A DNA stretch of 64,000 nucleotides from Pseudomonas svalbardensis (lineage in GTDB: Bacteria; Pseudomonadota; Gammaproteobacteria; Pseudomonadales; Pseudomonadaceae): assembly GCF_030053115.1 (NCBI RefSeq), contig NZ_CP125619.1:621001-685000 (forward strand), given 5' to 3'. Below, piece by piece: positions 1 to 64,000 of the stretch (positions are counted from its first letter, which is position 1; each line of letters begins with the position of its first letter). The notes beneath the pieces were generated by a model. It was not told the origin of the DNA, ran no database searches, and worked only from the letters and a program-made list of their open reading frames with translations. The translations under genes and the position numbers were made by a program.

Positions 1-780
1 GAGGGCGATCCCCAACAGGCCACGGTACTCGCGGACCCAGCAATCGAGGGCGGCAATCTGACTGTCGATCAGCCGCGGGCCGAGTTGTTGGTGGGCCATG
101 ATCCATTCGTGGGCCATGGTGCCCAACGGCTTCATGTCCAGCTCACGTGAAAGGTGCACGTTGCTGGTGCCGACAAAACGACCGGGGAAATCGTGCTTGA
201 GCACGTTCACCACTTCTTCCTGCACGCGGTACGAGAAGCGACGGCGAGTACCGAAATCGGCGACCTGCAATTCAGACAATTCCTCCGCGCTGGCGTTGGC
301 GGTGAGCCAGTCGAACTTACGGTAGAGCTGCTCGCGCGCCTGCTCCAGGACGATCTCGCGGTAGCGATAGCGGTTGCGCACTTCGCTGACGATGGACAGC
401 AGCGGCACCTCGAACAAGATCACGTGCAGCCATGGCCCGCGCAGGCGGATGAACAGCTCGCCGTTTTCGATACCGGTGTGGATGTAGCGCAAATTGAAGC
501 GGAACAACCCGAGAAAGCGCAGAAAATCCGGTTTCATAAAGCTGATGCGCTCCATGAAACTCAACTGGTCAGCGCTCAGGCTCAACTCGGCAAGGCGCTC
601 AATCTGGAAGCGGATTTCCGCCAAGTACGGGCGCAAATCTTCACTGTTACGGCAACGAAACTCCCATTCGACTTCCACGTTCGGGTAGTTGTGCAGCACC
701 GCCTGCATCATCGTCAGTTTGTAGAAGTCGGTGTCGAGCAGGTTCTGCACGATGCGATCGCCAAACACGCTCTCGCTCAT
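1..780 (-). CDS. pncB: nicotinate phosphoribosyltransferase (5' part only)
   Basis: Converts nicotinate and PRPP to nicotinate mononucleotide in NAD salvage; cytoplasmic. The first 260 codons are present and the frame stays open to the window edge, so the C-terminal third is outside. The N-terminus reads [20 protein letters not shown] followed by a KLTMMQAV stretch and an EWEFRCRN stretch, which are characteristic of the PncB N-terminal domain that shapes the substrate pocket. The start is the ATG at 778-780, the first Met before the conserved block. A REP pair lies upstream at 902-996. In other pseudomonads pncB also borders this liv-type transporter locus. Confidence 0.93.
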
Positions 781-901
781 AACGGGGTTCTCCAGGCTGG
801 CCGCAGCCCGTGGCAGCGACGTTGCAGCTGTTTCAATGAATGGGCTAGTGGCGCATATCAGCAGTGGTGATTGCCAGCGATTTTTTTGGCTGCAGCAGAT
901 C

Positions 902-996
902 CCTGTGGGAGCGGGCTTGCTCGCGAATGCAATCGGTCAGTCGATATTGATGTCGTCTGATCCACCGCTTTCGCGAGCAAGCCCGCTCCCACAGGG
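902..996. repeat. REP pair (inverted)
   Basis: Two facing copies of the Pseudomonas REP (GTGGGAGCGGGC...GCTCGCGA at 902-926, its reverse complement at 970-996) separated by about 43 bases, between pncB and a LysR gene. The arrangement as an inverted pair is the usual REPIN form. Confidence 0.9.
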
Positions 997-1009
997 ATTT
1001 TGTGTAGCT

Positions 1010-1921
1010 TCAAATTTGCGGTATGTCCGGATTATCGATTTGCTCCAACATCCACTTCACAAAATCCCGCACTTTGGGCACTTCCGCCGAATGCTCCGGA
1101 TACGCCAGGTAATAGGCATCGGTGCTCGGCATCGCGTGCTGCCAGGGTATGACCAGTTTGCCGTCGGCCAATTCCTCTTCCACCAGAAACCGCGGCAACA
1201 GCGCCACACCACAACCGACCTGGGCCGCACGGATGCACATGTAAAAGGTTTCGAAACGCGGGCCGTGGTAGCTGTGTTCGGTGTGGTAGCCCTGACTGTC
1301 GAACCAGTCGTGCCAGGCTTGGGGCCGGGAGGCGTTTTGCAGCAGGACCAGGTCGGTGAGTTGCGTAGGATCGGTGAACGGCGTGTCCGGCAGACTGCCC
1401 GGTGCGCAGACTGGCACCAGCTCTTCGCCGAACAGCTTCAGGCATTCAGTGCCGGGTCGTGAGCCTTGGCCGAAATAAAACGCCAGGTCGCTGCGACCTT
1501 GCAGCAGATCGTCGGCTTCCTGCTCGCTGCACAGGTCCAGATGGATCGAGGGATGGCGCAGGCGCCAGCCTTTCAAACGTGGCACTAGCCAGCGCGCGCC
1601 GAAGGTTGGAGGCGTCGAGACGCGCAGGACTTCAGTTTCACCGCCGTAGGAGCGAAGGTAGTGGGTCGACATCTCGACCTGCGTGAGGATTTTTCTTACC
1701 TCCACCAGGTACAAGTCACCGGCCGGGGTCATTTGCAGGCGTCGGCGAACCCGGCGGAACAACAGGTGCTGCAGCAATTCTTCGAGTTGCGCGACCTGTT
1801 TGCTGACAGCGCTCTGGGTCAGGTTCAGCTCTTCAGCCGCCCGGGTGAAGCTCAAATGCCGGGTTACGGCCTCAAAACACTGCAGCGCGGTGATCGACGG
1901 CAAGTAGCGTTTATTCAGCAT
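1010..1921 (-). CDS. LysR-family transcriptional regulator
   Basis: 303-residue LysR-type regulator. The N-terminal winged helix-turn-helix is clear (ITALQCFEAVTRHLSFTRAA, then ELNLTQSAVSKQVAQLEE) and is followed by a substrate-binding effector domain. The frame is open upstream to 1957, but the Met of MLNKRYLPSI at 1919-1921 is the better start because the extra 12 residues are not family-like. It is divergent from amaB with about 170 bases between the starts, the classic position for a LysR protein controlling the neighbouring operon. It therefore probably responds to lysine or pipecolate catabolites; that role is inferred from position only. Confidence 0.88.
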   Translation of the reverse strand: MLNKRYLPSITALQCFEAVTRHLSFTRAAEELNLTQSAVSKQVAQLEELLQHLLFRRVRRRLQMTPAGDLYLVEVRKILTQVEMSTHYLRSYGGETEVLRVSTPPTFGARWLVPRLKGWRLRHPSIHLDLCSEQEADDLLQGRSDLAFYFGQGSRPGTECLKLFGEELVPVCAPGSLPDTPFTDPTQLTDLVLLQNASRPQAWHDWFDSQGYHTEHSYHGPRFETFYMCIRAAQVGCGVALLPRFLVEEELADGKLVIPWQHAMPSTDAYYLAYPEHSAEVPKVRDFVKWMLEQIDNPDIPQI

Positions 1922-2095
1922 TGGTTGTCCTTTTGCTTGTTTCTTTCTTACCAGCAATTCGCAGCATGAATAAACGGAATGATATCTCTCTTAAAGGTCG
2001 TTTGTTGGGTAACCTCCGGAGCGCTAAAACTACAGGCCTCACCAGCCGAATCAATCCGGCTGCACGTTTTCTGTTTTTCGCTTGAGGAGTGACCC

Positions 2096-3586
2096 ATGGT
2101 TGCCGCATTGCTTGATCGTCTTGGTGTGAACCCGGCCCTGTACCAGAACGGCAAAGTGCCGGTGCATTCGCCGATCGATGGCAGCCAGATCGCCGCCGTG
2201 AACTGGGAAGGCGCCGCTGAAGTCGAGCAGCACATCAGTCGTGCAGATCATGCGTTCGAATTGTGGCGCAAGGTCCCGGCCCCGCGCCGTGGCGAACTGG
2301 TCCGCCAACTGGGCGATATCTTGCGTGAATACAAGGCCGACCTCGGCGAGCTGGTGTCCTGGGAAGCCGGCAAGATCACTCAGGAAGGTCTGGGTGAAGT
2401 TCAGGAAATGATCGACATCTGCGATTTCGCCGTCGGCCTGTCCCGTCAGCTGTACGGTTTGACCATCGCTTCCGAGCGTCCTGGCCACCACATGCGCGAA
2501 ACCTGGCACCCGCTGGGCGTCGTTGGCGTCATCAGCGCGTTCAACTTCCCGGTGGCGGTCTGGGCCTGGAACACCGCGCTGGCGCTGGTCTGCGGCAACC
2601 CGGTGATCTGGAAACCGTCGGAGAAAACTCCGCTGACCGCACTGGCCTGTCAGGCGCTGTTCGACCGCGTATTGAAGAACTTCAGCGACGCGCCTCCGCA
2701 CCTGAGCCAAGTGATCATCGGCGGCCGTGATGCCGGCGAAGCCCTGGTCGATGACCCGCGTGTCGCGCTGATCAGCGCCACCGGCAGCACCCGCATGGGC
2801 CGCGAAGTGGCACCGAAAATCGCCGCACGTTTCGCTCGCAGCATTCTGGAACTGGGCGGCAACAACGCAATGATCCTCGGCCCAAGCGCCGACCTGGACA
2901 TGGCCGTACGAGCCATCCTGTTCAGCGCCGTCGGCACTGCCGGTCAGCGTTGCACCACGTTGCGTCGCCTGATTGCCCATGAATCGGTGAAAGAAGAAAT
3001 CGTCACCCGCCTGAAAGCCGCTTACTCCAAAGTGCGCATTGGCAATCCACTGGAAGGCAATCTGATTGGTCCGCTGATCGACAAGCACAGCTTCGAAAAC
3101 ATGCAGGATGCGCTTGAGCAGGCCTTGAGCGAAGGCGGCCGGGTGTTTGGCGGCAAGCGCCAGCTGGAAGACAAATTCCCTAACGCTTATTACGTCTCGC
3201 CGGCCATCGTCGAAATGCCGGAGCAGAGCGACGTGGTTTGCAGCGAAACCTTCGCACCGATTCTGTACGTGGTCGGTTACAAGGATTTCGCCGAAGCGCT
3301 GCGCCTGAACAACGCCGTGCCACAAGGCTTGTCCTCGTGCATCTTCACCACTGACGTACGTGAAGCCGAACAGTTCATGTCGGCGGTGGGCAGTGACTGC
3401 GGCATCGCTAACGTCAACATCGGCCCGAGCGGCGCGGAAATCGGCGGGGCGTTTGGCGGTGAAAAAGAAACGGGCGGTGGTCGTGAATCTGGTTCCGATG
3501 CATGGCGCGGCTACATGCGCCGTCAGACCAACACCGTGAACTATTCGCTGGAGTTACCGTTGGCTCAGGGCATTACGTTCGACTAA
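2096..3586 (+). CDS. amaB: aldehyde dehydrogenase, probable L-piperidine-6-carboxylate dehydrogenase
   Basis: NAD(P)-dependent aldehyde dehydrogenase of 496 residues, the usual family length. The catalytic cysteine is in GQRCTT (Cys286) and the general base in LELGG (Glu252). The cofactor-binding GSTRMG stretch is present. The N-terminus MVAALLDRLGVNPALYQNG and the following oxidase gene match the ama genes of Pseudomonas lysine catabolism, where AmaB oxidises piperideine-6-carboxylate/aminoadipate semialdehyde to alpha-aminoadipate. SD-like GAGGAG precedes the ATG. A REP pair separates it from amaA. The substrate assignment rests on family resemblance plus neighbour; a generic aldehyde dehydrogenase is the alternative. 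Confidence 0.88.
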   Translation: MVAALLDRLGVNPALYQNGKVPVHSPIDGSQIAAVNWEGAAEVEQHISRADHAFELWRKVPAPRRGELVRQLGDILREYKADLGELVSWEAGKITQEGLGEVQEMIDICDFAVGLSRQLYGLTIASERPGHHMRETWHPLGVVGVISAFNFPVAVWAWNTALALVCGNPVIWKPSEKTPLTALACQALFDRVLKNFSDAPPHLSQVIIGGRDAGEALVDDPRVALISATGSTRMGREVAPKIAARFARSILELGGNNAMILGPSADLDMAVRAILFSAVGTAGQRCTTLRRLIAHESVKEEIVTRLKAAYSKVRIGNPLEGNLIGPLIDKHSFENMQDALEQALSEGGRVFGGKRQLEDKFPNAYYVSPAIVEMPEQSDVVCSETFAPILYVVGYKDFAEALRLNNAVPQGLSSCIFTTDVREAEQFMSAVGSDCGIANVNIGPSGAEIGGAFGGEKETGGGRESGSDAWRGYMRRQTNTVNYSLELPLAQGITFD

Positions 3587-3601
3587 ATTTCGAGTCGAAC
3601 A

Positions 3602-3692
3602 CCTGTGGGAGCGAGCCTGCTCGCGAAGACGGCGGCACATCCATCATTGATGTGACTGACAGACCGCATTCGCGAGCAGGCTCGCTCCCACA
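3602..3692. repeat. REP pair (inverted)
   Basis: Facing REP copies at 3602-3627 and 3669-3692, located between amaB and amaA, so the pair is inside the presumed amaB-amaA transcript and would fold into hairpins in the mRNA. Confidence 0.9.
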
Positions 3693-3733
3693 CTTGAATT
3701 GTGTATCTGTTAGGTTTCTGTTGGAGTCTGGCA

Positions 3734-5017
3734 ATGCCGTTACGCGAAGAGTGTCTGTGGGAAAAACTGACGCCGCAAAGGCCTGACAACGCGGCGCTCA
3801 AGGGCGAGGTGACGGTGGATGTCTGCGTCATCGGCGCCGGTTTCACCGGTCTGTCGGCGGCGGTGCATCTGCTGGAAAAAGGCAAAAGCGTCTGTGTACT
3901 GGAGGCCCATCGCGCCGGTCATGGCGGATCGGGGCGCAATGTCGGGCTGGTCAATGCCGGAATGTGGATTCCACCGGACGAGATCGAAGCTGGGTTTGGC
4001 GAGGCGGTCGGCAGTCAGCTTAATCGCATGCTCGGTGCAGCACCGTCCCTGGTGTTCAGCCTTGTGGATAAGTACAACATCGATTGCCAGTTACGCCGTG
4101 AAGGCACATTGCACATGGCGCACAACGCCCGTGGCGAAGCGGACTTGCGCAGTCGTGAAGAACAATGGAAACGTCGCGGCGCGCCGGTTGAACTGCTGAC
4201 CGGTCAAGCCTGCGAACAAGCGACGGGTACCAAAAAGATCGCCGCTGCGCTGCTCGATCGACGTGCCGGCACGATCAACCCAATGGCTTACACGACGGGG
4301 CTGGCCAAAGCGGCCATCGGTCTCGGCGGTCAGTTGTTCGATCATTCCCCGGTGACCCGACTCGAACGTCAGGGCCAGCGCTGGTCGGTACAAACCGCTC
4401 AGGGTTCAGTGCTTGCCGAGCAAGTCGTGATTGCTTCTAACGCCTACACCGAAGGTGACTGGACGGAATTGCGGCGTAACTTCTTCCCCGGTTATTACTA
4501 TCAAGTGGCGTCGGTCCCGCTGACCGAAGAGGCTGCGCAGCAAATTCTCCCGGGTGGCCAGGGTTCCTGGGACACCCGCCAGGTCCTCAGCAGTGTTCGT
4601 CGCGATAAGGATGGCCGTCTGCTGCTCGGCAGTCTCGGTAATGGCAATCAGAAGCCGACCTGGTTCCTCAAAGCCTGGGCCGACCGGGTTCAGCAGCACT
4701 ACTTTCCTTATCTCAAACCGGTGGAATGGGAATGTACCTGGACCGGTTGCATCGCCTTCACCCCCGATCATTTGATGCGTTTGTTCGAGCCGGCGCCCGG
4801 TTTGGTGGCAGTCACCGGTTACAACGGCCGGGGCGTCACTACCGGCACAGTCGTCGGCAAAGCCTTTGCCGATTATCTGTGTAACGGAAATCCTCAAGCA
4901 CTGCCGATTCCCTTTGCGCCCATGCAGCCATTGGCGGGCGTGGGATTGCGCAGCTGTCTGTACGAGGCCGGATTCTCGCTGTATCACGCAGGCCAGTGCC
5001 TGCGGATCGTTATTTGA
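3734..5017 (+). CDS. amaA: FAD-dependent oxidoreductase, probable L-pipecolate oxidase
   Basis: 427-residue DAO-family flavoprotein. The N-terminal Rossmann fingerprint is VDVCVIGAGFTGLSAAVHLL, followed by a glutamate ending the second strand (CVLEAHRAGHGGSGRN), and near the C-terminus the flavin-contacting VTGYNGRGVTTGTVVG motif. In Pseudomonas, AmaA oxidises L-pipecolate to piperideine-6-carboxylate, the substrate of AmaB encoded just upstream. The start is the ATG at 3734 with GGAG at 3723-3726; a longer reading frame from 3701 has no ribosome site. Puu B/gamma-glutamylputrescine oxidase-like function is the main alternative. Confidence 0.85.
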   Translation: MPLREECLWEKLTPQRPDNAALKGEVTVDVCVIGAGFTGLSAAVHLLEKGKSVCVLEAHRAGHGGSGRNVGLVNAGMWIPPDEIEAGFGEAVGSQLNRMLGAAPSLVFSLVDKYNIDCQLRREGTLHMAHNARGEADLRSREEQWKRRGAPVELLTGQACEQATGTKKIAAALLDRRAGTINPMAYTTGLAKAAIGLGGQLFDHSPVTRLERQGQRWSVQTAQGSVLAEQVVIASNAYTEGDWTELRRNFFPGYYYQVASVPLTEEAAQQILPGGQGSWDTRQVLSSVRRDKDGRLLLGSLGNGNQKPTWFLKAWADRVQQHYFPYLKPVEWECTWTGCIAFTPDHLMRLFEPAPGLVAVTGYNGRGVTTGTVVGKAFADYLCNGNPQALPIPFAPMQPLAGVGLRSCLYEAGFSLYHAGQCLRIVI

Positions 5018-5309
5018 TTGTTGAAATTTGTTGCTGAAAGCGGCGCTTTTTCGCGCAGCGACTAGCCTGTAAAAGGTGCGGGTTGTAGCAGTTGCGCACC
5101 AGCAGTGTGCACTTCGGTGACGCACGTTGTTACAGGCTGGTTGCACGTCGTTTGGCGCCGCGGTTGCAATGATGGCGCGCTAGGGTTGCGCCTTTAAAAA
5201 TAAATGGTTTCACCTTCCGCGGTTTAGACGGTTGCACGCCCAATGAAAATGGGATCGAAACAGTCGAAATAACAATAAAGCAGCGACTTTTTTCAGAATA
5301 AAAAACCGA
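5018..5309 (+). promoter_or_regulatory. gene-free region with phased GGTTGC repeats
   Basis: No credible gene. Five same-strand copies of (G)GTTGCRC-like octamers start at 5090, 5139, 5162, 5184 and 5230. The intervals are 49, 23, 22 and 46 bases, i.e. close to one or two steps of about 23 bases (two helical turns). They end about 75 bases upstream of the sigma-54 promoter at 5310. This is the arrangement expected of upstream activator sites for a sigma-54 enhancer-binding protein; the protein is not known from the sequence. Confidence 0.45.
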
Positions 5310-5325
5310 TGGCACGGCCCTTGCT
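5310..5325 (+). promoter_or_regulatory. sigma-54 promoter of livK
   Basis: TGGCACGGCCCTTGCT matches the -24/-12 consensus TGGCACG-N4-TTGCW at every fixed position, with the required GG-N10-GC spacing (GG 5311-5312, GC 5323-5324). It lies about 55 bases before the livK ATG on the coding strand, so transcription of the transporter is expected to require RpoN and an activator. Confidence 0.85.
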
Positions 5326-5380
5326 CTGAGCATTCAGGAAGTCGCAGTGCTAACTAAAAAAAACCTTGGAGCACCACCTC

Positions 5381-6514
5381 ATGTCCCAGACGTTTTACAA
5401 AAAAGGCTTTTTGGCCCTCGCAGTGGCAACTGCGTTGGGTGTTTCTGCGTTTGCACAGGCTGATGTGAAAATCGGTGTGGCGGGACCAATGACAGGCGCC
5501 AACGCGGCATTTGGCGAACAGTACATGAAGGGTGCACAGGCTGCGGCCGATGCGGTCAACGCAGCGGGCGGCGTAAACGGGGAAAAAATCGTACTGGTCA
5601 AGGGCGATGACGCCTGCGAACCGAAACAGGCTGTGACGGTCGCCAAGGACCTGACCAACCAGAAAGTCGCTGGCGTAGTCGGTCACTTCTGCTCCTCCTC
5701 GACCATCCCGGCTTCGGAGATCTACGACGAAGCGGGCATCATCGCGATCACTCCTGGCTCCACCAACCCGGCTGTTACCGAGCGCGGCCTGAGTGCCATG
5801 TTCCGTATGTGCGGGCGTGACGACCAGCAAGGCATCGTGGCCGGCGACTACATCGTCGACGTGCTCAAGGGCAAGAAAGTCGTGGTCCTGCACGACAAGG
5901 ACACCTACGGTCAAGGCCTGGCGGACGCTACCAAGGCCCAGCTGGAAAAACGCGGTGTGAAACCGGTGCTGTATGAAGGCCTGACCCGTGGCGAGAAAGA
6001 TTTCAGCACCATCGTCACCAAAATCCGCGGCGCTGGCGCCGACATCGTCTACTTCGGTGGTCTGCACCCGGAAGCCGGTCCTCTGGTTCGCCAACTGCGT
6101 GAGCAAGGCCTCAAAGACGTCAAGTTCATGTCCGACGACGGCATCGTAACCGACGAACTGGTGACCACCGCTGGTGGCCCGCAATTCGTCGACGGCGTAC
6201 TGATGACCTTCGGCGCTGACCCGCGCATGCTGCCAGACAGCAAGACCGTGGTTGACGCGTTCCGTAAAGCCGGTACCGAGCCTGAAGGCTACACCCTGTA
6301 CGCCTACGCTTCGGTTCAGACCCTGGCAGCTGCCTTCAATGGCGCCAAGTCCAACAAAGGCGAAGAAGCTGCCAAATGGCTGAAAGCCAACACGGTCAAA
6401 ACCGTGATGGGCGAGAAGGCCTGGGATTCCAAGGGCGACCTGAAAGTCTCCGACTACGTGGTTTACCAGTGGGACAAGGACGGCAAATACCACCAACTGG
6501 AAAAACAGAAGTGA
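5381..6514 (+). CDS. livK: branched-chain-type amino acid ABC transporter, periplasmic binding protein
   Basis: 377-residue periplasmic binding protein of the LivJ/LivK/BraC family (type 1 fold). The signal peptide runs to about residue 25 (FLALAVATALGVSAFAQA), then DVKIGVAGPMTGANAAFG, the typical start of the mature protein. The start is the ATG at 5381 with TTGGAG at 5366-5371; an in-frame TTG at 5366 is part of that ribosome site. First gene of livKHMGF. Its position behind amaBA leaves open that the substrate is lysine-derived rather than a branched-chain amino acid. Confidence 0.92.
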   Translation: MSQTFYKKGFLALAVATALGVSAFAQADVKIGVAGPMTGANAAFGEQYMKGAQAAADAVNAAGGVNGEKIVLVKGDDACEPKQAVTVAKDLTNQKVAGVVGHFCSSSTIPASEIYDEAGIIAITPGSTNPAVTERGLSAMFRMCGRDDQQGIVAGDYIVDVLKGKKVVVLHDKDTYGQGLADATKAQLEKRGVKPVLYEGLTRGEKDFSTIVTKIRGAGADIVYFGGLHPEAGPLVRQLREQGLKDVKFMSDDGIVTDELVTTAGGPQFVDGVLMTFGADPRMLPDSKTVVDAFRKAGTEPEGYTLYAYASVQTLAAAFNGAKSNKGEEAAKWLKANTVKTVMGEKAWDSKGDLKVSDYVVYQWDKDGKYHQLEKQK

Positions 6515-6525
6515 TATGAACAGCT

Positions 6526-6554
6526 GATTGCCCGGCGCCTTGCGCCGGGCAATC
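6526..6554 (+). promoter_or_regulatory. intercistronic hairpin between livK and livH
   Basis: A perfect 13-bp stem (GATTGCCCGGCGC / GCGCCGGGCAATC) with a 3-base loop starts 12 bases after the livK stop. No T-run follows, so it looks like an mRNA-stabilising or partial-termination element that keeps the binding protein in excess over the permeases. Confidence 0.75.
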
Positions 6555-6682
6555 AATCAACATGTCCGTGCAGTACCTGTCTTTTCTCGTAGAGCTGCAC
6601 ACAACCGTGTTACGCCGGCGGCTGAACCCCGGTCCGTCGTACCCGGCTTCTGTGCAGTCTCTCAAATGCGTGAGATTGCGTT

Positions 6683-7597
<915 letters not shown>

Positions 7598-7600
7598 GCG

Positions 7601-8884
7601 ATGTCTTCAACCACTAAAAAAACCATTGATCTCAAAAGAAGCCTGGTTGACGCGATTCTTGCCGGCCTTGTCGCCCTGATTGTGTTCGGCCCGATTGTCG
7701 GCGTGGTCCTCGATGGCTATGGCTTCAACCTGGAAACGACCCGTGTGGCGTTGATTGTCGCCATCGTCATGGCGGGCCGCTTCGCCCTGAGCCTGTTCCT
7801 GCAAACCCCCAAGGGCCTGAGAATTCTCGAAGGCTTTGAAAGCACCGGTTCCGGGGTGCATGTATTGCCGCCTGACTATAAATCCCGGTTGCGCTGGATC
7901 ATTCCGGTGTTGATCGTCGTAGCCGTGGTGTTCCCGTTTTTCTCCAACTCCTACCTGCTGGGCGTGGTCATCCTCGGGCTGATCTACGTGCTGCTGGGCC
8001 TGGGGCTGAACATCGTGGTCGGTCTGGCTGGCCTGCTCGACCTGGGTTACGTGGCGTTCTACGCCATCGGTGCTTATGGGTTGGCGCTCGGTTACCAATA
8101 CCTTGGCTTGGGCTTCTGGACGGTGCTGCCGCTGGCGGCGATCATCGCTGGCCTTGCCGGCTGCATTCTCGGTTTTCCGGTGTTGCGCCTGCACGGTGAC
8201 TACCTGGCAATCGTGACCCTGGGCTTCGGTGAAATCATCCGGTTGATCCTCAATAACTGGCTGTCCCTGACCGGCGGCCCGAATGGTATGGCCGCTCCGT
8301 TGCCAACCTTCTTCGGCATCGAGTTCGGCAAAAGGGCTAAAGAGGGCGGGGTGCCGTTTCATGAGTTTTTCGGCATCGCCTATAACCCGGACGTGAAGTA
8401 CTTCTTCATCTACGCGGTGTTGTTCCTGGTGGTGCTGGCCGTGCTGTACGTCAAGCACCGCTTGACCCGCATGCCGGTCGGCCGCGCCTGGGAAGCCTTG
8501 CGTGAAGACGAAATCGCTTGCCGCTCTATGGGCCTGAACCATGTACTGGTCAAACTCTCGGCGTTCACCATCGGTGCATCGACGGCCGGTCTGGCCGGTG
8601 TGTTCTTCGCCACCTACCAAGGCTTCGTCAACCCGACCTCGTTCACCTTCTTCGAATCGGCATTGATCCTCGCCATCGTGGTACTCGGCGGCATGGGCTC
8701 GACCATCGGCGTGGTGATTGCGGCCTTCGTGCTGACCGTCGCCCCGGAACTGTTGCGGGGTTTCGCGGAATATCGCGTGCTGCTGTTCGGCATCCTGATG
8801 GTGTTGATGATGATCTGGCGACCGCGCGGCCTGATTCGGATCAGCCGTACCGGTGTGACCCCGCGTAAAGGAGTAGCGCCATGA
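7601..8884 (+). CDS. livM: branched-chain-type amino acid ABC transporter permease LivM
   Basis: 427-residue permease. An N-terminal extension of about 100 residues with two membrane segments precedes the conserved core, which begins near LGVVILGLIYVLLGLGLNIV; the coupling loop is near GRAWEALREDEIACRSMGL. The C-terminus ends with the RPRGLI motif shared by LivM proteins. Its stop overlaps the livG start (ATGA), showing translational coupling. Confidence 0.93.
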   Translation: MSSTTKKTIDLKRSLVDAILAGLVALIVFGPIVGVVLDGYGFNLETTRVALIVAIVMAGRFALSLFLQTPKGLRILEGFESTGSGVHVLPPDYKSRLRWIIPVLIVVAVVFPFFSNSYLLGVVILGLIYVLLGLGLNIVVGLAGLLDLGYVAFYAIGAYGLALGYQYLGLGFWTVLPLAAIIAGLAGCILGFPVLRLHGDYLAIVTLGFGEIIRLILNNWLSLTGGPNGMAAPLPTFFGIEFGKRAKEGGVPFHEFFGIAYNPDVKYFFIYAVLFLVVLAVLYVKHRLTRMPVGRAWEALREDEIACRSMGLNHVLVKLSAFTIGASTAGLAGVFFATYQGFVNPTSFTFFESALILAIVVLGGMGSTIGVVIAAFVLTVAPELLRGFAEYRVLLFGILMVLMMIWRPRGLIRISRTGVTPRKGVAP

Positions 8885-9756
8885 GCGAAGTCGTACTCTC
8901 GGTCGAGAAGCTGATGATGCACTTCGGCGGCATCAAGGCGTTGAACGATGTCAGCCTGAAGGTCGAACGCAACTCGATCTTCGCCCTGATCGGCCCCAAC
9001 GGCGCCGGCAAGACCACCGTGTTCAACTGCCTGACCGGGTTCTACAAGGCCTCGGGCGGCAAGATCGAACTCAATGTGCGTGGCGAGGAGACCAATGTCA
9101 TCAAGCTGCTGGGTGAATCGTTCAAACCGACCGATTTCGTCTCGCCGAAATCTTTCGCCAGCCGGATGTACTACAAAATGTTCGGCGGCACCCATCTGGT
9201 GAACCGGGCCGGCCTGGCGCGGACGTTCCAGAACATTCGCCTGTTCAAGGAAATGTCGGTGCTGGAAAACCTGCTGGTGGCCCAACACATGTGGGTCAAC
9301 CGCAACCTGCTGGCCGGTATCCTCAACACCAAGGGCTACCGCAAGGCCGAAAGCGATGCGTTGGACCACGCCTTCTACTGGCTGGAAGTCGTCGACCTGG
9401 TGGACTGCGCCAACCGTCTGGCCGGTGAACTGTCCTACGGGCAGCAACGCCGTCTGGAAATCGCCCGGGCCATGTGTACCCGTCCGCAGATCATCTGCCT
9501 CGACGAACCGGCCGCTGGCCTCAACCCTCAGGAAACCGAAGCGCTGAGCGCGATGATCCGGCTGCTGCGCGACGAGCACGATCTGACCGTGGTGCTGATC
9601 GAACACGACATGGGCATGGTAATGAGCATTTCTGACCACATCGTGGTGCTGGACCACGGTATCGTCATCGCCGAGGGCGGCCCCGACGATATACGCCGCG
9701 ATCCGAAAGTGATTGCGGCCTATCTGGGCGCCGATGAAGAGGAAGTGGTGCTATGA
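8881..9756 (+). CDS. livG: amino acid ABC transporter ATP-binding protein LivG
   Basis: 291-residue ATPase. Walker A is GPNGAGKT, the signature is LSYGQQRR, Walker B is IICLDEPAAGLNP and the switch histidine is in LIEHDMGMV. The insert between Walker A and signature is longer than in LivF, as is normal for LivG. The start overlaps the livM stop and its own stop overlaps livF. Confidence 0.94.
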   Translation: MSEVVLSVEKLMMHFGGIKALNDVSLKVERNSIFALIGPNGAGKTTVFNCLTGFYKASGGKIELNVRGEETNVIKLLGESFKPTDFVSPKSFASRMYYKMFGGTHLVNRAGLARTFQNIRLFKEMSVLENLLVAQHMWVNRNLLAGILNTKGYRKAESDALDHAFYWLEVVDLVDCANRLAGELSYGQQRRLEIARAMCTRPQIICLDEPAAGLNPQETEALSAMIRLLRDEHDLTVVLIEHDMGMVMSISDHIVVLDHGIVIAEGGPDDIRRDPKVIAAYLGADEEEVVL

Positions 9757-10469
9757 GCCAACCCATCCTCGAACTCAAGGAACTGGACGTGTTTTACGGG
9801 CCGATCCAGGCCCTGAAGAAAGTCTCGCTGCACATCAATGAAGGTGAAACCGTCAGCCTGATCGGCTCCAACGGTGCCGGAAAATCTACCCTGCTGATGT
9901 CGATTTTCGGTCAGCCGCGGGCGGCGGACGGGCAGATCATCTATCAGGGTGTGGATATCACTCACAAGTCATCCCACTACATCGCCTCCCACGGTATCGC
10001 TCAATCGCCGGAAGGCCGGCGGGTATTCCCCGACATGACCGTCGAGGAAAACCTGTTGATGGGTACCATCCCTATCGGTGACAAGTACGCCACCGAGGAC
10101 ATGCAGCGCATGTTCGAGCTGTTTCCGCGGCTCAAGGAGCGACGTACCCAGCGGGCCATGACCATGTCCGGCGGCGAACAGCAAATGCTCGCCATCGCCC
10201 GTGCGCTGATGAGCCGTCCAAAATTGCTGTTGCTCGATGAGCCGAGCCTGGGGCTGGCACCGATTGTGGTGAAACAGATCTTCGCGACTCTGCGGGAACT
10301 GGCGAAAACCGGCATGACCATCTTCCTGGTGGAGCAGAACGCCAACCACGCCCTCAAACTGTCGGACCGGGCGTACGTGATGGTCAACGGCGAGATCCGC
10401 CTCACGGGCACCGGCAAGGAGCTGCTGGTTAACGAGGAAGTGCGCAACGCCTATCTCGGCGGCCACTGA
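9753..10469 (+). CDS. livF: amino acid ABC transporter ATP-binding protein LivF
   Basis: 238-residue ATPase, the usual LivF length. Walker A is GSNGAGKS, signature MSGGEQQM, Walker B LLLLDEPSLGLAP, switch LVEQNANHAL. Last gene of livKHMGF; its start overlaps the livG stop (ATGA) and a strong terminator begins 18 bases after its stop. Confidence 0.94.
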   Translation: MSQPILELKELDVFYGPIQALKKVSLHINEGETVSLIGSNGAGKSTLLMSIFGQPRAADGQIIYQGVDITHKSSHYIASHGIAQSPEGRRVFPDMTVEENLLMGTIPIGDKYATEDMQRMFELFPRLKERRTQRAMTMSGGEQQMLAIARALMSRPKLLLLDEPSLGLAPIVVKQIFATLRELAKTGMTIFLVEQNANHALKLSDRAYVMVNGEIRLTGTGKELLVNEEVRNAYLGGH

Positions 10470-10486
10470 GTCTGCGCTGCAACAAC

Positions 10487-10518
10487 AAGCCCCGACGAGC
10501 AATCGCCGGGGCTTTTTT
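10487..10518 (+). terminator. rho-independent terminator of the liv operon
   Basis: AAGCCCCG ... CGGGGCTT stem with a 12-base loop followed by TTTT, immediately after livF. Confidence 0.85.
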
Positions 10519-10540
10519 ACACCTCCAAAACACCACTAAT

Positions 10541-10560
10541 CCCTGTGGGAGTGAGCTTTC
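10541..10560 (+). repeat. degenerate half REP
   Basis: CCTGTGGGAGTGAGCTTTC resembles the left arm of the REP but the GCTCGCGA arm is missing; a decayed copy. Confidence 0.5.
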
Positions 10561-10567
10561 TGGAAAT

Positions 10568-11078
10568 TGTGGAAAACAATATTCACAAGCTCTCAAACCG
10601 CGACATAAAGCCGCTGCAAATAGTTGTTTTGTCACGGTTTTGACTTGTCCCCGTTTGCTGTGGAGCTGGCTGTGAATAACGTGGGAGTAGCTGGCTGAAA
10701 GCCTTTGAAAACGTGGCTTGCAGAGTTGTGGTTGTTTTTTGATCAGGCGTTTTTGCGGGACCGCGAGCGGGCTTTGTCAACCTTTTTGTTGATGACGAAA
10801 ACGGGCCAAAACAGGGTAGAGCTGCCTGTGGATAAGTCTGTGGTTAAACTCTGGAAAGACTCGGCTGAAGGCCGTAGTTACTGGCTTGGCGCCATCGTCG
10901 GCATGACCGGTCAATCGTGCAAAATGCCATGGGCTACACAGCCGACGTTCCAGGGTCAAGCAAAAAAATTTCCAATTTGCCCGCAAAGCCTTGTGCACAG
11001 CGGCTTACAGCTTTTCCACTTGCCCCCGGAAACTGTGGACCGACCTGTGGATAAGGTGCGCGCACATGGCTGAAAGCC
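10568..11078. other. gene-free region with clustered DnaA-box-like sites and a repeated module
   Basis: Within the 748-base gap between livF and the next gene there are four sites fitting the DnaA-box consensus TTWTNCACA: 10568-10576, 10671-10679, 10827-10835 and 11046-11054, the last two being the strong form TTATCCACA; all four read TGTGG/AA... on the plus strand. One-mismatch sites occur at 10579, 10839 and 10991. Three of the boxes are followed by GGCTGAAAGCC or GGCTGAAGGCC (10693, 10863, 11068); in the first and last module the spacing from box start is 22 bases. No gene was accepted here. Function unknown; it could titrate or recharge DnaA, or encode an RNA. Confidence 0.4.
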
Positions 11079-11217
11079 ACGGCGGGCAAGGCGTGGCAAC
11101 GGTTGGACGTTTTTTGTACAGCTTCTGCGGTAGTTGCCGCTGTGGGCAAGGCCGGGCATGCTGGCTGCTGATTTTCTATTCCAGTGGCTAACGATCAGCC
11201 GAAGCAAGGAGAACACG

Positions 11218-11988
11218 ATGTCCAACACCCTGTTTATTACCGGCGCGACCTCCGGTTTTGGTGAAGCCTGCGCCCGTCGTTTTGCCGAAGCCGGCTGGAA
11301 ACTGGTGCTGACCGGCCGTCGTGAAGAGCGCCTCAATGCGCTGTGCGCCGAGTTGTCGAAGCAGACCGAGGTCCACGGCCTGGTGCTCGACGTGCGTGAT
11401 CGCAAGGCCATGGAGGAGGCGATTGCCAACCTGCCGCCGTCCTTCGCCAAACTGCGCGGGCTGATCAACAACGCCGGGCTGGCCCTGGGTGTTGACCCGG
11501 CGCCCAAGTGCGACCTCGACGATTGGGACACCATGGTCGACACCAACATCAAAGGCCTGATGTACAGCACGCGTCTGTTGTTGCCCCGCCTGATCGCTCA
11601 CGGTCGTGGCGCCGGCATCGTCAACCTCGGCTCCATCGCCGGCAACTACCCGTACCCGGGCAGCCATGTGTATGGCGCGAGCAAAGCGTTCGTTAAACAG
11701 TTCTCCCTGAACTTGCGCTGCGACCTGCAAGGTACGGGCGTGCGGGTCAGCAATATCGAGCCGGGCTTATGCGAAAGCGAGTTCTCACTGGTGCGTTTTG
11801 CCGGTGACCAGGAGCGTTACAACGCGACCTACGCCGGTGCTGAGCCGATCCAGCCGCAAGACATCGCCGACACCATTTTCTGGGTGCTCAATGCCCCGGC
11901 GCACATCAACATCAACAGCCTGGAGCTGATGCCGGTGAGCCAGACGTGGAGCGGGTTTGCGATTGAGCGTAATGCTGGCAAGGTTTAA
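11218..11988 (+). CDS. ydfG: short-chain dehydrogenase, YdfG type (3-hydroxy acid / malonic semialdehyde)
   Basis: 256-residue classical SDR. Cofactor motif TGATSGFGEA at residues 8-17, NNAGLAL, catalytic serine in NLGSIAGNYPYPG and YGASK with the catalytic Tyr/Lys. The stretches DWDTMVDTNIKG, FVKQFSLNLR and LELMPV match E. coli YdfG closely, an NADP-dependent 3-hydroxy acid dehydrogenase that acts on L-serine, L-allo-threonine and 3-hydroxypropionate. AAGGAGA at 11206-11212 precedes the ATG. Monocistronic by position. Confidence 0.88.
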   Translation: MSNTLFITGATSGFGEACARRFAEAGWKLVLTGRREERLNALCAELSKQTEVHGLVLDVRDRKAMEEAIANLPPSFAKLRGLINNAGLALGVDPAPKCDLDDWDTMVDTNIKGLMYSTRLLLPRLIAHGRGAGIVNLGSIAGNYPYPGSHVYGASKAFVKQFSLNLRCDLQGTGVRVSNIEPGLCESEFSLVRFAGDQERYNATYAGAEPIQPQDIADTIFWVLNAPAHININSLELMPVSQTWSGFAIERNAGKV

Positions 11989-12003
11989 GTCCGCGTAACG
12001 GCC

Positions 12004-12095
12004 ATCGCGGGCAAGCCACGCTCCCACAGGTTTTGTGTTGAATGCCCATTTCGCGAACGACACAAACCCTGTTGGAGCGAGCTTGCTCGCGATAG
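12004..12095. repeat. REP pair (inverted, partly degenerate)
   Basis: A decayed left copy (12004-12030) faces a GTTGGAGCGAGC...GCTCGCGA copy (12070-12095) between the SDR and the AGE-family gene, which converge here. Confidence 0.75.
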
Positions 12096-12106
12096 CTATG
12101 TGTCAG

Positions 12107-13234
12107 TCAGCGCAGATAATCGGCTAATCCGCGATAGCAGGTTGCCAAGTGATAAGGCGTCGTCGAAGGCATGTCATTGCGACTGACATCGCCATTCTCA
12201 TCCCGACACTCATACCATCCGCCCACATGCAGAAAGTGTTGCTGCAACGCCTGCAATTGGCGTTGTACCGAACCTTCGCTGTTCGGACGCAAGGTCAGAG
12301 CGCGCAGGTATTCAGCCTGGGCCCATATGCGTTGGGTGGCATCCTTGGGACGGCCATCCAGATCGAGCGACGCCCGCACTGCGGCGGTTTGCGGATCGAC
12401 ACCCAGCTGTTCGGTGAACGCAAAGGCGCGTTCCAGAGAGGCGTGGAGTGTCGAACCGCGCAGCAACGAAGACGATTCCAGCAGGAAATACCACTCGAAC
12501 TGGTGCCCCGGTTCAAACCAGTTATCCACAGCGCCCAGCGGTTTCTCCATCAACACACCGTGTTGCGGGTCGATAAAACGCTTCTGCATGGCTGTGCATA
12601 ACTCGACGAGCGCGTCTTGCACGGCGACGTCTTCGCGCACCGACAGCGTGGCGAGGAAGGCTTCGGCCAAGTGCATCAGGGGATTTTGCAGCGGCCCGGA
12701 CTCGAGCGAGGACCCGTCACGGTCGAGGTTGGCTTCGTACAGGCCGTCGCCCGTGGCGAAGCGCTGCGCGACCACTTCCAGTACGGCGTTGAGCACCGAT
12801 TCCACCAGCGGTTCGCGAACTTTGTCCCAGTAATGGGCGCAGGCGAACAGGATGAAAGCGTGGGTGTAGAGGTCTTTGCGCTGATCCAGGGGCGCACCCT
12901 GAGGGTCAACGCTATAGAACCAGCCGCCATGCTCGGCATCGTGGAAATGCTGCTGCAGGGAATGGAACAGCGCTGCGGCGCGCTCTTCGGCGGCCGGTAC
13001 CTGGCCGATCAGGCTGGAAAACAGGTAAAGCTGCCGCGCGCAGGCCATGGCGCGATAGCGTTGGGGCGGCAGCGGTTGGTGCTCGGCGTCCAGCGCCTCA
13101 TAGGGCAGCGCCATGTCGGCATTCCAGCCGGGACCTTGCCAGAGCGGCACGATCACGTCCTGGAAGTGCTGTTGCACTGAGGCAAACAGAGCGGTCAATT
13201 CAGGCTGGGAGGCGGAGCGGGAAACAGGCGGCAT
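12107..13234 (-). CDS. AGE-family sugar epimerase/isomerase
   Basis: 375 residues, within the size range of the N-acylglucosamine 2-epimerase / mannose-6-phosphate isomerase-like (AGE) alpha/alpha-toroid family. Supporting stretches are RAMACARQLYLFS, DAEHGGWFYSVD, KDLYTHAFILFA, NPLMHLAEAFLA, GHQFEWYFLLE and AQAEYLRAL, which correspond to the barrel helices and active-site histidines of AGE enzymes. It should interconvert free aldose/ketose sugars, but the substrate cannot be told. No signal peptide. The ATG at 13232-13234 is used. Monocistronic by position. Confidence 0.8.
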   Translation of the reverse strand: MPPVSRSASQPELTALFASVQQHFQDVIVPLWQGPGWNADMALPYEALDAEHQPLPPQRYRAMACARQLYLFSSLIGQVPAAEERAAALFHSLQQHFHDAEHGGWFYSVDPQGAPLDQRKDLYTHAFILFACAHYWDKVREPLVESVLNAVLEVVAQRFATGDGLYEANLDRDGSSLESGPLQNPLMHLAEAFLATLSVREDVAVQDALVELCTAMQKRFIDPQHGVLMEKPLGAVDNWFEPGHQFEWYFLLESSSLLRGSTLHASLERAFAFTEQLGVDPQTAAVRASLDLDGRPKDATQRIWAQAEYLRALTLRPNSEGSVQRQLQALQQHFLHVGGWYECRDENGDVSRNDMPSTTPYHLATCYRGLADYLR

Positions 13235-13310
13235 TGGCTGGCGTCGTCACGGCAGGGTTGATTGCGCGACATGTTATCAGGCCTGAGAGATGCGGTGTCT
13301 GTCAGACCTA

Positions 13311-13397
13311 TATCGCGAGCAGGCTCGCTCCCACACTGGAACTGTGCACACAGAACAAAGGTGGGAGCGACGGTGCGACGATTCGACCTGCTCGCGA
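13311..13397. repeat. REP pair with a lengthened second copy
   Basis: A normal REP (13311-13336) faces a 37-base variant (13361-13397) in which GTGGGAGCGA and CTGCTCGCGA are separated by an extra small hairpin, GGTGCGA-CGAT-TCGACC. The identical 37 bases recur at 38918-38954. Confidence 0.85.
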
Positions 13398-13423
13398 TGA
13401 GGCCATCACAGGCGATAAAGAAA

Positions 13424-13996
13424 TCAGCCCGCCAACAACCACACGCCAGTCGCCGCTGAGGCCGCACCCGCCAGTCGAACCAACGGCGCCGCCGCTTGCG
13501 GCAACACCCGCACCACGGCATAACCCAATCCATGCAACGCAGCCGTCGCCGCTATAAAACCCGCCGCATATGCCCAAGGGCTCGACATCTGCGGCAACTC
13601 CAGCCCGTGCGCCACCCCGTGGAAAAGCGCAAACAAAGCGGTTGCCGCAACGGCGAGGCTCAACGGCGGACGCACGGCCAAAGCCACCGCCAGACCCAGT
13701 GCCAGCACCGACGCCGCAATCCCGCTCTCCAGCGCCGGCAGGTTCAGCCCTTCAAACCCCAGCAACCCGCCGATCAGCATGATGCCGACGAATGTGCACG
13801 GCAGCGCCCAGCGTGCAGCGCCTTTCTGTTGTGCCGCCCACAAACCGACCGCAACCATTGCCAGCAAGTGATCGAGGCCACCGACCGGGTGGCTGATGCC
13901 GGCGATCAAACCGTTGTCGCCATGCCCCGGGTGGGCGAAGGCGATGGCCGGGGTCAGCAGCAGGGCCATGGCGCCCAGAATGCGTTTAAGTGTCAT
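13424..13996 (-). CDS. hupE: HupE/UreJ-family nickel permease
   Basis: 190-residue membrane protein with a cleavable-looking signal (MTLKRILGAMALLLTPAIAF then AHPGHG) and about six membrane segments. The HPGHGD and HPVGGLDHLLAM motifs, carrying the metal-contacting His and Asp residues, are those of the HupE/UreJ family of Ni(II)/Co(II) secondary transporters. The ATG at 13994-13996 is preferred to the longer frame from 14035 because it starts the signal. It lies 35 bases after ureG as the last gene of ureE-ureF-ureG-hupE, so nickel supply to urease is the likely task. Confidence 0.88.
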   Translation of the reverse strand: MTLKRILGAMALLLTPAIAFAHPGHGDNGLIAGISHPVGGLDHLLAMVAVGLWAAQQKGAARWALPCTFVGIMLIGGLLGFEGLNLPALESGIAASVLALGLAVALAVRPPLSLAVAATALFALFHGVAHGLELPQMSSPWAYAAGFIAATAALHGLGYAVVRVLPQAAAPLVRLAGAASAATGVWLLAG

Positions 13997-14031
13997 GGAT
14001 AAGCTTCCTTGTTGATAAAAGTTGGTCGTGT

Positions 14032-14646
14032 TCACGCCGCTGTCAGCAGGCCTTGGCGTTCGATGAAGGCGATGATTTCTTCCAGGCCGAGGCCGGTTTT
14101 CTGGTTGCTGAAAACGAACGGCTTGCCGTTGCGCATGCGCTTGGTGTCGCTGTCCATCAGTTCCAGCGACGCACCCACCAATGGCGCGAGGTCGATTTTG
14201 TTGATCACCAGCAGATCCGATTTGCAGATTCCCGGGCCGCCCTTGCGCGGCAGTTTGTCGCCGGCCGAGACGTCGATCACATAAATGGTCAGGTCGGACA
14301 GCTCTGGGCTGAAGGTGGCAGACAGGTTGTCGCCACCGGATTCCACAAGGATCAGGTCCAGCCCCGGAAAGCGGCGGTTCAGTTGGTCCACGGCTTCGAG
14401 GTTGATCGAAGCGTCTTCGCGGATCGCCGTGTGCGGGCAGCCACCGGTTTCCACGCCGATGATCCGCTCCGGCGCCAGGGCCTCGTTGCGCACCAGAAAG
14501 TCGGCGTCTTCACGGGTGTAGATGTCGTTGGTGACCACCGCCAGGTTGTAGCGGTCGCGCAGCGCCAGGCACAGGGCCAAAGTCAAAGCGGTTTTGCCGG
14601 AACCGACCGGGCCGCCGATGCCGACGCGCAGAGGTTGTGTGTTCAT
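14032..14646 (-). CDS. ureG: urease accessory GTPase UreG
   Basis: 204-residue SIMIBI GTPase. P-loop GGPVGSGKT, the conserved nickel-binding CPH motif in [15 protein letters not shown], and the [10 protein letters not shown]4 motif are all present. With UreE, UreF and UreD it uses GTP to deliver nickel to the urease apoenzyme. The start is the Met of [12 protein letters not shown] (14644-14646); an in-frame ATG four codons upstream is less likely. 23 bases separate it from ureF. Confidence 0.96.
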
Positions 14647-14669
14647 GTGATTCTCCAAAAATAAAGGCC

Positions 14670-15344
14670 CTAGGAACGGAACAGACGGCTGTACTGGCGC
14701 TCATGGGCCATGCACGCCAGGGACAGGCCGAAAGCGGCGCTGCCATAGTGTTCGGGGTTGATTCGGGTGGCGTTCTGCTGAGCCTCTTGCAGCAGCGGCA
14801 GCAGTTCGCTGGTCAGGCGTTGCGCGGCTTGCTGGCCCAGCGGCAGGGTTTTCATCAGCACTGCCAGTTGGTTTTCCAGCCAACTCCAGAGCCACGCCGC
14901 CAGCGCGTCCTGCGGGCTGATTTTCCAGGCGCTAGCGGCCAGTGCCCAGCCGAGGGCCAAGTGCGGCTCGGGACGTTGTTCAAGAAAGGCGCGGGCCGGA
15001 GCATCAAGCTCAGGCAAACCGTTGAGCAGTTGCTGCAACGAATAGCCCATCTGCCGGCTCTCCTGATGCAGCTCGCGAGTTTCCCGGCTGGCGCGATGTT
15101 CTTCGCAGCGTTGCAGCAGTTCGGCCCAGTTTTCTTCTGCCGCGGCCACACAATGGGCGAGCAGCAACGGCGCTTCGAAACGCGCTAGGTTCAGCAGCAA
15201 CTGATCACTGATCCAGCGACGGGCGCTGTCAGGACCATTCACCCGACCGTTATCCACAGCCATTTCCAGGCCTTGGGAATAGCTGTAACCGCCAATCGGC
15301 AACTGCGGACTGGCCAGGCGCAGCAGCGCCCAGGCTGGGTTCAT
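14670..15344 (-). CDS. ureF: urease accessory protein UreF
   Basis: 224-residue all-helical UreF. The N-terminal [20 protein letters not shown] is the family signature; [12 protein letters not shown] and [10 protein letters not shown] further on match too. UreF bridges UreD and UreG and gates the GTPase. The start overlaps the ureE stop by four bases. Confidence 0.95.
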
Positions 15345-15841
15345 AGCCGCACGCCGAACTGGTGCAGTTTCGGCGGGTAGTTGAAGTCTTCATCGCCGTG
15401 GCGCGAATGGTGATGGCCGCCGCCATAGGCGCCGTGTTCCGGCTGGAACGGCGCTTCAATGTTCTCGACCTTGGCATCAAGCTGTTCGAGCATGGCCTTG
15501 AGCACGTAGTCGTCGAGCAGGCGTAACCAGCCGTCGCCAACTTGCAGGGCGACGTGGCGGTTGCCGAGGTGATAGGCGGCGCGAGTCAGTTCGAAAGCAT
15601 TGGCGCAGGTGACGTGCAGCAGTTGTTCGGCCCGGGCGCAGACGCGGACGATGCGCCCGTCTTCGGCTTGCAGGCACTCGCCGTCATACAGGGGCGGCTG
15701 ACCGCGCTCCAAAAACAATCCGACGTCCTCACCCTCGGCACTGAAACAGCGCAAACGGCTTTTGCTCCGGGCTTCGAAGATCAGGTGCAACTCGGCGGCC
15801 CAGACGGGTTGAGGGTCGATTCTGCGATGAATCACCAGCAT
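15341..15841 (-). CDS. ureE: urease nickel metallochaperone UreE
   Basis: 166-residue UreE. The N-terminal sugar-binding-like domain is followed by the metal-binding domain with ELTRAAYHLGNRHVALQV, holding the conserved interface histidine, and a histidine-containing C-terminus (GHHHSRHGD) that binds additional nickel. The start is the Met of MLVIHRRIDP (15839-15841); the eight residues upstream in frame are not family-like. First gene of ureEFG-hupE, about 21 kb from the structural ureABC genes. Confidence 0.95.
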   Translation of the reverse strand: MLVIHRRIDPQPVWAAELHLIFEARSKSRLRCFSAEGEDVGLFLERGQPPLYDGECLQAEDGRIVRVCARAEQLLHVTCANAFELTRAAYHLGNRHVALQVGDGWLRLLDDYVLKAMLEQLDAKVENIEAPFQPEHGAYGGGHHHSRHGDEDFNYPPKLHQFGVRL

Positions 15842-16016
15842 CGGAAGGCTTCCAGCAATGGACAATGCTTAGGCTAGAGCAAGGGGCTTGCCAATCGGGT
15901 GATGCGTGGGAAATGCCTGTCGGAGCTTGGTGGTCATTTCTGGATGTCGCAGAATTTTGAGCGGGAGTGGTGCGTGGATGTTTGAGTTGCACCGAATTGA
16001 TGCGTTGATTGTTTTT

Positions 16017-16126
16017 TGTGGGAGCGAGCTTGCTCGCGATGATGGCGGTGTATCCGTCGCATGAAGTGTTGATTGCACTGACGCTATCGTCGGAACGCCG
16101 CCCGGAGCAAGCTCGCTCCCACAGGG
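16017..16126. repeat. REP pair (inverted)
   Basis: Copies at 16017-16041 and 16090-16126; the second ends directly at the stop codon of the TetR gene, so it can act as its 3' hairpin. The region 15842-16016 upstream of ureE otherwise shows no gene. Confidence 0.85.
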
Positions 16127-16759
16127 TTACTCGGTGCTGCCCAAGCCTTGCCAGTGTTTGAGGCCAATAAAGATAAAGCGCAACTGCTGAGTGATTTTTG
16201 CCTGCGGCGTCAGATGCTCGGGCAGCGCCTGCGCCGGCGGATCAATGATGTCCGGCAAGGTCGCGAACACGCTTTTAACAATCAGATCAGCCATGACACT
16301 CAGGCCGGCGATGTCCAGGTGTTGCAGTTTCGGCATCAAGGACAAGTCGGCCGCCAGGTCCGAGCTGATGTCTTCGCGCAAACGGCCGATGGCCTGGCGC
16401 ACTGGCAGCGAACCGCCGTACTGCTCGCGGGCCAGAAACAGGAACTGCGAGCGATTGGCCGTAACCACGTCGAGAAAGATCCGCACCGAGGCGTCAATGA
16501 TGCCGCCCATGACGAACTCGTTGTGGCGCACCAAGCGAATGGTTTCGCGGAAGGTCTGACCGACTTCACTCACCAGCACCAGGCCCAGTTCATCCATATC
16601 GGAGAAATGCCGGTAGAAACCGGTGGGCACAATCCCGGCGGTTCTGGCGACTTCGCGCAGGCTCAGGCTGCCGAATCCTCGGCCGCATTCCATCAAGTGG
16701 CGGGCAGCGTCCATCAGGGCGTTGCGGGTCTGTTGTTTCTGTTCGGCGCGGGGCAGCAT
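16127..16759 (-). CDS. desT: TetR-family regulator, DesT/FabR-like
   Basis: 210-residue TetR-family repressor. The DNA-binding domain reads FGSLSLREVARTAGIVPTGF then YRHFSDMDELG, near-identical in style to FabR/DesT, acyl-CoA-sensing regulators of unsaturated fatty acid synthesis. The ligand domain has NRSQFLFLAREQYGGS. In P. aeruginosa the desT gene also neighbours ureE, which supports the name; the desaturase genes it controls there are not in this window. Assignment as DesT is by similarity and context, not proven. Confidence 0.78.
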   Translation of the reverse strand: MLPRAEQKQQTRNALMDAARHLMECGRGFGSLSLREVARTAGIVPTGFYRHFSDMDELGLVLVSEVGQTFRETIRLVRHNEFVMGGIIDASVRIFLDVVTANRSQFLFLAREQYGGSLPVRQAIGRLREDISSDLAADLSLMPKLQHLDIAGLSVMADLIVKSVFATLPDIIDPPAQALPEHLTPQAKITQQLRFIFIGLKHWQGLGSTE

Positions 16760-16868
16760 CGCAAGGGTATTTTCTGGATAAGACAGCGGCGCACTCTAGC
16801 AAATCGGCTTTACCGGCGTCGAACGACTATCGGGGGATCAAGCGGGGAAGTGAGGCATCTATAACGTC

Positions 16869-16899
16869 AAAAGCCCAATCCGGAGATTGGGCTTTTTTT
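16869..16899 (-). terminator. rho-independent terminator (symmetrical)
   Basis: AAAAGCCCAATC-CGGA-GATTGGGCTTTT, a 12-bp stem with tetraloop, T-rich on both strands. It lies just after the stop of the minus-strand repeat-protein gene at 16916. Confidence 0.88.
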
Positions 16900-16915
16900 C
16901 AGGGCCGCCATCGGC

Positions 16916-17428
16916 TCAGCTCAAAGCGCTGTTGCGTTCGATGACACGGTCACCACCACCTTCGGCCAGGGTTTGACCTTGTGGAGTGCGATCGGAACCA
17001 TCAGCAGCGAGGGTTTGACCTTGTGGAGTGCGATCGGAACCATCAGCAGCCAGGGTTTGACCTTGTGGAGTGCGATCGGAACCATCAGCAGCCAGGGTTT
17101 GACCTTGTGGAGTGCGATCGGAACCATCAGCAGCCAGGGTTTGACCTTGTGGAGTGCGATCGGAACCATCAGCAGCCAGGGTTTGACCTTGTGGCGTACG
17201 GTCCGAACCATCCTGGGTGATCAGGCCTTTTTCCTTCAGGCGATCATTGCCACCTTCGGCAAGGGTCTGGCCTTGTGGAGTGCGGTCGGAGCCATCGGCT
17301 GCGACGGTTTGGCTGAACACCGAGTGGGTGGATTTGACTTGTGGGGTTGCCTGGTCAGCAGCCGGCAGGGCGAAAGCTGTGCTGGCCAGCATCGAGAGGG
17401 TAAGGCTAAACAGTAATTGGCGTTTCAT
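16916..17428 (-). CDS. secreted tandem-repeat protein (14-residue repeats)
   Basis: 170 residues. A signal peptide (MKRQLLFSLTLSMLASTAFA) is followed by a short spacer and then repeats of AADGSDRTPQGQTL: one copy, a divergent GGNDRLKEKGLITQ unit, six further copies and a terminal GGGDRVIERNSALS. The mature protein is hydrophilic with no cysteine and is probably periplasmic or extracellular and disordered or repeat-structured. The ATG at 17426-17428 has GGAG upstream. I recall similar short Pseudomonas proteins carrying the database label 'phage infection protein', but nothing here supports that role. Function unknown. Confidence 0.8.
   Translation of the reverse strand: MKRQLLFSLTLSMLASTAFALPAADQATPQVKSTHSVFSQTVAADGSDRTPQGQTLAEGGNDRLKEKGLITQDGSDRTPQGQTLAADGSDRTPQGQTLAADGSDRTPQGQTLAADGSDRTPQGQTLAADGSDRTPQGQTLAADGSDRTPQGQTLAEGGGDRVIERNSALS
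16971..17222 (-). repeat. six tandem 42-bp units inside a gene
   Basis: GTTTGACCTTGTGG... begins at 16971, 17013, 17055, 17097, 17139 and 17181, exactly 42 bases apart; the middle units are nearly identical at the DNA level and the outermost have a few substitutions. A further diverged copy lies near 17263. The period is a multiple of three, so copy-number change keeps the frame. Confidence 0.93.
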
Positions 17429-17814
17429 GATTGGGTGCTCCGTAGGAGGGCGATAAAGTGGGTACGAGGGCAATGCTACTCTCGATAAGTCGATATAAAA
17501 GTTCATAAACGCAATGGTAATAATCAACGGAATTGATTGTTCCGTGAGACGGCTCTAAATCGGGCGTTTCCGGCGGACGCTTTTGCGCTGAGATGGGTAT
17601 TTTCGACTCACTTGCGCCTTGCAAAAGTGCGGGTCCGGTAACGCTGGATTGAGGGGTATCCTGTCGCCGACCGATTATTTGAGCGTTAAGCGGTATTTCG
17701 GTTAAACCTGCGCGCCATTTCCCAGTCCTAGACTCCATGGCAGGCCGGTTCTGTCCTAACGTTTCAAACGTGCGTCGCAGTCAGGGCGCTCAGTCGTATC
17801 AGGAGCCCTGTGCA
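17429..17814. promoter_or_regulatory. divergent intergenic region
   Basis: 386 bases between the repeat-protein gene (minus) and the AsmA gene (plus). The half near the repeat gene (17470-17530) is AT-rich and likely holds its promoter. No repeat, RNA gene or clear operator was recognised. Confidence 0.4.
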
Positions 17815-19890
17815 ATGACGCGCACTCGTAAAGTTGTTACCTGGAGCCTCGCCAGCCTTGTTGTCTTGCTGGCCGTACTGGTTCTGATCATCGCGTTCTT
17901 CGATTGGAACCGGATCAAACCACCGCTTAACGCCAAAATTTCCGAAGAGCTGCACCGCCCGTTCGCCATCAACGGCAACCTCGCGGTGGTCTGGCAGCAG
18001 GAACCCGATGAGGGCGGCTGGCGCGCGTGGGTGCCGTGGCCGCATGTCGTGGCGGAGGACCTGAGCCTGGGCAACCCGGACTGGTCGAAGAAGCCGCAGA
18101 TGGTCACCCTCAAACGCGTCGAGTTGCGCATCTCGCCCTTAGCCTTGTTGGCTCGACGCGTGGTGATCCCGCGTATTGACCTGATCGAGCCGAATGCCGA
18201 CCTCCAGCGCCTGGCCGATGGTCGCGCCAACTGGACCTTCAAATTCGACCCCAAAGACCCGAACGCCGAGCCTTCAAGCTGGGTGGTGGACATCGGTGCG
18301 ATCGGCTTCGACAAAGGCCACGTCACCCTCGACGACCAGAACCTGAAGACTCAGCTCGACTTGATCATCGACCCGCTGGGCAAACCGATTCCGTTCAGTG
18401 ACATCGTCGGTGATAAAGCGGCGAAAACCGCGTCGGAGAAGGGCGCTGCGCCGCAGGATTACGCATTCGCGCTGAAGGTCAAAGGCCAATACCACGGCCA
18501 GAAACTCGCGGGCGAAGGCAAAATCGGCGGCCTGCTGGCGTTGCAGGACGCGGCCAGACCGTTCCCGCTTCAGGCACAAATGAAGATCGCTGACACCCGC
18601 GTCGAACTTGCCGGCACCCTCACCGATCCACTGAACCTCGGCGCCATGGACTTGCGCCTGAAACTGGCCGGCACCAGCCTGGGCAATCTCTACCCGCTGA
18701 CCGGCGTGACCCTGCCGGATACACCGCCGTACGAGACTGACGGCCACTTGATCGCCAAGCTGAATGAAGCGGATGGTGCAGTGTTCCGTTACGAAGAATT
18801 CAACGGCAAGATCGGTCAGAGCGACATCCATGGCAGCCTGGCCTATGTCGCCAGTCAGCCGCGCCCGAAGCTGAGCGGATCGCTGGTTTCCAATCAACTG
18901 CTGTTTGCCGACCTGGCCCCGCTGATCGGTGCCGATTCCAACACCAAACAAAAGGCCCGTGGCGGTGAAAGCAAGCAGCCGGCGGACAAGGTATTGCCGG
19001 TCGAAGAGTTTAAAACCGAACGCTGGCGCGATATGGACGCTGACGTCGAGTTCACTGGCAAGCGCATCGTCCACAGCGAAAAACTGCCGTTCAAGGATCT
19101 CTACACCCACCTGATACTCACTGACGGCGTGCTCAGCCTTGAGCCCCTGCGCTTCGGCGTAGCCGGTGGCAATCTCGATGCTCAGATTCGCCTCAATGGC
19201 CGAACCGAACCATTGGAAGGCAAGGCCAAACTCACCGCGCGCAAATTCAAACTCAAGCAGCTGTTCCCGACCTTTGAACCGATGAAAACCAGTTTCGGCG
19301 AGCTCAATGGCGATGCCAACATCACCGGTCGTGGCAACTCGGTGGCCAAGCTGCTGGGAACCGCCAATGGCAATCTGAAGATGCTGATTAACGATGGCGC
19401 TATCAGTCGCGAGTTGATGGAGCTGGCCGGGCTCAACGTCGGCAACTATGTGGTCAGCAAGATCTTTGGCGACAAGGAAGTGAAGATCAACTGCGCTGCC
19501 GCCGACTTCGACATCAAGACCGGACTGGCGACCACGCGCCTGTTCGTCTTCGATACCGAAAACGCGATCATCTACATCGATGGCACGGCCAACATGGCGA
19601 CTGAGCAACTGGACCTGACCATCACCCCGGAATCCAAGGGCTGGCGGTTGATATCGCTGCGTTCGCCGCTGTACGTGCGGGGCAAGTTCATCAAGCCTGA
19701 TGCAGGTGTGAAGGCTGTGCCGCTGATACTGCGCGGGGCCGGGATGGTGGCGTTGGGCGTCATTGCCGCACCGGCGGCGGGGTTGCTGGCGCTGGTGGCG
19801 CCGAGCGGTGGCGAACCGAATCAGTGCGCGCCGTTGCTGGAGCAGATGAAGGCCGGCAAGGCGCCAGTCACCGTCAAACCCACAAAGTAA
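17815..19890 (+). CDS. AsmA-family protein
   Basis: 691 residues. One N-terminal membrane anchor (VVTWSLASLVVLLAVLVLII, residues about 7-27) is followed by a large periplasmic region with the AsmA N-terminal pattern (FFDWNRIKPPLNAKISEELH, later RVELRISPLALLARRVVIPR). The C-terminal part has the AsmA_2-type stretch LNGDANITGRGNSVAKLLGT. Such proteins are bridge-like and take part in envelope lipid transport and outer-membrane homeostasis. The ATG at 17815 has AGGAG at 17801-17805; the longer frame from 17737 has no ribosome site. Monocistronic. Confidence 0.88.
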   Translation: MTRTRKVVTWSLASLVVLLAVLVLIIAFFDWNRIKPPLNAKISEELHRPFAINGNLAVVWQQEPDEGGWRAWVPWPHVVAEDLSLGNPDWSKKPQMVTLKRVELRISPLALLARRVVIPRIDLIEPNADLQRLADGRANWTFKFDPKDPNAEPSSWVVDIGAIGFDKGHVTLDDQNLKTQLDLIIDPLGKPIPFSDIVGDKAAKTASEKGAAPQDYAFALKVKGQYHGQKLAGEGKIGGLLALQDAARPFPLQAQMKIADTRVELAGTLTDPLNLGAMDLRLKLAGTSLGNLYPLTGVTLPDTPPYETDGHLIAKLNEADGAVFRYEEFNGKIGQSDIHGSLAYVASQPRPKLSGSLVSNQLLFADLAPLIGADSNTKQKARGGESKQPADKVLPVEEFKTERWRDMDADVEFTGKRIVHSEKLPFKDLYTHLILTDGVLSLEPLRFGVAGGNLDAQIRLNGRTEPLEGKAKLTARKFKLKQLFPTFEPMKTSFGELNGDANITGRGNSVAKLLGTANGNLKMLINDGAISRELMELAGLNVGNYVVSKIFGDKEVKINCAAADFDIKTGLATTRLFVFDTENAIIYIDGTANMATEQLDLTITPESKGWRLISLRSPLYVRGKFIKPDAGVKAVPLILRGAGMVALGVIAAPAAGLLALVAPSGGEPNQCAPLLEQMKAGKAPVTVKPTK

Positions 19891-19910
19891 ACGGTTGGCT
19901 ATGAGGACGC

Positions 19911-20010
19911 CTTCGTCGGAATGCCGCCCAGACCAAGCCTCGCTCCTACAGACTAGGTGATCCCCTGTAGCAGCGAGCGATGCGGCGCCCGACCTGCCCG
20001 CGAAAGCGGT
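19911..20010. repeat. degenerate REP pair
   Basis: Decayed facing copies (GTCGGAATGCCGCCC...CTCGCTCCTACAG, then CTGTAGCAGCGAGC...) between the convergent AsmA and ferritin-like genes. Confidence 0.55.
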
Positions 20011-20020
20011 TTAACAGGCG

Positions 20021-20551
20021 CTACAGATCTTTCAGAAGGTCGGCCATGTCATCGGCATGCTCTTCTTCCTGGGCCAGGATGTCTTCGAAGATGCGCCGTG
20101 TGGTCGGGTCTTTCTCGCCGACGTACTGAATGATCTCGCGATAGCTGTCGATGGCAATTCGCTCAGCGACCAGGTCTTCGTAGACCATCTCTTTAAGTGA
20201 ATTGCCGGCCACGTATTGCGCGTGGGAGTTTTTCGACAGCAAGTCAGGGTTGAACTCCGGCTCACCGCCCAGTTGCACGATACGCTCGGCCAGACGATCG
20301 GCGTGTTGGGCTTCCTGGGTCGCGTGTTCGAGGAATTCGTCGGCGGCGACCTGGGCTTTCAGGCCGCTGGCCATAAAGTAGTGGCGCTTGTAACGCAACA
20401 CGCAGACCAGTTCGGTGGCCAGCGATTCGTTGAGCAGGCGCAGCACTTCTTCACGGTTGGCGCTGTAGCTTTCGGTCACCGCACCGTTCTCGACGTTCTT
20501 GCGGGCACGTTCGCGAAGGGTGGTTACATCGGACAATTGCATGTCGCTCAT
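20021..20551 (-). CDS. bacterioferritin-like ferritin-superfamily protein
   Basis: 176-residue four-helix ferritin-like protein. The di-iron ligand pattern is visible: a Glu in NESLATELVCVLRYKRHYF, EATQEAQH (Glu-x-x-His) in helix B, Glu in VAERIAIDSYREII and EEEHADD (Glu-x-x-His) in helix D. This is the bacterioferritin-type set of metal ligands, so iron or ferroxidase function is likely, though the haem methionine position is not certain. The ATG at 20549-20551 has AGGAG nine bases upstream. Confidence 0.82.
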   Translation of the reverse strand: MSDMQLSDVTTLRERARKNVENGAVTESYSANREEVLRLLNESLATELVCVLRYKRHYFMASGLKAQVAADEFLEHATQEAQHADRLAERIVQLGGEPEFNPDLLSKNSHAQYVAGNSLKEMVYEDLVAERIAIDSYREIIQYVGEKDPTTRRIFEDILAQEEEHADDMADLLKDL

Positions 20552-20679
20552 CTCAATCTCCTGGAGGCTAATCCGGTTTGCGTCACCTTCTATAGAAGTG
20601 ATCGCTACCTAGGGTGTGAGTGATGAGCGCGGCGAAAAGTTTTATGTAATTTGCCATTCACCAGCGTTGCTCAAAGCAA

Positions 20680-21582
20680 TCACGCCAGCGCATGCCCGGA
20701 CAGCAGCGCCTCCTCGCGCAGCCAGGCAAAAAACGCCCGGACCGGCGGGTGTCGTTCACGTCCCGGCACGCAGAGGGCGCTGTATCCGGCGCCATCAACC
20801 TGGATTTCGCCCCGATACGCCACCAGCAAACCACTGGCCACGCTCTCGGACACCAGAATATTGCTCGCCAACACCAGGCCTTGCCCGGCAATCGCCGCTT
20901 GCAGGGCGTAATGTTCCTCGTCGTATTCACGGACCGCTGGCTGCCCCGCAAGCCAGGTCTCGCCGGACTGCGCGCACCAGGCCTCCCAGCCATGGGCGTA
21001 CAGCTTTGAGTTGTGCCAGCGCACGCTGATCAGCGTCGGCGCTCGACTGGCGGCCAGGGCGACTTGCTCGGGCGAGCCATAGACACCGAAGGATTCGTCG
21101 AACAGACACAGGCCATACAGGTTCGGGTAATCATCGAGGCTGTAGCGCAGCACCAGATCGACGCTGGCGTCCTGATGCAAATCGATGACTTCGCAATGGG
21201 TATCGAGCCGCAGGCTGATGTTCGGGTGCCGGGCGTAGAACCGGCCCAGCCGGGGCACCAGCCATAACGCAGCGAAAGCGGCGGTGGTGGAGATCGTCAG
21301 GCTCGCGCTGCTGCGTTGCGGGCGCAGTGTATCGACACTTTGCGCCACTTCCAGCAAGGCGCCGTGCAAGCTGTGGAACAGCCGTTCACCGCAGTCCGTC
21401 AGGCGAACTTGCCGTGGCAACCGCTCGAATAACGGCACACCGAGCCAGGTCTCCAGCGAACGAATCTGATGGGAAACCGCCGTCGGCGTCACCGAGAGTT
21501 CTTCGGCGGCTGCCTTGAAGCTCAGCAGGCGCGAGGCGGATTCAAAGGCGCGCAGGGCGGTCAGCGGTAGCGAGGCAAACAT
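20680..21582 (-). CDS. LysR-family transcriptional regulator (GcvA type)
   Basis: 300-residue LysR regulator of the GcvA/AmpR-like branch: FASLPLTALRAFESASRLLS, ELSVTPTAVSHQIRSLETWL, PLFERLPRQVRLTDCGERLF. The Met at 21580-21582 has GGAG seven bases upstream; the ATG four codons earlier has none. It is divergent from the azoreductase gene with about 120 bases between starts, so regulation of azoR-SMR is likely but inferred. Confidence 0.86.
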   Translation of the reverse strand: MFASLPLTALRAFESASRLLSFKAAAEELSVTPTAVSHQIRSLETWLGVPLFERLPRQVRLTDCGERLFHSLHGALLEVAQSVDTLRPQRSSASLTISTTAAFAALWLVPRLGRFYARHPNISLRLDTHCEVIDLHQDASVDLVLRYSLDDYPNLYGLCLFDESFGVYGSPEQVALAASRAPTLISVRWHNSKLYAHGWEAWCAQSGETWLAGQPAVREYDEEHYALQAAIAGQGLVLASNILVSESVASGLLVAYRGEIQVDGAGYSALCVPGRERHPPVRAFFAWLREEALLSGHALA

Positions 21583-21704
21583 TGAAAGCTCCATGGATGA
21601 AGTAAATTCATCCAGACTGATTTTTGCTCATTTGAAGAGGGGCGGCTAGGCGCTTCAAGCTGCAAGCCACAAGCAGATTGAGTTTAGTCCTTCAGGAGAT
21701 TCAG

Positions 21705-22343
21705 ATGAGCACAATTCTTGCCGTGCATGCCAGCCCCCGTGGCGACCGTTCTCACTCCCGGCGCCTGGCAGAGGTGTTTCTTTCAGCCTGGCAGGCGGCC
21801 AATCCTCAGTCGCACCTGACCCGTCGCGAAGTCGGTCGAGCGTTGATTCCGCCGGTCAACGAGGCTTTTGTGGCCGCCGCGTTTTACCCCGAACCCGATG
21901 CGCGGCCGCTGTCGATGCAGGCCGACCTGGCGTTCAGCGATGAACTGGTAGGCGAGTTGCTCGGTCACGATTTATTGGTGATATCCACACCGATGCACAA
22001 CTTCAGCGTGCCCAGCGGCCTCAAGGCCTGGATCGATCAGATTGTGCGACTCGGGTTGACCTTCAATCACACCCTGGACAATGGCGTCGCTCAATACGAG
22101 CCGCTGGTGCAGGGCAAAAAGGCGTTGATCGTCACCAGTCGCGGTGGGTTCGGTTTCGGGCCCGGTGGAGAACTTGAGGCGATGAACCATGCCGATCCGT
22201 TATTGCGAACGGCATTGGGGTTCATCGGCATTACCGACATCACGGTCGTGGCCGCCGAAGGCGAAGAATCCGAGGCGCGCACCTTCCAGATCTCCGCCGC
22301 CGAGGCCGAGCAGCGTTTGCGGGCGCTGGCCAAGGAGTTCTAG
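21705..22343 (+). CDS. azoR: FMN-dependent NADH-azoreductase (AzoR/AcpD family)
   Basis: 212 residues with a flavodoxin-like fold: the phosphate-binding loop is in [19 protein letters not shown], and the FMN contacts [20 protein letters not shown] and TSRGGFGF are the AzoR motifs. Such enzymes reduce quinones and azo compounds two electrons at a time. AGGAG at 21694-21698 supports the ATG at 21705. The stop is immediately followed by the ATG of the SMR transporter, so the two are co-translated. Confidence 0.88.
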
Positions 22344-22649
22344 ATGGCCTGGCTGTTTTTGCTGATCGCCGCCGGCTTCGAAGTCACCTTTGCCATGGGC
22401 ATGAAGTACGCCGAAGGCTTCACCCGGCTCTGGCCGTCGATGATCACCGTGGTGGCCGTGGTGGGCGGGATCTACTTCCTGACCCTGGCCATGCGCGAGT
22501 TGCCGGTGAGCATCGCTTACCCGATCTGGACCGCCATCGGCTCACTGGGCACGGTGTTTCTTGGCTTTGCGCTGCTCGGCGAAAGCCTGACGGCGGTCAA
22601 ACTGGTGTCGGTCGGATTGATCGTGGCGGGGGTGGTGGGGCTGAAGTAG
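22344..22649 (+). CDS. small multidrug resistance (SMR) family transporter, SugE/Gdx-like
   Basis: 101 residues with four membrane helices. The essential Glu in helix 1 (IAAGFEVTFAMGMKYAEGFT) and the IAYPIWTAIGSLGT stretch in helix 3 are diagnostic of SMR proteins; the FAMGMKYAEGFTRLWPS region resembles the SugE/Gdx guanidinium exporters more than EmrE. Works as an antiparallel or dual-topology dimer driven by protons. The start codon abuts the azoR stop. Confidence 0.88.
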   Translation: MAWLFLLIAAGFEVTFAMGMKYAEGFTRLWPSMITVVAVVGGIYFLTLAMRELPVSIAYPIWTAIGSLGTVFLGFALLGESLTAVKLVSVGLIVAGVVGLK

Positions 22650-22758
22650 GGTGGGATGTCATAGACTGGTCGTCGAGTTGTCATCTTCGATGCCGATGCT
22701 TGGCTGATGTCTTGCATTCAGCCTTGCGTCACCTCACCGATCACAAGGAAGTTCGCCC

Positions 22759-23649
22759 ATGTCGCAAGGTTCCGCCACGCGTTACCCGTTGGTGCTGGTC
22801 CCGGGAATGCTCGGGTTTATCCGTCTGCTGCTCTATCCGTACTGGTACGGGATCATCTCGGCGTTGCGTCGGGGTGGGGCGACGGTGATTGCGGTGCAGG
22901 TCTCGCCGCTCAATTCAAACGAAGTACGTGGCGAGCAGTTACTGGCGCGGATCGAGGAGATTCTGCGCGAAACCGGGGCCGAGAAGGTCAACCTGATCGG
23001 CCATAGCCAAGGCTCGCTCACCGCCCGTTACGCCGCCGCCAAACGCCCGGATCGGGTGGCGTCGGTGACGTCGGTGGCAGGACCCAATCACGGTTCGGAG
23101 CTGGCGGATTACCTGCACGAACACTATCCGGGAGACAGCGCCAAGGGGCGTTTGCTCAGCGTTTTGCTGCGCTGGATCAGTGCGCTGATGAGCCTGCTTG
23201 AAACCGGTTATCGCGGGCCGAAATTGCCGGTGGATATCCATGCCTCCCATCATTCACTGACGACGGAAGGCGTGGCGCTGTTCAACCAGCGTTATCCACA
23301 GGGTTTGCCTGAAACCTGGGGCGGGCATGGGCCGGAAGAGGTCAACGGCGTGCGGTATTACTCATGGTCCGGGACCTTGCAGCCGGGCAAGACCGACCGC
23401 GGGCGAAATCTGTTTGACGGGACCAACCGCAGTTGTCGGTTATTTGCCAGAACCTTCGTTCGGGAGGTCGGGCATTGCGACGGGATGGTCGGGCGTTACA
23501 GCTCGCATCTGGGGACAGTGATTGGTGACGGGTATCCGATGGATCACTTCGATATCGTCAATCAGTCGTTGGGTTTGGTGGGCAAGGGCGCGGAGCCGGT
23601 CCGGTTGTTTGTCGAGCATGCTGCGCGGCTGAAAGCTGCCGGGGTTTAG
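22759..23649 (+). CDS. triacylglycerol lipase, family I
   Basis: 296-residue alpha/beta-hydrolase of bacterial lipase family I. PLVLVPGMLGF forms the oxyanion region, the nucleophile is Ser83 in GHSQG, the acid is in CDGMVGRYSSHLG and the histidine in MDHFDIVNQ, in the same order and context as Pseudomonas LipA. It cleaves triglyceride esters. Unlike P. aeruginosa LipA it has no signal peptide, and no lipase-specific foldase (lif) gene follows, so it resembles the signal-less P. fragi/Proteus type or acts inside the cell. Confidence 0.87.
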   Translation: MSQGSATRYPLVLVPGMLGFIRLLLYPYWYGIISALRRGGATVIAVQVSPLNSNEVRGEQLLARIEEILRETGAEKVNLIGHSQGSLTARYAAAKRPDRVASVTSVAGPNHGSELADYLHEHYPGDSAKGRLLSVLLRWISALMSLLETGYRGPKLPVDIHASHHSLTTEGVALFNQRYPQGLPETWGGHGPEEVNGVRYYSWSGTLQPGKTDRGRNLFDGTNRSCRLFARTFVREVGHCDGMVGRYSSHLGTVIGDGYPMDHFDIVNQSLGLVGKGAEPVRLFVEHAARLKAAGV

Positions 23650-23666
23650 ACCGCGTTATCGTTCAT

Positions 23667-23705
23667 CGTCGGAACGCCGCCCGGAGCCGGCTCGCTCCCA
23701 CAGGG
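23667..23705 (-). repeat. REP copy beside the IS110 insertion
   Basis: GTCGGAACGCCGCCC variant arm followed by GGCTCGCTCCCACAGG. It is the mate of the REP that the IS interrupts; the same variant arm occurs at 16090-16126. Confidence 0.75.
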
Positions 23706-23758
23706 GCAATGCATTCCAAAATGTGGGAGATTCTATGTTGCAGGGCAACCCCGCAACC

Positions 23759-24694
23759 TCAGGCCGGGTGGTATTCGCTCTGATTTTTCATCAGGGCAAA
23801 TGCCACCCGGCAGAGTTTCCGGGCAAGGGCCACCAAGGCCTGGGTTTTCGAGAAGCCTCTTGCCAAATACGACTCGTAAAACGGTTTCCATTTAGCTGAG
23901 CGACAGGCTGCCATTGCGGCGTTGTAAGCCAACCGGCGGACTTCCGGATCCCCTTTTTTTGTCAGGTGCCGGGGGCCGTTCTTCTTCCCGGAGTCATCGA
24001 CCGTAAGGTCCATCCCTAGAAACGCGATGAACGCATCACTATTGGCAAAATCACCGCGCATAAAGGTCGTCGCCAACCCGGTTGCAGTCAGTTCGCCAAC
24101 CCCTTCGATGGCTTTGCAGCGGTCGATATTCTCTTCAATACCCGCCTCTTTGCTGACCTTGCGCAGCAGTTTCTGAATGGCCTGATCCGCTTGCTTGAAG
24201 GCCTTTTGCTGGGCGCTCTGTACTTTCTTCAACAAGGGTTCATTGGCCCAGCTCAGCATCAGACCGGCATGGTTCTGGATCAGCGTTGCACGTCTGTGGA
24301 GCAGGCTTTTCAGCGAGGTGTAGGCCTTGGGTGGTGGGCTCCAGATCCGCAGTCCGTCTTGTTCGTTCGTCAAATAACGCGCCAGCAGACGGGCATCGCA
24401 GGGATCGTTCTTGGCTCGTTGGCCGATGCCGCGGCGATAGTTGCTCACCCGATAAGCATCCACGACATAGACCTGGTGCCCCATCGCATGGGCCAGCTCG
24501 ACGGTGTCCAGGTGGTAGATGTTGGTGGCTTCAACGGCGATAGCGCTTTGGGCGGGCAATGTTTTAAGCCAGCGTTTGAGGGCTGTTCGATCGTTCTTGA
24601 TGGTGTCAGTGGTTAGCCGGTCGGAGCGATAGACAACTATTTCGGTCTTGGCGATATCGACGCCAACCACCGTCTGCGAAGTAAGGATTGTCAT
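23759..24694 (-). CDS. IS110-family transposase (DEDD recombinase)
   Basis: 311 residues. The N-terminal RuvC-like DEDD domain shows Asp13 (VVGVDIAK), Glu55 (AIAVEATN), Asp97 and Asp100 (KNDPCDARLLARY). The C-terminal Transposase_20 domain has IEGVGELTATGLA (helix-hairpin-helix) and FLGMDLTVDDSGKKNGPRH with the putative nucleophile Ser235. All catalytic residues are present, so the enzyme is probably active. It is expected to work with a bridge RNA made from the non-coding end upstream of it. Confidence 0.95.
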   Translation of the reverse strand: MTILTSQTVVGVDIAKTEIVVYRSDRLTTDTIKNDRTALKRWLKTLPAQSAIAVEATNIYHLDTVELAHAMGHQVYVVDAYRVSNYRRGIGQRAKNDPCDARLLARYLTNEQDGLRIWSPPPKAYTSLKSLLHRRATLIQNHAGLMLSWANEPLLKKVQSAQQKAFKQADQAIQKLLRKVSKEAGIEENIDRCKAIEGVGELTATGLATTFMRGDFANSDAFIAFLGMDLTVDDSGKKNGPRHLTKKGDPEVRRLAYNAAMAACRSAKWKPFYESYLARGFSKTQALVALARKLCRVAFALMKNQSEYHPA

Positions 24695-24719
24695 GACGAA
24701 TCCTCGGAGCTAGGGTTTA

Positions 24720-24880
24720 AGAGCTTGTCGGGGTCTACCGTTGCGCTGGCTTGCCTCTATCGTCGGTTTTACCGATGAATTCCTTATCGGCGCTTTGGGT
24801 AGAAGGGGCGGGATGAGAAGTCTCCCACGGTCTGTACTGGTCAGAATCGAGCTTTTAGTCCCGCCCACCCCTTCAAGTCT
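24720..24880 (-). ncRNA. predicted IS110 bridge RNA (limits approximate)
   Basis: Lies in the 196-base non-coding end upstream of the transposase, on the same strand. A stem GGGCGGGA (24859-24866) / TCCCGCCC (24806-24813) encloses a loop. In transcript order the loop has AAGCUCG (24854-24848), identical to the target bases left of the core, then GUGGGAG (24828-24822), the reverse complement of the target right of and including the CT core. This is the layout of left and right target guides in the IS621 bridge RNA. A second stem-loop (CCGAT...ATCGG, about 24764-24790) lies downstream. The donor loop is not resolved. Confidence 0.55.
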
Positions 24881-24916
24881 AAACATACAAGCGAGCTTGC
24901 TCGCGATAGCGTCAGA

Positions 24917-25804
24917 TCAGGCAACACTGACCTTACGGCCTAGAACTGTGGTCCAGCGCTCCGAAAGAATCACCCCACCCAGCGTCAACACCCCACCGAC
25001 CAGGTGATACATCGCCAACTGCTCATGCAGCACCACCGCCGCAATCAGCGCAGTAATCAGCGGCAGCAGATTGAAAAACAGCGTGGTCCGGCTCGGCCCC
25101 AGGCGGATCACGGCCTGCATCCACGCCAATGGCGCAACCATCGAGGCCAGCAGGCAGGCGTAAAGCACCAGCGGAATGTTCTGCACCGTCGGGCCGATCT
25201 TCGGTGAGGCGAGGAACAGCGGAAACAGCACCACCACCGCCACCCATACCTGCAAATACAGCAACACCAGCGGCGGCAAACGCAGCTGCCACTTTTTCAA
25301 TAGCGTGCTGTAGATCGCGTAGGCCAGGGTGGCGATCAGCATCATTGCGTCACCCAGGTTCACCCCGTGTTCCAGCAACGCGCCAAGGCTGCCGGAGGAG
25401 ACGACCACCAAAACCCCCGCGAGCGACAGCACCGCACCAGCCAGTGCGCCGATGGTCAGGCGCTGGCCGAGGCTAATGATCGCCATGACCAGCGACATCA
25501 GTGGCATCAGCGACAGGATGATGCCCATGTTGGTGGCCGAGGTCAGGCTCGCTGCGAAGTACGCCAGGCTTTGGTAAACAGCCATGCCGAGCACGCCGAG
25601 CACAACGATCTTGCCCAGGTTCGGGCGGATCGCTGGCCAATGGGCGATCACCGGTTTGAGCATGAAGGGTGTGAACAGCAGTCCGGCAAGCAGCCAGCGA
25701 TAAAAGCCGATCTCGGCGGGGAAGATCGCCCCGGCCGACATTTTGGTGATTACGGTGTTGCCGGCCCAGATGAAAATGGCCAGCAGGGGATAAGCGTATT
25801 GCAT
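24917..25804 (-). CDS. EamA/DMT-family transporter
   Basis: 295 residues with ten predicted membrane helices in two EamA repeats (AIFIWAGNTVITKMSAGAIF in the first; DAMMLIATLAYAIYSTLLKK in the second). Probably exports small metabolites or amino acids; the substrate cannot be inferred. The ATG at 25802-25804 is 84 bases from a divergent AraC-family gene that is the likely regulator. Confidence 0.87.
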   Translation of the reverse strand: MQYAYPLLAIFIWAGNTVITKMSAGAIFPAEIGFYRWLLAGLLFTPFMLKPVIAHWPAIRPNLGKIVVLGVLGMAVYQSLAYFAASLTSATNMGIILSLMPLMSLVMAIISLGQRLTIGALAGAVLSLAGVLVVVSSGSLGALLEHGVNLGDAMMLIATLAYAIYSTLLKKWQLRLPPLVLLYLQVWVAVVVLFPLFLASPKIGPTVQNIPLVLYACLLASMVAPLAWMQAVIRLGPSRTTLFFNLLPLITALIAAVVLHEQLAMYHLVGGVLTLGGVILSERWTTVLGRKVSVA

Positions 25805-25888
25805 CAGAGAAAACCAGAGCGTTAATGAGGGGGGATTATCGCCTGTCTGGATACAAGCCTATACTTCGATACAGACAGCCTGCCCCTG

Positions 25889-26695
25889 ATGACGGACAGC
25901 ATGAATAGTAAACACATCAATTTGCTCGACTTCAGCGAACTGCCTGCCCCGGTGTACTTCCGTTATGCCGACTTTGATGCGCATCGTTATGCCTCGGCGC
26001 ACCGTCATCCATGGGGCACGCTGGAGTATTCAGCCCACGGCGTATTGCACATGGAAATCGGTGGCAGCCGCTTCATGTCACCGCCGCAATATGCGGTGTG
26101 GGTGCCGCCGCAGACCGAGCACAGCTTCTATAGCCATCAGCCAATCAACTATCGCGCGGTCTGCCTGGCGCCGATGATGTGCCACGACCTGCCGCAACAG
26201 GCCTGCACCCTGGCCATCAGCGACATCCTCAAAGCGATCCTCAAAGACTTTGCCGCCCGGGATATGAAGATTCCCGAGCACGAAGCCGACAAACGTCTGG
26301 CTCAGGTGTTGGTAGATCAGCTGCAGCAGGCGCCGGTGCATGAGTGTTATTTGCCCTACGCCAGCAGCCCCGGCTTGCTCGCGATACTCGAAGCCTTGCA
26401 GGCCGAGCCCGGTGATAACCGGCCCTTGGCGGAATGGGCCGCGCAGATCCATGTCAGCGAACGCACCCTGGCGCGGCGGTTCGTGCGTGAGTTGGGCATG
26501 AGTTTTGGTGAGTGGCGGCAGCGGTTGCGGTTTCTGGCGGCGATCGAAGCGCTGGACAGCCACCGCAGCATCCAGGAGATCGCGTTCGACATGGGCTACA
26601 GCACCGGTTCAGCGTTTATCGCGATGTTTCAACGCCAGGCGGAGTGCACGCCGGAACAGTATCGACGCAGTCACCTTGAGACCCGGAAGGTGTAA
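25889..26695 (+). CDS. AraC-family transcriptional regulator
   Basis: 268 residues. An N-terminal cupin sensor domain (HRHPWGTLEYSAHGVLHMEI, WVPPQTEHSF) is followed by two C-terminal helix-turn-helix motifs (LAEWAAQIHVSERTLARRF and IQEIAFDMGYSTGSAFIAMF, then FQRQAECTPEQYR). Divergent from the EamA transporter gene. The start is either the ATG at 25889 or the Met four codons later at 25901; no strong ribosome site distinguishes them. Confidence 0.88.
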   Translation: MTDSMNSKHINLLDFSELPAPVYFRYADFDAHRYASAHRHPWGTLEYSAHGVLHMEIGGSRFMSPPQYAVWVPPQTEHSFYSHQPINYRAVCLAPMMCHDLPQQACTLAISDILKAILKDFAARDMKIPEHEADKRLAQVLVDQLQQAPVHECYLPYASSPGLLAILEALQAEPGDNRPLAEWAAQIHVSERTLARRFVRELGMSFGEWRQRLRFLAAIEALDSHRSIQEIAFDMGYSTGSAFIAMFQRQAECTPEQYRRSHLETRKV

Positions 26696-26759
26696 CAGGT
26701 GTTGTCTACACTCCAGAGCGAGGCCGTGCTCGTCGGTGCGGCAACAAGGAGAAAACTCC

Positions 26760-27065
26760 ATGAAGATGTTGCGTGTCCCTTTGTTGATCATCGGTTTGCT
26801 GCTCTGCGCCCAAAGCTTTGCCGCCACCGAGCAACAGAACAAGATGACCACCTGCAATGCTGACGCTACCGCGAAAACCCTCAAGGGAGACGAACGCAAA
26901 GCCTTCATGAGCAATTGCCTCAAAGCTGCACCCGCCGCCGATGCCGCCAAACCCCTGACTCCTCAGCAAGAAAAAATGAAAACCTGCAACGCCGATGCCG
27001 CCACTCAGGCGCTCAAGGGCGACGCGCGCAAAACCTTCATGAGCGATTGCCTGAAGAAAAAATAA
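26760..27065 (+). CDS. psiF: PsiF repeat family protein
   Basis: 101 residues. A signal peptide (MLRVPLLIIGLLLCAQSFAA) is followed by two PsiF repeats of the form CNADATAKTLKGDERKAFMS and CNADAATQALKGDARKTFMS, each with two conserved cysteines. E. coli psiF is phosphate-starvation inducible; the molecular role of the family is unknown. AAGGAG 14 bases before the ATG. Probably periplasmic. Confidence 0.88.
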   Translation: MKMLRVPLLIIGLLLCAQSFAATEQQNKMTTCNADATAKTLKGDERKAFMSNCLKAAPAADAAKPLTPQQEKMKTCNADAATQALKGDARKTFMSDCLKKK

Positions 27066-27209
27066 ACAACATGCTTGGGTGTGGGGGCGGGAAAGGCACT
27101 GAAAAAAGTCGCCAGCGCCCCCACTAAGGTCGACCTACACAATCCCTAGTGCTGGCATCGGAACGCTGGCAGACTGCCAATCCTTTTACGCCGTTCGTTT
27201 TGAGGCTGT

Positions 27210-28223
27210 ATGCCAACGTTTTCTCAACGCCAAGTCTTGTTGTCAATCAGTTGGGTCATCATCTTTGGTGGTTTGTTGCTGGTGATCCCGCTGCGATTGC
27301 TGCCCAGTCTGTTGGCCGGGCTGCTGGTGTTCGAACTGGTCAACATGCTCACCCCGCAATTGCAGCGCCTGATCGAAGGTCGGCGTGCGCGGTGGCTGGC
27401 GGTGGCGTTGTTGGGGACGCTAGTGGTCAGTGTGTTGACGCTGATCTTTGCCGGTGCCTTCAGCTTTCTGCTGCATGAAGCGGAAAACCCCGGCGCTTCT
27501 CTCGACAAATTCATGGTTGTGGTTGATCGGGCGCGCGGGCAACTGCCGCCGTTCATCGACGCCTATCTGCCCGCCAGCGCCGCCGAGTTCCGTGTGGCGA
27601 TTGGCGAGTGGGTGAGCAAGCACCTCAGCGACTTGCAGTTGGTGGGCAAGGACGCGGCGCACATGTTTGTGACGCTGCTGATCGGCATGGTGCTGGGGGC
27701 GATCATTGCCTTGCAGCGCGTGCCGGACGTGACCAAGCGCAAGCCCTTGGCCGCCGCGCTGTTCGACCGCTTGCATCTGCTGGTCCAGGCGTTTCGCAAC
27801 ATCGTGTTCGCCCAGATCAAGATTTCCCTGCTCAACACCTTCTTCACCGGGATTTTCCTGGCGGTGGTCCTGCCGATGTTCGGGATCAAGCTGCCGCTGA
27901 CCAAAACCCTGATCGTACTGACGTTCCTGCTCGGCCTGCTGCCGGTGATCGGCAACCTGATGTCGAACACCCTGATCACCATCGTCGGTTTGTCGCTGTC
28001 GATCTGGGTGGCCGTGGCGGCGCTGGGTTACCTGATTGTTATCCACAAGCTCGAATACTTCCTCAACGCGCGCATTGTCGGCGGGCAGATCAGTGCCAAG
28101 TCGTGGGAGTTGCTACTGGCGATGCTGGTGTTCGAGGCCGCGTTCGGCCTGCCGGGGGTGGTGGCAGGGCCGATTTACTACGCGTATCTGAAGAGTGAGT
28201 TGAAGCAGGTGGGGATGGTTTGA
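27210..28223 (+). CDS. AI-2E family (PerM/YdiK-like) membrane transporter
   Basis: 337 residues with about eight membrane helices and the large cytoplasmic/periplasmic loop after helix 3 that is typical of the AI-2E/PerM family. The conserved stretches LLPVIGNLMSNTLI, FLNARIVGGQI and FGLPGVVAGPIYYAYLK are present. The family includes TqsA and various exporters; the substrate of this member is not known. Confidence 0.87.
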   Translation: MPTFSQRQVLLSISWVIIFGGLLLVIPLRLLPSLLAGLLVFELVNMLTPQLQRLIEGRRARWLAVALLGTLVVSVLTLIFAGAFSFLLHEAENPGASLDKFMVVVDRARGQLPPFIDAYLPASAAEFRVAIGEWVSKHLSDLQLVGKDAAHMFVTLLIGMVLGAIIALQRVPDVTKRKPLAAALFDRLHLLVQAFRNIVFAQIKISLLNTFFTGIFLAVVLPMFGIKLPLTKTLIVLTFLLGLLPVIGNLMSNTLITIVGLSLSIWVAVAALGYLIVIHKLEYFLNARIVGGQISAKSWELLLAMLVFEAAFGLPGVVAGPIYYAYLKSELKQVGMV

Positions 28224-28252
28224 TCCAAGGGATGCAGTGCCTGGTCTGACGC

Positions 28253-28336
28253 CATCGCGAGCAAGCCCGCTCCTACATTAAACCGAGTTCCTTCAGATGG
28301 AGTACGGTCGAATGTGTGCGGGCTTGCTCGCGAAGG
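28253..28336. repeat. REP pair (inverted)
   Basis: TCGCGAGCAAGCCCGCTCC (about 28256-28274) faces GCGGGCTTGCTCGCGA (about 28319-28334) between two convergent genes; the type with GGGC instead of GAGC, as at 902-996. Confidence 0.8.
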
Positions 28337-28353
28337 GCTCGCCTCGGTCTTGA

Positions 28354-29628
28354 TCAGTCCATGTTGCCGTAGCGCTTCATCGCTTCAATCGCCAAGCCAC
28401 TGCCGATGCTGCCGAAGATGTTCCCTTCCACATGCTGCGCGTTCGGCAACATCGCCGAGACGCTGTTGCGCAGTGCCGGAATCCCGCTCGAACCGCCGGT
28501 GAAGAACACCGTGTCCACCTGATCGACCCGCACGTTGGCGTCGTTCAGCAACTGGGTCACGCTGTTGCGCACGCGCTCCAGCAAGTTGTCGATGGCCGAT
28601 TCGAACAGTGCCCGGCTCAACTCCACGCTCAAACCCGGTTCGATGCGGTCCAGCGGCACATGGCGGCTGTCGGCGTGGGTGAGCTGGATCTTGGTTTCTT
28701 CCACTTCCATGGCCAGCCAGTGGCCGGCGCGCTGGTCGATCAGCTTGAACAGGCGATCGATGCCGCCGGTGTCTTCGATGTCGTAGCGCATGCTGCCCAG
28801 CGCCAGGCTCGACTTTTGCGAGTACACCGAGTTGATGGTGTGCCAGGTCGCCAGGTTCATGTGGTGGCTGGTCGGCATGTAAGCGCCGCTCTTCATCCGG
28901 CTGCCGTAGCCGAACAGTGGCATCAGGCCTTGGAGGCTCAGCTGCTTGTCGAAATCGGTCCCGCCGATGTGCACGCCGCCGGTGGCGAGGATGTCATCGT
29001 GACGGTTGTCGTGAGTACGGCGTTCAGGGGACAGGCGCACCAGCGAGAAGTCCGACGTACCACCGCCGATGTCGACGATCAGTACCAGCTCTTCTTTTTC
29101 GATGGTCGACTCATAGTCGAATGCCGCCGCGATCGGTTCGTACTGGAACGACACGTCCTTGAAACCGATGGCGCGGGCCACGTCCACCAGGGTGTTTTCG
29201 GCTTCCTGGTCGGCCATTTCATCGTCGTCGACGAAGAACACCGGACGACCCAGTACCACTTCCTCGAACTCGCGACCGGCGGCGGTTTCGGCGCGCTTCT
29301 TCAGCTGGCCGATAAACAGTCCGAGCAGGTCCTTGAACGGCATCGCCGTGCCGAGGACGCTGGTGTCGTGCTTGATCAGCTTGGAGCCCAACAGGCTCTT
29401 GAGCGAGCGCATCAGCCGGCCTTCATAGCCTTCCAGGTACTCGTGCAGCGCCAGCCGGCCGTACACCGGGCGGCGTTCTTCCATGTTGAAGAAGACCACC
29501 GAAGGCAGGGTGATCTTGTCGTCCTCCAGCGCGATCAGCGTTTCCATGCCGGGGCGCAGCCAGCCGACGGTGGAGTTGGACGTGCCGAAGTCGATACCAC
29601 AGGCACGGGCTGGAGATGCGTTTTTCAT
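28354..29628 (-). CDS. yegD: Hsp70-family chaperone YegD
   Basis: 424 residues, shorter than DnaK because the C-terminal substrate-binding domain is absent. ATPase motifs: GIDFGTSNSTVGW (phosphate 1), LVLIVDIGGGTSDFSLVRL (phosphate 2) and VDTVFFTGGSSGIPALR (adenosine). An Hsp70-like actin-fold ATPase of unknown client. Divergent from cbpA across about 300 bases. Confidence 0.92.
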   Translation of the reverse strand: MKNASPARACGIDFGTSNSTVGWLRPGMETLIALEDDKITLPSVVFFNMEERRPVYGRLALHEYLEGYEGRLMRSLKSLLGSKLIKHDTSVLGTAMPFKDLLGLFIGQLKKRAETAAGREFEEVVLGRPVFFVDDDEMADQEAENTLVDVARAIGFKDVSFQYEPIAAAFDYESTIEKEELVLIVDIGGGTSDFSLVRLSPERRTHDNRHDDILATGGVHIGGTDFDKQLSLQGLMPLFGYGSRMKSGAYMPTSHHMNLATWHTINSVYSQKSSLALGSMRYDIEDTGGIDRLFKLIDQRAGHWLAMEVEETKIQLTHADSRHVPLDRIEPGLSVELSRALFESAIDNLLERVRNSVTQLLNDANVRVDQVDTVFFTGGSSGIPALRNSVSAMLPNAQHVEGNIFGSIGSGLAIEAMKRYGNMD

Positions 29629-29925
29629 GTCTTTCGAGTTCCGGTTAAAAAACGGCCGCGCAGTGTATGTCAGTGCGGCGCAGATTCGAAGGCCGACTAT
29701 CTGCTAAATCACCACGAATAGCGCCTTGATAAGCTGGCCCGATGCCCCAAACTTGTCTGCATCGACCCTGGCAGCCATTCGGCGGTCGCAAGAACTGCCC
29801 ACCGCTGCCGATAAACTTCTGATGCGCTGCCCGGTCACAACCTTGAGATCGGTCAACCTCGCGGCTGCCAATAAGCGCATGCTGCCGGTGGTGGCGCGAT
29901 ATCGATAACGGATGGTGATCCTTAG
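29629..29925. promoter_or_regulatory. divergent yegD/cbpA intergenic region
   Basis: About 297 bases between divergent chaperone genes. No repeat or RNA gene recognised; no convincing heat-shock sigma promoter could be assigned by eye. Confidence 0.35.
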
Positions 29926-30873
29926 ATGGACTTCAAAGACTATTACAAGATTCTCGGTGTGGAACCGACCGCGGACGATAAGACGATCAAGGCCGCCTAT
30001 CGCAAACTGGCGCGCAAGTATCACCCGGACGTCAGCAAGGAAAAGGACGCCGAGTCCAAATTCAAAGACGCCTCGGAAGCCTATGAAGCGCTGAAAAGCG
30101 CCGACAAGCGCGCCGAATACGACGACTTGCGCAAATACGGCCAGCACGGCCAACCGTTCCAGGGCCCGCCGGGTTGGCAGGGTCGTGGCGCAGGCGGATT
30201 CGGCGGTGGTCAGGACACAGGCGATTTTTCGGACTTCTTCAGTTCGATTTTCGGCAACCGTGGTCCTGGTTTTGGTGGTGGACAGCCGGGCCGAAGCGCC
30301 GGGCGTCGAGGGCAAGACGTGGAAATGGAACTCGGGATTTTTCTGGAAGAAACCCTTTCGAACGAATCGAAGAAGGTCACCTTCCAGGTGCCGCAGTACA
30401 ACGCTGCCGGCCAGCATGTCAGCAACACCAGCAAAAGCCTGAACGTGAAGATCCCGGCCGGCGTGGCCGACGGCGAGCGCATCCGCCTCAAGGGCCAGGG
30501 TGCACCGGGCACTGGTGGCGGGGCCAATGGCGACTTGTTCTTGATCATTCGCTTTGCGCCGCACCCCAAGTTCGACGTCGAAGGCGAAAACCTGATCATT
30601 ACCTTGCCGCTGGCTCCGTGGGAGTTGGCATTAGGTACTGAGGTGGCAGTGCCTACACTGACAGGCAAGATCAACCTCAAGATTCCGGCCGGCAGTCAGA
30701 ATGGCCAGCGCATGCGCGCCAAGGGCCACGGTTTGCTGAACAAGGCCGGTCATCGCGGTTATCTGTTTGTACAGCTCAAGGCAGTCATGCCTAAAACCTC
30801 GGACGACGAGGTCAAGGCGTTGTGGCAGGAACTGGCGAAAAAAGCGGCTTTCAACCCCAGAGAACACTTCTGA
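29926..30873 (+). CDS. cbpA: curved DNA-binding protein / DnaJ-class co-chaperone CbpA
   Basis: 315 residues. J domain [20 protein letters not shown] with the HPD tripeptide in YHPDVSK, a Gly/Phe-rich linker (residues about 75-125) and the two C-terminal DnaJ beta domains, no zinc finger. A DnaK co-chaperone that also binds curved DNA. Followed after 23 bases by its inhibitor cbpM. Confidence 0.94.
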
Positions 30874-30896
30874 TCCCAGAGACGGAGTAGCCCATC

Positions 30897-31202
30897 ATGA
30901 GCAACCCCCTGATCGTTCAACTGGACATGGCAGAATTCTGTGAGGCGACCGACCTGTCGGACGTCTACGTGATCGAAATCGTCGAACACGGCATCCTCGA
31001 ACCTCAGGGCGCACTGCCCAAGGATTGGCGTTTCAACGATTATGAGCTGGCGCTGGCCAAGCGTGCCGCCAAGCTGCGTCACGATCTGGAGCTGGAGTGG
31101 GCAGGCGTCGCCCTGGCGCTGGACCTGCTGGAAGAGGTCCAGCAACTGCGGGCCGAGAACCGCATGCTCAAGCAGCGGTTGGCTCGGTTGATCGTCGAGT
31201 AG
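30897..31202 (+). CDS. cbpM: chaperone modulator CbpM
   Basis: 101 residues of the CbpM/MerR-like helix-turn-helix type: LDMAEFCEATDLSDVYVIEI then VEHGILEP, ending in a helix QQLRAENRMLKQRLARL. It binds the J domain of CbpA and blocks its activity. GGAG precedes the ATG. Second gene of cbpAM. Confidence 0.92.
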   Translation: MSNPLIVQLDMAEFCEATDLSDVYVIEIVEHGILEPQGALPKDWRFNDYELALAKRAAKLRHDLELEWAGVALALDLLEEVQQLRAENRMLKQRLARLIVE

Positions 31203-31580
31203 CCAAAATATAGGGATAAACACTCGATATGCGGCGTTCCGACAAGCCCCTCACCACAATGCGGTGCTGCTGAACATCATCGGCTACAAAACCACCCGCG
31301 ACACTCTCGGCAACACCACACTAAACGTCGTGCCTTCGGTCTCGCTGGAGCTGACCTCGATCGTGCCTGATACCACTTGTTTGATAACGCCATGACCCGT
31401 CGGTAAAACAGCGTGCGGCAAGAGCATAAGACCAACGGGTGTTATTTATATATGTTCAACTCTTTAATAGTTGAACGATCACGCTATTGAATGGCCGTCG
31501 GTCCAGCAGTTTTTTAGTCTTTTATTTCAGGGGGTGCCGCTTAAGCTGATCACTCCTATCGTTACTTTGGTTGTTACATA
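31203..31580. other. gene-free left edge of the accessory block
   Basis: 378 bases between cbpM and the giant effector gene. It holds the kinase remnant and then an AT-rich stretch (31435-31580) with the perfect inverted repeat GTTCAACT-N7-AGTTGAAC at 31454-31476, which may be an operator or weak terminator. The promoter of the next gene is probably in this AT-rich part. Confidence 0.5.
31284..31403 (-). pseudogene. remnant of a histidine kinase C-terminus
   Basis: On the minus strand, GHGVIKQVVSGTIEVSSS then ETEGTTFSVVLPRVSRVVL and a TAG stop (31284-31286) match the end of a HATPase_c domain (G2 box to final strand). Nothing kinase-like precedes it: the ATP lid, N box and dimerisation helices are missing. 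About 40 codons of a lost gene, at the left edge of the accessory block. Identified by pattern only. Confidence 0.5.
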
Positions 31581-34500
31581 ATGTCTGAATTAAAAGGGTT
31601 GGAAAGTGTTGAGCAAGGTCCGCTTAATCCAGTTGCACATAAAGGTCCTCACCACGAACGTATTGTCCAGGTACTGCCCCGCGCCATAACAGAAGCGCCG
31701 GTGAGCCGACTGTTATCACTGGACGGTTTAAATGATTTAAATACAATTTTTCCCGATTGGTACATGAACGCGTCGAGCCTCAATCGGCAACACCTCAAGG
31801 AACTGGTCGAGGAGCGCTGGCGCTTGCAAGCGAAGGTCGATGGCCCGCTGAAAAACCTGCAACAGGACATTCAGGCGTTCGCCAAACCCTTGCTGTCCAC
31901 GCTCATCAGGTCGAATTTCAACACCCGTGTCGACGTCAGCCAACTGACGGTGAAGCTGTATGTGCCAGACAAGATTCTCTTCGGTATCGACCGTGGCGCC
32001 AGCTATCTGCGCGAATCCACGCTGCTGGAGGCGGCCTTGCATAACTTCGAAGAGCCGGAAATCGCTGAAGATCATTTCAGGACCGGTTCCGGTGTGTATT
32101 CGAGGAACTTCAAAGGAGAGTTGAAACTTGAAGCAACAATGACGACCAAAAAAATCGCCACGCTGTGTCGGCGGCTGGACGTGGGGGCACAGTATCAAAC
32201 CCATATAAAAAGCATTCTGTTGCCGGCTGATCCAAAGGCCAGGCAGCTATTGGAAGAGCATGCGCTGGCCGCGCAGAAAGCGTCCTTTAATTTGGACGCG
32301 TTGATGGCTTATTTGAAAAAAGATATCAGCGACTATGCCTACGGCAAACTTCAACAGGTGCGTGATGGCAAAAGCGATATCAACTTTCATGGTCAGCCAC
32401 TGCACCGGCATCGGCTCTCACTGATGGGTTTCGCGTTGCACGGCATCGTGTTGTTCAGTGCGGTGAGCCAGCCGTCCAGGGTCAAGTCGTTGGTCGACGA
32501 ATTGACGCCTGACGGTCTGAAGTTCTGGAGCGACTGGTCGCAACGCATGCCGGCGCTGACGGGTAGTTACTACGACAAGTACAAACTGTTGCAGTCGTTC
32601 CTGGCCAACGGCCCTGCCGGCGTGCATGAGGACATGCTGCGCCGCGAAGATATCTATCAGCAAAGTCATCTGGACGGACCGGTCATTGCCTACGTGCCGG
32701 ACGATCCGCTGCACCCGCTGAAAGAGTACAACTCGCTCGCCGACTTCATGAAAGAGCTGCTTGGCCAACTGCGCGATACGCAGTATCAGGAATTTTTCAG
32801 TCGCTTCGTGGCGCAAAAGGACAAGGGCAAATTCTTCGCCCGGGTCAAAGAGCGGCTGACGCGTGTTGTCTGGCAACAACGCGAGCCGTTGGACATGGGC
32901 CCCTGGTGGCGGGAAACCGCAGTCGAGAACCCGACCGCAGAGCCCATCACCAACCTGATTGCCGGGGACTTGTGGCAATGGTTGTATGTCGACAAACGCA
33001 ATAAAGCCATCGCCGATGCGCGCGTGATCGCGGTGCCGACCGGCGATGAGGATGCCACCACGCGCTGGAAGCGCCTGACCAGCTATCTGGACATTGGCTG
33101 GAACGTGTTCAACTTTGTCGGGATGTTGATCCCCGGCCTGGGGGAAGTCCTGTTGGGGGTGATGGTCGCGCAGATCGCCGATGAGCTGGTGGAGGGCATC
33201 GAGGACTGGAGCAAGGGCGACCGGGAGGAGGCCGGGGCGCACATCAATGGGGTACTGATCAACTTTGCCCAATTGGCGCTGATGGGCGCCGGGCACGTGC
33301 TGCCTCGGGGAGCCGTCGCAGCGGTCAAGCCCAGCGCGTTGATCGACAGCCTGCAACCGGTGGAACTGCCCGGTGGCAAGACCCGCCTGTGGAAACCCGA
33401 CGTCGGGCCTTACGCGCACCCGGTGGCGCTGCCGGCCAACGCCGTGCCCAACGACATCGGCCTGATTGAACAGGGCGGCAAGCAGTGGCTACGGCTGGAG
33501 GAAAAAAACTATCAGGTGAGCCAGGACCCGTTGAAGGGGCAGTATCGACTGGAACATCCGCAGCGCCGCACGGCCTACAAACCAGTGGTGGAGCACAACA
33601 AGGCCGGTGCCTGGAAGGTCGAGACCGAGCGACCGCTGGAGTGGGAAGCGAAACGGTTGATGCAACGCATGGACACCACGCTTGACGGATACTCTGCGCA
33701 GACGTTAGGCATGATTCAACACGTGAGCGGGGTAGACGAAAGTCTGCTGCGCCGGTTGCACGTCGAGCATGAAACACCGCCCGCGCTGCTGCGCGATACC
33801 TTCTTGCGCTTCAATACCTATGCCGATGCAGAGCGATTTTCGCAGCACATCGAGGCTAACCAGATTCCAGAGACGATGATCGGCTTTGTGCCAGAGGTCA
33901 CGGTTGAACTGCCGCGCTGGCCCGAGAACCGGACGTTGGAAGTTTTCGAGGCGTCGGATCGTTCCGGGACCTCCGTCAAACACGGCAATGCAACGGCATC
34001 TGAGCCGATGACGATCAAGGTCAGTCGTTCCGAAGTGGCTGCCGGAAAGCTGCCCGAGCGAGTCATTGAATCGCTGAACGAAACCGAGATTCGCGACCTG
34101 CTCGGCGAAGACGTCGTGGTGGGTACCCCTGAGCGTATTGATGCGCTGCGCAAGCAGTTGGTCGTGCAGGCAGGGAAGCACAAGAAAACCGTATTCGATG
34201 CACTTTACAAAGGCCGCGATGTTTCCAGCGACCCTCGTGTGCAACGAGTGCTCAGTGACGTTCCAGAGTTGCCGGCCAGCGTTGCGCTGGAACTGCTGGA
34301 GCATGCCGAGCCGGCCGATTTGCGACACCTGAGCGAAAAACAGCGCCTCTCGCTGCGTTTGCGTCAACAGGCCCGGGCGGTGCGTGACCGGGTGCGATTG
34401 AACCGTGCGTATGAGGGCCTCTATCTTGAGGAGCTGGCCAGTGCCGACTCGCGCAGGCTCGAACTGGACTCCTTGGCCGGCCTGCCAGGATGGTCCGATG

Positions 34501-36869
34501 AGGTGCGGATCGAAATTCGCGAACTGGGGTTTGCCGGGAAGCTGCACGCCAGCGTGGGTCCGGAAAATGCGCAGATCCGCAAGGTGCTGATTCTTGAGGA
34601 AGACGGGCGCTACCAGACGCGGGACGCGGATGATCGGCATTTGCACGGCACCGATGAGTTCTATGCTTCGGTCTTGCACGCCCTGCCGGATGCGCAACGC
34701 AACGCGTTGGGCTATGGCATTCACGAAGGCGCACGGCTCAAGTTTGATGTACAGCGCTCACCCCTGAGCCATGATCAGTTCGCGTCGACGTTGCTTGAAC
34801 ATCCGATTCGTAAGCCGACTTACGATCCGCACACGATGAAGCTGCCTGGAGGCATGGACGGCTATCGAAGCGTTTCCGGGGAGTCGAATTCACGGCTTCG
34901 CGTACGCAGCCTTTATCCAACCCTCACAGATACAGAACTCGATGCGTTTATTGAGACCTTGCGCCAGCGAAATACCTCGGTTGGGCTAGAGGTCCAGGCG
35001 CTTGAAATCGAATTCAACCAGATGGTTTCAACCCTGACCCGCTGGGTGAACGGGCCGACCCGGGATTTTCGTTTGAGCCCCAGCGGCTTTGCCGAAGTGG
35101 AAGCCAGGAATACCCTCGCCAAAAAGATCAGGCAGTGTTGGCAGCGTACTGGTCCAAGGCACGTGGATGCGAATGGGAGGGTTCTTGGACAGACACTGGA
35201 CCTGAGCAATTTTGAATTGCATATGCACATCGATCGTATGCCCCGACTGGCGGCCAACTTCGATCACGTCACGCGTCTGTGGTTACGCAATACCGGGCTA
35301 TCGAATGTCGAGCAACCTTTTCTTCGTCCCTTTCGCAAGGTGCACGTACTGGATCTTGCGCGGAACAAATTGACGTCGCTGCCATCGAGCATCGCCCATA
35401 TGCCACACCTGACAGACCTGGATCTCACGCACAACCGGATTGTGCTTAACATCCTTGATCGCGAGATGCTCAAAAACCGTACCCTGCTGACCAGTTTACG
35501 TCTGGGTGAAAACCCGTTGGGGTTATTACCTAACATCAGTCGCATGCCTGACTTGCATACCCTGGTGCTGTCTAATACAGGGGCCACCACGTGGCCGTCC
35601 GGACTGTTTGACCGACCACGGTTCAGGCACTTTTTCCTGGACCTGCGTTACAACGTGTTGACAGACATTCCGCAGGTTACTCCGGGCACGTGGGGAGCAG
35701 AGCTGTTGGGGCGCACGTGGCTCAGTCGCGAGCCCGCGTGGATATCAGCTGAAAATCTGGAACGCCTCAAAGACTATGTTCGGTCGGTGGGCATGGACCC
35801 TGAGCGTCCTTACCCTCCCATGGGTGTGCGCACCAGCATCCAGTGGGAGGAAGGATTGACCCGACGTGATTGGGTCAGCAAGCAAGAGGTCTGGAACGCG
35901 GTTGAGGATGAATTCAACTCAACGGATTTTTTTGAAGAAATCAATGCCCTGACCCAGTCCGCCGACTTCACCGCCAGCAAGGTCTATCGAGCCGATTTGA
36001 CGGCCAAGGTCTGGCGAATGCTGGACACCATGGCTGAGAACGCTCCATTACGAGAGCAGTTTTTCAGGGAGGCCAACATGCGATCCAACTGCGTCGATGG
36101 CGCCACACAGCTTTTCAACGTCATGGGTGTGGAGGTGCTGGTCCACGAAGCATTGGCGCTCGGCAATAACGGTTTGATCGAGGCTGAGCTGGTGAGCCTG
36201 GCAAGGGGCAAGTCGCGCCTGGATGAAGTCGAGAGAATCGCCAAGCGTCATATCGTGGAGCGCGAGGCGGCGGGTGAGCAATTCCGACGTGAGGACGCCG
36301 CACGTAATGTCACAGGTACCATTGATGAGGTGGAGGTTCACCTGGCCTTCATGACGGACCTGGCGCAGCGGCTGGACCTGCCGTGGCAGGCGCGCGGCAT
36401 GCAGTTTCGCAAGATCGCAGGCGTCACCAGCGAAATGATCGAGGGCGCCTATCAACGGGTTTTGGGGCTGGAGGAGGGTGACCTGCTGCGTAACTCGATT
36501 GCCGAGCAACCTTTCTGGAAATCCTTCGTCGAGCGTTTGAATGGCTCGCGCTTCAGGGCGATTGATCGCAAGACCTTTACCACCACCGAGTTCAAGGTTG
36601 CTTTGGATGAACGGGCGGACAGCGCAACTCTGTCGCTGGAGGAAAAGGCTGGTTTGAAAGAGCGAATCCGCGTACTGGCCGCTGAGCTTGGTGAGCCGGA
36701 AAGTGCCTTCGCCCCCGGCCAGATCATGACCGACGAGGCCTATGCCCAAGCGCTGGAAACGATCAAGGCCGAGCGTGAAGCCTTGCTGTTGCAGCTGACC
36801 CAGGAAGCCATGGACCGGGCGAAACTGAATCGGGTTGAAATACCTTTTACGGTTGCCCCGGGCAACTGA
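31581..36869 (+). CDS. giant LRR protein with NEL-type E3 ubiquitin ligase domain
   Basis: 1762 residues. The N-terminal ~900 residues resemble the DUF6543/dermonecrotic-toxin-like N-terminal region of large Pseudomonas proteins, including a hydrophobic stretch near 515-560 (WNVFNFVGMLIPGLGEVLLG). Leucine-rich repeats run from about 1206 to 1365 (LDLSNFELHMHIDRMPRLAA ... LDLARNKLTSLPSSIAHMPH ... LDLRYNVLTDIPQV). A C-terminal NEL/IpaH-like domain follows, with the catalytic CxD motif at Cys1504-Val-Asp1506 (MRSNCVDGATQLFNVMGVEV then LVHEA). IpaH-family enzymes are secreted into eukaryotic cells and ubiquitinate host proteins. No signal peptide and no secretion genes nearby. The ATG at 31581 has only a weak ribosome site. 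Confidence 0.85.
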   Translation: MSELKGLESVEQGPLNPVAHKGPHHERIVQVLPRAITEAPVSRLLSLDGLNDLNTIFPDWYMNASSLNRQHLKELVEERWRLQAKVDGPLKNLQQDIQAFAKPLLSTLIRSNFNTRVDVSQLTVKLYVPDKILFGIDRGASYLRESTLLEAALHNFEEPEIAEDHFRTGSGVYSRNFKGELKLEATMTTKKIATLCRRLDVGAQYQTHIKSILLPADPKARQLLEEHALAAQKASFNLDALMAYLKKDISDYAYGKLQQVRDGKSDINFHGQPLHRHRLSLMGFALHGIVLFSAVSQPSRVKSLVDELTPDGLKFWSDWSQRMPALTGSYYDKYKLLQSFLANGPAGVHEDMLRREDIYQQSHLDGPVIAYVPDDPLHPLKEYNSLADFMKELLGQLRDTQYQEFFSRFVAQKDKGKFFARVKERLTRVVWQQREPLDMGPWWRETAVENPTAEPITNLIAGDLWQWLYVDKRNKAIADARVIAVPTGDEDATTRWKRLTSYLDIGWNVFNFVGMLIPGLGEVLLGVMVAQIADELVEGIEDWSKGDREEAGAHINGVLINFAQLALMGAGHVLPRGAVAAVKPSALIDSLQPVELPGGKTRLWKPDVGPYAHPVALPANAVPNDIGLIEQGGKQWLRLEEKNYQVSQDPLKGQYRLEHPQRRTAYKPVVEHNKAGAWKVETERPLEWEAKRLMQRMDTTLDGYSAQTLGMIQHVSGVDESLLRRLHVEHETPPALLRDTFLRFNTYADAERFSQHIEANQIPETMIGFVPEVTVELPRWPENRTLEVFEASDRSGTSVKHGNATASEPMTIKVSRSEVAAGKLPERVIESLNETEIRDLLGEDVVVGTPERIDALRKQLVVQAGKHKKTVFDALYKGRDVSSDPRVQRVLSDVPELPASVALELLEHAEPADLRHLSEKQRLSLRLRQQARAVRDRVRLNRAYEGLYLEELASADSRRLELDSLAGLPGWSDEVRIEIRELGFAGKLHASVGPENAQIRKVLILEEDGRYQTRDADDRHLHGTDEFYASVLHALPDAQRNALGYGIHEGARLKFDVQRSPLSHDQFASTLLEHPIRKPTYDPHTMKLPGGMDGYRSVSGESNSRLRVRSLYPTLTDTELDAFIETLRQRNTSVGLEVQALEIEFNQMVSTLTRWVNGPTRDFRLSPSGFAEVEARNTLAKKIRQCWQRTGPRHVDANGRVLGQTLDLSNFELHMHIDRMPRLAANFDHVTRLWLRNTGLSNVEQPFLRPFRKVHVLDLARNKLTSLPSSIAHMPHLTDLDLTHNRIVLNILDREMLKNRTLLTSLRLGENPLGLLPNISRMPDLHTLVLSNTGATTWPSGLFDRPRFRHFFLDLRYNVLTDIPQVTPGTWGAELLGRTWLSREPAWISAENLERLKDYVRSVGMDPERPYPPMGVRTSIQWEEGLTRRDWVSKQEVWNAVEDEFNSTDFFEEINALTQSADFTASKVYRADLTAKVWRMLDTMAENAPLREQFFREANMRSNCVDGATQLFNVMGVEVLVHEALALGNNGLIEAELVSLARGKSRLDEVERIAKRHIVEREAAGEQFRREDAARNVTGTIDEVEVHLAFMTDLAQRLDLPWQARGMQFRKIAGVTSEMIEGAYQRVLGLEEGDLLRNSIAEQPFWKSFVERLNGSRFRAIDRKTFTTTEFKVALDERADSATLSLEEKAGLKERIRVLAAELGEPESAFAPGQIMTDEAYAQALETIKAEREALLLQLTQEAMDRAKLNRVEIPFTVAPGN

Positions 36870-36888
36870 TACCTGAACGTCTCAGCCT

Positions 36889-36916
36889 CGATGCGAAGCC
36901 GTTGTGCTTCGCATCG
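36889..36916. other. perfect inverted repeat after the effector gene
   Basis: CGATGCGAAGC-N6-GCTTCGCATCG, an 11-bp stem without a T-run, 20 bases after the stop. Possibly a terminator arm or mRNA 3' hairpin. Confidence 0.6.
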
Positions 36917-36959
36917 AGCGTGCTGAGCAACTCATTGAAAAGAACATGAGGAACATCTG

Positions 36960-37121
36960 ATGACTGCGTTGCAAGGAAGCAACGGTGCCGATCATGCGCG
37001 GGCGTTGACCGCTGAAGAATACGGACCCAATACCGAGATTATAAAAAATGCCATCCCGCACTGGCGGATCAAGGCCTCGCCCGAGTGCCGCATTGTGCAC
37101 TCGGGGCTTTTGTGCGCTTGA
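36960..37121 (+). pseudogene. truncated N-terminus of a second DUF6543/effector-type gene
   Basis: 53 codons starting MTALQGSNGADHARALTAEE with GAGG eight bases upstream, continuing NTEIIKNAIPHWRIKASPEC. The IIKNAIPHWRIKASPE stretch resembles the conserved opening of DUF6543-type proteins such as the neighbouring 1762-residue one (HHERIVQVLPRAITEAP). The frame then runs into a terminator hairpin and stops, so nearly all of the original gene is gone. A short functional peptide or immunity-like protein is an alternative. Confidence 0.5.
37080..37111 (+). terminator. rho-independent terminator of the effector block
   Basis: CCCGAGTGC-N8-GCACTCGGG followed by GCTTTT; T-rich only on the plus strand, so it ends the plus-strand transcript and not ureC. 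It overlaps the last codons of the truncated gene. Confidence 0.75.
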
Positions 37122-37125
37122 GGCG

Positions 37126-38826
37126 TCAGAACAGGAAATAGCGCTGAGCCATCGGCAGCACATCCGCCGGTTCACACCACAGCAAAACGCCGTCAGCCTT
37201 TACCTGATAAGTCTGCGGATCGACGTCGATGTTCGGCAGGTAATCGTTGTGTATCAGGTCGGTTTTCTGCACCTCGCGGCAACCTTTGACCACGGCGATT
37301 TTCTTCTTCAGGCCCAAGGCTTCGGGCAAACCGGCCGTCTGCGCCGCCTGGCTGATGAAGGTCAGGCTGGTGGCATGCAGCGAGCCGCCGTAACTGGCGA
37401 ACATCGGGCGGTAGTGCACCGGTTGCGGTGTTGGGATCGACGCGTTGGCATCGCCCATCAGGCTGGCCGCGATGGCGCCGCCCTTGAGGATCAGCGTTGG
37501 TTTGACCCCGAAAAACGCCGGACGCCAGAGCACCAGATCGGCCCATTTACCCACTTCGACCGAGCCCACTTCATGGCTGATGCCGTGAGTGATCGCCGGG
37601 TTGATCGTGTACTTGGCGATGTAGCGTTTGGCGCGGAAGTTGTCGTTACCTTCGCCGTCACCGGGCAATGGGCCGCGCTGTTTTTTCATCTTGTCGGCGG
37701 TCTGCCAGGTGCGCGTAATCACTTCGCCAACGCGGCCCATGGCCTGGCTGTCGGAGCTGATCATCGAGAACGCGCCGAGGTCGTGAAGGATGTCTTCGGC
37801 GGCGATGGTTTCACGGCGGATACGGCTTTCGGCGAAGGCCACGTCTTCGGCAATGCTTGGGTCCAGGTGATGGCAGACCATCAGCATGTCGAGGTGTTCG
37901 TCGATGGTGTTGCGGGTGAACGGCCGGGTCGGGTTGGTGGAACTCGGCAGCACGTTGGCAAACCCGCAGGCCTTGATGATGTCCGGGGCATGACCGCCGC
38001 CCGCACCTTCGGTGTGATAGGTGTGGATGGTGCGGCCCTTGAAAGCGGCGAGGGTGGTTTCGACGAATCCCGACTCGTTGAGCGTGTCGGTGTGGATCGC
38101 CACTTGTACATCGTACTGGTCGGCGACGTTCAGGCAGTTGTCGATGCTCGCCGGGGTGGTGCCCCAGTCTTCGTGCAACTTCAGCCCGATGGCGCCGGCC
38201 TTGACCTGCTCGATCAACGGCTCCGGCAGACTGGCGTTGCCCTTGCCGGTAAAGCCAATGTTCATGGGGAACGCATCGGCGGCCTGGAGCATGCGCGCCA
38301 GGTGCCACGGTCCGGACGTGCAGGTGGTTGCATTGGTGCCCGTGGCCGGGCCGGTGCCGCCGCCGATCATGGTGGTGACGCCGCTCATCAATGCTTCTTC
38401 GATCTGCTGTGGGCAGATGAAATGGATGTGCGTGTCGATGCCGCCCGCGGTGAGGATCATGCCTTCACCGGCGATGACTTCGGTGCTGGCACCGACCGCG
38501 ATGGTCACGTTCGGCTGGATGTCCGGGTTGCCGGCCTTGCCGATGGCGGCGATGCGGCCGTCCTTGAGGCCGACGTCGGCCTTGATGATGCCCCAGTGGT
38601 CGATGATCAGTGCATTGGTGATCAGGGTGTCGACCACTTCTGCGGCCAGTAATTGGCTTTGACCCTGACCATCGCGGATGACTTTGCCGCCGCCGAATTT
38701 CACTTCTTCGCCGTAGGTGGTGAAGTCCTTTTCCACTTCGATCCACAGCTCGGTGTCGGCCAGACGGACCTTGTCACCGACGGTGGGGCCGAACATGTCG
38801 GCGTAGGCCTGACGGGAAATCTTCAT
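37126..38826 (-). CDS. ureC: urease alpha subunit UreC
   Basis: 566 residues, the standard length. Nickel ligands and active-site motifs: [14 protein letters not shown], the carbamylated lysine in [10 protein letters not shown], the [12 protein letters not shown] and [16 protein letters not shown] motifs and the flap [10 protein letters not shown] with the catalytic His. Hydrolyses urea to ammonia and carbamate as the UreABC complex. Last gene of the urt-ure series; its stop lies four bases from the truncated effector gene on the other strand. Confidence 0.98.
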
Positions 38827-38876
38827 TCGTTCGCCTTGAGATTCAATTGAATTTGAAATCGTTCGCTGCGCTCACT

Positions 38877-38954
38877 TTCGCGAGCAGGCTCGCTCCCACA
38901 GTTGATCGCATTCCCCTGTGGGAGCGACGGTGCGACGATTCGACCTGCTCGCGA
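38877..38954. repeat. REP pair with a lengthened second copy
   Basis: Normal REP at 38877-38900 facing the 37-base variant at 38918-38954, which is identical to the one at 13361-13397. Located between ureB and ureC, inside the operon. Confidence 0.85.
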
Positions 38955-38980
38955 AGGGGCCGGTGCAGACGCCGGAATAT

Positions 38981-39285
38981 TTAGAGATCCCCCATGATCC
39001 GCCCGGCAAACCCGAACACCCGGCGATGCCCGGCCAGGTCCACCAACTCGACCTCGCGGCTCTGCCCCGGCTCGAAACGCACGGCGGTGCCGGCGGGGAT
39101 GTTCAGGCGCATACCGCGGCTGGCGGCGCGGTCGAATGTCAGGGCGTCGTTGGTTTCGAAAAAATGATAGTGCGAGCCAACCTGAATCGGCCGGTCGCCG
39201 CTGTTGGCCACCTTCAGGCTGAGGGTGCGGCGGCCAACGTTGAGTTCGATGTCACCGGGCTGGATCTGGTATTCACCGGGAATCA

Positions 39286-39286
<1 letters not shown>
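38981..39286 (-). CDS. ureB: urease beta subunit UreB
   Basis: 101 residues. [35 protein letters not shown] and [21 protein letters not shown] are UreB hallmarks. The ATG at 39284-39286 overlaps the stop of the upstream acetyltransferase; an in-frame TTG one codon earlier is not needed. Structural subunit of urease. Confidence 0.97.
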
Positions 39287-39825
<539 letters not shown>

Positions 39826-40359
39826 TTACTCCTTGTTGGCGGTCGGCGGCTCCGCGCCAGGATTGAGGGTCAGTTGCATAAAAGTCAGGTCGAGCCAGCG
39901 ACCGAACTTGGTGCCCACCTGAGGCATCTGGCCGGTCGTCACGAAACCGGCTCGTTCATGCAGGCGAATAGAAGCGGCGTTACCGCTTTCGATGGCGGCG
40001 ACCATCACATGTTTGTCGCAGGCTTTGGCGCGCTCGATCAACGCGATCATCAATTGCGGGCCGAGACCATTGCCACGCTGGTCGCTGCGCACGTAAACCG
40101 AATGTTCGACGGTGTGGCGGAACCCGTCGAACGGCCGCCAGTCACCGAATGAAGCGTAGCCCAGCACCGTGTTGTCGCCGTCGACGATCACCAGAATCGG
40201 GTAGCCCTGGGATTGCCGGGCGCTGAACCAGGCCTGGCGGTTACCCAAATCCACGGCCTGTTCGTTCCAGATGGCCGTGGTGTTGAGCACGGCGTCGTTG
40301 TAGATGTCGCGGATCGCCGGCAAGTCGGCATGCGCTGCATCGCGGATGGGGTAAGTCAT
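39826..40359 (-). CDS. mddA: GNAT-family acetyltransferase, methionine sulfoximine/phosphinothricin type
   Basis: 177 residues of the Pat/Bar/MddA subfamily: IRDIYNDAVLNTTAIWNEQ, FGDWRPFDGFRHTVEHSVYV, the CoA site RSDQRGNGLGPQLM and NAASIRLHERAGF. The P. aeruginosa homologue, an L-methionine sulfoximine and methionine sulfone acetyltransferase, also lies between ureA and ureB. Such enzymes detoxify glutamine-synthetase inhibitors, which fits an ammonia-producing operon. Nine bases downstream of ureA. Confidence 0.88.
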   Translation of the reverse strand: MTYPIRDAAHADLPAIRDIYNDAVLNTTAIWNEQAVDLGNRQAWFSARQSQGYPILVIVDGDNTVLGYASFGDWRPFDGFRHTVEHSVYVRSDQRGNGLGPQLMIALIERAKACDKHVMVAAIESGNAASIRLHERAGFVTTGQMPQVGTKFGRWLDLTFMQLTLNPGAEPPTANKE

Positions 40360-40368
40360 GGCGCGGCC

Positions 40369-40671
40369 TCAGGCGATCGGTTGGTGGACGGTGACCAGCT
40401 TGGTGCCGTCGGGAAAGGTCGCTTCGACCTGGATCTCCGGGATCATTTCCGGGATGCCTTCCATCACTTGTTCGCGGCTGAGCAGGGTGGTGCCGAAGTG
40501 CATCAGCTCGGCCACGGTCCGGCCGTCACGGGCGCCTTCGAGCAGCGCGGCGGAAATGTAGGCCATGGCTTCCGGGTAGTTGAGTTTCACGCCGCGCGCC
40601 AAACGTCGCTCGGCCACGAGGCCGGCGGTGAAGATCAGCAGCTTGTCTTTTTCGCGTGGGGTCAGGTCCAT
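40369..40671 (-). CDS. ureA: urease gamma subunit UreA
   Basis: 100 residues: [20 protein letters not shown], then [20 protein letters not shown] and [15 protein letters not shown], all UreA hallmarks. The reading frame extends to 40725, but the Met of MDLTPREKD (40669-40671) is the family start. First structural urease gene after ureD; a REP pair lies between them. Confidence 0.97.
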
Positions 40672-40730
40672 CGTTTGGAATCCATCTGGGCAGATAAAAA
40701 TGAGTATTCGGATCTGTAAACACAAAACCC

Positions 40731-40821
40731 CTGTGGGAGCGAGCCTGCTCGCGAATGCGCCGGAACATTCAACACATGAGTTGCCTGAGACACCGCTTTC
40801 GCGAGCAGGCTCGCTCCCACA
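40731..40821. repeat. REP pair (inverted)
   Basis: Facing copies at 40731-40755 and 40799-40821 between ureD and ureA. Confidence 0.9.
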
Positions 40822-40833
40822 TTGGATCTTGTT

Positions 40834-41673
40834 TCAGGTGCTCCATATTCTGGGGGGGACAGCTTCGCGGCCAAGCAACGCGGGCCTCAGCAACCGCCAC
40901 AAATCAATCAACCAACCCCGCGCCAGCAACGCTTCACTGGCTAAACACCGAGCCACCAAAAGCCCCGGCAACTGGGTCAAATCCCCGCGCACGTCATGGG
41001 CCAACGAACGGCATTTCTCCAGTAATTCACTATCAACCTCCCCAGTCACCAGCAACGTCGCAAACACCGGTTGCCCATCCAGCCCAATCGGCGAATCAAG
41101 CAAACCATCACCCCCGACAATGCGCTGGCGTTCATGCCAGAGCAACTGGCCGTCGCGGCGGATGTCCAACTGCGCCTGAAAATGCCCGAGGTCGAAACGC
41201 TCGCCGCTGGCCGGCCGGCCCAGCGCGACCACGTCCCAGTAGAACACCCGGGCATCGCCTTCAAGGTCGATGCACGTACTGAGTTCAGCCTGGGCGGCAC
41301 TGAAAATGATCGTCTCTTGTGGCAACCATTCAAGTGTCGCGCCGGCGGCTACTTTCAAGTCGAGCTTCTGATAAGCGGGCCCCGCCGCACGGTACCACTT
41401 GGCCGCGCCGGGGCTGGTGATTTGCGCCCAGGCATCGCGGCCGACACTGGCCGAGATGTCCAGCCGATCACCGCCGGCAATCCCGCCCGGCGGGTGCACG
41501 ATGATGTGCTGGCAAACCTCCGGCCCTTCGGCATACAGGTGCTTCTGTACCCGCAGCGGGCCTTTGTGGCGGCGCTGAACCGGGCGCGTACTGTCGCCGA
41601 ATCGGGCATAGCCGAGTTCCAGCTCAGCGTGCCAGCTGGGGGTAAACACGGCAGTGGGAAGAGGTAAATTCAT
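40834..41673 (-). CDS. ureD: urease accessory protein UreD
   Basis: 279 residues: [40 protein letters not shown], the [13 protein letters not shown] region and [15 protein letters not shown] are UreD/UreH family landmarks. It binds apo-urease and, with UreF and UreG, channels nickel to the active site. Starts 30 bases after urtE, linking uptake and hydrolysis genes. Confidence 0.95.
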
Positions 41674-41703
41674 GATCTCTAATTATCGTTAGGACGCTAC
41701 AGA

Positions 41704-42402
41704 TTAGATCGTAACCAGACCGCGCACACCCTCGGCCTCCATATTTTCTCCGCGACCCTGTTGCACGATTTCGCCCCGGGACATCACCAGGTACTGATCG
41801 GCCAGTTCGGCGGCGAAATCGTAGAACTGCTCCACCAGCAAAATCGCCATATCACCACGGGCCGCAAGCTTCTTGATCACTGCGCCGATTTCCTTGATCA
41901 CCGATGGCTGGATGCCTTCGGTGGGCTCGTCGAGAATCAGCAAGCGTGGACGGCTGGCCAACGCTCGGCCGATCGCCAATTGCTGCTGCTGGCCACCGGA
42001 CAAGTCGCCGCCGCGGCGCTGCTTCATCTGCAGCAGCACCGGAAACAGCTCGTAGATGAACGCCGGGACTTCCTTGGCTTCAGCGCCGGGAAATCGCGAC
42101 AGGCCCATCAGCAGGTTTTCTTCCACGGTCAGCCGGCCGAAAATTTCCCGACCCTGAGGTACGTAAGCGATCCCGGCGTGAACCCGCTGGTGTGGCTTGA
42201 ACGCGGTGATCGTTTTGCCTTCCCAGTTCACCGCGCCTTCTTTGGCCGGCAACAAACCCATCAGGCACTTGAGCAGGGTGGTCTTGCCCACGCCGTTGCG
42301 CCCGAGCAGGCAGGTGACTTCGCCAACTCTCACGTCAAACGTCAGACCGCGCAGGATGTGGCTACCGCCGTAATACTGGTGCAGCTTGTCGACTTGCAGC
42401 AT
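41704..42402 (-). CDS. urtE: urea ABC transporter ATP-binding protein UrtE
   Basis: 232 residues: Walker A GRNGVGKTT, signature LSGGQQQQLAIG, Walker B LLILDEPTEGIQPS, switch LVEQFYDFAAEL; the EGIQPSVIKEIG stretch is typical of UrtE. The start is the Met of MLQVDKLHQYYGG (42400-42402); the longer frame to 42513 reads through the REP. Confidence 0.96.
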   Translation of the reverse strand: MLQVDKLHQYYGGSHILRGLTFDVRVGEVTCLLGRNGVGKTTLLKCLMGLLPAKEGAVNWEGKTITAFKPHQRVHAGIAYVPQGREIFGRLTVEENLLMGLSRFPGAEAKEVPAFIYELFPVLLQMKQRRGGDLSGGQQQQLAIGRALASRPRLLILDEPTEGIQPSVIKEIGAVIKKLAARGDMAILLVEQFYDFAAELADQYLVMSRGEIVQQGRGENMEAEGVRGLVTI

Positions 42403-42422
42403 CTTAAAATCCCCTTCAATCC

Positions 42423-42516
42423 CCTGTGGGAGCGAGCCTGCTCGCGAAGGCGCAGGCACATTCAACATATAAGTCGCCTGATGCACCGCATTCGCGAGCA
42501 GGCTCGCTCCCACAGG
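42423..42516. repeat. REP pair (inverted)
   Basis: Facing copies at 42423-42448 and 42491-42516 between urtD and urtE, inside the operon. Confidence 0.9.
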
Positions 42517-42532
42517 GTCTGTATTCGCAATC

Positions 42533-43405
42533 TTAACGACCGAGATAAACCTCGATCACGCGCTCGTTGCCCTGCACCTGTTCCAGCGACCCTTCGGCCA
42601 ACACGCTGCCCTGGTGCAACACGGTGACGTGGTCGGCGATGGAGCCGACGAAGCCCATGTCGTGTTCCACCACCATCAGCGAATGCTTGCCCGCCAGGCG
42701 CTTGAACAGTTCGGCGGTGAATTCGGTTTCGGCGTCGGTCATGCCCGCCACCGGCTCGTCGAGCAGCAACAGTTGCGGGTCTTGCATCAGCAACATGCCG
42801 ATTTCCAGAAACTGCTTCTGGCCGTGGGACAACAAACCCGCCGGGCGATTGACCGACGTGGTCAGGCGAATGGTGTCCAGCACCTCGCTGATGCGATCTT
42901 TCTGTTCGCCACTCAGGCGAGCCCGCAGGCTGGCCCACACCGACTTGTCGGTTTTTTGCGCCAGTTCGAGGTTCTCGAACACGCTCAAGGCTTCGAACAC
43001 CGTCGGCTTCTGGAATTTGCGGCCGATGCCGGCCTGGGCAATTTGCACTTCGCTCATCTGCGTCAGGTCGAGGGTTTCACCGAACCAGGCCTTGCCGTGA
43101 CTGGGACGAGTCTTGCCGGTGATCACGTCCATCAGCGTGGTCTTGCCCGCGCCGTTGGGGCCGATGATGCAACGCAATTCGCCGACGCCGATGTAAAGGT
43201 TCAGCGCGTTCAGGGCCTTGAAGCCATCGAAGCTGACGCTGATGTCTTCCAGCGTCAGGATGGTGCCGTGGCGGGTATCCAGGCCGGGGCCGACGCGTTG
43301 GCCGAGGCCGATGGCGTCGCGGCTGCTGCCGGCGTCCCTGTTGGGTTCCAGTGGCGGAAAAAACGCCGGTTCGAGCATGAATTCAGCCGTTGCAGTGACT
43401 CTCAT
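42533..43405 (-). CDS. urtD: urea ABC transporter ATP-binding protein UrtD
   Basis: 290 residues. Walker A GPNGAGKT, signature LLSHGQKQFLEIG (SHGQ instead of SGGQ, as usual in UrtD), Walker B LLLLDEPVAGMTD, switch VVEHDMGFV. An N-terminal extension of about 45 residues precedes the ATPase fold. Start overlaps the urtC stop by four bases. Confidence 0.95.
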   Translation of the reverse strand: MRVTATAEFMLEPAFFPPLEPNRDAGSSRDAIGLGQRVGPGLDTRHGTILTLEDISVSFDGFKALNALNLYIGVGELRCIIGPNGAGKTTLMDVITGKTRPSHGKAWFGETLDLTQMSEVQIAQAGIGRKFQKPTVFEALSVFENLELAQKTDKSVWASLRARLSGEQKDRISEVLDTIRLTTSVNRPAGLLSHGQKQFLEIGMLLMQDPQLLLLDEPVAGMTDAETEFTAELFKRLAGKHSLMVVEHDMGFVGSIADHVTVLHQGSVLAEGSLEQVQGNERVIEVYLGR

Positions 43406-44481
43406 TGTTCACCCCTTTTTTTCAGCAGACCGATCACGCCTTTGGGCAGGTACAAGGTCACGACAATGAACAACGCGCCGAGGAAGAACAGCCAGTATTC
43501 CGGGAAAGCCACGGTGAACCAGCTCTTCATCCCGTTGACCACACCGGCGCCGAGCAACGGGCCGATCAGCGTGCCGCGACCACCCAGCGCTACCCAGACC
43601 GCGGCTTCAATGGAGTTGGTTGGCGACATTTCACTCGGGTTGATGATGCCGACTTGCGGCACGTACAGCGCACCGGCCAACCCGCACAACACCGCGCTCA
43701 GCACCCAGACAAACAGCTTGAAACCACGTGGGTCATACCCGCAAAACATCAGGCGATTTTCGGCATCGCGTAACGCGGTCAGCACCCGGCCAAATTTGCT
43801 CTGCGCCAGGCGCCAACCGATGAACAGGCTAGCCACCAGCAACACCACGGTGGCGAAAAACAGCACCGCGCGAGTCCCCGGTTCAGTGATGCCGAAGCCG
43901 AGGATGGTGCGGAAGTTGGTGAAGCCGTTGTTGCCGCCAAACCCGGTTTCGTTGCGGAAGAACAGCAGCATCCCGGCGAAGGTCAGGGCCTGGGTCATGA
44001 TCGAGAAATACACGCCCTTGATCCGCGAACGGAAGGCGAAGAAGCCGAACACCAGCGCCAGCAACCCCGGCGCCAACACCACCAGACACATCGACCAGAG
44101 GAAGCTGCTGGTGCCGGTCCAGTACCACGGTAGTTCGGTCCACGACAGGAACGTCATGAATGCCGGCAAACCATCACCGGAAGCCTGGCGCATCAGGTAC
44201 ATGCCCATCGCATAACCGCCGAGGGCGAAAAACAGGCCGTGGCCTAGGGACAGCAGACCGGCGTATCCCCAGACCAGATCCAGCGCGAGGGCGACGATGG
44301 CGTAGCAAAGGATCTTGCCCACCAGCGTCAGCGTATAGGCCGAGACGTGAAACGCGCTGTCGGGCGACAACAACGACAGCAGCGGCAACGCCAGCAATAG
44401 AACGAGGATCACCGCGCCAACGGCGATCGTGACTTTGGGGCCGGCCTTTTGCGTGGCCGTGAGCAGCAGTGGCTGGTTCAT
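43402..44481 (-). CDS. urtC: urea ABC transporter permease UrtC
   Basis: 359 residues with about nine membrane helices; DLVWGYAGLLSLGHGLFFAL and the coupling loop GRVLTALRDAENRLMFCGY are LivM/UrtC features, and GGRGTLIGPLLGAGVVNGMK near the C-terminus is UrtC-like. Inner-membrane channel half with UrtB. Its ATG overlaps the urtB stop by one base. Confidence 0.95.
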   Translation of the reverse strand: MNQPLLLTATQKAGPKVTIAVGAVILVLLLALPLLSLLSPDSAFHVSAYTLTLVGKILCYAIVALALDLVWGYAGLLSLGHGLFFALGGYAMGMYLMRQASGDGLPAFMTFLSWTELPWYWTGTSSFLWSMCLVVLAPGLLALVFGFFAFRSRIKGVYFSIMTQALTFAGMLLFFRNETGFGGNNGFTNFRTILGFGITEPGTRAVLFFATVVLLVASLFIGWRLAQSKFGRVLTALRDAENRLMFCGYDPRGFKLFVWVLSAVLCGLAGALYVPQVGIINPSEMSPTNSIEAAVWVALGGRGTLIGPLLGAGVVNGMKSWFTVAFPEYWLFFLGALFIVVTLYLPKGVIGLLKKRGEQ

Positions 44482-45983
44482 CAGTCGATCACCCGTCCTT
44501 TCAGTGCGAAGAGGCCTTGCGGACGTTTCTGGATGAACAGAATGATCAGCGCGAGGATCAAAATCTTGCCGAGCACGGCACCGATCTGCGGTTCGAGAAT
44601 TTTGTTGGCGATGCCGAGGCCGAATGCGGCGAGCACGCTACCGGCCAACTGACCGACACCACCGAGCACCACCACCAGGAACGAGTCGATGATGTAGCTT
44701 TGGCCGAGGTCCGGGCCGACGTTGCCGATCTGGCTGAGGGCTACGCCACCAAGGCCAGCGATGCCTGAGCCGAGGCCGAAAGCGAGCATGTCCACGCGCC
44801 CGGTCGGCACGCCGCAGCAAGCGGCCATGTTGCGGTTCTGGGTGACGGCGCGCACGTTCAAGCCCAGGCGCGTCTTGTTCAGCAGCAGCCAGGTCAGCAC
44901 CACCACAAACAGCGCGAAGGCGATGATCACGATGCGGTTGTACGGCAGCACGAGGTTGGGCAGCACTTGAATCCCGCCCGACAACCACGCCGGGTTGGCC
45001 ACTTCGACGTTTTGCGCACCGAACACCAATCGCACCAGTTGAATCAGCATCAGGCTGATGCCCCACGTGGCGAGCAGGGTTTCCAATGGGCGGCCATAGA
45101 GGTGGCGAATCACCGTGCGTTCCAGCGCCATACCGATGGCGGCGGTGACGAAAAACGCCACCGGCAACGCGATCAGCGGGTAGAACTCGATGGCTTGCGG
45201 GGCGAAACGCTGGAACATCAGCTGCACCACGTACGTCGAGTACGCGCCGAGCATCAGCATCTCGCCGTGGGCCATGTTGATCACGCCGAGCAGGCCGAAA
45301 GTGATCGCCAGACCGAGGGCCGCGAGCAGCAGGATCGAACCGAGGGACATGCCGCTGAAGGCTTGACCGAGGATCTCGCCGATCAGCAGTTTGCGTTTGA
45401 CCTGAGCGAGGCTGGTTTCGGCAGCGGTGCGTACGCCGGCGTCGGCTTCGACACCGGGTTGCAGCAGGCTTTCGAGGCGAGTGCGAGCCAGCGGATCACC
45501 GGTTTCACCGAGCAGACGCACAGCGGCGAGGCGTATGGCCGGGTCGGTGTCCACCAGTTGCAGGTTGGCCAGCGCCAGGCTTAAAGCGGCATGGACACTT
45601 TCATCTTTTTCACCAGCCAGTCGCTGGTCGAGAAATTTCAACTGCGCCGGTTTGGCGCTTTTCTGCAATTGCTGCGCGGCGGCCAGACGGGTTTTGGCGT
45701 CGGTGGCGAGCAATTGGTGACTCGCCATAGCGGTGTCGATCAGACCCCGCAGACGGTTGTTCAGGCGCAGGGTTTTCGGTTGGCCGTCGACGGTCAGCTC
45801 GCCTTGCTGCAGGGCGTTGATCAGCTCGATACGGGCCGGATCGGGCTGCGCGGCCCAGGTTTCCAGGAGTTTTGCTTGTTGCACGGGATTGGTGGCGACG
45901 AAGTCTTCGGCGTCGCCGGCATAGGTGGCCATCGGTAATAACAGCGCGATGGCGAGGATGAAGCGGTAAAGGGCAGTGGGCAT
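44481..45983 (-). CDS. urtB: urea ABC transporter permease UrtB
   Basis: 500 residues. A signal-like N-terminus (MPTALYRFILAIALLLPMAT) and about 190 residues of helical, HEAT-like periplasmic sequence precede the LivH-type permease core, which starts near GQAFSGMSLGSILLLAALGL and contains INMAHGEMLMLGAYSTYVVQ. The long N-terminal domain is normal for UrtB and distinguishes it from LivH. Confidence 0.95.
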   Translation of the reverse strand: MPTALYRFILAIALLLPMATYAGDAEDFVATNPVQQAKLLETWAAQPDPARIELINALQQGELTVDGQPKTLRLNNRLRGLIDTAMASHQLLATDAKTRLAAAQQLQKSAKPAQLKFLDQRLAGEKDESVHAALSLALANLQLVDTDPAIRLAAVRLLGETGDPLARTRLESLLQPGVEADAGVRTAAETSLAQVKRKLLIGEILGQAFSGMSLGSILLLAALGLAITFGLLGVINMAHGEMLMLGAYSTYVVQLMFQRFAPQAIEFYPLIALPVAFFVTAAIGMALERTVIRHLYGRPLETLLATWGISLMLIQLVRLVFGAQNVEVANPAWLSGGIQVLPNLVLPYNRIVIIAFALFVVVLTWLLLNKTRLGLNVRAVTQNRNMAACCGVPTGRVDMLAFGLGSGIAGLGGVALSQIGNVGPDLGQSYIIDSFLVVVLGGVGQLAGSVLAAFGLGIANKILEPQIGAVLGKILILALIILFIQKRPQGLFALKGRVID

Positions 45984-46040
45984 ATATATGGTGTTCCCTG
46001 TCTAGCTACGGCCGATGGAACTGCGTTCGGCTTTGGATCG

Positions 46041-46217
46041 ACCCCTCACCCTAACCCTCTCCCCAGAGGGTAGAGGGGACTAACCGAGGCGCTTGGACGA
46101 AATACTGCGACCTGAAATGTCGAGTCGAACTCAAGCTTGGAAAAGCATGAAGATCGGCTCCCTTTCCCCCTCTCCCCCGTGGGGAGAGGGATGGGCGGGC
46201 GGCGTTCCGATGAGGGG
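46041..46217. repeat. interspersed C-rich inverted repeat
   Basis: CCCCTCACCCTAACCCTCTC at 46042 with a short hairpin (CTCTCCCCAGAGGGTAGAGG) faces a related GGGGAGAGGG...GAGGGG copy ending near 46217, between urtA and urtB. A different repeat family from the REPs. Nothing else recognised in the 269-base gap. Confidence 0.65.
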
Positions 46218-46252
46218 TGGATTTAAAGCCCACCCAAAAACCTCGATCCGTC

Positions 46253-47518
46253 TCAGTTGCTCTTCACCGCATAATCCGGCTTCTTGTCGTTACCCGAGAT
46301 GAACGGGCTCCACGGCTCGGCACGGATCGGCCCTTCGGTCTGCCACACCACGTTGAACTGACCGTCCGCCTGGATCTCGCCGATCATCACCGGTTTGTGC
46401 AGGTGGTGGTTGGTCTTGTCCATGGTCAGCGTGTAACCGGACGGCGCGGCAAAGGTCTGGCCAGCGAGGGCTTCGCGGACTTTGTCGACGTCAGTGGACT
46501 TGGCTTTCTCAGCCGCTTGCGCCCACATGTGGATGCCCACGTAGGTGGCTTCCATCGGGTCGTTGGTCACCGCTTTGTCGGCGCCCGGCAAGTTGTGTTT
46601 CTTGGCGTAGGCTTTCCAGTCGGCGACGAATTTCTTGTTCGCCGGGTTCTCGACCGATTGGAAGTAATTCCATGCCGCGAGGTTGCCCACCAGCGGTTTG
46701 GTGTCGATGCCGCGCAGCTCTTCTTCGCCGACCGAGAACGCCACGACCGGAACGTCGGTGGCTTTCAAACCCTGGTTGGCCAGCTCTTTGTAGAACGGCA
46801 CGTTGGAGTCGCCGTTGACGGTGGAGATGACCGCGGTCTTGCCGCCGGCCGAGAATTTTTTGATGTTGGCCACGATGGTTTGGTAATCGCTATGACCGAA
46901 CGGGGTGTAAACCTCTTCGATGTCCTTGTCCGCCACACCTTTGGCGTGCAGGAACGAACGCAGGATTTTGTTGGTGGTGCGCGGGTAGACGTAGTCGGTG
47001 CCCAACAGGAAGTAACGCTTGGCACTGCCGCCTTCTTCGCTCATCAGGTATTCCACCGCCGGAATCGCTTGCTGGTTCGGCGCGGCGCCGGTGTAGAACA
47101 CGTTCGGCGACATCTCTTCACCTTCGTATTGCACCGGGTAGAACAGCAGGCCGTTAAGCTCTTCGAACACCGGCAACACCGATTTACGCGACACCGACGT
47201 CCAGCAACCGAACACCACCGCCACCTTGTCCTGAGTCAGCAGTTGACGACCCTTTTCAGCGAACAACGGCCAGTTCGACGCCGGGTCGACGACCACCGGT
47301 TCCAGCATCTTGCCGTTCACGCCACCCTTGGCGTTGATCTCGTCGATGGTCATCATCGCCATGTCTTTGAGCGACGTTTCGGAGATCGCCATGGTGCCGG
47401 ACAATGAATGCAGAATACCGACCTTGATGGTCTCGGCGGCCTGGAGGCTCCAGGTCATGCCCATCGCGGCAATGCTTGCCGTAAGTGTGAAAGCCTTGAT
47501 CAAGCTGCGACGCTTCAT
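46253..47518 (-). CDS. urtA: urea ABC transporter substrate-binding protein UrtA
   Basis: 421 residues. A twin-arginine-like/Sec start (MKRRSLIKAFTLTASIAAMG) ends with WSLQAAETIKVGILHSLSGT. GCWTSVSRKSVLPVFEELNG, LFYPVQYEGEEMSPNVFYTG and GTDYVYPRTTNKILR are UrtA landmarks. Periplasmic urea receptor and first gene of urtABCDE-ureDA-GNAT-GNAT-ureBC. A sigma-54 promoter lies 64 bases upstream. Confidence 0.96.
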   Translation of the reverse strand: MKRRSLIKAFTLTASIAAMGMTWSLQAAETIKVGILHSLSGTMAISETSLKDMAMMTIDEINAKGGVNGKMLEPVVVDPASNWPLFAEKGRQLLTQDKVAVVFGCWTSVSRKSVLPVFEELNGLLFYPVQYEGEEMSPNVFYTGAAPNQQAIPAVEYLMSEEGGSAKRYFLLGTDYVYPRTTNKILRSFLHAKGVADKDIEEVYTPFGHSDYQTIVANIKKFSAGGKTAVISTVNGDSNVPFYKELANQGLKATDVPVVAFSVGEEELRGIDTKPLVGNLAAWNYFQSVENPANKKFVADWKAYAKKHNLPGADKAVTNDPMEATYVGIHMWAQAAEKAKSTDVDKVREALAGQTFAAPSGYTLTMDKTNHHLHKPVMIGEIQADGQFNVVWQTEGPIRAEPWSPFISGNDKKPDYAVKSN

Positions 47519-47581
47519 TGTGCGATCTCCATGAACTTATGAATTTTCTTGGTGGCAGATGCGGACTACTGAAGGGTCTTT

Positions 47582-47597
47582 AGCAAGGGCTGTGCCT
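47582..47597 (-). promoter_or_regulatory. sigma-54 promoter of urtA
   Basis: On the minus strand AGGCACAGCCCTTGCT keeps GG-N10-GC and the TTGCT box; only the first T of the -24 element is replaced. It points at urtA, 64 bases ahead of its ATG. Confidence 0.75.
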
Positions 47598-47693
47598 GGT
47601 CGGCAAAAGGCAGGGAAATGTCGTATTAGAGCGGTTGCACGGTTTGGGCGACGCACCATGAAGGATCGCGCCTGGCGCGTTGGTGCGAAGAGG

Positions 47694-47710
47694 TGCGCCA
47701 CATTGGGGCG
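47694..47710 (-). promoter_or_regulatory. NtrC-like binding site upstream of urtA
   Basis: TGCGCCA-CAT-TGGGGCG resembles the NtrC site TGCACCA-N3-TGGTGCA (11 of 14 positions), about 100 bases upstream of the sigma-54 promoter, a normal enhancer distance. A further GCACCA half site is at 47653-47658. Fits control of urea use by nitrogen limitation. Confidence 0.5.
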
Positions 47711-47733
47711 CATTGGTTTGGGGGACGATGCCT

Positions 47734-47824
47734 TTGTGGGAGCGAGCCTGCTCGCGATAGCGATTTGTCAGTCACGATGATGTTGGATGTGCCGACGTCT
47801 TCGCGAGCAGGCTCGCTCCCACAG
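47734..47824. repeat. REP pair (inverted)
   Basis: Facing copies at 47734-47758 and 47800-47824 between the ABC permease gene stop and the urtA promoter region. Confidence 0.9.
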
Positions 47825-47840
47825 TTTGAAAAGAGGTGAA

Positions 47841-48851
47841 TCAGCGGCGGCGCATCAGGCCGATGAAGAACAGGCCTCCGATGGCGGCGGTGGCGACGCC
47901 GATGGGCAAGTCTTCGGGGGCGATCAGGGTGCGGGCGGCGACGTCGACCCAGACGAGAAAGAGGCTGCCCAACAACACGCACACCGGCAACAATCGCCGA
48001 TGCTCCGCCCCGACCACACGCCGCGCAATGTGCGGCACCATCAGCCCGACAAACCCGATAGACCCGCTGATCGACACCAGCACCCCAGTCATCAGCGACG
48101 CAATCAAAAACACCCGTAACCGCACGGTGCGAGCATTGAGCCCGAGGGTCACGGCCGTCTGCTCGCCCGCCATCAACGCATTCAACGGCCGCGCCATTCC
48201 CAGCAACAACACCAACCCGAGCAACACGCTGGCCGCCGGCACCGCCAGCAATTCCCAACGCGCCAACCCGAGCCCGCCAAGCATCCAGAACATCACCGCG
48301 GAACTCGCGCGGTGATCGCCGAGAAACAGCAGCAGATTGGCGATCGCCATCATCACGAAGGACACCGCTACGCCGCACAGCAGCAGCCGATCACTGTCCA
48401 GCCGCCCGTTGCGGTTGGCGATCATCAGCACGATAAGCATGCTCAGCAACGCGCCGATAAACGCCGCGATCGGCAAGGTCAGCAGACCAACGATTTCACC
48501 GACATGCAACACCACGATCACGGCACCAAGGGTCGCGCCGGAGGTGACTCCAAGCAGGTGCGGGTCGGCCAGCGGATTGCGCGTCACCGCTTGCAGCACC
48601 GCACCGATCAGCGCGAGCCCGGCGCCCACCAACGCGCCAAGCAACATGCGCGGCACGCGGATCAGCCAGACGATATGTTCCTGCCCGGCGGCCCAGTCCG
48701 GCACGCCGAAACCAAAAATCTTGTGCAACAGAATCCGCCACACAACATCCACCGGCACCCGCGCCGGGCCGAAGCCCAGCGACACCACGCACGACACCAG
48801 CAACAACGCGCCGAGGGCCACCAGCAACAGGGCGTAGCGACGATTGATCAT
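47841..48851 (-). CDS. FecCD/BtuC-type ABC transporter permease
   Basis: 336 residues with about ten membrane helices; RVPRMLLGALVGAGLALIGA (helix 2), NPLADPHLLGVTSGATLGAV and the coupling region GSIGFVGLMVPHIARRVVGA are hallmarks of iron-siderophore/cobalamin/haem permeases. Forms a transporter with the next two genes; its ATG overlaps the stop of the binding-protein gene. Substrate not determined; a similar transporter next to cobalamin genes is found in P. aeruginosa. Confidence 0.9.
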   Translation of the reverse strand: MINRRYALLLVALGALLLVSCVVSLGFGPARVPVDVVWRILLHKIFGFGVPDWAAGQEHIVWLIRVPRMLLGALVGAGLALIGAVLQAVTRNPLADPHLLGVTSGATLGAVIVVLHVGEIVGLLTLPIAAFIGALLSMLIVLMIANRNGRLDSDRLLLCGVAVSFVMMAIANLLLFLGDHRASSAVMFWMLGGLGLARWELLAVPAASVLLGLVLLLGMARPLNALMAGEQTAVTLGLNARTVRLRVFLIASLMTGVLVSISGSIGFVGLMVPHIARRVVGAEHRRLLPVCVLLGSLFLVWVDVAARTLIAPEDLPIGVATAAIGGLFFIGLMRRR

Positions 48852-49795
48852 TCGCCGTGGAAACCCTTGGCCAGGGTTTCAACTGCCAGCACGTTGTCGA
48901 TACCCGGCGTGGCCTGCACATACGGAATCACGATGAAGCGGTGATGCTTGATCGCGTCCACCGACTGCAGCGCCTTGTTGTTGAGCAGGAATTGTTCTTT
49001 CTGCTCGGCAGTGACTTCGCCGTAGTCGACGATCACGATCACCTGCGGATTGCGCTCGACCACGTTTTCCCAGTTGACCCGCGTCCAGCTCGATTCGACG
49101 TCATCCAGAATATTGCGCCCGCCAGCGGCGTCGATCAGCGCTTGCGGCATACCGAGGCGACCGGAAGTCATGGCGCGGTCTTCACCGCTGTCATAGAGGA
49201 ACACGCGAGGTTTGTCCGCCGGCAGATCCTTGCGCACTTCGGCGACTTGCGCCCGCATCTGGGCGATCACGGCGTTGGCGCGATCCTGCACGTCGAAGAT
49301 TTTGCCGAGGTTGCGCAGGTCGTTGTAGGTGTCTTCCAGGCTGGCCGGCGGACGCTTCATCACGAACGCGCAGGACTCCGTTAGCTCGTAGACGTTGATG
49401 CCCAGCGGCTGCAACGTTTGCGGCGTGAGGTCACCGCCCACGCGCATGCCGTAATCCCAACCGGCGAAGAAGAAATCAACGTTGGCGTTGAGCAGGGTTT
49501 CCACCGACGGGTACTTGGCCGCCAACTCCGGCAAGCCATCGAGGATGGTCTGCATCTGGGGCGTGACCGACTTCCAGCCAGTCACGCCGCTGTACCCGGC
49601 CATGTTTGGTTTCAGGCCGAGGGCGAGCATCATCTGGGTCATGTTGATGTCGTGGCTGACCGCGTGTTTCGGCGCTTGCTTGAAGGTCACTTCGCGGTTG
49701 CAGCTCTGCACGGTCAAAGGGTAGTGAGTGGCCTCGGCAAATGCTTGGGCATTGCCCAGCAACAGGGCGGCGCAAAGCAGGGAACGCAAAGTCAT
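48848..49795 (-). CDS. periplasmic binding protein of a FecCD-type ABC transporter
   Basis: 315 residues with a signal peptide (MTLRSLLCAALLLGNAQAFA) and a BtuF/FhuD-type two-lobed fold: CNREVTFKQAPKHAVSHDIN, LDGLPELAAKYPSVETLLNA, RVNWENVVERNPQVIVIVDY. Metal chelate, haem or corrinoid binding is likely. Overlaps the ATPase gene (ATGA) and the permease gene, showing a tight three-gene operon. Confidence 0.88.
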   Translation of the reverse strand: MTLRSLLCAALLLGNAQAFAEATHYPLTVQSCNREVTFKQAPKHAVSHDINMTQMMLALGLKPNMAGYSGVTGWKSVTPQMQTILDGLPELAAKYPSVETLLNANVDFFFAGWDYGMRVGGDLTPQTLQPLGINVYELTESCAFVMKRPPASLEDTYNDLRNLGKIFDVQDRANAVIAQMRAQVAEVRKDLPADKPRVFLYDSGEDRAMTSGRLGMPQALIDAAGGRNILDDVESSWTRVNWENVVERNPQVIVIVDYGEVTAEQKEQFLLNNKALQSVDAIKHHRFIVIPYVQATPGIDNVLAVETLAKGFHGE

Positions 49796-50580
49796 GATTG
49801 GGTTATCCAGGTGATTCGTGGGTAGCCGTGCAAGGGATGCTCATCGATCAGCGCTTCGACGCCGAACACGTCGCGCAGCAGTGGGGCGGTCAGGACTTCT
49901 TTGGGTGTGCCGCTGGCGACGATGCGACCGTGATTGATCACGTACAGCCGATCACAGAACGCAGCCGCTAGGTTCAGGTCATGAATGCTCGCCAGGGTGC
50001 CGATCTTCAGGCGTTTGACCAGTTGCAGCAGTTCGAGCTGATAACGCGGGTCGAGGTGATTGGTCGGCTCGTCGAGGATCAGCATTTGCGGTTGCTGAGC
50101 CAGGGCGCGGGCGAGGATCACGCGCTGTTTTTCACCGCCGGAGAGGGTGGCGAAGGCATGATCCTCGAAGCCTTTCAGACCGACTGATTCGAGGGCTTGG
50201 GTTGCGAGTTTTCTGTCCCCCAGGGTGTCGCCGTCGAACAGACCTTTGTGTGGTGTGCGGCCCATGGCGACGACTTCATCGACGGTCAGGCCGAAGGCGT
50301 CGGGGAACTCCTGCAGGACCACGGCGATGCGCTGCGCGCACCAGCGTGAGGATTGCTTCCAGACGTTGTGGTGGTCGAGCTTGACCTCGCCGCGCTCGGG
50401 TTTGCTGAAGCGCCAGGCACACCGCAGCAGGCTGGTTTTGCCGCTGCCGTTGGGGCCGATCAGACCGACGAACTCACCCGGGAGCACGTGCAAGGTTGCA
50501 TCACGCAGTTGGAACTGGTGATGGCAATGGCCGTGGCCCAGGGGTGTCCAGGCGAGGTTTGTGAGGTTCAGCGAGGTCAT
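49792..50580 (-). CDS. ABC transporter ATP-binding protein (FecE/BtuD type)
   Basis: 262 residues: Walker A GPNGSGKTS, the VVAMGRTPHKGLF stretch typical of iron/B12 importer ATPases, signature LSGGEKQRVILA, Walker B MLILDEPTNHLDP, switch SIHDLNLA. First gene of the operon. Confidence 0.92.
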   Translation of the reverse strand: MTSLNLTNLAWTPLGHGHCHHQFQLRDATLHVLPGEFVGLIGPNGSGKTSLLRCAWRFSKPERGEVKLDHHNVWKQSSRWCAQRIAVVLQEFPDAFGLTVDEVVAMGRTPHKGLFDGDTLGDRKLATQALESVGLKGFEDHAFATLSGGEKQRVILARALAQQPQMLILDEPTNHLDPRYQLELLQLVKRLKIGTLASIHDLNLAAAFCDRLYVINHGRIVASGTPKEVLTAPLLRDVFGVEALIDEHPLHGYPRITWITQS

Positions 50581-50619
50581 GCATCTACTCTGAAATATTC
50601 GGTGTTGCTGACGGCCTCA

Positions 50620-50680
50620 TCGCGAGCAAGCCCGCTCCCACAGTTGATCGCATTTCAATGTGGGAGCGAGCTTGCTCTTT
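50620..50680. repeat. REP pair, second copy truncated
   Basis: Normal copy at 50620-50642; the second (50660-50680) ends GAGCTTGCTCTTTGCG, so its GCTCGCGA arm is broken. Confidence 0.8.
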
Positions 50681-50683
50681 GCG

Positions 50684-50987
50684 TTATGCAGTAACACTAA
50701 AAATGGCCGGGAGATAAGCGTGTGCGAAGTCTACAGAACCCTCTAATACGCGCATCTCGCCTGATTCATGATGAAGGTGAGGCGGATTCAGGTTGTCAAT
50801 TGCGCTGTTTTATCGAGCGCAAACCTTGGAACATCGCATATCGTCGATTGTTTTTTTACGAGTATTTTTTAGATTAAAACAATCTAGAAAAACAGATAAA
50901 ACCTGTCAGTTATGACAGTAGACCTGCCCTCCCGGCCCTCGTAGTTTTAGCGTGCAGGCGAATTAACGCTGCTACGAGGACATTGCG
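50684..50987. promoter_or_regulatory. AT-rich regulatory region
   Basis: About 300 bases without a gene before the small secreted protein gene; 50850-50905 is strikingly AT-rich. The inverted repeat CTGTCA-GTTA-TGACAG (50903-50918), 70 bases before the ATG, looks like a dimeric repressor or activator site. Its regulator is not known. Confidence 0.5.
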
Positions 50988-51302
50988 ATGGACAGTTTAA
51001 AGGTGAGTGTTTTACTTGTTTCTTTGGGTTTTATGCTGTGTGTTCAGTCTTTGAAGGCCGAAGATTGGGGCTCTTGCGCTGCTGCCTGGAATGTCAGCAG
51101 TGCCAATGCAACTTGCGAGGTGCCACAGAGAATCAACAGTGTGCCGACCGACATTATCAGGCTTGACGATACCCAGCGTTGCTGGATTACCGTCAAATGC
51201 CAAAGTGGGTCAGGCGTACCCACCAGCACGAGTTACAAGGGCAGCGCCGAGCAAGTGAAAGGGCTGCAGAATATTAATGGCAGCCTGTATTCGGACAAGT
51301 AA
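50988..51302 (+). CDS. small secreted protein of unknown function
   Basis: 104 residues. A signal peptide (VSVLLVSLGFMLCVQSLKA) is followed by a mature part starting EDWGSCAAAWNVSSANATCE with four cysteines (WGSC, ATCEV, QRCWI, VKCQS), suggesting two disulfides, and a Ser/Gly-rich end. GAGGA 12 bases before the ATG supports the start. No family recognised. It stands alone on the plus strand between two minus-strand operons, behind an AT-rich region with a palindromic operator-like site. Confidence 0.72.
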   Translation: MDSLKVSVLLVSLGFMLCVQSLKAEDWGSCAAAWNVSSANATCEVPQRINSVPTDIIRLDDTQRCWITVKCQSGSGVPTSTSYKGSAEQVKGLQNINGSLYSDK

Positions 51303-51370
51303 TGCAACTTCGGTATTTTCGTTTTCAGGTTGTGCGGCCCGCGTTTTTCCGCGCGAACCGCGCAGTCTGA

Positions 51371-52747
51371 TCACGCTGAGGCGGTAGGTTCTACTCGCTC
51401 GTTGAGCCTCGATAACAGAACTCGATCCAATAGCCACACTACGATCAACGAAGCCCCCACCAGCGGAAAGATCACTGCCAGCGTCAGCATGATCACCATC
51501 GCAGTTTTCCATTTCGGCAAATCGTGGCGCAGCGGCGGAACACCGAATGTTCCTTGTGGACGGCGCTTCCACCAGATCACCACGCCGCTGACGGCGCTGA
51601 GCAGAATCATCAGGCAGATCAGCAACACGATGATCTGGTTGAACACACCGAACATTTTGCCTTCGTGCAGCATCACGCTGATTTCTGTTGCACGGGCGAC
51701 GGTGCCGTACTGCTCGAAACGCACGTCGGCGAGGACATCGCCGGTGTACTGATCAACGTGCAGCGTAGCGTCGTTGCGCGGGTCGTCGGCGAACACCGCT
51801 ATGGTGAACACGCCAGTCGCCGTGGTCGGGAAGGTGATGCTGTAACCCGGTTCGACCTTGCGTTGCGCAGCGATGTTCTGCACGTCCTGCAAGCTGATGG
51901 TCGGCGCGGCGGGGCCAGCTTGCGCGCTACCGTGGGCCATGTGTTCGGCGTGGTCGCCGGACATCGGCATCGGCGTGTTTTCCATCGCCCATGGCACGGT
52001 CTGGCGGGTGGCGGTGTTGAGGCTTCGGGCCTCGACATCGGACTTGGGCACGTCATCCCACATCGCTGCCGGAAAGACATTCCACACTTCGGCGTATTGC
52101 TTGCCCCAGAACCCGGTCCAGGTCATGCCGCTGAGCAGCATCACCAGTAGCAACGACGCGCCCCAAAACCCGGTCACCGCGTGCAGGTCGCGCCAGAGCA
52201 CGCGACCGCGACTGCTCAAACGCGGCCACAGGATGCCGGCCGCCTGGCCACGCGGCCACCACAGAAAGACGCCGGAGACCACCAACACCACGCCCCAACC
52301 GGCGGCCAGTTCGATCAGTCGATCACCGACGGTGCCGATCATCAACTCGCCATGAATCGCTCGCGCAACGGCTTGCAGATTTTTTTTGGCGTCTTGCTCG
52401 CCGAGGATATCGCCGTGGTAGGGATCGACGAATACGTTGAGCTCGTTACCGCCATTGATCACGACAAATTGCGCGCTGCGTTCGGCGTTGACCGGTGGCA
52501 GGTACTGCTTGATCTGACTCTGTGGATACGCCGCTTTTACCCGCTTGAGCAGGTCGTCGGCCGAGACGCTGTGATGCCCGGCCGGGACGTTCAGCAGGCT
52601 GCCGTACATCAACGGATCGAGTTGCGGTTTGAACAGGTAAATGATGCCGGTCAGGGCCAGCATCACCATGAAAGGCGCGACGAACAGACCGGCATAAAAA
52701 TGCCAGCGCCAGGCCAGGTTGTAGAAATTCACTTTGGGCTGTTTCAT
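51371..52747 (-). CDS. PepSY-associated membrane protein
   Basis: 458 residues of the PepSY_TM family with four membrane segments: LAWRWHFYAGLFVAPFMVML, WGVVLVVSGVFLWWPRGQAA, LHAVTGFWGASLLLVMLLSG and the C-terminal IIVLLICLMILLSAVSG. Periplasmic PepSY-like domains lie between them, one with a Met/His-rich stretch (MPMSGDHAEHMAHGSA) suited to copper. Such proteins often accompany TonB-dependent metal receptors and may reduce the imported metal. The start is the Met of MKQPKVNFYNL (52745-52747). Confidence 0.87.
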   Translation of the reverse strand: MKQPKVNFYNLAWRWHFYAGLFVAPFMVMLALTGIIYLFKPQLDPLMYGSLLNVPAGHHSVSADDLLKRVKAAYPQSQIKQYLPPVNAERSAQFVVINGGNELNVFVDPYHGDILGEQDAKKNLQAVARAIHGELMIGTVGDRLIELAAGWGVVLVVSGVFLWWPRGQAAGILWPRLSSRGRVLWRDLHAVTGFWGASLLLVMLLSGMTWTGFWGKQYAEVWNVFPAAMWDDVPKSDVEARSLNTATRQTVPWAMENTPMPMSGDHAEHMAHGSAQAGPAAPTISLQDVQNIAAQRKVEPGYSITFPTTATGVFTIAVFADDPRNDATLHVDQYTGDVLADVRFEQYGTVARATEISVMLHEGKMFGVFNQIIVLLICLMILLSAVSGVVIWWKRRPQGTFGVPPLRHDLPKWKTAMVIMLTLAVIFPLVGASLIVVWLLDRVLLSRLNERVEPTASA

Positions 52748-52808
52748 CACGTGTGCTCCGCTTTGGCATGGATCTTTTAGTTGTTTGTTTGCGGTTGCTT
52801 CGCAACCA

Positions 52809-52873
52809 ATCGCGAGCAGGCTCGCTCCCACATGGACAGTGGTGTACCTGTGGGAGCGAGCCTGCTCGCGAAG
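52809..52873. repeat. REP pair (inverted)
   Basis: Facing copies at 52809-52832 and 52849-52873 between oprC and the PepSY gene. Confidence 0.88.
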
Positions 52874-52878
52874 CTTTT

Positions 52879-54996
52879 TTAGAAACTCATGTCCACCTTG
52901 GTCCAGAGCGTGCGCCCCGGTTCTTTAATGGCTTGCGGGTCATTGGCCGGGTAGCCGAAACCAGCGTTGCCGGCTAGGTTCAAGTGCTCGGCGTACGCCT
53001 TGCCGAACAGGTTGTCGACGCCGGTGCTGACCTTCCAGTTTTTGTTAATTCGGTAGGCGCCATTGAGCGAGAACACGCCAAAACCCGAGGTCTTGTCGAA
53101 GTCCTTGCCGACGACGTTGCCCTTGTTCTGGTCGATGCGGTTTTGCGCCGCGACCACGCGCCACAAGGCCCCGGCGCTCCAGTTGTCTTCGCTGTAGGTC
53201 AGGCCGAAACGTGCGTCCAGCGGTGGCATTTGCGGCAGTGCGTTGCCGTCGCTGCTGTTCTTGCCCCAGGCGTAGGCCAGGGTTGCGTCGGCTTTCCAAT
53301 TGCTGGTCAGCTTGTAGGCCGCACCCAATTCGCCGCCCATGATTCGTGCGTCGATGTTTTGTGCTTGCGAGGTCATGCCCATCATTGCGGGCGTGTAGTT
53401 GAACAGGATGTAATCGCGCACCTGCCCGACGTACCCCGAGGCCCAGGCTTCCAGGTCTTCGGTCTTGTATTGCAGGCCGAAGTCGAGCTGGGTGGTTTTC
53501 TCAGGCTTGATCGAATCGAAGGCATTCACCGATCCGGCGGGCCCCGATTTGGGCGAAAACAGCTCCCAGTAATCCGGGAAACGCTGGGTGTGGCCGAGGC
53601 CGGCATACAGCGTGGTCGGGCTGTCAGCCAGGTCGTGCTCATAACGGACGAACCCGCTCGGCAGGGTGTCGGCGCGGGTGTCGTCGGCAGTCGGGTTCGG
53701 GCGCGCCATCATACCGGAGCCAGTGGTCTGCCGGAAATCCTTGGCAGAGGCGCGGTCCAGTCGCGCGCCGGTAATCAGCCGGTCGCGGTCGGCGGCGTAC
53801 CAGGTCAGTTCGCTGAACACGCCGTAGTTGTGGAAGTCGGCGTCCTTGTTGCGCGGAAGATCCTTGTAGACGTCGATGCCCATGGCGTTGCGTTGGCGGT
53901 GTTCGCTGGTCTGCGCATCGATGCCGCTGATCAACTGCACATCGGCCCAGCGCCAGGTGGCTTTGATCCGTGCGCCGAGGGTTCGACGGTCGACGTTGGA
54001 GGCCATCGGGCCGGCCATCATTCCGGTGCCGGACGGCGTGCGCAGGGTGTAGTTGTCCATCACGTGGTCGGCGTAGTTGTAGTAAACCTGCGCCTCGACT
54101 TTATCCAGCACATCGCCGATGTTCGACTTCTCGAACCGCAGGCCCAGGCTTTCGCGCTCGAACTGCGAGCCGTCCATGCCGCGCCCGGCATAACGCGCTT
54201 CGCCATCGCCCTTGCCGGCGGTGAGCTCCAGCAGGGTGTCGGCGTCCGGGGTCCAGCCCACCGCGACATCGCCATTCCACTTGTCGTAGCGCGACGGCAC
54301 GGTGTCGTTGTTGCCGTCCTGGTAGTCGTCGGCATGCGCGGTGTTGCCGATCACTCGCACGTAACCCAATGGCCCGCCGGCAGCAGCGTCCACCACTTTG
54401 TCGAAGCGCCCGTTGGAGCCAGCCAGCACGCTGGCGTTCACCCGCGTGCCGAGTTCGCCGAAGCTTTCTGGCTCACGGTCGAAGAGGATCGTTCCGGCCG
54501 ACGCGCCCGGTCCCCAGAGCACGGTTTGCGGGCCTTTGATCACGGTCAGTTTGTCGTAGGTTTCCGGCGAGATGTAGGAGGTCGGTGCGTCCATTCGGCC
54601 GGGGCAGGCGCCGAGCAACTGGCCGCCGTTGGTGAGGATGTTCAGTCGCGAGCCGAACATGCCGCGCAGTACCGGGTCGCCGTTGGTGCCGCCATTGCGC
54701 ACCAGGGCGAAGCCGGGAATGGTTTTCAGGTAATCGCCACCGTCGCTGGCCGGCACCGGTTGGCGTGGGTCCTTGGGATTGGTGACGATGGTCAGTGGCG
54801 AACTCGGCGCAATGGCGGTGATCACCGTCGGGCTTAGTTCTTCGCTGTGACCGGCGTGTTCATCGGCCAGCACCATGGGTGTCAGCAGTGCACCGCAAAG
54901 GAAGGCGGTGGCGTGCCTCAAACGAATACTGGATTCGTTCGGGGCAAAAGAAGCTTGGGCAGGGCTCAAGCGTGTGTCAGCAGAAAACCTGGACAT
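52879..54996 (-). CDS. oprC: TonB-dependent copper receptor OprC
   Basis: 705 residues: signal peptide, plug domain (PGFALVRNGGTNGDPVLRGM, DKLTVIKGPQTVLWGPGAS) and a beta-barrel ending in aromatic Phe (TKVDMSF). The copper site of P. aeruginosa OprC, CxxxM plus HxM, is conserved: CPGRM in the plug and HVM (ADHVMDNYTL) in the barrel. Imports copper across the outer membrane. The Met at 54994-54996 is chosen over an ATG four codons upstream because GGA lies just before it; either is possible. Head of the copper cluster with PepSY downstream. Confidence 0.92.
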   Translation of the reverse strand: MSRFSADTRLSPAQASFAPNESSIRLRHATAFLCGALLTPMVLADEHAGHSEELSPTVITAIAPSSPLTIVTNPKDPRQPVPASDGGDYLKTIPGFALVRNGGTNGDPVLRGMFGSRLNILTNGGQLLGACPGRMDAPTSYISPETYDKLTVIKGPQTVLWGPGASAGTILFDREPESFGELGTRVNASVLAGSNGRFDKVVDAAAGGPLGYVRVIGNTAHADDYQDGNNDTVPSRYDKWNGDVAVGWTPDADTLLELTAGKGDGEARYAGRGMDGSQFERESLGLRFEKSNIGDVLDKVEAQVYYNYADHVMDNYTLRTPSGTGMMAGPMASNVDRRTLGARIKATWRWADVQLISGIDAQTSEHRQRNAMGIDVYKDLPRNKDADFHNYGVFSELTWYAADRDRLITGARLDRASAKDFRQTTGSGMMARPNPTADDTRADTLPSGFVRYEHDLADSPTTLYAGLGHTQRFPDYWELFSPKSGPAGSVNAFDSIKPEKTTQLDFGLQYKTEDLEAWASGYVGQVRDYILFNYTPAMMGMTSQAQNIDARIMGGELGAAYKLTSNWKADATLAYAWGKNSSDGNALPQMPPLDARFGLTYSEDNWSAGALWRVVAAQNRIDQNKGNVVGKDFDKTSGFGVFSLNGAYRINKNWKVSTGVDNLFGKAYAEHLNLAGNAGFGYPANDPQAIKEPGRTLWTKVDMSF

Positions 54997-55080
54997 GACA
55001 ATTTCCATCGAACAGTCGTAAACGACACGGCCGGCAGCCTGGGGCTGTCTTCTAAACCGTGTGAGAGCGGATGTGGGTGT

Positions 55081-55530
55081 TTACGCGGCGATGGGTGGGG
55101 CGCGAGTGCGGGCGCCGGGGAAGAAGGTTTGCCGGGCGTGGCCCAGTCGGGGGAAAGGGGTGGTGAAAGTGGTGGCTGTTGGCGTGTCGTACGCGATGAA
55201 GGACTGGCCGCCAGTCAGCGCCGGGCAATTGAACAGCAGGCTGCAATAACCGCATTTTTCCCAGAGCGCGTGGGCCGAGGCTTTGGGCGGGCAGTGCTCG
55301 GCGGCGGGTTGCGCGCCGTGGTCGGCGTGCTCCATTGCCGACATGTCCATGCTCATGTCCATCGACATGCTCATCGACATCGACGAGGCGCGTTGATCCA
55401 TCGGCATCGACTGAGAAATCAGCGGGCCGATAAAGATCATCAACATGGCGAACAGGCTGATCCAGCTGCCGCGCGTCAGGCTTAACGGCTGACGACGGTG
55501 TGCGGATGACCTGGCGCTAAGCGGGCGCAT
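55081..55530 (-). CDS. DUF2946 protein with Met/His-rich copper-binding-like loop
   Basis: 149 residues. One membrane segment (GSWISLFAMLMIFIGPLIS) is followed by MSMSMSMDMSMDMSAM and HADHG, then the DUF2946 core with CGYCSLLFNCPAL. Methionine-rich runs of this kind bind Cu(I). Located between oprC and the PCu(A)C chaperone gene on the same strand; 21 bases from the latter. Confidence 0.82.
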   Translation of the reverse strand: MRPLSARSSAHRRQPLSLTRGSWISLFAMLMIFIGPLISQSMPMDQRASSMSMSMSMDMSMDMSAMEHADHGAQPAAEHCPPKASAHALWEKCGYCSLLFNCPALTGGQSFIAYDTPTATTFTTPFPRLGHARQTFFPGARTRAPPIAA

Positions 55531-55551
55531 GGACGTTTTCAGCTCTGTCGA

Positions 55552-56031
55552 TTACTGAGCGTGCACGTGTGCTTGCATGCCGTCCGGTGCTTTTTTCTGC
55601 ACCGCGATTTCGACCGTCACGTCGCCGGACTTCTCGAAATGCATCGTCAGCGGGAAGCGTTTGCCGTCGGTTAACAGGCTGCGGTCTTTCAATTCCAGCA
55701 GCATCACGTGGTAGGCCATCGGCGCAAAAGTGACGTTGCCACCGGCAGGGATTTCGACGTTCGGCACCTGCTGCATTTTCATCAGGTCGTTTTGCATGAC
55801 GTGCTCGTGCAGTTGAGCAATGCCTGCAATCGGCGAGTCGACACTGAGCAGTCGGTCGGCCGTTTTGCCGCTGTTATGGATCACGAAATACGCAGCAACG
55901 GTCGGTGCGTTGGGTGGCAATTCTTGCGACCACGGATGAGCGATTTCCAGCTCCCCTGCCTTGTATTCGTGGGCATTGGCAAAACAGGCAGGCAGCAGCA
56001 ACACAGCCAGGGCGATGAGTTTGTTCAACAT
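55552..56031 (-). CDS. periplasmic copper chaperone PCu(A)C
   Basis: 159 residues with a signal peptide (MLNKLIALAVLLLPACFANA). The Cu(I) site H-M-x10-M-x21-H-x-M is recognisable: HEHVM, then MKMQQV, then MAYHVML. Delivers copper in the periplasm, notably to the CuA centre of cytochrome oxidases. A C-terminal HVHAQ adds histidines. Part of the copper cluster. Confidence 0.9.
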   Translation of the reverse strand: MLNKLIALAVLLLPACFANAHEYKAGELEIAHPWSQELPPNAPTVAAYFVIHNSGKTADRLLSVDSPIAGIAQLHEHVMQNDLMKMQQVPNVEIPAGGNVTFAPMAYHVMLLELKDRSLLTDGKRFPLTMHFEKSGDVTVEIAVQKKAPDGMQAHVHAQ

Positions 56032-56079
56032 GGCAGTTCTCCAGAACGATTCAAAACGCAGGTCAATTGCGAGAAGGAA

Positions 56080-56478
56080 TCACACCAGAGGGGAAGCGCG
56101 GGGGTTCAGGCTTGGCCATTGCTGACGCGGTGTCGTTGTATCGAGAGAGGCGTGAGGCAGGCTTCGATTGGCATCGAAACGCGCGAAGTACAGTTGCGGC
56201 ATGTGCCCGGGCAACGCCACCAGTGGCGCGGAACCTGAACAGCACCAGCAATGCTGCATGTTGGAATGATCGTCACTCTGCGGGGCTTTCTGCTCGATAT
56301 CGCCCAGGGAAATCGCCACCATCTTCGTGCCGCTGGACGAACAGAAACTGCCCCACAGCAACTGCTCGGCAGGCGATTTCGCCGTCTGCGCCATTGCTCC
56401 GGACATCGGCATGGCGAGCAAGTTGAACAGCACTGCGAAGCAGGCGATCCAGGCAAATGCGAGCCGTTGTCGGGACAT
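56080..56478 (-). CDS. DUF2946 family protein
   Basis: 132 residues with an N-terminal membrane/signal segment (LAFAWIACFAVLFNLLAMPM) and the DUF2946 core including CSSSGTKMVAIS and HCWCCSGSAP. The clustered Cys/His suggest metal binding. First gene of the copper series; the second DUF2946 protein lies two genes downstream. Confidence 0.8.
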   Translation of the reverse strand: MSRQRLAFAWIACFAVLFNLLAMPMSGAMAQTAKSPAEQLLWGSFCSSSGTKMVAISLGDIEQKAPQSDDHSNMQHCWCCSGSAPLVALPGHMPQLYFARFDANRSLPHASLDTTTPRQQWPSLNPRASPLV

Positions 56479-56648
56479 GGGAGAAATCCGGTTGGGTGGA
56501 CGATCAGGCGCGGCTATTTAGCCTGATCAGGGCCGATAAGTAAAAAAGCAGCGTGCGGTGTGGTGTCGCAGCGCCAAGCTCCATAGCCTTCATGATAGTC
56601 GCGAATTACCGATTGCCAGTGCCGTGCAGATCAGCCATCACACAATTT

Positions 56649-56782
56649 TGTAGCAGCTGCCGAAGGCTGCGTTCGGCTGCGTAGCAGTCGTAAATCCTCC
56701 ATCCGCGATTAACCTGAAAGATCGAGGCGTTTGATTTTACGACTGCTGCGCAGCCGGACGCAGGCTTCGCCAGCTGCTACAG
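56649..56782. repeat. second REP family, inverted pair
   Basis: TGTAGCAGCTGCCGAAGGCT at about 56650 faces its complement ending CCAGCTGCTACAGG at 56782, with inner arms CGTAGCAGTCGTAAA / TTTACGACTGCTGCG. A palindromic repeat unrelated in sequence to the GTGGGAGCGAGC type. It fills most of the 305-base gap between cobK and the copper cluster; nothing else seen. Confidence 0.8.
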
Positions 56783-56783
56783 G

Positions 56784-57512
56784 TTATGTTGTGAGTCCTG
56801 CCGTTAGGGCTGCCAACACGTCTTTCACCGACCCAAACTCTCGATCTACCCCCGGCAACACTGGCCGCTGCAAAACAATCACCGGCACCCCACGCTCCCG
56901 TGCCACTTCCAGCTTCGGCTCGGTCGCCGTGCTGCCGCTGTTCTTGCTGATCAGCACATCAATCTGCCGACGCTCAAACAGTTCACGTTCATCCTCAATC
57001 AGAAACGGCCCGCGCGCACCGATGACTTCGCAGCGCTCATTGCCCGGGTAAACGTCCAGTGCACGCAAGGTCCAGAATTGCTCTGGCGGGATTTCATGCA
57101 GATGTTGCAATGGTTCGCGGCCGAGGGTGAACAGCGGTCTCCGGAGCGGTTTCAGCGCTTCGATCAACTCGGCCCAGTCGCTGACATCTCGCCAGTCATC
57201 CCCTGCCTGTGGTTGCCAGGCCGGGCGCCTTAACGCCCAGCATGCAATGCCGCTCAACCGCGCAGCGGTGGCGGCGTTCTGGCTGATGTGTGCGGCGTAG
57301 GGGTGGGTGGCGTCCAGCAGCAGGTCGATCCCTTCATCGCGAATGAACTGCGCCAGCCCTTCGGCACCGCCGTAACCGCCAACGCGAACCTGACAGCTCA
57401 GATCTGTCGGCACACGCCCCACTCCGGCCAGGCTATAGATATGTTCCGGCCCTAGGGTCCGGGCGATGGCCAAGGCTTCCGTCACGCCACCCAGCAACAA
57501 CACGCGCTTCAT
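56784..57512 (-). CDS. cobK: precorrin-6A reductase CobK
   Basis: 242 residues: [50 protein letters not shown] and [20 protein letters not shown] are CobK/CbiJ landmarks. NADPH-dependent reduction of precorrin-6A. The start is the Met of MKRVLLLGG (57510-57512), which overlaps the cbiD stop; the longer frame upstream is inside cbiD. Third gene of cobL-cbiD-cobK. Confidence 0.92.
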
Positions 57513-58606
57513 TGAAAAGCTCCCGCATGGCCGACAATCGCGCCTTGGCGATCGATGGCAAACACTTCGACTTGAACCTGCGCCGGCACCACGCTGCGGG
57601 CAAAGTCCAGCGCGTGCTGACACACCGCATCACCGAGCGCGATGCCCGCAGCGCTGGCCATCGCCAAGGCTTGCTGGCTGGTGTTGGCTTCGCGAATCCC
57701 TTGCTGCAATACCTCATCGGCGCCAATCGCCGCCGCCCACTCGGCCAATTGCGGCAGGTCGATGCTCGAATGCCGACTGTGCAAATCCATGTGCCCAGCC
57801 GCTAGCTTGCTGATCTTGCCGAAGCCGCCGCAGAGGCTGAGTGTATCCACAGGCACTTTGCGCAGATGTTTGAGCACGGCGCCGACGAAGTCGCCCATTT
57901 CGATCAGGGCGATTTCCGGCAAGTCGTAGACCCGGCGCATGGTGTCTTCGCTGGCATTGCCGGTGCACGCAGCGATGTGCAAGTAACCGTTGGTTTTGGC
58001 GACGTCGATGCCTTGATGGATCGAGGCGATGTACGCCGCACAGGAAAATGGCCGGACGATGCCGCTGGTGCCGAGGATCGACAAGCCGCCAAGAATCCCC
58101 AGGCGCGGGTTCATGGTTTTCAGCGCCAGGGCTTCGCCGTCCTCGACGTTTATGGTGACCTCGAAGCCGCCCCGGTAATCCAGCTCCTCGGCCAGCAGCG
58201 ACAAGTGATCGGTGATCATCTTGCGTGGCACCGGGTTGATTGCGGGTTCACCGACGCCCAGCACCAGCCCCGGCCGGGTCACCGTGCCAACGCCGCGACC
58301 GGCATTGAAGCGAATGCCCGGTCGGGCATTCAGGCGCACGTGGGAGTAGAGCAGGGCACCGTGGGTCACGTCCGGGTCGTCCCCGGCGTCCTTGATCGTT
58401 CCGGCCTCGGCGCCGTCGTCCTTCAACCGACAGAACTCCAGGCGCATTTGCACCTGTTTGCCTTTGGGCAGAATGATCTCGACGGCGTCCGCTTCCACGC
58501 CACTGAGCAACAGACGAGCCGCCGCAAGGCTGGTGGCGGTGGCGCAGCTGCCGGTGGTCAGGCCACTGCGCAGCGGTGCGGGTTGTTCGGCGGTTTCGTC
58601 ACGCAT
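57509..58606 (-). CDS. cbiD: cobalt-precorrin-5B C1-methyltransferase CbiD
   Basis: 365 residues: [60 protein letters not shown] and [14 protein letters not shown] are CbiD signatures. It methylates C-1 and expels the two-carbon fragment in the anaerobic route; in pseudomonads it stands in for CobF. Overlaps cobL (eight bases) and cobK (four bases). Confidence 0.95.
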
Positions 58607-59810
58607 CGAAAGGCTTCGTCACTTCCAGCAAGGTAATCGGCAACGCCTGACGCCACGTATCAAAGTCCCCCAGCGGTTGCGCTTGAGCGATATGAATGCG
58701 CGTCAGCTCACCGCCATGCTGCTCGCGCCAGGCCATCAAAGTCATTTCACTTTGCAACGTGACGGCGTTAGCGATCAGTCGGCCACCGGGTTTGAGTTCG
58801 GCCCAGCACGTGTCGAGCACGCCCTCGCGGGTGACGCCGCCGCCGATGAAAATCGCGTCTGGACGCTCGAGACCGGCCAAGGCCTGCGGCGCACTGCCGC
58901 GAATCAATTGCAGGCCGGGAACGCCGAGGGCATCGCGGTTGTGTTCGATCAACAACTGCCGCCCTTCGTCAGCTTCGATGGCCAGCGCCCGGCAACTTGG
59001 GTGAGCGCGCATCCATTCAATGCCGATCGAGCCGCTGCCGGCGCCGACGTCCCACAGCAGTTCGCCGGGAACCGGGGCGAGACGCGCGAGCGTGATTGCG
59101 CGTACGTCGCGCTTGGTCAATTGGCCGTCGTGCTTGAAGGCTGAGTCCGGCAGGCCGGCCAGTCGAGAGAGGCGTTGCGTGTTGGGCTCGGCGATGCACT
59201 CGATGGCGATCAGGTTCAAATCGGCGATCACAGGATTGTTCCAGTCATTGGCGACGCCATCGATGCGTCGTTCGGCGGCACCGCCCAGGTGTTCCAGCAC
59301 GGTGAGGCGACTCGCCCCGAAACCGCGTTCACGCAACAGCGTCGCGATGGCGGCCGGGCTCTTGCCGTCGTTGCTCAACACCAGCAAGCGAACACCGCTG
59401 AACAACTGCGCATTGAGTGCGGCGATGGGACGAGCAACCACCGAAAGCGTGACCACATCCTGCAACGGCCAGCCCATTCGCGCTGCCGCCAGCGAACAGG
59501 AGGATGGCGCCGGCAGTATCAGCATTTCATCACTGGACAACTGCCGGGCCAGGCTGGCGCCCACACCAAAGAACATTGGATCGCCGCTGGCCAGCACGCA
59601 GACCGGTTCGCCGCGCAGCGCCAATACCCGTTCAAGGGAGAATGGGCTGGGCCACAACTGCCGCTCGCCACGGATGCACGCCGGCAGTAAATCCAGTTGC
59701 CGCTGACCGCCAATGATCCGCGAAGCGTGCAGCAGAGCGTGCCGGGCGTTTTTGCCCAAGCCCTTGAAGCCGTCTTCACCGATTCCCACTACTGTCAGCC
59801 AGGGTGACAT
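58599..59810 (-). CDS. cobL: precorrin-6Y C5,15-methyltransferase (decarboxylating) CobL
   Basis: 403-residue fusion. The N-terminal tetrapyrrole methylase half (CbiE-like) has [20 protein letters not shown] and [14 protein letters not shown]; the C-terminal half (CbiT-like) has a SAM site [20 protein letters not shown] and [10 protein letters not shown]. Methylates C-5 and C-15 and decarboxylates the acetate side chain. First gene of the minus-strand cobalamin unit, divergent from cobG. Confidence 0.94.
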
Positions 59811-59954
59811 CTGCAGTCCTCAAAAAAAGTCCTCAAACGGACTGTTCCGACGGGCAGGCTTTTCATGCCGTCGAACAAAGCAGGCATAATACCGCGCCTT
59901 CGCCCGCGAAGCGCCTTTCCCACACTGCCGGTCGCCCCCTTGAACAAACGCCCG

Positions 59955-61262
59955 ATGTCCTCAGCCTTACGCCCCTCGGCCTGTCCGGGGTTGCTGCGTA
60001 TCGTCCAGGCGCTGGACGGTGGTATCTGCCGGATCAAGTTGAATGGCGGTTCGATCAGTGCGGCTCAGGCCGACGCGGTGGCCAGTGCAGCTGAGTGGTT
60101 CGCTGGCGGCGTGATCGAGGCGACCAACCGCGCCAACCTGCAAATTCGCGGGATTGGCAATGAACAGGGCGCCTTGATCGACGGCCTGATGGCGGCCGGG
60201 TTGGGGCCCAGCACCGCCGCTGGCGACGATGTGCGCAATCTGATGCTCAGCCCGAGTGCGGGAATTGATCAGCAGATGCTGTTCGACACGCGCCCGCTGG
60301 CCGAACAGATCCTCGTTACGCTGCAAAGCCATGAACGCTTCCACGACCTCAGCGCCAAGTTTGCCGTGCAACTGGATGGCGGCGAAGGTCTGGCGATGCT
60401 CGAACACCCTCATGATCTGTGGCTGTGTGCCACTGAGCGAGAGGGCGAGCTGGTTTTTGCATTCGGTCTGGCGGGGTGTCCAGTGGACTCGCCTGTGGGT
60501 GCGGTGTCACTGGAGCAGGGCCACGCGCTGGTGGTCGCGGTTCTGGAGTTGTTCCTTGACCTGGCGCGTCCCGAGCAGACACGCATGCGGCATTTGCTCG
60601 CTGATTGTTCGCTCGACGGGTTTCTCGCTCGTCTGGCCGAACGTGTGCCGTTGATGCCCATCAAGGGTTGGCAGCGCAAGGTAAGTCCGAGTGTCTTGCA
60701 CATCGGTGCTCATCCACAGCGTGAGGCCAAGCGCGTGTATATCGGCGCGGTGCCGCCGCTGGGCCGTCTCAATCCCGCGATGCTCAGAGGCGTCGCACAC
60801 CTGGCACGTGACCAGGGCGACGGCAGCCTGCGCTTCACACCCTGGCAAAGCCTGTTATTACCCGGTGTCCATGTCGACGATGCTCGGGAAGTTATCCACA
60901 GCCTTGAACAACTCGGTCTGCGTTGCTCGGCCGACGATGCCTTGGCGCACCTGATCGCCTGCACCGGTTCGACGGGTTGCGGCAAAGGCCTGGCCGACAC
61001 CAAGGGCGATGCCCGACAACTGGCGGCGCTGCTGCAACGTCACGGCCAGACACTGAACGTGCACCTGTCTGGCTGCCAGCGTTCCTGTGCCGCCGCGCAT
61101 AGTGCGCCGATCACCTTGCTGGCGGTTTCTCCCGGTAACTACGACCTCTGTTTTCGCGACGCAGCGCAGCCGGGTTTCGGCGCGCTGCACGCACGCAACC
61201 TTACTATTGAAGCGGTCGCAGCCTTGCTCGACGCCCGCTCATGGAGCCCCCTTGATGCTTGA
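59955..61262 (+). CDS. cobG: precorrin-3B synthase CobG
   Basis: 435 residues of the nitrite/sulfite reductase-like fold. N-terminal PGLLRIVQALDGGICRIKLN and the Fe-S/sirohaem-type cysteines CTGSTGCGKG and LSGCQRSCAA are intact. Oxygen-dependent monooxygenase that marks the aerobic cobalamin route. The Met at 59955 is taken as start; the open frame extends to 59865 but those residues are not family-like. Overlaps cobH by eight bases. Confidence 0.9.
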   Translation: MSSALRPSACPGLLRIVQALDGGICRIKLNGGSISAAQADAVASAAEWFAGGVIEATNRANLQIRGIGNEQGALIDGLMAAGLGPSTAAGDDVRNLMLSPSAGIDQQMLFDTRPLAEQILVTLQSHERFHDLSAKFAVQLDGGEGLAMLEHPHDLWLCATEREGELVFAFGLAGCPVDSPVGAVSLEQGHALVVAVLELFLDLARPEQTRMRHLLADCSLDGFLARLAERVPLMPIKGWQRKVSPSVLHIGAHPQREAKRVYIGAVPPLGRLNPAMLRGVAHLARDQGDGSLRFTPWQSLLLPGVHVDDAREVIHSLEQLGLRCSADDALAHLIACTGSTGCGKGLADTKGDARQLAALLQRHGQTLNVHLSGCQRSCAAAHSAPITLLAVSPGNYDLCFRDAAQPGFGALHARNLTIEAVAALLDARSWSPLDA

Positions 61263-61881
61263 TTACATCCGCGACGGTCAGGAGATCTATCGCAACTCCT
61301 TCGCGATCATTCGTGCCGAGGCCAACCTCGAGCGTATTCCGGCCGACCTGGAAAAGCTCGCGGTCCGTGTGATCCACGCCTGCGGTATGGTCGACGCCAT
61401 CGACGGGCTGCAATTTTCCGAAGGCGCGGGCAAGGCCGGGCGTGATGCGCTGGCCGCCGGTGCACCGATCCTGTGCGATGCGAGGATGGTCAGTGAAGGT
61501 GTGACCCGCACGCGTTTGCCTGCGAACAACGAAGTCATCTGCACCCTGCGCGATGAAAGCGTTCCGGAGCTTGCCCGCGAGCTGGGCAACACCCGCTCCG
61601 CCGCCGCGCTGGAACTGTGGCGCCCGCACCTGGAAGGCAGCGTGGTGGTGATCGGCAACGCGCCGACCGCACTGTTTTACCTGTTGGAGATGCTCGATGC
61701 CGGCGCACCGAAACCGGCACTGATTCTCGGCTTCCCGGTGGGCTTCGTCGGCGCCGCAGAATCCAAGGCAGCGCTCGCGGCGGACAGCCGCGGCGTGCCC
61801 TTCGTCATCATGCAAGGCCGGCTGGGCGGTAGCGCCATGGCCGCCGCCGCCGTCAATGCCCTCGCCACGGAGATCGAATGA
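61255..61881 (+). CDS. cobH: precorrin-8X methylmutase CobH
   Basis: 208 residues, the family length: [35 protein letters not shown] with the catalytic histidine, [37 protein letters not shown] and [14 protein letters not shown]. Moves the C-11 methyl to C-12 to give hydrogenobyrinate. Start inside the end of cobG; stop overlaps cobI. Confidence 0.96.
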
Positions 61882-62612
61882 TGCAGCAACCTGGACGTTT
61901 GATCGGCCTGGGCGTCGGCCCCGGTGATCCGGAACTGATTACCGTCAAAGCCCTGCGCCTGCTGCGCGAATCGCCGGTGGTGGCGTACTTCGTCGCCAAG
62001 GGCAAAAAAGGCAACGCCTTCGGCATCATCGAGGCGCATTTGCAGGACGCGCAAACACTGCTGCCGCTGGTGTATCCAGTGACCACCGAGGCGTTGCCGG
62101 CGCCGCTGTCGTATGAACAAGTGATCAGCGATTTCTACGATGCGGCCGGCGAAGAACTGGCCGCGCACCTGGACGCTGGCCGTGACGTGGCGGTGATCTG
62201 CGAAGGCGATCCGTTCTTCTACGGTTCCTACATGTACCTGCACGATCGACTGGCCGAGCGCTATGAAGCCGAAGTTGTGCCGGGCGTTTGTTCGATGCTC
62301 GGCGGCGCTTCGGTGCTGGGTGCGCCGCTGGTGTATCGCAATCAGAGTTTGTCGGTCCTGTCGGGCGTATTACCTGCCGACGATCTCAAGCGTCGTCTGG
62401 CCGATGCCGATGCAGCGGTGATCATGAAACTGGGGCGCAACTTTCCCAAGGTCCGTCAGGTGCTTGAAGAACTCGGGCTGGCGGAGCGTGCGCTATACGT
62501 TGAACGCGCGACCATGGCCAACCAGAAAATCGTTCCGCTGAATCAGGTCGAGCCGATGTCCTCGCCGTACTTCTCGCTGATCATTGTGCCCGGCGAACGG
62601 TGGCAAGGCTGA
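61878..62612 (+). CDS. cobI: precorrin-2 C20-methyltransferase CobI
   Basis: 244 residues: [60 protein letters not shown]; all tetrapyrrole methylase motifs for SAM binding are present. Two adjacent Met codons begin the frame; the first (61878) overlaps the cobH stop. Confidence 0.95.
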
Positions 62613-64000
62613 TGGCCCGTCCAGTTCCGGCGATTGTCATTCTGGGCAATGGCAGCCTCGCCACCGCGCGCAGGATCCAGCAGGTGTACCCCGGCGCGTT
62701 GATTCATGGCCTCACCGAACGAGTGCAAGGCGCGGACCGCGTCTATCACGAGTTCGGCGCCACCTTGCGTGAGTTCTATCAGCAGGACACGCCGATCATT
62801 GCCTTATGCGCTGCGGGCATCGTGATCCGCACGCTGGCCCCGCTTCTGCTGGAAAAAGGCGCCGAGCCGCCAGTGCTGGCCGTGGCTGAAGACGGCAGCG
62901 CCGTGGTGCCACTGCTCGGCGGCCTCGGTGGCGTGAACGTCATGGCGCGCGAGATTGCTGCCGGTCTCGAGGTTGCTGCGGCGATCACCACCAGTGGTGA
63001 ATTGCGCTTCGGCACCTGCTTGCTCAATCCACCCAGCGGTTACGCCCTCGGCGATTTGGAACTGGGCAAGCGCTTCGTCTCGGATTTGCTCGCCGGCCAA
63101 AGCGTACGCGTCGAAGGGGCTGCGCCGTGGCTGGCGCAGGCGCAGTTGCCGCAAGATCCTCAAGCACATCTGTCGATCCATGTCGGCCATGCCGAGCGGA
63201 CACCGGCAGCCAATGAATTGATGATCTACCCGCGCAATGTGTTGGTGGCGGTGAGCGGTGAGGTGACGGGTCTGCCAGACGCCATTCGCGCGACCCTGCA
63301 TCAAGCGAAAATCGCCGTGCAATCGGTGGCGTGCCTGTTGGCGAGCGATCTGGACATGGCTAGCGCGGCATTGCGCGAAGCGGCACTTGAACTGGGTGTA
63401 CCTCTGCGGTTTGCGTCGGTCAGCGGCGGCGTTAGCGAGTTGTCCCGCCGCACCGTGCCGAACGCTACCATCGTGGCAGCGGATACCGGCATGGCCATCG
63501 CGGTGGCCACTCAGCCGCTGGACGCTGCGCAGATCGGCCGTGCACGCGGTCGTTTGGCGGTGATCGGCCTGGGCCCTGGCGCCGCCGAACTGATGGTGCC
63601 AGCGGTCAAGGCTGAACTGGCCAGGGCCACCGACGTACTCGGCTACGAAACCTACGTGCGCATGGCCGGGCCGTTCCGTGAAGATCAGGTGCTGCATTGC
63701 ACTGACAACCGCGAAGAGATGCAGCGTGCCCGCCACGCCTTCGAGCTGGCGGCGCAAGGCCGTTCGGTGATTGTGGTTTCATCCGGTGACCCCGGCGTGT
63801 TCGCCATGGCGGCGGCGGTGCTTGAAGCGTTGCATGAGTCGAGTGAGCCGAGCTGGCACAGCGTCGATCTGGAAATCCTTCCGGGTGTTTCCGCGTCACT
63901 GGCGACGGCTGCTCAAGCAGGCGCGCCCTTGGGCCATGACTTCTGCGTGATGTCGCTGTCGGACAACCTCAAGCCTTGGGCGATCATCGAGAAGCGCCTG
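62612..64000 (+). CDS. cobJ: CbiG-like/CobJ fusion, precorrin-3B C17-methyltransferase (3' end missing)
   Basis: 463 codons to the window edge, open throughout. The ATG shares a base with the cobI stop. Residues about 1-300 form a CbiG-like region (LCAAGIVIRTLAPLL, AVAEDGSAVVPLLGGLGGVN, then FASVSGGVSELSRRTVPNAT) and from about 310 a tetrapyrrole methylase begins (LAVIGLGPGAAELMVPAVKA, VIVVSSGDPGVFAMAAAVLE). Ring contraction by methylation at C-17. The same fusion occurs in other pseudomonads. The remaining methylase C-terminus is outside. Confidence 0.92.
   Translation, partial: MARPVPAIVILGNGSLATARRIQQVYPGALIHGLTERVQGADRVYHEFGATLREFYQQDTPIIALCAAGIVIRTLAPLLLEKGAEPPVLAVAEDGSAVVPLLGGLGGVNVMAREIAAGLEVAAAITTSGELRFGTCLLNPPSGYALGDLELGKRFVSDLLAGQSVRVEGAAPWLAQAQLPQDPQAHLSIHVGHAERTPAANELMIYPRNVLVAVSGEVTGLPDAIRATLHQAKIAVQSVACLLASDLDMASAALREAALELGVPLRFASVSGGVSELSRRTVPNATIVAADTGMAIAVATQPLDAAQIGRARGRLAVIGLGPGAAELMVPAVKAELARATDVLGYETYVRMAGPFREDQVLHCTDNREEMQRARHAFELAAQGRSVIVVSSGDPGVFAMAAAVLEALHESSEPSWHSVDLEILPGVSASLATAAQAGAPLGHDFCVMSLSDNLKPWAIIEKRL

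Follow-up and report, generated by a model that had tools for sequence, protein, structure and literature searches.

IS110 elements within REPs were known by 2006, as the accessible part of an early report indicates (PMC1525189). For IS621, an IS110 element of E. coli, a bridge RNA and REP targeting are described in the available sections of the original paper (Durrant et al. 2024, PMC11208160), which also presented guide-target covariation over 5,511 pairs in 2024. According to the available text of a companion study (Hiraizumi et al. 2024, PMC11208158), the second loop of IS621 holds the left donor guide on its 5' side, and the right donor guide pairs in two blocks with CTTGTAT, letters that we worked out from the base pairs listed in that study. 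A legend to an extended-data figure (PMC11208160) includes ISPpu10 as one of six elements with predicted guides and also names ISPa11. The latter, an IS1111-type element found in P. aeruginosa REPs, has a transposase-bound seekRNA with two target-complementary segments, according to the portion of the paper at hand (PMC11187229). The mechanism is clearly already known from IS621, ISPpu10 and the seekRNA, and the element described here is a natural example of it.

The window, meaning the whole stretch of DNA analysed here, is 64,000 nucleotides long and comes from Pseudomonas svalbardensis (NZ_CP125619.1, positions 621,001 to 685,000). It holds a single copy of an insertion sequence of the IS110 group, which lies on the minus strand. 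The best explanation of this locus, which we regard as nearly certain, is an IS110 element with a predicted bridge RNA guiding insertion into REPs. The parts of the element are given below, the cores and target halves being read directly from the sequence.

23730-24889, minus strand: IS110 element, 1160 bp without the CT core; ends taken from nine same-genome copies at different sites
23759-24694, minus strand: IS110 transposase/recombinase, 311 aa; DEDD_Tnp_IS110 and Transposase_20 domains
24695-24889, minus strand: long non-coding left end with the predicted bridge RNA inside; conserved in aligned relatives, with a consensus structure showing compensatory changes
24890-24891, minus strand: CT core, left copy
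23728-23729, minus strand: CT core, right copy
24892-24898, minus strand: left half of the REP target, AAGCTCG
23723-23727, minus strand: right half of the REP target, CCCAC

Like IS621, as described in the available parts of the papers cited above, the element has a long left end upstream of the gene, a CT core, a REP target, a left target guide (LTG) before a right target guide (RTG), and a second loop for the donor. It also shares with IS621 the donor right side CTTGTAT and, as a candidate, a right donor guide split into two blocks, the last of which would pair with CTTG. Unlike IS621, it has a different REP sequence, and the two are distant relatives (their match scored about 70 bits when the PDB sequences were searched). 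The predicted RTG is 7 bases long versus 4 in IS621; the core-facing bases of the LTG are AU, an incomplete match to CT, whereas LTG pairing in IS621 includes the core; and the blocks of the candidate right donor guide are 5 bases apart versus 3 in IS621. Set beside it by description, ISPpu10 and ISPpu9 of P. putida are likewise IS110 elements in Pseudomonas REPs, with insertion at a single point and a 2-bp direct repeat (PMC1525189, PMC8450116, in the sections available). As in the ISPa11 seekRNA, the RNA predicted here would carry two guide segments for a REP target. However, in the available text the IS1111 RNA lies downstream of the gene with the guide order reversed, whereas the RNA predicted here lies upstream (PMC11187229).

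The transposase matched Pfam PF01548 and PF02371, the domains of the IS110 group, both above cut-off. A PDB sequence search (E <= 0.01) returned ISCro4 (9t56, E 1e-18) and IS621 (8wt6, E 2.4e-18) only, and the D/E/D/D motifs and the SG motif aligned with those of ISCro4 as judged by eye. Named protein relatives at 87% identity were all from Pseudomonas. The gene is preceded by 195 non-coding bases and followed by 29, which is the IS110 layout (long left, short right) and the reverse of that of IS1111.

The left end contains the following predicted features of a target-binding loop:

24859-24866, minus strand: 5' arm of the target-binding-loop stem, GGGCGGGA; sequence and compensatory changes
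24848-24854, minus strand: left target guide (LTG), AAGCUCG; equals the 7 bases left of the core and covaries with the target across genomes
24846-24847, minus strand: two bases 3' of the LTG, facing the core; AU versus CT, the second base alone fitting
24822-24828, minus strand: right target guide (RTG), GUGGGAG; reverse-complementary to CTCCCAC, which contains the CT core
24806-24813, minus strand: 3' arm of the target-binding-loop stem, TCCCGCCC; sequence and compensatory changes

The first-pass annotation had proposed these two guide segments, a stem around them and a target to which they correspond. The positions proved exact for AAGCTCG (24854-24848) and GTGGGAG (24828-24822) on the minus strand, and the arms GGGCGGGA (24866-24859) and TCCCGCCC (24813-24806) are present. 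The target AAGCTCG-CT-CCCAC also reads as described, with AAGCTCG at 24898-24892 and CT at 24891-24890 on the left, and CT at 23729-23728 and CCCAC at 23727-23723 on the right. The LTG precedes the RTG, the order noted earlier as that of IS621; covariation was seen for the LTG, and the RTG hardly varies. When the 196-base end was shuffled with dinucleotides preserved (n=20000), AAGCTCG appeared in 392 shuffles and GTGGGAG in 204, and both in this order in none. The core-facing bases in relatives are CA, AA or CT, so that the full core match is confined to the four genomes with CT.

We propose that: minus-strand transcription of the left end would yield a bridge RNA with two loops, one binding the target and the other the donor; within the target loop, AAGCUCG would pair with the bottom strand on the left of the CT core, and GUGGGAG with the top strand, starting at the core and running to the right; and the recombinase would join a circular form of the IS (ends ...CATAGAAT-CT-TGTATG...) into REPs reading AAGCTCG-CT-CCCAC. 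The RNA would then act as the specificity factor rather than being a correlate of specificity. In the window element, the joined ends would bring together promoter boxes TTGCCC-17-TATGTT, each matching at 4/6 positions, and the corresponding -35 box of relatives matched at 1-5/6, mostly 3-4 (raw counts in both cases, without a chance control). A sigma-70 promoter scan of 24600-25000 gave no site.

The genome of the window (G000), a single contig of 6.36 Mb, carries nine full copies of the IS and three short pieces. All nine lie in one orientation at one point of the REP, AAGCTCG-CT / IS / CT-CCCACA, with AGGCTCG in L016. Seven of them (L009-L015, the window's included) are without 6 bases, one CTGACT unit, between the target guides; L016 and L017 keep this extra unit in the target loop. 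The short loop, the commoner form in this genome, was found at seven different sites. It looks like a 6-base deletion, as the left ends of other genomes (one per genome, compared by eye) have a longer spacer of variable length, and this deletion evidently still permits transposition. The three pieces resembling the IS (L018, L019 and L020) comprise an IS right end of about 86 bases beside decayed transposase sequence, a truncated IS left end of about 30 bases lying in an AGGCTCG REP, and a 25-base match to the IS right end plus its target. In five of six relatives examined, the genes flanking the window's IS are adjacent without it; in the sixth, one flank only was matched. The unmatched gaps between the flanks measure 11, 17, 21, 84 and 95 bases. 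No exact empty site was found in these gaps, the inspected stretches being without this REP; one has an unrelated inverted repeat and another a different REP-like repeat.

A search of 398 genomes of the genus (E <= 1e-40, at most five candidates scored per genome) found 55 with a relative, the window's own included. The copies analysed were the nine of G000, 120 from 44 other genomes (protein identity 50-95%) and 13 more from three of these, giving 142 copies in 45 genomes. The set leaves out ten of the 55 genomes and a number of listed copies from other genomes, including partial hits; the partial copy L169 (G005) was included, and six named loci of Pseudomonas sp. TH43 and TH15 stand outside the count. 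A plasmid search (1373 records) returned only relatives below 60% identity, at 26.5-29% among the 25 matches listed. All 142 copies start with CT-TGTATG and end with CATAGAAT-CT, with the CT core at both ends, the ends of 133 further copies being identical to those of the window element. The right target was CTCCCAC in 130, CTCCTAC in 11 and CTCTCAC in one, and a REP-like target was recognisable in 141, L158 being doubtful on the left. In L141-L144 (G080) the right end, usually about 30 bases long, measures about 230 and contains another CTCCCAC stretch; and L087-L089 (G125), at different REPs, have a stop within the transposase reading frame, these three copies having either decayed after landing or been moved by the protein of another copy.

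The left guide was uniform among the fetched copies within each genome (129 copies, with the 13 later ones checked by eye), and 18 types occurred in 44 genomes, for example AAGCTCG, AGGCTCG, AAGCCCG, AAGCCAG, AAGCCGG, CAATTCG, TAGTTCG and TACGCGG. With the register fixed by conserved bases 3' of the guide, LTG and target matched at 7/7 positions in 67 of the 142 copies, at 6/7 in 44, at 5/7 in 10 and at 4/7 or fewer in 21; 44 of the 75 imperfect pairs thus differed at a single position. When left guides were permuted among the 45 genomes (129 copies), none of 20000 permutations reached the observed mean match of 5.73/7, versus a permuted mean of 4.62 (sd 0.13). Permutation within the three stem types also gave 0/20000, and the single types gave 60, 1 and 0 of 20000, covariation being weaker in stem type I alone (60/20000). 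On a quick tree of 44 transposases (G005 excluded), the guide changed at least 21 times, a minimum only slightly above the 17 changes that 18 types need anyway. On the right side, the sequences are consistent with pairing: G094 and G356, which carry the RTG variant GUAGGAG, have CTCCTAC targets; 8 of the 11 CTCCTAC targets (G254, G364, G367) face the usual GUGGGAG guide through a G-T wobble; and in G080 the guide GUGAGAG faces CTCCCAC. As the right guide is near-constant, this side says little and is hardly a test of pairing. The earlier expectation that target variants would covary with both guides was therefore borne out across the 142 copies and 45 genomes for the left guide, which tracks its target (0/20000), but the right guide varies too little.

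Copies at targets unlike their guides were few. Fifteen of the 21 poor matches came from four elements (G383, G128, G005, G301) in which the guide is apparently shifted by one base. With such a shift allowed, six of 142 copies remained at 4/7 or fewer (L069, L071, L124, L126, L127 and L158), two at 2/7, one at 3/7 and three at 4/7; L069 and L071 (G214) have an extra base beside the core in the left target. An unchanged guide at an unrelated target, which the first-pass annotation took as evidence against guiding, was approached by these six and most plainly by L158 (G186), whose left target TTGGTAG has no likeness to its guide AAGCCCG. In L158 an identical stretch of 18 bases (CTCCCACATTTGGTAGCT) stands on both sides of the IS, a longer duplication noticed here only and without systematic search. 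Given these 18 bases and the unrelated left target, this copy may have been rearranged after insertion or may have inserted irregularly. Milder mismatches run in both directions. L016, L088 and L192 combine the guide AAGCTCG with the target AGGCTCG (one mismatch), and single copies in G290, G267 and G205 combine the guide AGGCTCG with the target AAGCTCG, AGGCTCG not being the commonest type of these hosts. The latter combination makes a G-T wobble, and should be tolerable although the match is imperfect.

To relate insertions to the REPs on offer, intact sites of four REP types (AAGCTCG, AGGCTCG, AAGCCCG and AAGCCAG, each followed by CTCCCAC) were counted in the 45 genomes. G000 has 637 such sites, namely 64 AAGCTCG, 490 AGGCTCG, 81 AAGCCCG and 2 AAGCCAG. 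Its guide is AAGCTCG, and eight of its nine copies lie in that 11% class (P = 1.9e-7; binomial, occupied sites added). G125 has the same guide as the window's element and 106 AAGCTCG versus 777 AGGCTCG sites, and six of its seven copies lie in AAGCTCG, a 10% class (P = 7.8e-6). When the two are pooled, 14 of 16 copies are in the guide's type, with 170 intact AAG and 1267 AGG sites. G341, an AAGCTCG-rich host, has eight of nine copies in AAGCTCG, which is uninformative alone (P = 0.37). Most other genomes are also uninformative singly, because the commonest REP type is the guide's type or copies are few. An apparent enrichment in G367 (three of five copies in a 3% class) was withdrawn, because the first counts lacked the 932 REP sites of this genome that read AAGCC[AC]-CTCCTAC, almost every listed one of which has AAGCCAG. 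Against the background of host REP make-up, the mean match of 99 of the 142 copies was 5.91 versus 5.55 expected (0/100000), and that of the 83 copies outside G000 and G125 was 5.72 versus 5.45 (0/100000). This test excluded 43 of the 142 copies, for a left target outside the four types, a right target deviating from CTCCCAC (as in one of the two G254 copies), fewer than 20 counted REPs, or membership of G367. A literature search of limited journal coverage found no report of a within-genome preference for a minority REP type.

These counts bear on the possibility that the protein alone recognises REPs, by sequence or hairpin, and that the guide-like letters are leftover REP sequence within the left end or have drifted with the REPs of the host. 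A REP-like target in 141 of 142 copies fits such a protein. In 15 of 24 genomes the guide also agrees with whichever counted REP type is most frequent in the host, versus a mean of 8.0 under permutation (15 was reached by 26 of 20000 permutations; G367 is scored as a disagreement owing to the missed CTCCTAC REPs), so the host explains some of the agreement; tests on independent pairs of guide and host REP had only 2-5 pairs, too few to decide. However, the copies of G000 and G125 avoid the commonest type, 14 of 16 being in the guide's type, and the elements of G125 and G341, 99% identical in DNA and with the same guide, sit in hosts of opposite REP make-up and yet place 6/7 and 8/9 of their copies in the same type. 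The within-genome test speaks against a protein simply favouring REPs, and recognition by protein alone, already strained by it, appears very improbable to us.

Still less probable, in our view, is that the left end serves only as a regulatory 5'-UTR or antisense-RNA target, without a guide. There is precedent in ISPpu9, whose tnp has a structured 244-nt 5'-UTR and an antisense sRNA (Asr9) affecting translation, according to the available part of that report (PMC8450116), and a terminator-like hairpin lies on the plus strand of the window element at 24760-24778 (two such sites in the window versus 0.5 expected). A purely regulatory role leaves the target-linked variation of the loop segment 24848-24854 unexplained, although regulatory and guide roles may coexist in the left end. 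From the plus-strand hairpin together with the Asr9 precedent (PMC8450116, same part), an RNA antisense to the predicted bridge RNA is possible. The bridge-RNA reading of the left end, as put forward in the first-pass annotation, is well supported by the covariation of the left guide (0/20000) and by the choice of a minority REP type (8/9, P = 1.9e-7).

The fold of this RNA is seen in comparison only. Folded singly, the left end is unremarkable (z = -1.25; 22 of 200 shuffles at least as stable), so the structural claim rests on the comparison of relatives. The consensus fold of 47 distinct left ends (G091 excluded) reached -19.0 kcal/mol, versus column shuffles (n=100) that averaged -4.8 and attained -15.0 at best. 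In this fold 98.5% of cells are paired, and in 6 of 29 pairs both partners have changed, for some of these pairs in one sequence only. It consists of an outer CUUG/CAAG stem, the target-loop stem, a hairpin between the target guides and a GCGC stem of the donor loop. The fold suggested earlier thus holds for the target-loop stem, where compensatory changes from G-C to A-U occur among the 47 left ends, but does not stand out in the left end of the window's element alone. An Rfam search of the left end (E <= 1) matched no family. The outer stem and the donor-loop features are:

24874-24877, minus strand: 5' arm of the outer closing stem, CUUG; pairs with CAAG 24724-24727, near-invariant in 47 sequences
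24724-24727, minus strand: 3' arm of the outer closing stem, CAAG; consensus fold
24790-24793, minus strand: 5' arm of the donor-binding-loop stem, GCGC; invariant in 47 sequences, hence no covariation signal
24743-24746, minus strand: 3' arm of the donor-binding-loop stem, GCGC; consensus fold and sequence
24779-24785, minus strand: candidate left donor guide AAGGAAU; 5/7 to donor ATAGAAT, loop position and IS621 geometry
24750-24760, minus strand: candidate right donor guide AU(AGAGG)CAAG versus donor CTTGTAT; resembles the discontiguous right donor guide pairing of IS621

In the donor loop, AAGGAAU on the 5' side is the likelier candidate for the left donor guide, judging from its place; many relatives have AAAGAAU at this position, with 6/7 to donor ATAGAAT. 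A weak ATAGA match to the donor end, mentioned in the earlier annotation, is real and lies at 24756-24760, but on the 3' side of the donor loop, which rules it out as a left donor guide. The window IS starts CT-TGTAT like IS621, and the 3' side of the loop reads AUAGAGGCAAG, so ATAGA is most simply read as the start of the right donor guide. Both candidates would pair with the donor, whose ends are invariant in all 142 copies and offer no covariation signal. CAAG at 24724-24727 was also considered as part of the right donor guide, and was rejected as the consensus fold places it in the outer closing stem.

Some other structures were noted. At the IS right end, directly past the stop codon, an inverted repeat lies at 23737-23757 (minus strand), the arms of which vary among relatives with pairing kept (e.g. 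GTTTGGGGG/CCCCCAAAC and GTTGAGGG/CCCTCAAC). In 25 of 45 genomes the fold of the 30-base stretch at this end is at least as stable as -8 kcal/mol, and the rest have no strong fold; one guess is a 3' hairpin of the transposase mRNA. An Rfam microRNA family match at 23747-23826 (E 0.59, under the gathering score) is taken as chance. Elsewhere in the window, 28255-28333 consists of paired inverted REP-like repeats (a REPIN-like hairpin), and its Rfam label MIR6459, under the gathering score, is very likely false.

The overall picture of IS110 function is unchanged by these results. What the element offers is a clean natural sign that the landing site of an IS110 is set by the bridge-RNA guide and not by the host's commonest repeat, the hundreds of near-identical REPs in one genome being built-in controls. 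Its copies also yield a natural table of tolerated mismatches and spontaneous guide changes, which could help bridge RNA design. We tentatively suggest, giving it slightly less than an even chance, that in this lineage of REP-inhabiting IS110 elements the bridge RNA is adjusted again and again to the REP dialect of its host, sometimes with a delay. On this view the element of G000, whose guide fits only about one in ten of the counted REPs, would be a newcomer to the genome, or a relic of an earlier REP repertoire, that still finds its minority target. If this is true, REPs and guides would evolve in mutual pursuit, and a guide would preserve traces of previous hosts.
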